17,365 nucleotides of DNA from a bacterium (GTDB lineage: Bacteria; UBP6; JAFGXH01): contig JAMOQH010000039.1 in NCBI GenBank assembly GCA_027064085.1, positions 1 to 17,365 on the forward strand, given 5' to 3'. Position numbers and translations under genes: made by a program. Every line of letters starts with the position of its first letter. The first letter of the stretch is position 1. Shown here one piece after another: positions 1 to 17,365 of this stretch. The notes under the pieces were generated by a model. It was not told where the DNA came from. It did not search any database and saw nothing but the letters and a program-made list of their open reading frames with translations.

Positions 1-1002
1 TACCTATGAGGAATTGAAACGTGATACCACAGTCATTGCCTATTACAATTAATTATTCTTTTTACTTTACCTATGAGGAATTGAAACAGATTCTTTTTAC
101 AGATTAGATTTTGACGAATATTCTTTTTACTTTACCTATGAGGAATTGAAACGAAAATCCCAAAACTTCTTGTGCCATTTCTTTTGTCTTTTTACTTTAC
201 CTATGAGGAATTGAAACCTTAATATTTTATTTAAATCTTCAATTTTCATATTCTTTTTACTTTACCTATGAGGAATTGAAACGATGAAATGTTTATATCA
301 GATAAAGCTAATAATACTTTTTACTTTACCTATGAGGAATTGAAACCTCTTTTTCATTTCTCCTCCTTATTTATCATAGATGCTTTTTACTTTACCTATG
401 AGGAATTGAAACAAGAGCAAGTCAAGACGAATATGAGTTTTTTGGAGACTTTTTACTTTACCTATGAGGAATTGAAACAAAATAAATAAAGACAAAGAAA
501 CAATAAATACAGAAACTTTTTACTTTACCTATGAGGAATTGAAACATATATTTATTCATTTCCTGCAATGTATTAAAAACTCTTTTTACTTTACCTATGA
601 GGAATTGAAACTATTGAATACGAGAAATTATTATTTCTATCTCTTCATCTTTTTACTTTACCTATGAGGAATTGAAACTCTTTAGAGTAGTCTTTTAATA
701 TCTTAGATAAGTTATCTTTTTACTTTACCTATGAGGAATTGAAACTTTATGTTGTTTTCCGCAATACTTAATTTATACATCCTTTTTACTTTACCTATGA
801 GGAATTGAAACATGTATTTTTTTGTTTTAATAGTGCTAAAAGCCATTCTTTTTACTTTACCTATGAGGAATTGAAACCCAAATCACTATAGTTTGGTATG
901 TTCTTAAATTGACTTTTTACTTTACCTATGAGGAATTGAAACATTTTTCGTGAAATTTTACTTGCTCTTGAATATGTTTCTTTTTACTTTACCTATGAGG
1001 AA

Positions 1003-1080
1003 GTTTCACCTACATAAGAGAATGAATAAACTTATTCTTTTATTTTGTACTAGAGAAATACCCGAAACCAGCATAGCTGT
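1003..1080 (+). mobile_element. Small structured insert, unit A alone, inside a CRISPR repeat
   Basis: A 78-bp sequence splits the repeat that begins at 980. The left 23 nt (980-1002, ending GAGGAA) and the right 9 nt (1081-1089, AATTGAAAC) together make the complete repeat with AA present on both sides, which looks like a 2-bp target duplication. A normal 37-nt spacer follows at 1090-1126. The insert begins GTTTCACC, has GAAAC at 1064-1068 that can pair with GTTTC at 1003-1007, contains an inner palindrome GAATA/TATTC (1024-1037), and ends with stem-loop CAGC-ATA-GCTG at 1069-1079. It is too short to encode a transposase, so if mobile it is a MITE-like passenger. The same unit recurs at 1282 and 1559. 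The strand is given only by the repeat orientation. Confidence 0.8.
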
Positions 1081-1281
1081 AATTGAAACTATCTTTGCCA
1101 GAAACCATCAGAGTCCTCATGATAAACTTTTTACTTTACCTATGAGGAATTGAAACATTACAATTATACGATTTTCTAAATTGTTAATTTTATCTTTTTA
1201 CTTTACCTATGAGGAATTGAAACTATTTATCAAATAATTTATTTATTATTCCATTCAACTTTTTACTTTACCTATGAGGAA

Positions 1282-1438
1282 GTTTCACCTACATAAGAGA
1301 ATGAATAAACTTATTCTTTTATTTTGTACTAGAGAAATACCCGAAACCAGCATAGCTGTAAATTTCAGTTTCACAAGTTTATTAAGAGTTTATTCCGTAT
1401 TTATTTACCAAAGTGATACCTGAAATCAGCATAGCTGT
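1282..1438 (+). mobile_element. Small structured insert, units A and B in tandem, inside a CRISPR repeat
   Basis: This insert lies at the same nucleotide of the repeat (left part 1259-1281, right part AATTGAAAC at 1439-1447) as the one at 1003. Unit A (1282-1359) is identical to the first copy. Two A residues (1360-1361) separate it from unit B (1362-1438, 77 bp). B is related in architecture: its ends ATTTCAG (1362-1368) and CTGAAAT (1420-1426) pair, with a further TCAC/GTGA helix inside (1371-1374 with 1413-1416). It closes with the same CAGC-ATA-GCTG stem-loop (1427-1437). No coding capacity is seen. Confidence 0.8.
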
Positions 1439-1447
1439 AATTGAAAC

Positions 1448-1545
1448 TTGTATTCTATTTTGGGTAACTTTAGATTTAAATGCTTTGTCTAGCTCCTTGT
1501 TGGGTTAATTTTATACTTTGCATTAGGTTTTAGAACAACAAGGGC
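1448..1545. other. 98-bp decayed spacer region with an inverted repeat
   Basis: The distance between the handle ending at 1447 and the next repeat fragment at 1546 is far longer than any spacer. It contains CCTTGTTG (1495-1502) and its exact complement CAACAAGG (1536-1543), 33 nt apart, extendable to GC/GC with one bulged T. A degenerate repeat may start at 1483, exactly one 35-nt spacer after 1447 (CTTT, CCT and GG coincide), but agreement is only about 11 of 30 positions. It may be one old spacer plus a lost repeat, or another small insertion. Confidence 0.4.
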
Positions 1546-1558
1546 TACCTATGAGGAA

Positions 1559-1715
1559 GTTTCACCTACATAAGAGAATGAATAAACTTATTCTTTTATT
1601 TTGTACCAGAGAAATACCCGAAACCAGCATAGCTGTAAATTTCAGTTTCACAAGTTTATTAAGAGTTTATTCCGTATTTATTTACCAAAGTGATACCTGA
1701 AATCAGCATAGCTGT
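1559..1715 (+). mobile_element. Third insert copy, units A and B, in a decayed CRISPR repeat
   Basis: Unit A (1559-1636) matches the other copies except for C instead of T at 1607. AA (1637-1638) and unit B (1639-1715) match the second copy exactly. The left flank keeps only TACCTATGAGGAA of the repeat (1546-1558). The right flank is AATTG followed by unrelated sequence, so the handle is truncated. The insertion point is again directly after GAGGAA. This copy marks the recognisable end of the array. Confidence 0.78.
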
Positions 1716-1782
1716 AATTGTGGGATTTAAAGTGATAAAAACTTACATCGTAAGGATTGAGCTGAAATCTTAAAATAGTATA
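1716..1782. other. Array-to-kinase junction with a possible repeat relic
   Basis: Between the last insert and the kinase stop there is a short perfect hairpin CTTAC-ATC-GTAAG (1742-1754) followed by GATTGA. This repeats the order seen elsewhere in the array: small stem-loop, one or two bases, then ATTGA of the handle. It may be a strongly diverged repeat end. There is no T-run directly after the hairpin, so it is a poor terminator on the plus strand. Confidence 0.3.
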
Positions 1783-3189
1783 TTATTTTTTGTTTAAAAT
1801 CATCTTAAAGTCTTTAGGAGCTAATGGCTTATTATATACTGCTTCTATTCCATACATTTTTAATTCTTCATCCGTAACATGGTTTCCCCAGCCTGTATAT
1901 AGTACGAATCTTGGAGGGGTTATGTTATTTTCTTCTGAGAATTTTAATATGAATTTAGCTACATCGAATCCAGATACTTCGTCCATTCCTAAATCCGAAA
2001 TAATTAAATCAATTTCTTTAAATTTTTTTCTAAAAATAGCAATTGCTTGATTACCAGAATTTGCTTTTAATATTTCTGCTCCAGATATTTTTTCTAATAT
2101 TTTTGCTGTTGTATTTACAATAATTCTTTCATCATCAATAAGTAGAATTTTTTTTGGGATTTTTTGTAAATTTTCTTTTAGAGAAGTGGTTGATAATAGC
2201 TCTTGATTTGTGTCACAGGAGTCTTTACTTTTATAAGGTAATGATATACTAACTTCACTACCAAAATGTTCTCTAGTTTTAAATTTAATTGTTCCTTTAT
2301 GTTTTCTTATAATGCCATAGGCATAAGATAAACCTAAACCCTTCCTTTTTAATTTTTTAGTTGTAAAAAATGGTTCAAACACTCTTTCTTTACTTTGCCA
2401 ATCCATTCCTATACCGGTATCAGATATAATGACATCAACAAGCCCCTTTCTTGTTTCTTGTGATTTTATGGTAAGAGTTCCTCCTTTTGTCATGGCCTCA
2501 AGAGCATTTTTTATAATATGAATAATTGCTAAGAGCATATCGTCATAAGAGCCGTTAATAGTGTATTCTTTTTGATAATTTTTTATTATTTCAAATTTTA
2601 TTTTTTTTAAAGATGCTTGTGAGTCCCAAATTGGTTGGTTTCTTTTTATGGCTTCATCAATTAAGTTACTTAGTGAATAAGGCTTTGTATGCATATAGCC
2701 TGATATATTACTTGAATATAAATTAACTGTGTCTACTATTTTCTGTATTCTGTTAACAGATTCATTAATTGTTTTATTTTTGCAAATTTCTTTTTCTTTT
2801 TCTAAATTATTTTTAATAATCGTTATTAGATTATAGAAAATATGAGATAATGATGCTGAAAATTGATTAATTATTTCTCTTCTTATGGAATTAATTAAGG
2901 TTTGCCTAATTATTTCTATGTGTATAACTATTAAATTATCTACCTTTTCTGCATGAATAAAGACTCTTTTATTAGGGATATCAAATGGCATAGTAATTCT
3001 TTTTTGATTTGATTTAAAATTTGTTTTTGTATATAGTAAAACCTCTTGGTATTCAATGTATACTTGTTTAGAAAATCTTTCAAATGCTTTATTAAAAAAT
3101 AAAAAATTATAGTTTTCATCTGTAATGATTGTTGGAACATAAAGAGTATTTAATAAGTTTTCGTTAATATTAGCCATAAACAAATCCAT
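1783..3189 (-). CDS. Soluble hybrid histidine kinase with C-terminal receiver domain
   Basis: This is a 468-aa signalling protein. Residues about 10-95 look like a divergent PAS-type sensor. The DHp helix carries the likely phosphorylated His116 (SLSHIFYNL), resembling the HDFNNLL type. The ATPase domain has the N box HIIKNALEAM (N228), G1 SDTGIGM (D257), FEPFFTTK and G2 GLGLSYAYG. After a linker near 320-345, a receiver domain (347-468) shows the acidic pair D352/D353, phospho-acceptor D399, T432 and K454 with following proline. No transmembrane segment or signal peptide is visible, so the signal is probably cytoplasmic. No separate response regulator or DNA-binding output lies nearby, so its partner is unknown. 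The start is uncertain: Met5 (codon at 3177) is an alternative and neither has a strong ribosome binding site. Confidence 0.93.
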   Translation of the reverse strand: MDLFMANINENLLNTLYVPTIITDENYNFLFFNKAFERFSKQVYIEYQEVLLYTKTNFKSNQKRITMPFDIPNKRVFIHAEKVDNLIVIHIEIIRQTLINSIRREIINQFSASLSHIFYNLITIIKNNLEKEKEICKNKTINESVNRIQKIVDTVNLYSSNISGYMHTKPYSLSNLIDEAIKRNQPIWDSQASLKKIKFEIIKNYQKEYTINGSYDDMLLAIIHIIKNALEAMTKGGTLTIKSQETRKGLVDVIISDTGIGMDWQSKERVFEPFFTTKKLKRKGLGLSYAYGIIRKHKGTIKFKTREHFGSEVSISLPYKSKDSCDTNQELLSTTSLKENLQKIPKKILLIDDERIIVNTTAKILEKISGAEILKANSGNQAIAIFRKKFKEIDLIISDLGMDEVSGFDVAKFILKFSEENNITPPRFVLYTGWGNHVTDEELKMYGIEAVYNKPLAPKDFKMILNKK

Positions 3190-3200
3190 TTATTTTAAGG

Positions 3201-3229
3201 AAAGTATCATTTGGTAAAAAGAAAATCAA
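3201..3229 (-). promoter_or_regulatory. Possible promoter of the histidine kinase
   Basis: On the minus strand TTGATT (3224-3229) and TACTTT (3201-3206) are separated by 17 bp. Initiation would fall only a few bases from the first possible start codon, so either the message has almost no leader or the Met5 start is used. The AT-richness makes chance matches likely. Confidence 0.3.
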
Positions 3230-3284
3230 GTATTTTTTGTTTTTGTCTTAAATTAACAATTTTAGAGTAAATTTCTGCTAAAAA

Positions 3285-3313
3285 TTGTATTATTATTCAG
3301 AATATTTTATTAT
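3285..3313 (+). promoter_or_regulatory. Possible promoter of the CpaF-type ATPase gene
   Basis: TTGTAT (3285-3290) and TATTAT (3308-3313) have 17-bp spacing. The predicted start of transcription is about 20 bases before the ATG at 3339, which has a good ribosome binding site AGGGAG at 3328-3333. Confidence 0.4.
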
Positions 3314-3338
3314 ATGGTTGTTTTATTAGGGAGTATTT

Positions 3339-5003
3339 ATGGCAGGTGGACAGAATATTTATGAAGAATCGTTACGAACATTTTTAAAACCTATTGCAGA
3401 ATATATTGATGATGCCGCGGTTTCTGAAATAATGATTAATGGGTATAAAGATATTTATATTGAAAAGGGTGGTAAACTAACAAAAGTTGAAAGTAATTTT
3501 ACAGAAAGAGGAGTTACAACACTAGCTGTTAATATTGCTCAATTTGTTGGGCGTCAAATAAATGAAGCAAATCCTAGGCTTGATGCTAGGCTTCCTGATG
3601 GTTCTCGTATCCACGTTGTTATTCCTCCGATTGCCAAGAATGGGGTTATTATTTCAATTCGTAAATTCTTTAAAGAGAAGTTAACTGTTCAAAGGCTTAT
3701 TGATTTTGGTTCATTTACTCCAGAAATGGCAAGATTTATTCAAGTAAGTGTTGAAATGGCTAAAAATATGATAATATCAGGTGGTACTGGTAGTGGTAAA
3801 ACAACACTGCTTAATGTTTTATCAAACTATATTCCAGCCTCACAAAGAATTATTACTATGGAAGATGCATTAGAACTACAATTAGCAAATGAACATGTGG
3901 TTAGATTTGAAACTAGACATCCTGATAAATTTGGTAAAGGGGCTGTAACAATGGGTGATTTACTTCACTCATCACTTAGATTAAGGCCGGATAGGATTAT
4001 TCTTGGTGAGGTTAGAGGTGGAGAGTGTTTTGATTTATTACAGGCTATGAATACTGGTCATGGAGGCTCTATGGCTACTGTTCATGCTAATAATCCAATT
4101 GAAACTTTAAGCCGTTTAGAATCTCTTGTTTTATTGGGAGGTATTGAATTGCCTTTGAGGGCTATTAGGGCTCAGGTAACTGGTGCAATACAAATTATTG
4201 TATCTGCTGCTAGATATAGTGATGGCTCAAGAAGAGTTGGGCATATTTCTGAAGTATTACCCCTTAATGAAAAAGGTGATTATGTAATGCAGGATATCTT
4301 TATATATACACAAACCCATAAAGATGAAGATGGTAAAATACATGGTTATAGTGCTCCTACTGGAGTATTACCAAGTTTTTTTCATAAATTAAAAGCTTCA
4401 GGTTATCATGATATGGATGAAAGTTTTTTTAATCCTAAAACTTATGGTTACGATGTCCCTCCATTATTTATGGGAAAAAGCTATTTTACGGGTATTGCTG
4501 AGGCATATAGAAAACATGATGATGAAGATGATAAAAAAATAATTTCAGTGTCAAAGCCTAAAAAGGAAGAAAGTGTTAAAAAAGATGTTAAAAAAAATAA
4601 AAATTCAAGTCCTAAAAAAACAAAAAAAGAAGAAATTGATGATGCTTTTAGCTTAGATGGTATTGATGATAAAAAAGAAAAAAATATTGCTATAAAAGAA
4701 AAAATTCCTAAAAAAGAAGTTAAAAAAGAAGCTAAAAAAGAAGCTAAAAAAGAAGTTCCAGTAGTTGCCTCTCCTACAATTGAGGCATCTAAAAAAGTTA
4801 AAAAGAAACTTACAGATGCTGAAAAACGAGAATTATTACTAAAAAGAAAACGAAAATTAATATTAAAAAAGAAAAAAGAAGCTTTATTAAAAAGGAAACA
4901 AGAAGAGGAAAATAAAAAACAGGAAAAAGCTAGTAAAGAAGACGAAAATAATAATGTAACTAGTCCTTTTGATGATGATGATGATGGTTGGGATGATTTT
5001 TAA
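3339..5003 (+). CDS. cpaF: CpaF/TadA-type secretion ATPase with long charged C-terminal tail
   Basis: This is a type II/IV secretion-family ATPase that normally forms a hexamer on the cytoplasmic side of the inner membrane and powers a Tad pilus or related machine. The core covers residues about 1-310: a CpaF-like N-terminal domain with ISEIMINGYKDIYIEKGG-like sequence, Walker A GGTGSGKTT (148-156), Asp box ITMEDALEL, Walker B RIILGEVRGGE (219-229), and His box GHGGSMATVHAN (240-251). From about residue 390 a 165-residue tail is dominated by Lys and Glu runs (KKEAKKEAKKE) and ends in an acidic DDDDDGWDDF. This tail is absent from ordinary CpaF proteins. No tadB, tadC, prepilin or secretin gene is near, so its machine lies elsewhere or it works alone. 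The stop overlaps the next start (TAATG). Confidence 0.9.
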   Translation: MAGGQNIYEESLRTFLKPIAEYIDDAAVSEIMINGYKDIYIEKGGKLTKVESNFTERGVTTLAVNIAQFVGRQINEANPRLDARLPDGSRIHVVIPPIAKNGVIISIRKFFKEKLTVQRLIDFGSFTPEMARFIQVSVEMAKNMIISGGTGSGKTTLLNVLSNYIPASQRIITMEDALELQLANEHVVRFETRHPDKFGKGAVTMGDLLHSSLRLRPDRIILGEVRGGECFDLLQAMNTGHGGSMATVHANNPIETLSRLESLVLLGGIELPLRAIRAQVTGAIQIIVSAARYSDGSRRVGHISEVLPLNEKGDYVMQDIFIYTQTHKDEDGKIHGYSAPTGVLPSFFHKLKASGYHDMDESFFNPKTYGYDVPPLFMGKSYFTGIAEAYRKHDDEDDKKIISVSKPKKEESVKKDVKKNKNSSPKKTKKEEIDDAFSLDGIDDKKEKNIAIKEKIPKKEVKKEAKKEAKKEVPVVASPTIEASKKVKKKLTDAEKRELLLKRKRKLILKKKKEALLKRKQEEENKKQEKASKEDENNNVTSPFDDDDDGWDDF

Positions 5004-5653
5004 TGAAAACTTTATTAATTACTGGGGCAAGTAGGGGAATTGGTTTAGAAATAGTAAAATCTTTGGAGCAAGAATACCATGTTATTAACATTTCAAGAAG
5101 TTTAGGAGCTTTAAAAGAGTTAAATATTGAACATATTGAGCTTGATTTATCAGATAGTAATAATTTTTCTAAACTTGAAAATATATTAAAAAATAAAAAA
5201 ATAGATGTATTAATTAATAATGCTGGTGGTGGGGCTCACTCTAAAATACAAAATGTTTCAATAGAAAAAATGCAAGAAGCTATTAATTTAAATTTAAATA
5301 CTGCTATAATTTTAACTAAAATCGTATCTAAAGATATGATTAAAAATAAATCAGGGCAAATTATTAATATTGCATCAATTCATGCTTTGAGTGGCAATGC
5401 TAATTCATCATTATATTCAGCTGCTAAATTTGGCTTAAGAGGTTTTAGTGAATCAATTTATTCTGAATTAAAAAAACATAGTATAAAAGTTACTACTATT
5501 TATCCGGATTTGGTTGATACTGCATTGCTACCAAAATCATTTAAAGGTAGAGATAAAATTTTAAAACCTGAAAATATATCAAATATTATTAATTATATAT
5601 TAAATTTACCCGAAAATATTGTAATTAAGGATTTAACTGTTAGTTATATTTAG
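5003..5653 (+). CDS. Short-chain dehydrogenase/reductase (SDR), NAD(P)-dependent
   Basis: A classical-type Rossmann-fold oxidoreductase of 216 aa, at the short end for the family. The cofactor-binding motif is TGASRGIG (7-14), NNAG is at 72-75, and catalytic residues are S125, Y138 and K142 (YSAAK), with an Asn in NLN near 97-99. The C-terminal substrate loop is brief, so the substrate cannot be told. Its ATG overlaps the ATPase stop by one base, so it is translationally coupled to a secretion ATPase with no obvious functional link. Its stop overlaps the convergent mutS2 stop by 4 bp, leaving no room for a terminator. Confidence 0.92.
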   Translation: MKTLLITGASRGIGLEIVKSLEQEYHVINISRSLGALKELNIEHIELDLSDSNNFSKLENILKNKKIDVLINNAGGGAHSKIQNVSIEKMQEAINLNLNTAIILTKIVSKDMIKNKSGQIINIASIHALSGNANSSLYSAAKFGLRGFSESIYSELKKHSIKVTTIYPDLVDTALLPKSFKGRDKILKPENISNIINYILNLPENIVIKDLTVSYI

Positions 5654-8037
5654 ATATCCAACATTGCAATAGTAACGGCATCTCCACCATCATCATTAGG
5701 AGCCTTCATATAAGACCTTACAAGAGGGTGTTTTTTAAGAAATCCTCTGACATGTTTTTTTAGTATTCCCGTTCCGTGTCCATGTATAATGTATCCATAT
5801 TGTTTATTTTGGTAATATAGTTTATCTAAAAAATGGTCTATTAATGGTTCACTATCGTATCTGTCTTTACCAATAATATCAAGAGTATTCTTTTTTGTTC
5901 TTATCATTGTTTCATCTGTAATGGTTTTATCATTTTCTTTGCTTTCTACTTTAATTTTCTTTTTAATTTTATCTATCATTAAATCATTTTTAGATTTTGC
6001 AGGAGCTAAGTCATTTATTTTAGTTGTTATTTTCATATTATCAGTTTGAACAGTGATTCTTTTTTTGGATATATTTATTATTGTTCCATGCGTTGAAAGA
6101 GATTTTACAAAAACTTTTTGAGCAACAGATATTTCATTTAAATTTAATATATCATCATCATCAAGAGATACTTTTTTATTTAATTCTTTAATCTGATTAT
6201 CTTTTTTAAACCTTTTATTATCTAATTTTTTCAACATATCTTCTTGTTCTTTTTTAGATTTTTTATTTATATCTTTAAGATAGGTTTTCATTTGTAATCT
6301 AGTGTTATCAAGCTCTTCTTTTATCATTTTTTCTTTTTTTAGCATAAATTTAGATTTTTCAAGTTTGAATTTTCTTTCTTCTTCTTGAAATTTTTTGAAT
6401 TTTTTTTCATTTTCTTTGAGTTTCTGGCTTTTTTCTTCATAAAAGTTGATTTTTTTATTCAATTTATCAATTAGTTTAGTTACAGAGTTTTCTTTTATTG
6501 CAAGGTGTTTTTTGGAGTTTTCTATTATTTCAGGGCTTATTTTTAAATTTTTGGCTATTTCAAGAGGTAAAGAATCACTAATTTGATTATAATATAGTTT
6601 ATAAGTTGGTTCCATATTTTCATCAAGTTGAACAGAAGCATTTAAAAACTTATCTTGCTCAAGTGCGTAGTATTTTAGTTCGTTATAGTGAGTTGTAACT
6701 ATAGTTCTAACTCTTTTATTACTTACTGAATCTAAATATCCCTTTGATAGAGCTGCACCGGTTTCAGGAGCTGTATTTTGTAAAATTTCATCTATTAAAA
6801 TGAGGTCATCTTTATTTGATTTTTTATATGCATAATCTAATTCTTTTAAGTGAGATGTAAATGATGACTGATTTTTTTCTATTGATTGATTATCTCCAAT
6901 AATGGCAAATAAGTTATTTGATATGAAAAATGTAGAGTCTTCTTCTAAAGGAGGGAATATCGCTGATTTTACTAGTAAATACACCATACCTATTGTTTTT
7001 AAGGCAACTGTTTTACCGCCTGCATTAGGGCCAGATATTATCATTGTATGGGTGTTATTATCCATTTTAATGTTAATAGCTTTGGTTTTATTTGGGTTTT
7101 CAAGTTTCATCAATGGATTATATACATTTCGCAGGTCTATATTAAATGAAGGACTTATTGTAACCGGGTGGGCATCAAGGGCTTGAGAAAATTTAAATCT
7201 ACTAAAAAATAAATCTATTTGAACATATACTTCAATTAAATCAAGTAAACTTTGCATATATGGTTTTAAAACTAATATTAATTCTTTGAGTATTCTTTTT
7301 ATTTCCTCTTCTTCCTTTTTCTTTTCAAGAATTAGTTTATTATTGCTTTCTAATACTTCGGTAGGCTCTATAAAAACCGTTTCACCTGTATTTGACCTAT
7401 CATGAACTATTCCTTTTATTGTGCCTTTAAAGCTAGATTTTAATGGAAGGACAAACCTTTCTTTTCTTATCGTATAAAAATCTTCTTGTAAATATTTATT
7501 TAAATCTCGTCTTGATAAATAATCCTTGAGGGTATTTCTAATGTGTAGTTCATGGCTTTTAATTCGTTTTCTGATATCTAAAAGTTTCATTGAGGCTGTT
7601 GATTTAACAATTCCGTTTTTATCAATAATTTTGTATACTTCTTTATCGCTTTCGGGGATTTCTCTTGAAAATAAATCAATTTTCTTTTTTAAAATCGAAA
7701 ATTCACCATCTTTAAGACTTTCAACATATTTTGAAAATTTTCTAAAATCATCACTCATAGATGCAATTTCTAAAAAATCCTCTGGATTAATTAATAAATT
7801 TTTCTCTATATATTTTAAGTGAGTTCTAATATCTACTTTCTTTAAAAAATTAAATTTATCTTCATTTATTGGGTATTTGAAAAATTCTTCTGTTACTTTA
7901 ATATTCTCTTTTAATTCGTTACCGGATTCAAAAATAAAGAGTGTATAAAGTTCTTTTGTTACATTATATTTAAAATATTTTTTAAAATATTCAATAATTT
8001 TATCAAAATCAAGTGTTTCTAGTAATTGTTTATTCAT
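5650..8037 (-). CDS. mutS2: MutS2 family ATPase/endonuclease with Smr domain
   Basis: This 795-aa protein has the usual MutS2 length and order: helical core and clamp (about 1-300), ABC-type ATPase (about 320-520), long charged coiled-coil (about 510-640), then a C-terminal Smr domain (about 720-795). Walker A is GPNAGGKT (336-343), Walker B LILIDEI (412-418), followed by TTHYNELK. The Smr domain keeps HGHGTG and the final hydrophobic strand. MutS2 proteins suppress recombination and, in some bacteria, rescue collided ribosomes. The signature after Walker B reads EILQNTAPETG rather than the usual ELGxGTDPxEG, and the LDLR/LDLHG-type motif of Smr is LDIIG, so activity may differ. It is third in an operon with pheT and a lipoprotein, with a ribosome site AGAGGA before the ATG. 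Confidence 0.93.
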   Translation of the reverse strand: MNKQLLETLDFDKIIEYFKKYFKYNVTKELYTLFIFESGNELKENIKVTEEFFKYPINEDKFNFLKKVDIRTHLKYIEKNLLINPEDFLEIASMSDDFRKFSKYVESLKDGEFSILKKKIDLFSREIPESDKEVYKIIDKNGIVKSTASMKLLDIRKRIKSHELHIRNTLKDYLSRRDLNKYLQEDFYTIRKERFVLPLKSSFKGTIKGIVHDRSNTGETVFIEPTEVLESNNKLILEKKKEEEEIKRILKELILVLKPYMQSLLDLIEVYVQIDLFFSRFKFSQALDAHPVTISPSFNIDLRNVYNPLMKLENPNKTKAINIKMDNNTHTMIISGPNAGGKTVALKTIGMVYLLVKSAIFPPLEEDSTFFISNNLFAIIGDNQSIEKNQSSFTSHLKELDYAYKKSNKDDLILIDEILQNTAPETGAALSKGYLDSVSNKRVRTIVTTHYNELKYYALEQDKFLNASVQLDENMEPTYKLYYNQISDSLPLEIAKNLKISPEIIENSKKHLAIKENSVTKLIDKLNKKINFYEEKSQKLKENEKKFKKFQEEERKFKLEKSKFMLKKEKMIKEELDNTRLQMKTYLKDINKKSKKEQEDMLKKLDNKRFKKDNQIKELNKKVSLDDDDILNLNEISVAQKVFVKSLSTHGTIINISKKRITVQTDNMKITTKINDLAPAKSKNDLMIDKIKKKIKVESKENDKTITDETMIRTKKNTLDIIGKDRYDSEPLIDHFLDKLYYQNKQYGYIIHGHGTGILKKHVRGFLKKHPLVRSYMKAPNDDGGDAVTIAMLDI

Positions 8038-8059
8038 ATTGTCCTCTTAGGGGGGATTT

Positions 8060-8614
8060 TTAGTATACAAAGCTCTTTAAGTTAAAACTAGATTGTTTTG
8101 TTGCAATTCCTTCTTGGTTTTCATAGAATGTTTCCATTTTAACAAGCCATAAATCAGGACAGAAAACTCTTATTGTAATGCTTCTGCCACCATTTTCTAG
8201 TCCTTTTACATAAGAAACTTTTAAGCAGTTTTTAATTTTATCTTCAGCAAATTTAAATGTAGTATTTATGTCTTCAATTGTTGCAATACTTGTATCTTTA
8301 CCATTATTACTATTTACAACCCAAGTATTTCCTTTTATTATTGGATATTTAATCCAATAATAATATTGATTTTTATAACCATCTTTATCTTTAGTATAAA
8401 TTTGAGATTTGTTATCAGTTAAAACTCCTTTGGCATTTTGTGTTATTTTAATTGTAATATCCTTTTTTTCTTTTAATAATTCGCCTGTATAAAGCCAAGT
8501 TGTGTTCATTTTAGCTTTTAAATAATTTACATTTTTTTGTGTTTTAACATTTTTATTACCGTTACAAGATATAAAAATAAATGTGATAGTTAATAGTATT
8601 AGTATTGCTTTCAT
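8060..8614 (-). CDS. Putative lipoprotein, function unknown
   Basis: This is 184 aa with a lipoprotein signal peptide: a short positive start, a hydrophobic stretch and lipobox IFISC with lipidated Cys17. The mature part is rich in Lys, Asn and aromatic residues and looks beta-stranded, with a STWLYTGEL-like segment (NTTWLYTGEL) near the N-terminus and two cysteines (about 130 and 150) that could pair. I do not recognise a domain. It lies between pheT (24-bp gap) and mutS2 (22-bp gap) and has a strong ribosome site AAGGAG, so it is expressed with them. Probably anchored in the outer membrane. Confidence 0.85.
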   Translation of the reverse strand: MKAILILLTITFIFISCNGNKNVKTQKNVNYLKAKMNTTWLYTGELLKEKKDITIKITQNAKGVLTDNKSQIYTKDKDGYKNQYYYWIKYPIIKGNTWVVNSNNGKDTSIATIEDINTTFKFAEDKIKNCLKVSYVKGLENGGRSITIRVFCPDLWLVKMETFYENQEGIATKQSSFNLKSFVY

Positions 8615-8638
8615 AATTCTCCTTAATTAAGTATTATT

Positions 8639-11071
8639 TTAATTTTTTAATTTAAATCCTTTTTTGTCAAGAGCGGCAACTATATTATCAAGAGTTTTGT
8701 CTATTTCTTTTGATTTTAATGTTTTGTTATCATCACCTAAGGTAATTTTTATAGATACAGCCTTTTTATTTTCTTCAATAGGGTGACCTGCATAAATAGT
8801 TAGTAATTCTATGTCTTTTAGTAGCTTTTTTGCACTTTTTTTAGCAATTTCAAAAATATCTTTAACTAAATCTCTTTTATTTGCAATTACTGTAAGTTCA
8901 AAATTTGTATAAGGGTATTTTTGTAGGTCTGAAAATTTTATTACCGACTTTTTAGCATTATATAATTTTCCTAAATCTATATTTAATACTACTAGTCTTC
9001 CATTGATTCCGTTTTTATTTAAAAATCTTGGGTCAAATTCATCTATAGATGCAAAAATATCTCTTCCTCTTTTGTACTCTAATGTTCTATAAGGATGAGC
9101 AAATGATTTATTATTATTTGGAATAAAAGGCATAGTTCCTTTAAAGTTTAAACTAGCAAATAAATCATTAATAATTCCTTTCATTTCATAAAAAGCATCT
9201 TTTGATTCTTCGCTGTTTTGAACATATTTTCCTGCAAGCAAATATCTATGTTCTGTAGCCAAACCATCAGAAGTTTTTTCTTCTAAATGATAGCCTCTAC
9301 CAACTTCAAAGAAGTTAAATTTAGAGAAATTTTTAGAATTCACTTTTGCTGTTTTTAAAGCTGAAATAAACAAATTTCTTCTTATTTTTGTATATTCTGT
9401 AGATAAATAATTTTTTAATCCTAAATAATCTTCTGGATTTTCATTAAAAGCTTCAATATCGTTTTCATTTACAAATGAATAATTATATACTTCATTAAAA
9501 TCATATTTATTTACAAATATATTCTTTAATTTTCTTTCAAATAGCCTTTCTTTATTCATATTTGGAGGTTTTACCTCTGAAAGAAATGGTTTAGGAGTAA
9601 TATTATCATAACCATAAATTCTACCTATTTCCTCTATTATATCAGCTTTGATAGACACATCTTTTGTTGCTCTGAATGAAGGAACTTTTATTTTATTTTC
9701 TTTTCCCTCTGATATAAATTCAAAATGGAGATTAGTAAGAATTTTTTTTATGTCATTGTCGCTTAATTCATTAAGCGATAAACCTAATTTATTTCTAATA
9801 TCATCATAACTAAAGTCTATGTATAGAGTATCTAGCTTAGTAGGGTAGTTATCTACTAACTCAGATGCAATATAAGCATTAGGAGAAGTTTCTTTTATTA
9901 AGTAATATGCTAGCTCAATGGCATTAATTGTGTTTTCTGGGTCTTGGGATTTCTCAAATCTATTTGAACTGTCTGTTCTGATTGCTAGTTTATTTGCACA
10001 TCTTCTAATTGTTGCTGCATGGAAATTTGCACTTTCAAGTACTATATCAGTTGTATTCTCATCTATTTTAGTATTATCTCCACCCATTACTCCTGCAATA
10101 GCAATAGCTTTTTCTTTATCTGCAATAACTAAATGAGTATCCAATAAAGACTTTTCTTGTTCATCAAGGGTTTTAATTTTTTCACCATTTTGTGCAAATC
10201 TTACAATGATTTCAGGACTAGACAGTTTTTTAAGGTCAAAGGCATGCATAGGTTGCCCCAATTCCATCATTACATAATTTGTCATGTCAACAATATTGTT
10301 TATTGGGTTAAGGCCCATATCAATTAATGCTCTTTGCATCCATTCAGGAGAATCTTTTATTTCAATATTTTTAATTACAATTCCATTATATCTTCTGCAT
10401 ACTTCGGGAGTTTTAATTTCAACTTTTAAGTTAACTTCTGTTTTTTTATTATTGTAATCACTCATGAATTTATCATGATAGTAGTTTGGTTTAAGTTTTC
10501 CTTTAAGTATTGCAACAATTTCCCTTGCAAAGCCCAAATGCCCCCATAAATCAGGCCGGTGAGTAATTGATTTATTATCTATTTCAAGGAGAGTATCGCT
10601 AGTTTCTAGTATAGTTGATAATGGAAGGTCAAGAGCGGTATTTTTATCAAGTTTCATTATTCCACCATGGTCATTTGATAATTTTAATTCTCTTGCACTA
10701 CAAAGCATTCCAAAAGATTCAACTCCTTTTAGCTTTCCTTTTTTTATTTTTAATGTTTTTTCTCCTTCAAGAGGTAAAACTGTTCCTACTTTTGCTAATG
10801 GAACTATATCTCCAACATTAATATTAGGAGCTCCACAAACAACTTGTAAAATTTCTTTACCTGTATCTATTTTAGTAACTTGTAAATGATCTGTTTCTGG
10901 TATTTTTTCTATTTCAAGTATTTTTGCACTATAAACCTGGCTTAAATGAGGATGAGTTTGTTTAAAACCTTCAACTTCTGCAATACTCATAGTAACTTTG
11001 TTAGAAAATTCTTTTATATTAATTTCTGGAAAATCTGCTAGTTTTCTTAACCAATTTAATGATATCCACAT
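8639..11071 (-). CDS. pheT: Phenylalanine--tRNA ligase beta subunit
   Basis: This is the 810-aa beta chain of the alpha2-beta2 enzyme that charges tRNA-Phe; the length is normal. In order there is the N-terminal WISLNWLRKL segment, an OB-fold tRNA-binding domain (about 40-150, VVCGAPN and GxMLCSARELKLS-like sequence), a B3/B4 editing domain (about 205-400, with NNIVDMTNYVMMELGQPMHAFD within residues about 255-280), a B5 domain (about 405-480), the catalytic-like domain (about 490-700), and a C-terminal FDX-ACB anticodon-binding domain (about 715-810, SDLQKYPYTNFELTV). The catalytic alpha chain, pheS, usually directly precedes pheT but is not in the window: upstream is a divergent promoter region. 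GGGGA precedes the ATG. Confidence 0.96.
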   Translation of the reverse strand: MWISLNWLRKLADFPEINIKEFSNKVTMSIAEVEGFKQTHPHLSQVYSAKILEIEKIPETDHLQVTKIDTGKEILQVVCGAPNINVGDIVPLAKVGTVLPLEGEKTLKIKKGKLKGVESFGMLCSARELKLSNDHGGIMKLDKNTALDLPLSTILETSDTLLEIDNKSITHRPDLWGHLGFAREIVAILKGKLKPNYYHDKFMSDYNNKKTEVNLKVEIKTPEVCRRYNGIVIKNIEIKDSPEWMQRALIDMGLNPINNIVDMTNYVMMELGQPMHAFDLKKLSSPEIIVRFAQNGEKIKTLDEQEKSLLDTHLVIADKEKAIAIAGVMGGDNTKIDENTTDIVLESANFHAATIRRCANKLAIRTDSSNRFEKSQDPENTINAIELAYYLIKETSPNAYIASELVDNYPTKLDTLYIDFSYDDIRNKLGLSLNELSDNDIKKILTNLHFEFISEGKENKIKVPSFRATKDVSIKADIIEEIGRIYGYDNITPKPFLSEVKPPNMNKERLFERKLKNIFVNKYDFNEVYNYSFVNENDIEAFNENPEDYLGLKNYLSTEYTKIRRNLFISALKTAKVNSKNFSKFNFFEVGRGYHLEEKTSDGLATEHRYLLAGKYVQNSEESKDAFYEMKGIINDLFASLNFKGTMPFIPNNNKSFAHPYRTLEYKRGRDIFASIDEFDPRFLNKNGINGRLVVLNIDLGKLYNAKKSVIKFSDLQKYPYTNFELTVIANKRDLVKDIFEIAKKSAKKLLKDIELLTIYAGHPIEENKKAVSIKITLGDDNKTLKSKEIDKTLDNIVAALDKKGFKLKN

Positions 11072-11125
11072 ATATTATCCCCTATAGAACACATAAAGAG
11101 TGAAATTTAACATAAAAGTAGTATT

Positions 11126-11155
11126 ATTTCAATATTTTTGTGATTTCAATATTTT
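11126..11155. repeat. 13-bp direct repeat upstream of pheT
   Basis: ATTTCAATATTTT occurs at 11126-11138 and again at 11143-11155, a period of 17. It lies in the divergent region, 55-85 bp before the pheT start. On the minus strand one copy supplies TTGAAA, 17 bp before TAATAC, a possible promoter. It could be a regulator site or chance in AT-rich DNA. Confidence 0.3.
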
Positions 11156-11202
11156 AAATTTTTCTACTATTATGGTTTTGATTAATATTTTTATTATTTA
11201 TG

Positions 11203-11232
11203 GCTCTTCAAAGCCTTGTGGCTTTTACGAGC
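11203..11232. other. Imperfect hairpin in the pheT/lipoprotein divergent region
   Basis: AAAGCC (11210-11215) and GGCTTT (11220-11225) enclose a TTGT loop. GCTC (11203-11206) and GAGC (11229-11232) extend the stem across a 3x3 internal loop. On the plus strand a run of T follows at 11236-11240, so it could terminate rightward transcription arriving from the pheT side, or act in an early leader of pheT on the minus strand. It is the strongest structure in the 254-bp gap 11072-11325. Confidence 0.45.
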
Positions 11233-11268
11233 AAATTTTTACTTTGGTCAAAATAAAAGTAAAATCAC

Positions 11269-11297
11269 TTGACAACTTTGTAAAGCCACATTAGAAT
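11269..11297 (+). promoter_or_regulatory. Consensus-like sigma-70 promoter of the lipoprotein-cobO-mce operon
   Basis: A perfect -35 TTGACA (11269-11274) is followed after exactly 17 bp by TAGAAT (11292-11297). Expected initiation is near 11304, leaving a leader of about 22 nt with AAGGA before the TTG start at 11326. Confidence 0.65.
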
Positions 11298-11325
11298 ATA
11301 ATAACTTTGTTATAAGGATTTTATT

Positions 11326-11832
11326 TTGAAGTTTTTATTTATTTTTTTAATAGTTGTAACTGTTTTTGTTTCATGCAAAGAAAAAGACTTGTTCTCTGTA
11401 AGATTACCTGAAAATCAAACGGATTTTATAACTAAAGAAAAAGTTAAGTATAATAGGGGCGTTCAGCTTAGATACTCTAAAAGCAAAACTATCTTTTTTT
11501 CTTCTATAGAAAATATGTTGAAATATGTAAAAAAATATAATTGGAATTTATTAAAAGCAGGTGTAAAAAAGGCTTATATTACTGATTATTACAAATCAAA
11601 AAATAAGAAAACTGAAATGTGGATTAACTTAAATGTTGCTTTTTTGGCATATATTAAAGATAGTAAAGGTAATAGAACATTAATTGCTTTTAATAATCCT
11701 AAAATTTTAATAAAACATAAAAATGATATTCTTCCATTAAATTGGAAGTATACAAAACCCATGAAAGCTAAGTATTTTACTTTTATTGAATTAATTAGGG
11801 AGTTAAGAGCAGTTAAAAGAGGTAAAAAATGA
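11326..11832 (+). CDS. Putative lipoprotein, function unknown
   Basis: This 168-aa product starts at TTG: the codon directly follows a well placed AAGGA and gives a typical signal peptide, ending in lipobox VFVSC with Cys17. The mature chain is short, basic (many Lys) and has no recognised domain. Segments such as NYNLL-like and WINLNVAFLAYIKD suggest beta strands and an alpha/beta fold. Its last four bases overlap the next start (ATGA), so it is translationally coupled to the CobO-like gene and the MCE gene behind it. The consensus-like promoter with a weak TTG start suggests strong transcription but damped translation. A role in the cell envelope together with the MCE protein is a guess. 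Confidence 0.82.
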   Translation: MKFLFIFLIVVTVFVSCKEKDLFSVRLPENQTDFITKEKVKYNRGVQLRYSKSKTIFFSSIENMLKYVKKYNWNLLKAGVKKAYITDYYKSKNKKTEMWINLNVAFLAYIKDSKGNRTLIAFNNPKILIKHKNDILPLNWKYTKPMKAKYFTFIELIRELRAVKRGKK

Positions 11833-12359
11833 AAAATGGACAAATTCAGTTATATATGGGGCACTCAAAAGGTAAATCAACAGCTGCTCTAGGGCAATTA
11901 ATAAGAGCTTATGGAAGAGGCTTAAATTGTGCGATTATATATTTTGATAAAGGTGGTTTTAATTATGGAGAAAGAAAGGTATTGAAACAACTAGAAATAA
12001 GCCATTTTATTACAGGAATGAATAGAATGGGTAAAACCGACTCTGATTTTAGGTTTGGAGTAATACAAGATGATATAAATGAAGCAAATAGAGGGCTAAG
12101 TATTTTAAAAGAATTAATGCAAGAAAATTATGATTTAATTGTTTGTGATGAAATTAACTCTACAACAAATTTAGGCATGCTTAAAGAAAGTGATGTTATT
12201 GAAGTATTAAAATCAAAACCTGACTCGGTAGAATTAGTTTTAACTGGTAGAGATGCCCCTCAATCCTTTATTGATATCGCTACTTTAGTTACTGAAATGA
12301 AATTACATAAGCATTATTATTATGATGGAGTTATGGCAAGAATAGGTATAGAATATTAA
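11829..12359 (+). CDS. CobO/BtuR-type ATP:corrinoid adenosyltransferase-like protein
   Basis: At 176 aa it has normal length. Family enzymes transfer the adenosyl group of ATP to cob(I)alamin in the cytoplasm, the last activation step for adenosylcobalamin. Visible features are a P-loop GHSKGKSTAALG (11-22), Walker B-like LIVCDEIN (103-110), LTGRDAP (138-144), VTEM (154-157) and the conserved end ARIGIEY. The usual P-loop reads GxGKGKTTAA, so two positions differ here (S for G, S for T), though Lys and a hydroxyl residue remain. No other cobalamin gene is present. It overlaps the lipoprotein start-side by 4 bp and the MCE gene by 1 bp, an unexpected setting for a B12 enzyme. It could have another nucleotide-dependent role. 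Confidence 0.82.
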   Translation: MKNGQIQLYMGHSKGKSTAALGQLIRAYGRGLNCAIIYFDKGGFNYGERKVLKQLEISHFITGMNRMGKTDSDFRFGVIQDDINEANRGLSILKELMQENYDLIVCDEINSTTNLGMLKESDVIEVLKSKPDSVELVLTGRDAPQSFIDIATLVTEMKLHKHYYYDGVMARIGIEY

Positions 12360-13390
12360 TGGAAAAGACTCCTTCCTTATTGGGAATTATAATTAGATTA
12401 GCAATAGTTATTACATTTGCATTATTTGTGTTTTTGAAATTTTCTTTTGATATTTTTGACATCCACTTTGATAAAAGAGACTTAAAATATAGTATATTAT
12501 TTGAACATGCAACAGGGGTCCAAAAGAATACCCAACTTGAAGTAAGTGGATTTAAAATAGGTCATGTGATAGCTATTAAACATATTAAAGATAATGGTAA
12601 AACTAAGGCTAAAATAGAAGTTGTGATTAATAAAAAATACCAAGATGTAATTACAGATAAAGCCTATATTTTTATTGCAAGAAGAAAGTTTATTGGTTTG
12701 ACATTTATACAAATTATACCAACTTTAGATGGCAAAGTTTTACAAGATGGAGACACAATAAATGGAGTCTCGCCTCCAAGGTATAACCTGTTGTTTACTA
12801 GAGCCAAAGAACTATTAGTGTATTTTAATAAATTTCTAGAAAAGAGTCATTTTAATGATTTATTAAATGAATATAAATCATTAATTACTGAAATAAAATT
12901 ATTAAAAAAAGATATTAATGAAAAATTACCTAGTTTAAAATCTAATAGCTTAAAATTAATAGCAGATGTAAAAAAACTAAAGAAAGTTTATAATAATAAC
13001 TCAAAAAGTTTAATAAAAGATACTAAAACTGTTCTTTTAGTTACAAATGATATAATTACAAATAATAAGGGACAAATAATAAATACTTTAGACAAAAGTA
13101 GTGACTTATCTGATAAAATGATAAATTTAAAAGATGATAGTTTGTTTTTAATTCATAAAAATAGACCTAAAATTAATAAAATAATTGATGATATTGAGCT
13201 TTCTATTAAAAAAATAGATAAATTACAAAAAAAGATAGAAAATTTAACTGATACTTTTGATATAGGAATAGGAAATATTGGTTTATTTTTAAATGATAAA
13301 GAAATTTACGATTACAGTAGATTTATAATGAAAATAATTAAACAAGAATCTTATAGGTACTTATTACCTATTAAACACAAGTATAAATAA
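12359..13390 (+). CDS. MCE/MlaD-family membrane-anchored lipid transport protein
   Basis: This 343-aa protein has one N-terminal transmembrane helix (about 9-28), an MCE domain (about 42-122: LKYSILFEHATGVQKNTQLEV... with GFKIGHV and FIGLTFIQI), a proline-containing turn (VSPPRYN), and a long helical periplasmic part (about 145-298, Lys/Leu/Ile-rich coiled coil). It ends in DIGIGNIGLFLNDKEIYDYS, which resembles the G-(N/T)-x-G-x-LLND-x-E-LYD motif common in MCE proteins. Such proteins form hexameric rings or tubes that move lipids between inner and outer membranes. The MlaE permease and MlaF ATPase that usually sit beside it are absent here, so the transporter would be completed from another locus. 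Its stop faces the moxR stop with 3 bp between them. Confidence 0.88.
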   Translation: MEKTPSLLGIIIRLAIVITFALFVFLKFSFDIFDIHFDKRDLKYSILFEHATGVQKNTQLEVSGFKIGHVIAIKHIKDNGKTKAKIEVVINKKYQDVITDKAYIFIARRKFIGLTFIQIIPTLDGKVLQDGDTINGVSPPRYNLLFTRAKELLVYFNKFLEKSHFNDLLNEYKSLITEIKLLKKDINEKLPSLKSNSLKLIADVKKLKKVYNNNSKSLIKDTKTVLLVTNDIITNNKGQIINTLDKSSDLSDKMINLKDDSLFLIHKNRPKINKIIDDIELSIKKIDKLQKKIENLTDTFDIGIGNIGLFLNDKEIYDYSRFIMKIIKQESYRYLLPIKHKYK

Positions 13391-13393
13391 GAT

Positions 13394-14320
13394 TTAATTA
13401 GGAATAGGAATTTTTTTTAGTATTTCTTTTATTACTTGACTTTCATTTATACCACTATATTTAATTTGGGAATTTAATTTTATCCTATGAGATATTACAA
13501 ATGGAGATAATTCATAAATATACTCTGGTTTAACGAAATCTAATCCATCAAAATATGCTAAAACTTTTGATAAATCCATTAAGTCTATTGAGGCCCTTGG
13601 ACTTGCTCCTATTAAAATATCCTTATGTTTACGAGTTGATTGAACAATGTTTACTATATAGGCTTTTAATTCAGGACTGATAAACACTGTTTTAGCTTGA
13701 TTTCTTGCTAAATCTAAATCATTTTGACTTAAGCATGCTTGCAATTCATTTAGTTTATTACTATTTTCTTCCTTTTCTGATAATAAAGAGATTTCTTGGA
13801 TTTGACTAAGATAACCTAGTGATAGCCTCATACTAAATCTATCTGTTTGAGCTTCAGGAAGAGGGTAAGTTCCACTCATTTCTAGAGGATTTTGGGTTGC
13901 TATTACAAAAAAGTTATCATTTAAAATATGTTTTTTACCATCTATTGTAACTTGATTTTCTGCCATTGCTTCAAGTAGTGCTGATTGAGTTCTTGGAGCA
14001 GCTCTGTTGATTTCATCTGCTAGTAAAATTGTTGTAAAAATAGCTCCTTTATGAAATTCAAATATATTTTTTTGAGCGTTGTAAATACTAACTCCCATAA
14101 TATCTGACGGGAGTAAATCGGGTGTAAACTGAATTCGGTTAAAATCTAAGTTTAATGACTTAGAAATAGCTTTTGCTAAAGTAGTCTTGCCTGTGCCTGG
14201 AAAGTCCTCTAGGAGTATGTGTTTTTGAGCTATAATTGCAGAAACAATGTATTTTATTGTTGTTTGGTTACCTTTTATTACCTGTTTGATGTTATTTATT
14301 ATTTTATTGTAAAAATTCAT
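13394..14320 (-). CDS. MoxR-family AAA+ ATPase
   Basis: 308 aa, typical size. MoxR proteins are AAA+ chaperone-like ATPases, often paired with von Willebrand A domain partners, that help assemble or activate enzymes or envelope complexes. Walker A is GTGKTT (42-47), Walker B LLADEINRA (99-107), the following helix carries TQSALLEAMAE, sensor 1 is ATQNP (141-145), and the arginine finger region is EAQTDRF with R161. The C-terminal lid contains GASPRAS. It begins one base after the pal stop, so it is coupled to tolB and pal. The customary DUF58 and VWA genes do not follow; instead the convergent MCE gene ends 3 bp away. Confidence 0.94.
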   Translation of the reverse strand: MNFYNKIINNIKQVIKGNQTTIKYIVSAIIAQKHILLEDFPGTGKTTLAKAISKSLNLDFNRIQFTPDLLPSDIMGVSIYNAQKNIFEFHKGAIFTTILLADEINRAAPRTQSALLEAMAENQVTIDGKKHILNDNFFVIATQNPLEMSGTYPLPEAQTDRFSMRLSLGYLSQIQEISLLSEKEENSNKLNELQACLSQNDLDLARNQAKTVFISPELKAYIVNIVQSTRKHKDILIGASPRASIDLMDLSKVLAYFDGLDFVKPEYIYELSPFVISHRIKLNSQIKYSGINESQVIKEILKKIPIPN

Positions 14321-14321
14321 A

Positions 14322-15059
14322 TTATTCGCTTAATATAAATTTAAATTCAACTCTTCTATTTTTTGCATGAGCTTCTTCTGTATTTCCTGTATCGGCTAGA
14401 ATCTCTTCTCCATAGGTTGTTATTTCTATTCTCTCCTTAGGTATCCCTTGGCTAATAAAAAAATCCTTTACTACTAATGCTCTTTTTTCACCTAAAATAA
14501 GATTATATTCTTCGCTTCCTCGTTTATCTGTGTGCCCTCCTATTTTTACATTTACTTGTGGGTTAGCAATTAGAAAATCTAGATGTTTTAATAGTATTTT
14601 TTGGGCATCTTCACTTATTTGGTATGAGTTAAATGCAAAATATATTGTTTCTGGATTATAATTTGACACTACTTTTAATGAAATATTTTCATTTGCAGGG
14701 TCTTTTATTTCTGAAATATTTGGCTTGAAGTTATCTTTCTTTTCTTTTACTTCTTGTGGGGTATCATTATTAATAACTTTTTCTTTTTTGGGACATTTTT
14801 TAGTTTTTACCATTTTTATAATTTCATTTGCAGCCATGATTTTAATTTCTGCTTTGTCATCATCTCCTTTTTTCTGTAATTCACTAGCTTCTTTATATAA
14901 ATCTTCTGCAGATTTTATATTGTCTTTTTGACAATCAAATTCTTGATTATTTTTTAGTTCTTCAAGGCTATTTTTAGTTTTAGTAAAATCTTTTGTTGTT
15001 TTACATGATGTGATAATAAAGCTAGAGAATAGAATTAATAGTATTATGTATGTTTTCAT
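14322..15059 (-). CDS. pal: Pal-type peptidoglycan-associated OmpA-domain lipoprotein
   Basis: Translated from ATG at 15059 it has 245 aa: a signal peptide with lipobox IITSC (Cys19), a charged helical middle (about 25-95, containing DLYKEASELQKKGDDDKAE), a Lys/Glu linker, and a C-terminal OmpA/Pal domain (about 138-245) with GGHTDKRGSEEYN (174-186), conserved Asp and Arg residues for diaminopimelate binding, and KNRRVEF. It anchors the outer membrane to peptidoglycan and partners with TolB. An upstream in-frame ATG at 15083 exists, but the 15059 start is preferred: GGAGG lies a correct distance before it, it gives a normal signal peptide, and it overlaps the tolB stop as TAATG. The helical middle is longer than in E. 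coli Pal, as seen in some former deltaproteobacteria. Confidence 0.93.
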   Translation of the reverse strand: MKTYIILLILFSSFIITSCKTTKDFTKTKNSLEELKNNQEFDCQKDNIKSAEDLYKEASELQKKGDDDKAEIKIMAANEIIKMVKTKKCPKKEKVINNDTPQEVKEKKDNFKPNISEIKDPANENISLKVVSNYNPETIYFAFNSYQISEDAQKILLKHLDFLIANPQVNVKIGGHTDKRGSEEYNLILGEKRALVVKDFFISQGIPKERIEITTYGEEILADTGNTEEAHAKNRRVEFKFILSE

Positions 15060-16330
15060 TATTTTTTCCTCCATGGTGACCATCTAGGTGTATAATATCT
15101 TCCTTTATCATGTGTTACTCTTATTGTTTTATTTCCATCTTTATCCATAATATAAATTTGATGTCTTCCGCTTCTTGTTGATAAAAATACAATAAATTCT
15201 CCATCTGGAGACCATGAAGGTTCTTCGTTATTACCATTATCTTGTGTTAACCTTACTATTTTATTTTCATCTGATAAGTCAATGTAAAAAATATCAAATT
15301 TATTTCTTTCATCTCTTGCTGTAAATAAAATCCTGTCACCTTTAGGGCTCCACTTAGGGGTTTGATTATAATTACCTTGAAAAGTGATCCTTTTCTGCTC
15401 TGTTCCATCACTATTCATAATATAGATGTGTGGGTTGCCACCTCGATTTGAAACAAATGCAATTTGTTTACCATCAGGACTCCAAGAAGGAGATGTATCA
15501 AGTGCTAAATTTTTTGTTAATCTTTTTACTATTTTACCGGTTTTAGAATTTATTAAATAGATCTCAGAATTTCCATCTTTAGATAATGTTAAGGCAATTG
15601 TTTTCCCATCTGGAGATAATACTCCTCCTGTATTTAAACCTCTTCTTGAAGAAATTGATAACAATTTACCTGTTGACAAATTTCTCATATATAAATCAGT
15701 ATTTCCTCTTAAATATGATGTAAATAATATCTTGTGTCTTCCTGCCCAAGAAGGTAACATATTTATTGCTCTATTTTTGGTAATTGGTTGTTTTTTAGAT
15801 TCATCAATATTCATAATAAATATTTGTTTTTTTCCTCTTACTTTTTTTGCATAAGAAATTTTAGTTAAAAAGATTCCATTTTTTTTACCAGATATAAAAC
15901 CATAAATATCATTTGCTATAAAAGCAGCTAATTCATGGATATTAGTTTTATAGTCACTGTATTCTTTACCCCATATCTTTTTTTCTTCAATAGGAGAATA
16001 TATTAATACTTTTACCTTTAGCTTATTTTTTTCTTCTTTTAAAGTAACTTTAAATAAATATTCAACTTTTAAATCTCGCCATTCACTAAATTTAATATCT
16101 ACAATCTTCTCTCCATCTTTTATGTTTTTAGATAGGTTTTCAGGTAATACTTTAAAATATTGAATCATATTTAAATAAAAATTTAAAGATTTCTTAAAGT
16201 TCTTATTTAAGTTATTAGCTTTATAAGAAATTCCAATCAGTGGTAAGGCTTCTTGGTTTGCAACAATATCAACATCTGCATATATGTTGATTGATAAAAT
16301 CAAAGTTAGTAAAATAAGTATATTTTTCAT
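15059..16330 (-). CDS. tolB: TolB, periplasmic beta-propeller of the Tol-Pal system
   Basis: This is 423 aa, the usual length. A cleavable signal peptide (about 1-18, ending NIYA) shows export to the periplasm. An N-terminal alpha/beta domain covers about 20-150. A six-bladed propeller follows (about 153-423), with repeated SPDGK-type blade motifs (LSPDGKTIA, WSPDGKQIAFVS, WSPKGDRILFTA, WSPDGEFIVFLS). TolB binds Pal and links inner and outer membrane during constriction. The stretch GNYNQTPKWSPKGD followed by FTARDERNKFDIF is typical of myxobacterial and related TolB proteins. tolQ, tolR, tolA and cpoB, usual upstream neighbours, are not here. The ribosome site AGGAGG precedes the ATG, and pal is coupled downstream. 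Confidence 0.95.
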   Translation of the reverse strand: MKNILILLTLILSINIYADVDIVANQEALPLIGISYKANNLNKNFKKSLNFYLNMIQYFKVLPENLSKNIKDGEKIVDIKFSEWRDLKVEYLFKVTLKEEKNKLKVKVLIYSPIEEKKIWGKEYSDYKTNIHELAAFIANDIYGFISGKKNGIFLTKISYAKKVRGKKQIFIMNIDESKKQPITKNRAINMLPSWAGRHKILFTSYLRGNTDLYMRNLSTGKLLSISSRRGLNTGGVLSPDGKTIALTLSKDGNSEIYLINSKTGKIVKRLTKNLALDTSPSWSPDGKQIAFVSNRGGNPHIYIMNSDGTEQKRITFQGNYNQTPKWSPKGDRILFTARDERNKFDIFYIDLSDENKIVRLTQDNGNNEEPSWSPDGEFIVFLSTRSGRHQIYIMDKDGNKTIRVTHDKGRYYTPRWSPWRKK

Positions 16331-16382
16331 ATTCCTCCTATAAATTCATAATAAACTTGGCAAAGCATAAATGCCCATATAA

Positions 16383-16412
16383 TATAAACCATAAAAAACA
16401 ATAAATATTCAA
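16383..16412 (-). promoter_or_regulatory. Possible tolB-pal-moxR promoter
   Basis: On the minus strand TTGAAT (16407-16412) is 18 bp from TTTATA (16383-16388). Only moderate agreement with consensus; the region is nearly all A and T. Confidence 0.3.
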
Positions 16413-16439
16413 GTTTTCTTTTTTTTATTGTAATTTTTA

Positions 16440-16448
16440 TGTTATAAT
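16440..16448 (+). promoter_or_regulatory. Extended -10 promoter of the glycosyltransferase gene
   Basis: TGTTATAAT gives a perfect TATAAT (16443-16448) with the upstream TG of extended -10 promoters. No good -35 is visible 17 bp upstream, only T-rich sequence, which fits extended -10 recognition. The start codon lies about 27 bp downstream. Confidence 0.55.
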
Positions 16449-16475
16449 GTTTTTTTATGGAGCATTTTAATATTA

Positions 16476-17303
16476 ATGATGAAAGTATCAGTAATAATAC
16501 CAACATATAATAGGTTAGAAAAGTTAAAGCGTGCTGTAGATTCTATTTTAGAACAAACATATAAAGATTTTGAATTGATTATTGTTGATGATGGCTCTAC
16601 AGATAAAACAAAAGAGTATTTTGAAAACTTTGATGCTGTAAAATATATTTATCAAGAAAATAAAGGAGTTTCTTCTGCTCGAAATACAGGAATAAAAGCA
16701 TCAGAAGGGGAGTGGTTAAGCTTTTTAGATAGTGATGATGAATGGCTTCCTAGAAAGTTAGAAAAGCAGATAGAATTTGCTGAAAATAATGAAAATATTA
16801 AGATAATTCATTCTAATGAAATTTGGATAAGAAATGGTGTTAGGGTTAATGAAATGAATAAGCATAAAAAACTTGGTGGCTGGATTTATCAAAATTCTCT
16901 TCCCTTATGTTTAATTTCTCCATCTGCTGTTATTATACATTCAAGTGTGTTTAATGAAAAAGGTCTCTTTGATGAAACTTATCCTTATGCAGAAGATTAT
17001 GATTTGTGGCTCAGATTGACACCTTATTATGAAATAGGTTTTATAGAAGAGCCTTTAATAAAAAAATATGGTGGCGATGAAGACCAACTATCTAGGAATT
17101 GGGGACTTGATGAGTATAGAGTTAAATCTTTAGAAAAAATGATTAAAAACCCAGACTTAAATATTGGAGATAAAGAAAAAACACTTTTATTACTAAAAAA
17201 GAAATTAAAAATATTAGAAAAAGGATATCGAAAGCATAATAGAATTAAACTTGCAGATGAATTTAAAGAAAAATTAGAATATTATCTTAATTATAGCCTA
17301 TAA
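16476..17303 (+). CDS. Family 2 glycosyltransferase
   Basis: 275 aa, GT-A fold, transferring a sugar from a nucleotide donor on the cytoplasmic side; acceptor unknown. Seen are VSVIIPTYNR (4-13), the nucleotide-binding VDDGS (37-41), GVSSARNTGI (64-73), the metal-binding DSDDEW (85-90) and the catalytic-region AEDYDLWLR (172-180). Inserted sequence NEIWIRNGVRVN and GGWIYQNSLPLCLISPSA defines a recognisable subgroup present in several proteobacteria. No membrane segment. Two consecutive ATG codons (16476, 16479) may both serve; GGAG is 14 bases upstream, rather far, so translation may be weak. It stands alone in this window, divergent from tolB. Confidence 0.93.
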   Translation: MMKVSVIIPTYNRLEKLKRAVDSILEQTYKDFELIIVDDGSTDKTKEYFENFDAVKYIYQENKGVSSARNTGIKASEGEWLSFLDSDDEWLPRKLEKQIEFAENNENIKIIHSNEIWIRNGVRVNEMNKHKKLGGWIYQNSLPLCLISPSAVIIHSSVFNEKGLFDETYPYAEDYDLWLRLTPYYEIGFIEEPLIKKYGGDEDQLSRNWGLDEYRVKSLEKMIKNPDLNIGDKEKTLLLLKKKLKILEKGYRKHNRIKLADEFKEKLEYYLNYSL

Positions 17304-17310
17304 AATATTT

Positions 17311-17336
17311 GTACTCTCTTGTTGAGTTTTGCTTTT
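17311..17336 (+). terminator. Weak terminator-like hairpin after the glycosyltransferase
   Basis: ACTC and GAGT flank a 7-nt loop and are followed by TTTGCTTTT. The stem is only 4 bp, so this is a weak candidate; any gene beyond the window edge could share the transcript. Confidence 0.2.
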
Positions 17337-17365
17337 ATTAAATATTTACAATTTAGTTTATTTTT

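What the first reader, a model, noticed from the sequence alone, without database searches (positions are those of the whole stretch)
980..1715. A small structured element inserted three times at the same nucleotide of CRISPR repeats
Repeats at 980, 1259 and the relic at 1546 are all interrupted directly after GAGGAA by the same unit A (78 bp), with AA on both sides as a putative target duplication. Two complete repeats (1127, 1194) lie between the interrupted ones and the flanking spacers differ. Thus simple duplication of a segment does not explain it, and neither does inheritance during spacer acquisition, which would pass an interrupted leader-end repeat to all later repeats. That leaves site-specific insertion into the repeat, or gene conversion between repeats. 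I know of no named element with this habit, but cannot search.
Basis: partly seen in the sequence, partly recalled or inferred. Interest (0 to 1): 0.82.

Follow-up and report, generated by a model that had tools for sequence, protein, structure and literature searches.

The report
Small insert copied between CRISPR repeats
In an unnamed bacterium, one short foreign-looking DNA piece interrupts three neighbouring repeats of a CRISPR immune array at the same base; it occurs nowhere else in the assembled genome, and it most likely arrived once and was then copied from repeat to repeat, which would show that repeats in an array can overwrite one another.

Summary
A type I-B array ends at about window 1447, with a partial repeat at 1546-1558. 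Two repeats (980, 1259) and this partial repeat are split after GAGGAA by unit A (80 nt). Copies 2 and 3 also carry unit B (79 nt), a diverged homologue of A. Leader and cas genes lie on contig C174, so the split repeats are at the trailer end.

(1) A/B occur nowhere else in the genome, in relatives, or in the phage and plasmid collections. A 19-nt A/B motif has only chance matches in 84,980 species. (2) The stretch between copies 2 and 3 is a relic of the leader of an Rpn-type 'recombination-promoting nuclease' gene. Copy 3 is a repeat fragment fused to it. (3) Deleting B between two 14-nt direct repeats gives copy 1 exactly.

Best reading (about 0.5): one arrival of A-B in one repeat, then local copying by RecA-independent template switching. 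Site-specific insertion by an SMR- or MITE-like element remains possible (about 0.25). Nothing shows mobility: there is no parent element, no copy elsewhere, and no target duplication beyond an ambiguous AA.

The parts
1..979 (+). Type I-B CRISPR array, intact repeats and unique 34-37 nt spacers; the leader end lies beyond the contig edge (G000:C174)
   Evidence: leader and cas genes on C174:
980..1002 (+). Left 23 nt of split repeat 1
1003..1082 (+). Unit A, copy 1 (80 nt incl. terminal AA; no B)
   Evidence: equals the product of deleting B between the 14-nt direct repeats
1083..1089 (+). Right 7 nt (TTGAAAC) of split repeat 1
1127..1223 (+). Two intact repeats (1127-1156, 1194-1223) between split repeats 1 and 2
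1259..1281 (+). Left 23 nt of split repeat 2
1282..1361 (+). Unit A, copy 2
1362..1440 (+). Unit B, copy 2 (79 nt, homologous to A, ends in the same 14 nt CAGCATAGCTGTAA)
1441..1447 (+). Right 7 nt (TTGAAAC) of split repeat 2
1464..1547 (+). Relic of the leader region of an Rpn-type nuclease gene (73% identical to G000:C57:12027-12110, which ends at the start codon of a PDDEXK_2/Rpn ORF)
1546..1558 (+). Partial left half of a repeat (13 nt TACCTATGAGGAA), fused to the Rpn relic with 2-nt overlap
1559..1638 (+). Unit A, copy 3 (C at 1607, the state shared with B)
1639..1717 (+). Unit B, copy 3
1718..1745 (+). TTG remnant of the repeat, then a weak match to the Rpn ORF (p 0.003-0.012)

Best explanation
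A tandem pair of small non-coding units (A, 80 nt, and B, 79 nt, about 61% identical) of unknown outside origin entered one repeat of the array once, between GAGGAA and TTGAAAC. That composite repeat then served as donor for neighbouring repeats. During replication or repair a growing strand switched from a normal repeat into the composite repeat through the shared 23-nt left half, copied A-B, and switched back through the shared right end AATTGAAAC (9 nt, because the insert itself ends in AA). One copy lost B by deletion between the two 14-nt direct repeats CAGCATAGCTGTAA. Copy 3 was fused, with part of its repeat, to a decayed Rpn-type nuclease gene. Shown: sequences, homology of A and B, confinement to this array, identical junctions, the exact deletion product, and the Rpn leader relic between copies 2 and 3. 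Inferred: the single arrival, the template switching, and any part played by an Rpn nuclease, a family reported to promote RecA-independent recombination by template switching (PMC5350276).
For: The five A/B units are the only significant matches in the own genome (E <= 8e-22; next best own match 0.14) and none occurs in 30 further genomes, including the only two others of its family (blastn in 60). Copies 2 and 3 carry the same composite with the same junctions. Deleting B between the 14-nt repeats gives copy 1 to the letter. A1 and A2 share a derived T where A3 and both B have C, so A1 and A2 share a more recent ancestor with each other than with A3. Flanking spacers are unrelated, so whole segments were not duplicated. 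Copy 3 is a repeat fragment plus A-B fused to an Rpn relic, i.e. a fragment join with 2-nt microhomology. RecA-independent misalignment is the favoured source of rearrangement for short CRISPR repeats (PMC8047081); Rpn nucleases raise RecA-independent recombination with a template-switch model (PMC5350276).
Against: The right-hand homology is only 9 nt, and two switches per copy are needed. No spacer duplication or other sign of recombination is seen elsewhere in the array. The Rpn link is a relic nearby, not a demonstrated actor, and copy 3 may owe its shape to a later deletion. The source of A-B is unknown. A short-read assembly error cannot be checked.
Confidence: 0.5

Rival explanations
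1. Site-specific insertion: A/B is a transposase-free mobile repeat (like the SMRs of Haloquadratum, or a MITE or PATE) that recognises the CRISPR repeat and inserted two or three times between GAGGAA and TTGAAAC, once as A and otherwise as A-B.
For: Identical junctions, unrelated flanking spacers, unit ends RTTTC...GAAAY that can pair (G-C in A, A-T in B) and a shared terminal hairpin. The genome holds three IS200-type transposase genes. SMRs are 80-110 bp, have inverted ends, make no target duplication and prefer one kind of target (PMC3119063). Outside the array no exact 12-nt TATGAGGAATTG site exists, so a long target would explain confinement.
Against: No copy anywhere else, none at the 25 one-mismatch sites, no parent; regions around the IS200-type genes do not resemble A or B. 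The composite A-B would have to move as a unit. Copy 3 is bounded by a repeat fragment fused to a relic.
Confidence: 0.25
2. Spacer acquisition: the composite repeat was at some time the repeat copied by Cas1-Cas2 (at the leader or ectopically), so that copies 2 and 3, or more, are duplicated repeats; later recombination placed intact repeats between them.
For: Acquisition duplicates a repeat without duplicating flanks; ectopic acquisition and later spacer loss are known (PMC8047081).
Against: The leader-end repeat would have to change from A-B to intact to A to intact along the array; the present leader-end repeat is intact. The stretch between copies 2 and 3 is an Rpn relic, not a spacer.
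Confidence: 0.12
3. Assembly artefact: one composite repeat was multiplied by mis-assembly of short reads in a repeat array of a mixed population.
For: The window is from a 195-contig assembly and the contig breaks inside this array.
Against: The copies differ at 1607 and in the presence of B; the longest exact repeat is 113 nt, which large k-mers or paired reads span; all joints continue into unique spacers.
Confidence: 0.1
4. A and B are spacer-plus-repeat units of a second, different CRISPR array spliced into this one.
For: Unit length 79-80 nt, conserved right end with a hairpin just before TTGAAAC, a decayed second cas1 on C92.
Against: A and B are similar also in the part that would be spacer (columns 7-36, p 0.001); no array with this right end exists in the genome or, by exact motif, in 84,980 species.
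Confidence: 0.03

Closest known systems
RecA-independent replication misalignment / template switching in CRISPR arrays (reviewed in PMC8047081)
   Same: Short, close direct repeats; events near the array's old end; no RecA-length homology needed
   Different: Known outcomes are deletion or duplication of spacer-repeat units; here an insert inside a repeat would have been copied to other repeats without their spacers
Rpn (YhgA-like) recombination-promoting nucleases (PMC5350276; TIGR01784, PF12784)
   Same: A relic of the leader of such a gene lies between copies 2 and 3; the family is proposed to act through template switching
   Different: Only a relic is present at the locus; no evidence links the protein to this event
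Small mobile repeats (SMR) of Haloquadratum walsbyi (PMC3119063)
   Same: 80-110 bp, non-coding, inverted ends, no target duplication, one preferred target
   Different: SMRs have many copies across the genome and target IS605/PATE ends; A/B is confined to one array
MITEs in CRISPR loci (HqIRS37 in Haloquadratum, PMC3119063; a 132-bp MITE in euryarchaeal loci, PMC4390879)
   Same: Small non-coding insert in a CRISPR locus
   Different: HqIRS37 sits in a spacer and is a single insertion; here three repeats carry it at the same base, with no dispersed copies or parent transposon

Membership tests
MITE | Terminal inverted repeats related to a transposon of the genome | tested here: not met
   Only 5 nt (A) and 7 nt (B) pair at the ends; no parent or other copy in the genome
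MITE | Target site duplication | tested here: inconclusive
   AA on both sides of the insert, also explained by an 80-nt insert ending in AA
MITE | Dispersed copies | tested here: not met
   Copies only in this array
Small mobile repeat (SMR) | 80-110 bp, inverted ends, no target duplication | tested here: inconclusive
   Length fits; ends pair only over 5-7 nt
Small mobile repeat (SMR) | Multiple independent insertions with a target preference | tested here: inconclusive
   Three sites in one array, explicable by one insertion plus copying
IS200/IS605-derived element (PATE) | Subterminal hairpins at both ends shared with an IS200/IS605 element | tested here: not met
   Right hairpin CAGC-ATA-GCTG in both units; left hairpin only in A; the three Y1 transposase regions carry nothing similar
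Type I-B CRISPR array | 30-nt repeats, 34-37 nt unique spacers, leader, cas1b/cas2/cas4/cas3/cas6 | tested here: met
Rpn relic | Homology to the leader of an Rpn/PDDEXK_2 gene | tested here: met
   73% over 84 nt to C57, E 2.6e-5, shuffles 0 of 1000; further copies on C181, C15, C8; protein PF12784 over cut-off, TIGR01784 below its cut-off
Template-switch conversion between repeats | A donor copy and a shared sequence on both sides of the transferred block | tested here: met
   23 nt left (GAGGAA end) and AATTGAAAC right are shared with every intact repeat; donor copies within about 0.6 kb
Template-switch conversion between repeats | Observed polymorphism between strains with and without the block at one repeat | not testable with these tools
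   No second strain held; metagenome scan not available

The most novel reading that the evidence does not exclude
A/B is a family of tiny elements whose home is the CRISPR repeat itself. It inserts at or next to the Cas6 cutting site (predicted GAGGA^ATTGAAAC, within the ambiguity of the AA), and each unit ends in its own small hairpin followed by the same A^A(TTGAAAC) context, so that downstream crRNAs could still be made while 80-nt unit RNAs are released. This would be the first element specialised to live inside CRISPR repeats without silencing them.
Probability: 0.15. Interest if true: 0.85.

Novelty: new variant of a known kind. Interest (0 to 1): 0.45.

Why it matters
Identity among the repeats of a CRISPR array is usually put down to new repeats being copied from the leader-end repeat during acquisition. 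If an insert can pass from repeat to repeat without the neighbouring spacers, repeats can also overwrite one another by conversion, a second way to keep or corrupt their sequence. It can be tested directly, because the insert is a visible marker. If instead the insert targets repeats, it would be a mobile element specialised on an immune locus.

Tried and rejected
(1) A as a phage-derived spacer: the first 36 nt of A match a phage contig at a DNA methyltransferase gene. A reversed control 18-mer and a B 18-mer each also hit one contig, the alignment needs a gap that breaks the reading frame, and A and B are homologous in that very part: treated as chance. (2) Dispersed MITE: none found with a sequence model of A/B. 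(3) IS200/IS605 parent: three Y1 genes, none with A/B-like flanks. (4) Known RNA family: only CRISPR-DR2 passes; the rest is chance. (5) Phages, plasmids and viral contigs: no match or chance; the 19-nt motif has five genome matches, none in a CRISPR array or with A/B around it. (6) Degenerate CRISPR repeats inside A, B or the flanks: not convincing, p 0.04 or weaker. (7) Shared flanks of the copies as proof of segment duplication: not significant. (8) The nearest arrays in relatives: G002 has a similar repeat, its repeats intact in the part read. (9) Literature searches found no repeat-specific element.

Full report
What is there. The window starts inside a type I-B CRISPR array (contig C39) whose leader end is on contig C174: an intact first repeat, a leader, then cas2, cas1b and cas4, and further on cas6, cas3, cas7-like genes. 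The array runs towards the trailer end at about window 1447, with a partial repeat at 1546-1558. Sixteen full repeats in the window are identical, with 18 unique spacers of 34-37 nt. Two repeats near the trailer end, and the partial one, are split after GAGGAA.

The insert. Copy 1 is A (80 nt); copies 2 and 3 are A plus B (80 + 79 nt). A and B align over their whole length with one gap (about 61% identical). They share the last 14 nt, CAGCATAGCTGTAA, and are similar also in the inner parts (p 0.0012 for columns 7-36). They are therefore two diverged members of one family, not two unrelated spacers. With almost no divergence between copies of the same unit, the A/B split must have happened elsewhere, before arrival (inference). 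The shared structure is modest: ends RTTTC and GAAAY that can pair, and a four-pair hairpin at the right end.

Where else it occurs. Nowhere that could be searched. In the own genome (94.7% complete) the five units are the only significant matches. Thirty further genomes by model and sixty by blastn have none. Phages, plasmids and viral contigs have none, and the 19-nt motif in the species collection gives only five scattered matches, in line with chance.

Order of events. At 1607 copy 3 has C, as B has in both copies at the aligned column, whereas A1 and A2 have T. Copies 1 and 2 therefore share the more recent ancestor. Deleting B between the two 14-nt direct repeats gives copy 1 exactly. 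The flanks of the copies share nothing significant.

The stretch between copies 2 and 3. It is not a spacer. Bases 1464-1547 match the leader (a small upstream ORF and a ribosome-binding site) of Rpn-type PD-(D/E)XK genes that occur in several copies in this genome (C57, C181, C15, C8). The match ends at the start codon, where 13 nt of CRISPR repeat begin. The right flank of copy 3 also resembles the Rpn ORF, more weakly (p 0.003-0.012). Copy 3 is therefore a repeat fragment with A-B joined to a decayed Rpn gene, by a deletion or by a fragment copy. A repeat decaying slowly by point mutation is unlikely, because A-B in copy 3 carries no change of its own.

Mechanism. Conversion between repeats needs one arrival of A-B. 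It explains the identical junctions, the composite, the confinement to the array and the deletion product. The transferred block has 23 nt of shared sequence on the left and 9 nt on the right with every intact repeat. That is too little for RecA (general knowledge) but in the range of replication misalignment, which is the favoured process for short CRISPR repeats (PMC8047081). Rpn nucleases are reported to raise RecA-independent recombination, with a template-switch model (PMC5350276). Their relic at this spot is suggestive, no more. Insertion by a targeted small mobile repeat remains the main rival; the SMRs of Haloquadratum (PMC3119063) show that such habits exist. Against it stand the lack of other copies and of a parent, and the composite. 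For it, no exact 12-nt target exists outside the array, so confinement alone does not exclude it.

Cas6 remark. From general knowledge of type I-B (not tested here), Cas6 cuts to leave the 8-nt tag ATTGAAAC, i.e. at GAGGA^ATTGAAAC. The insertion point coincides with this within the AA ambiguity. With about 30 possible positions and three that fit, the coincidence is worth little by itself.

Verdict.

Noticed in passing
window 1464-1547; G000:C57, C181, C15, C8: Rpn-type nuclease genes with a conserved small upstream ORF occur in several copies; three contigs (C181, C15, C8) end at or near this region. A relic of it lies in the CRISPR trailer.
   Followed up: partly
G000:C92:760-1305 (L117): A decayed second cas1 gene (open frame about 165 aa, broken) without an array or other cas genes nearby.
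   Followed up: partly
G000:C174 (L042) 2706-7120: Between cas4 and cas6, and between cas6 and cas3, lie two AAA ATPase genes (weakly like MADS3 defence ATPase) and small genes without family: possibly a defence module inside the cas operon.
   Followed up: no
window 3339-5003: CpaF-like secretion ATPase with a long lysine-rich C-terminal tail.
   Followed up: no
G000:C39/C174: The array is broken between the leader-proximal repeat (C174) and window position 1; an unknown number of spacers is missing.
   Followed up: no
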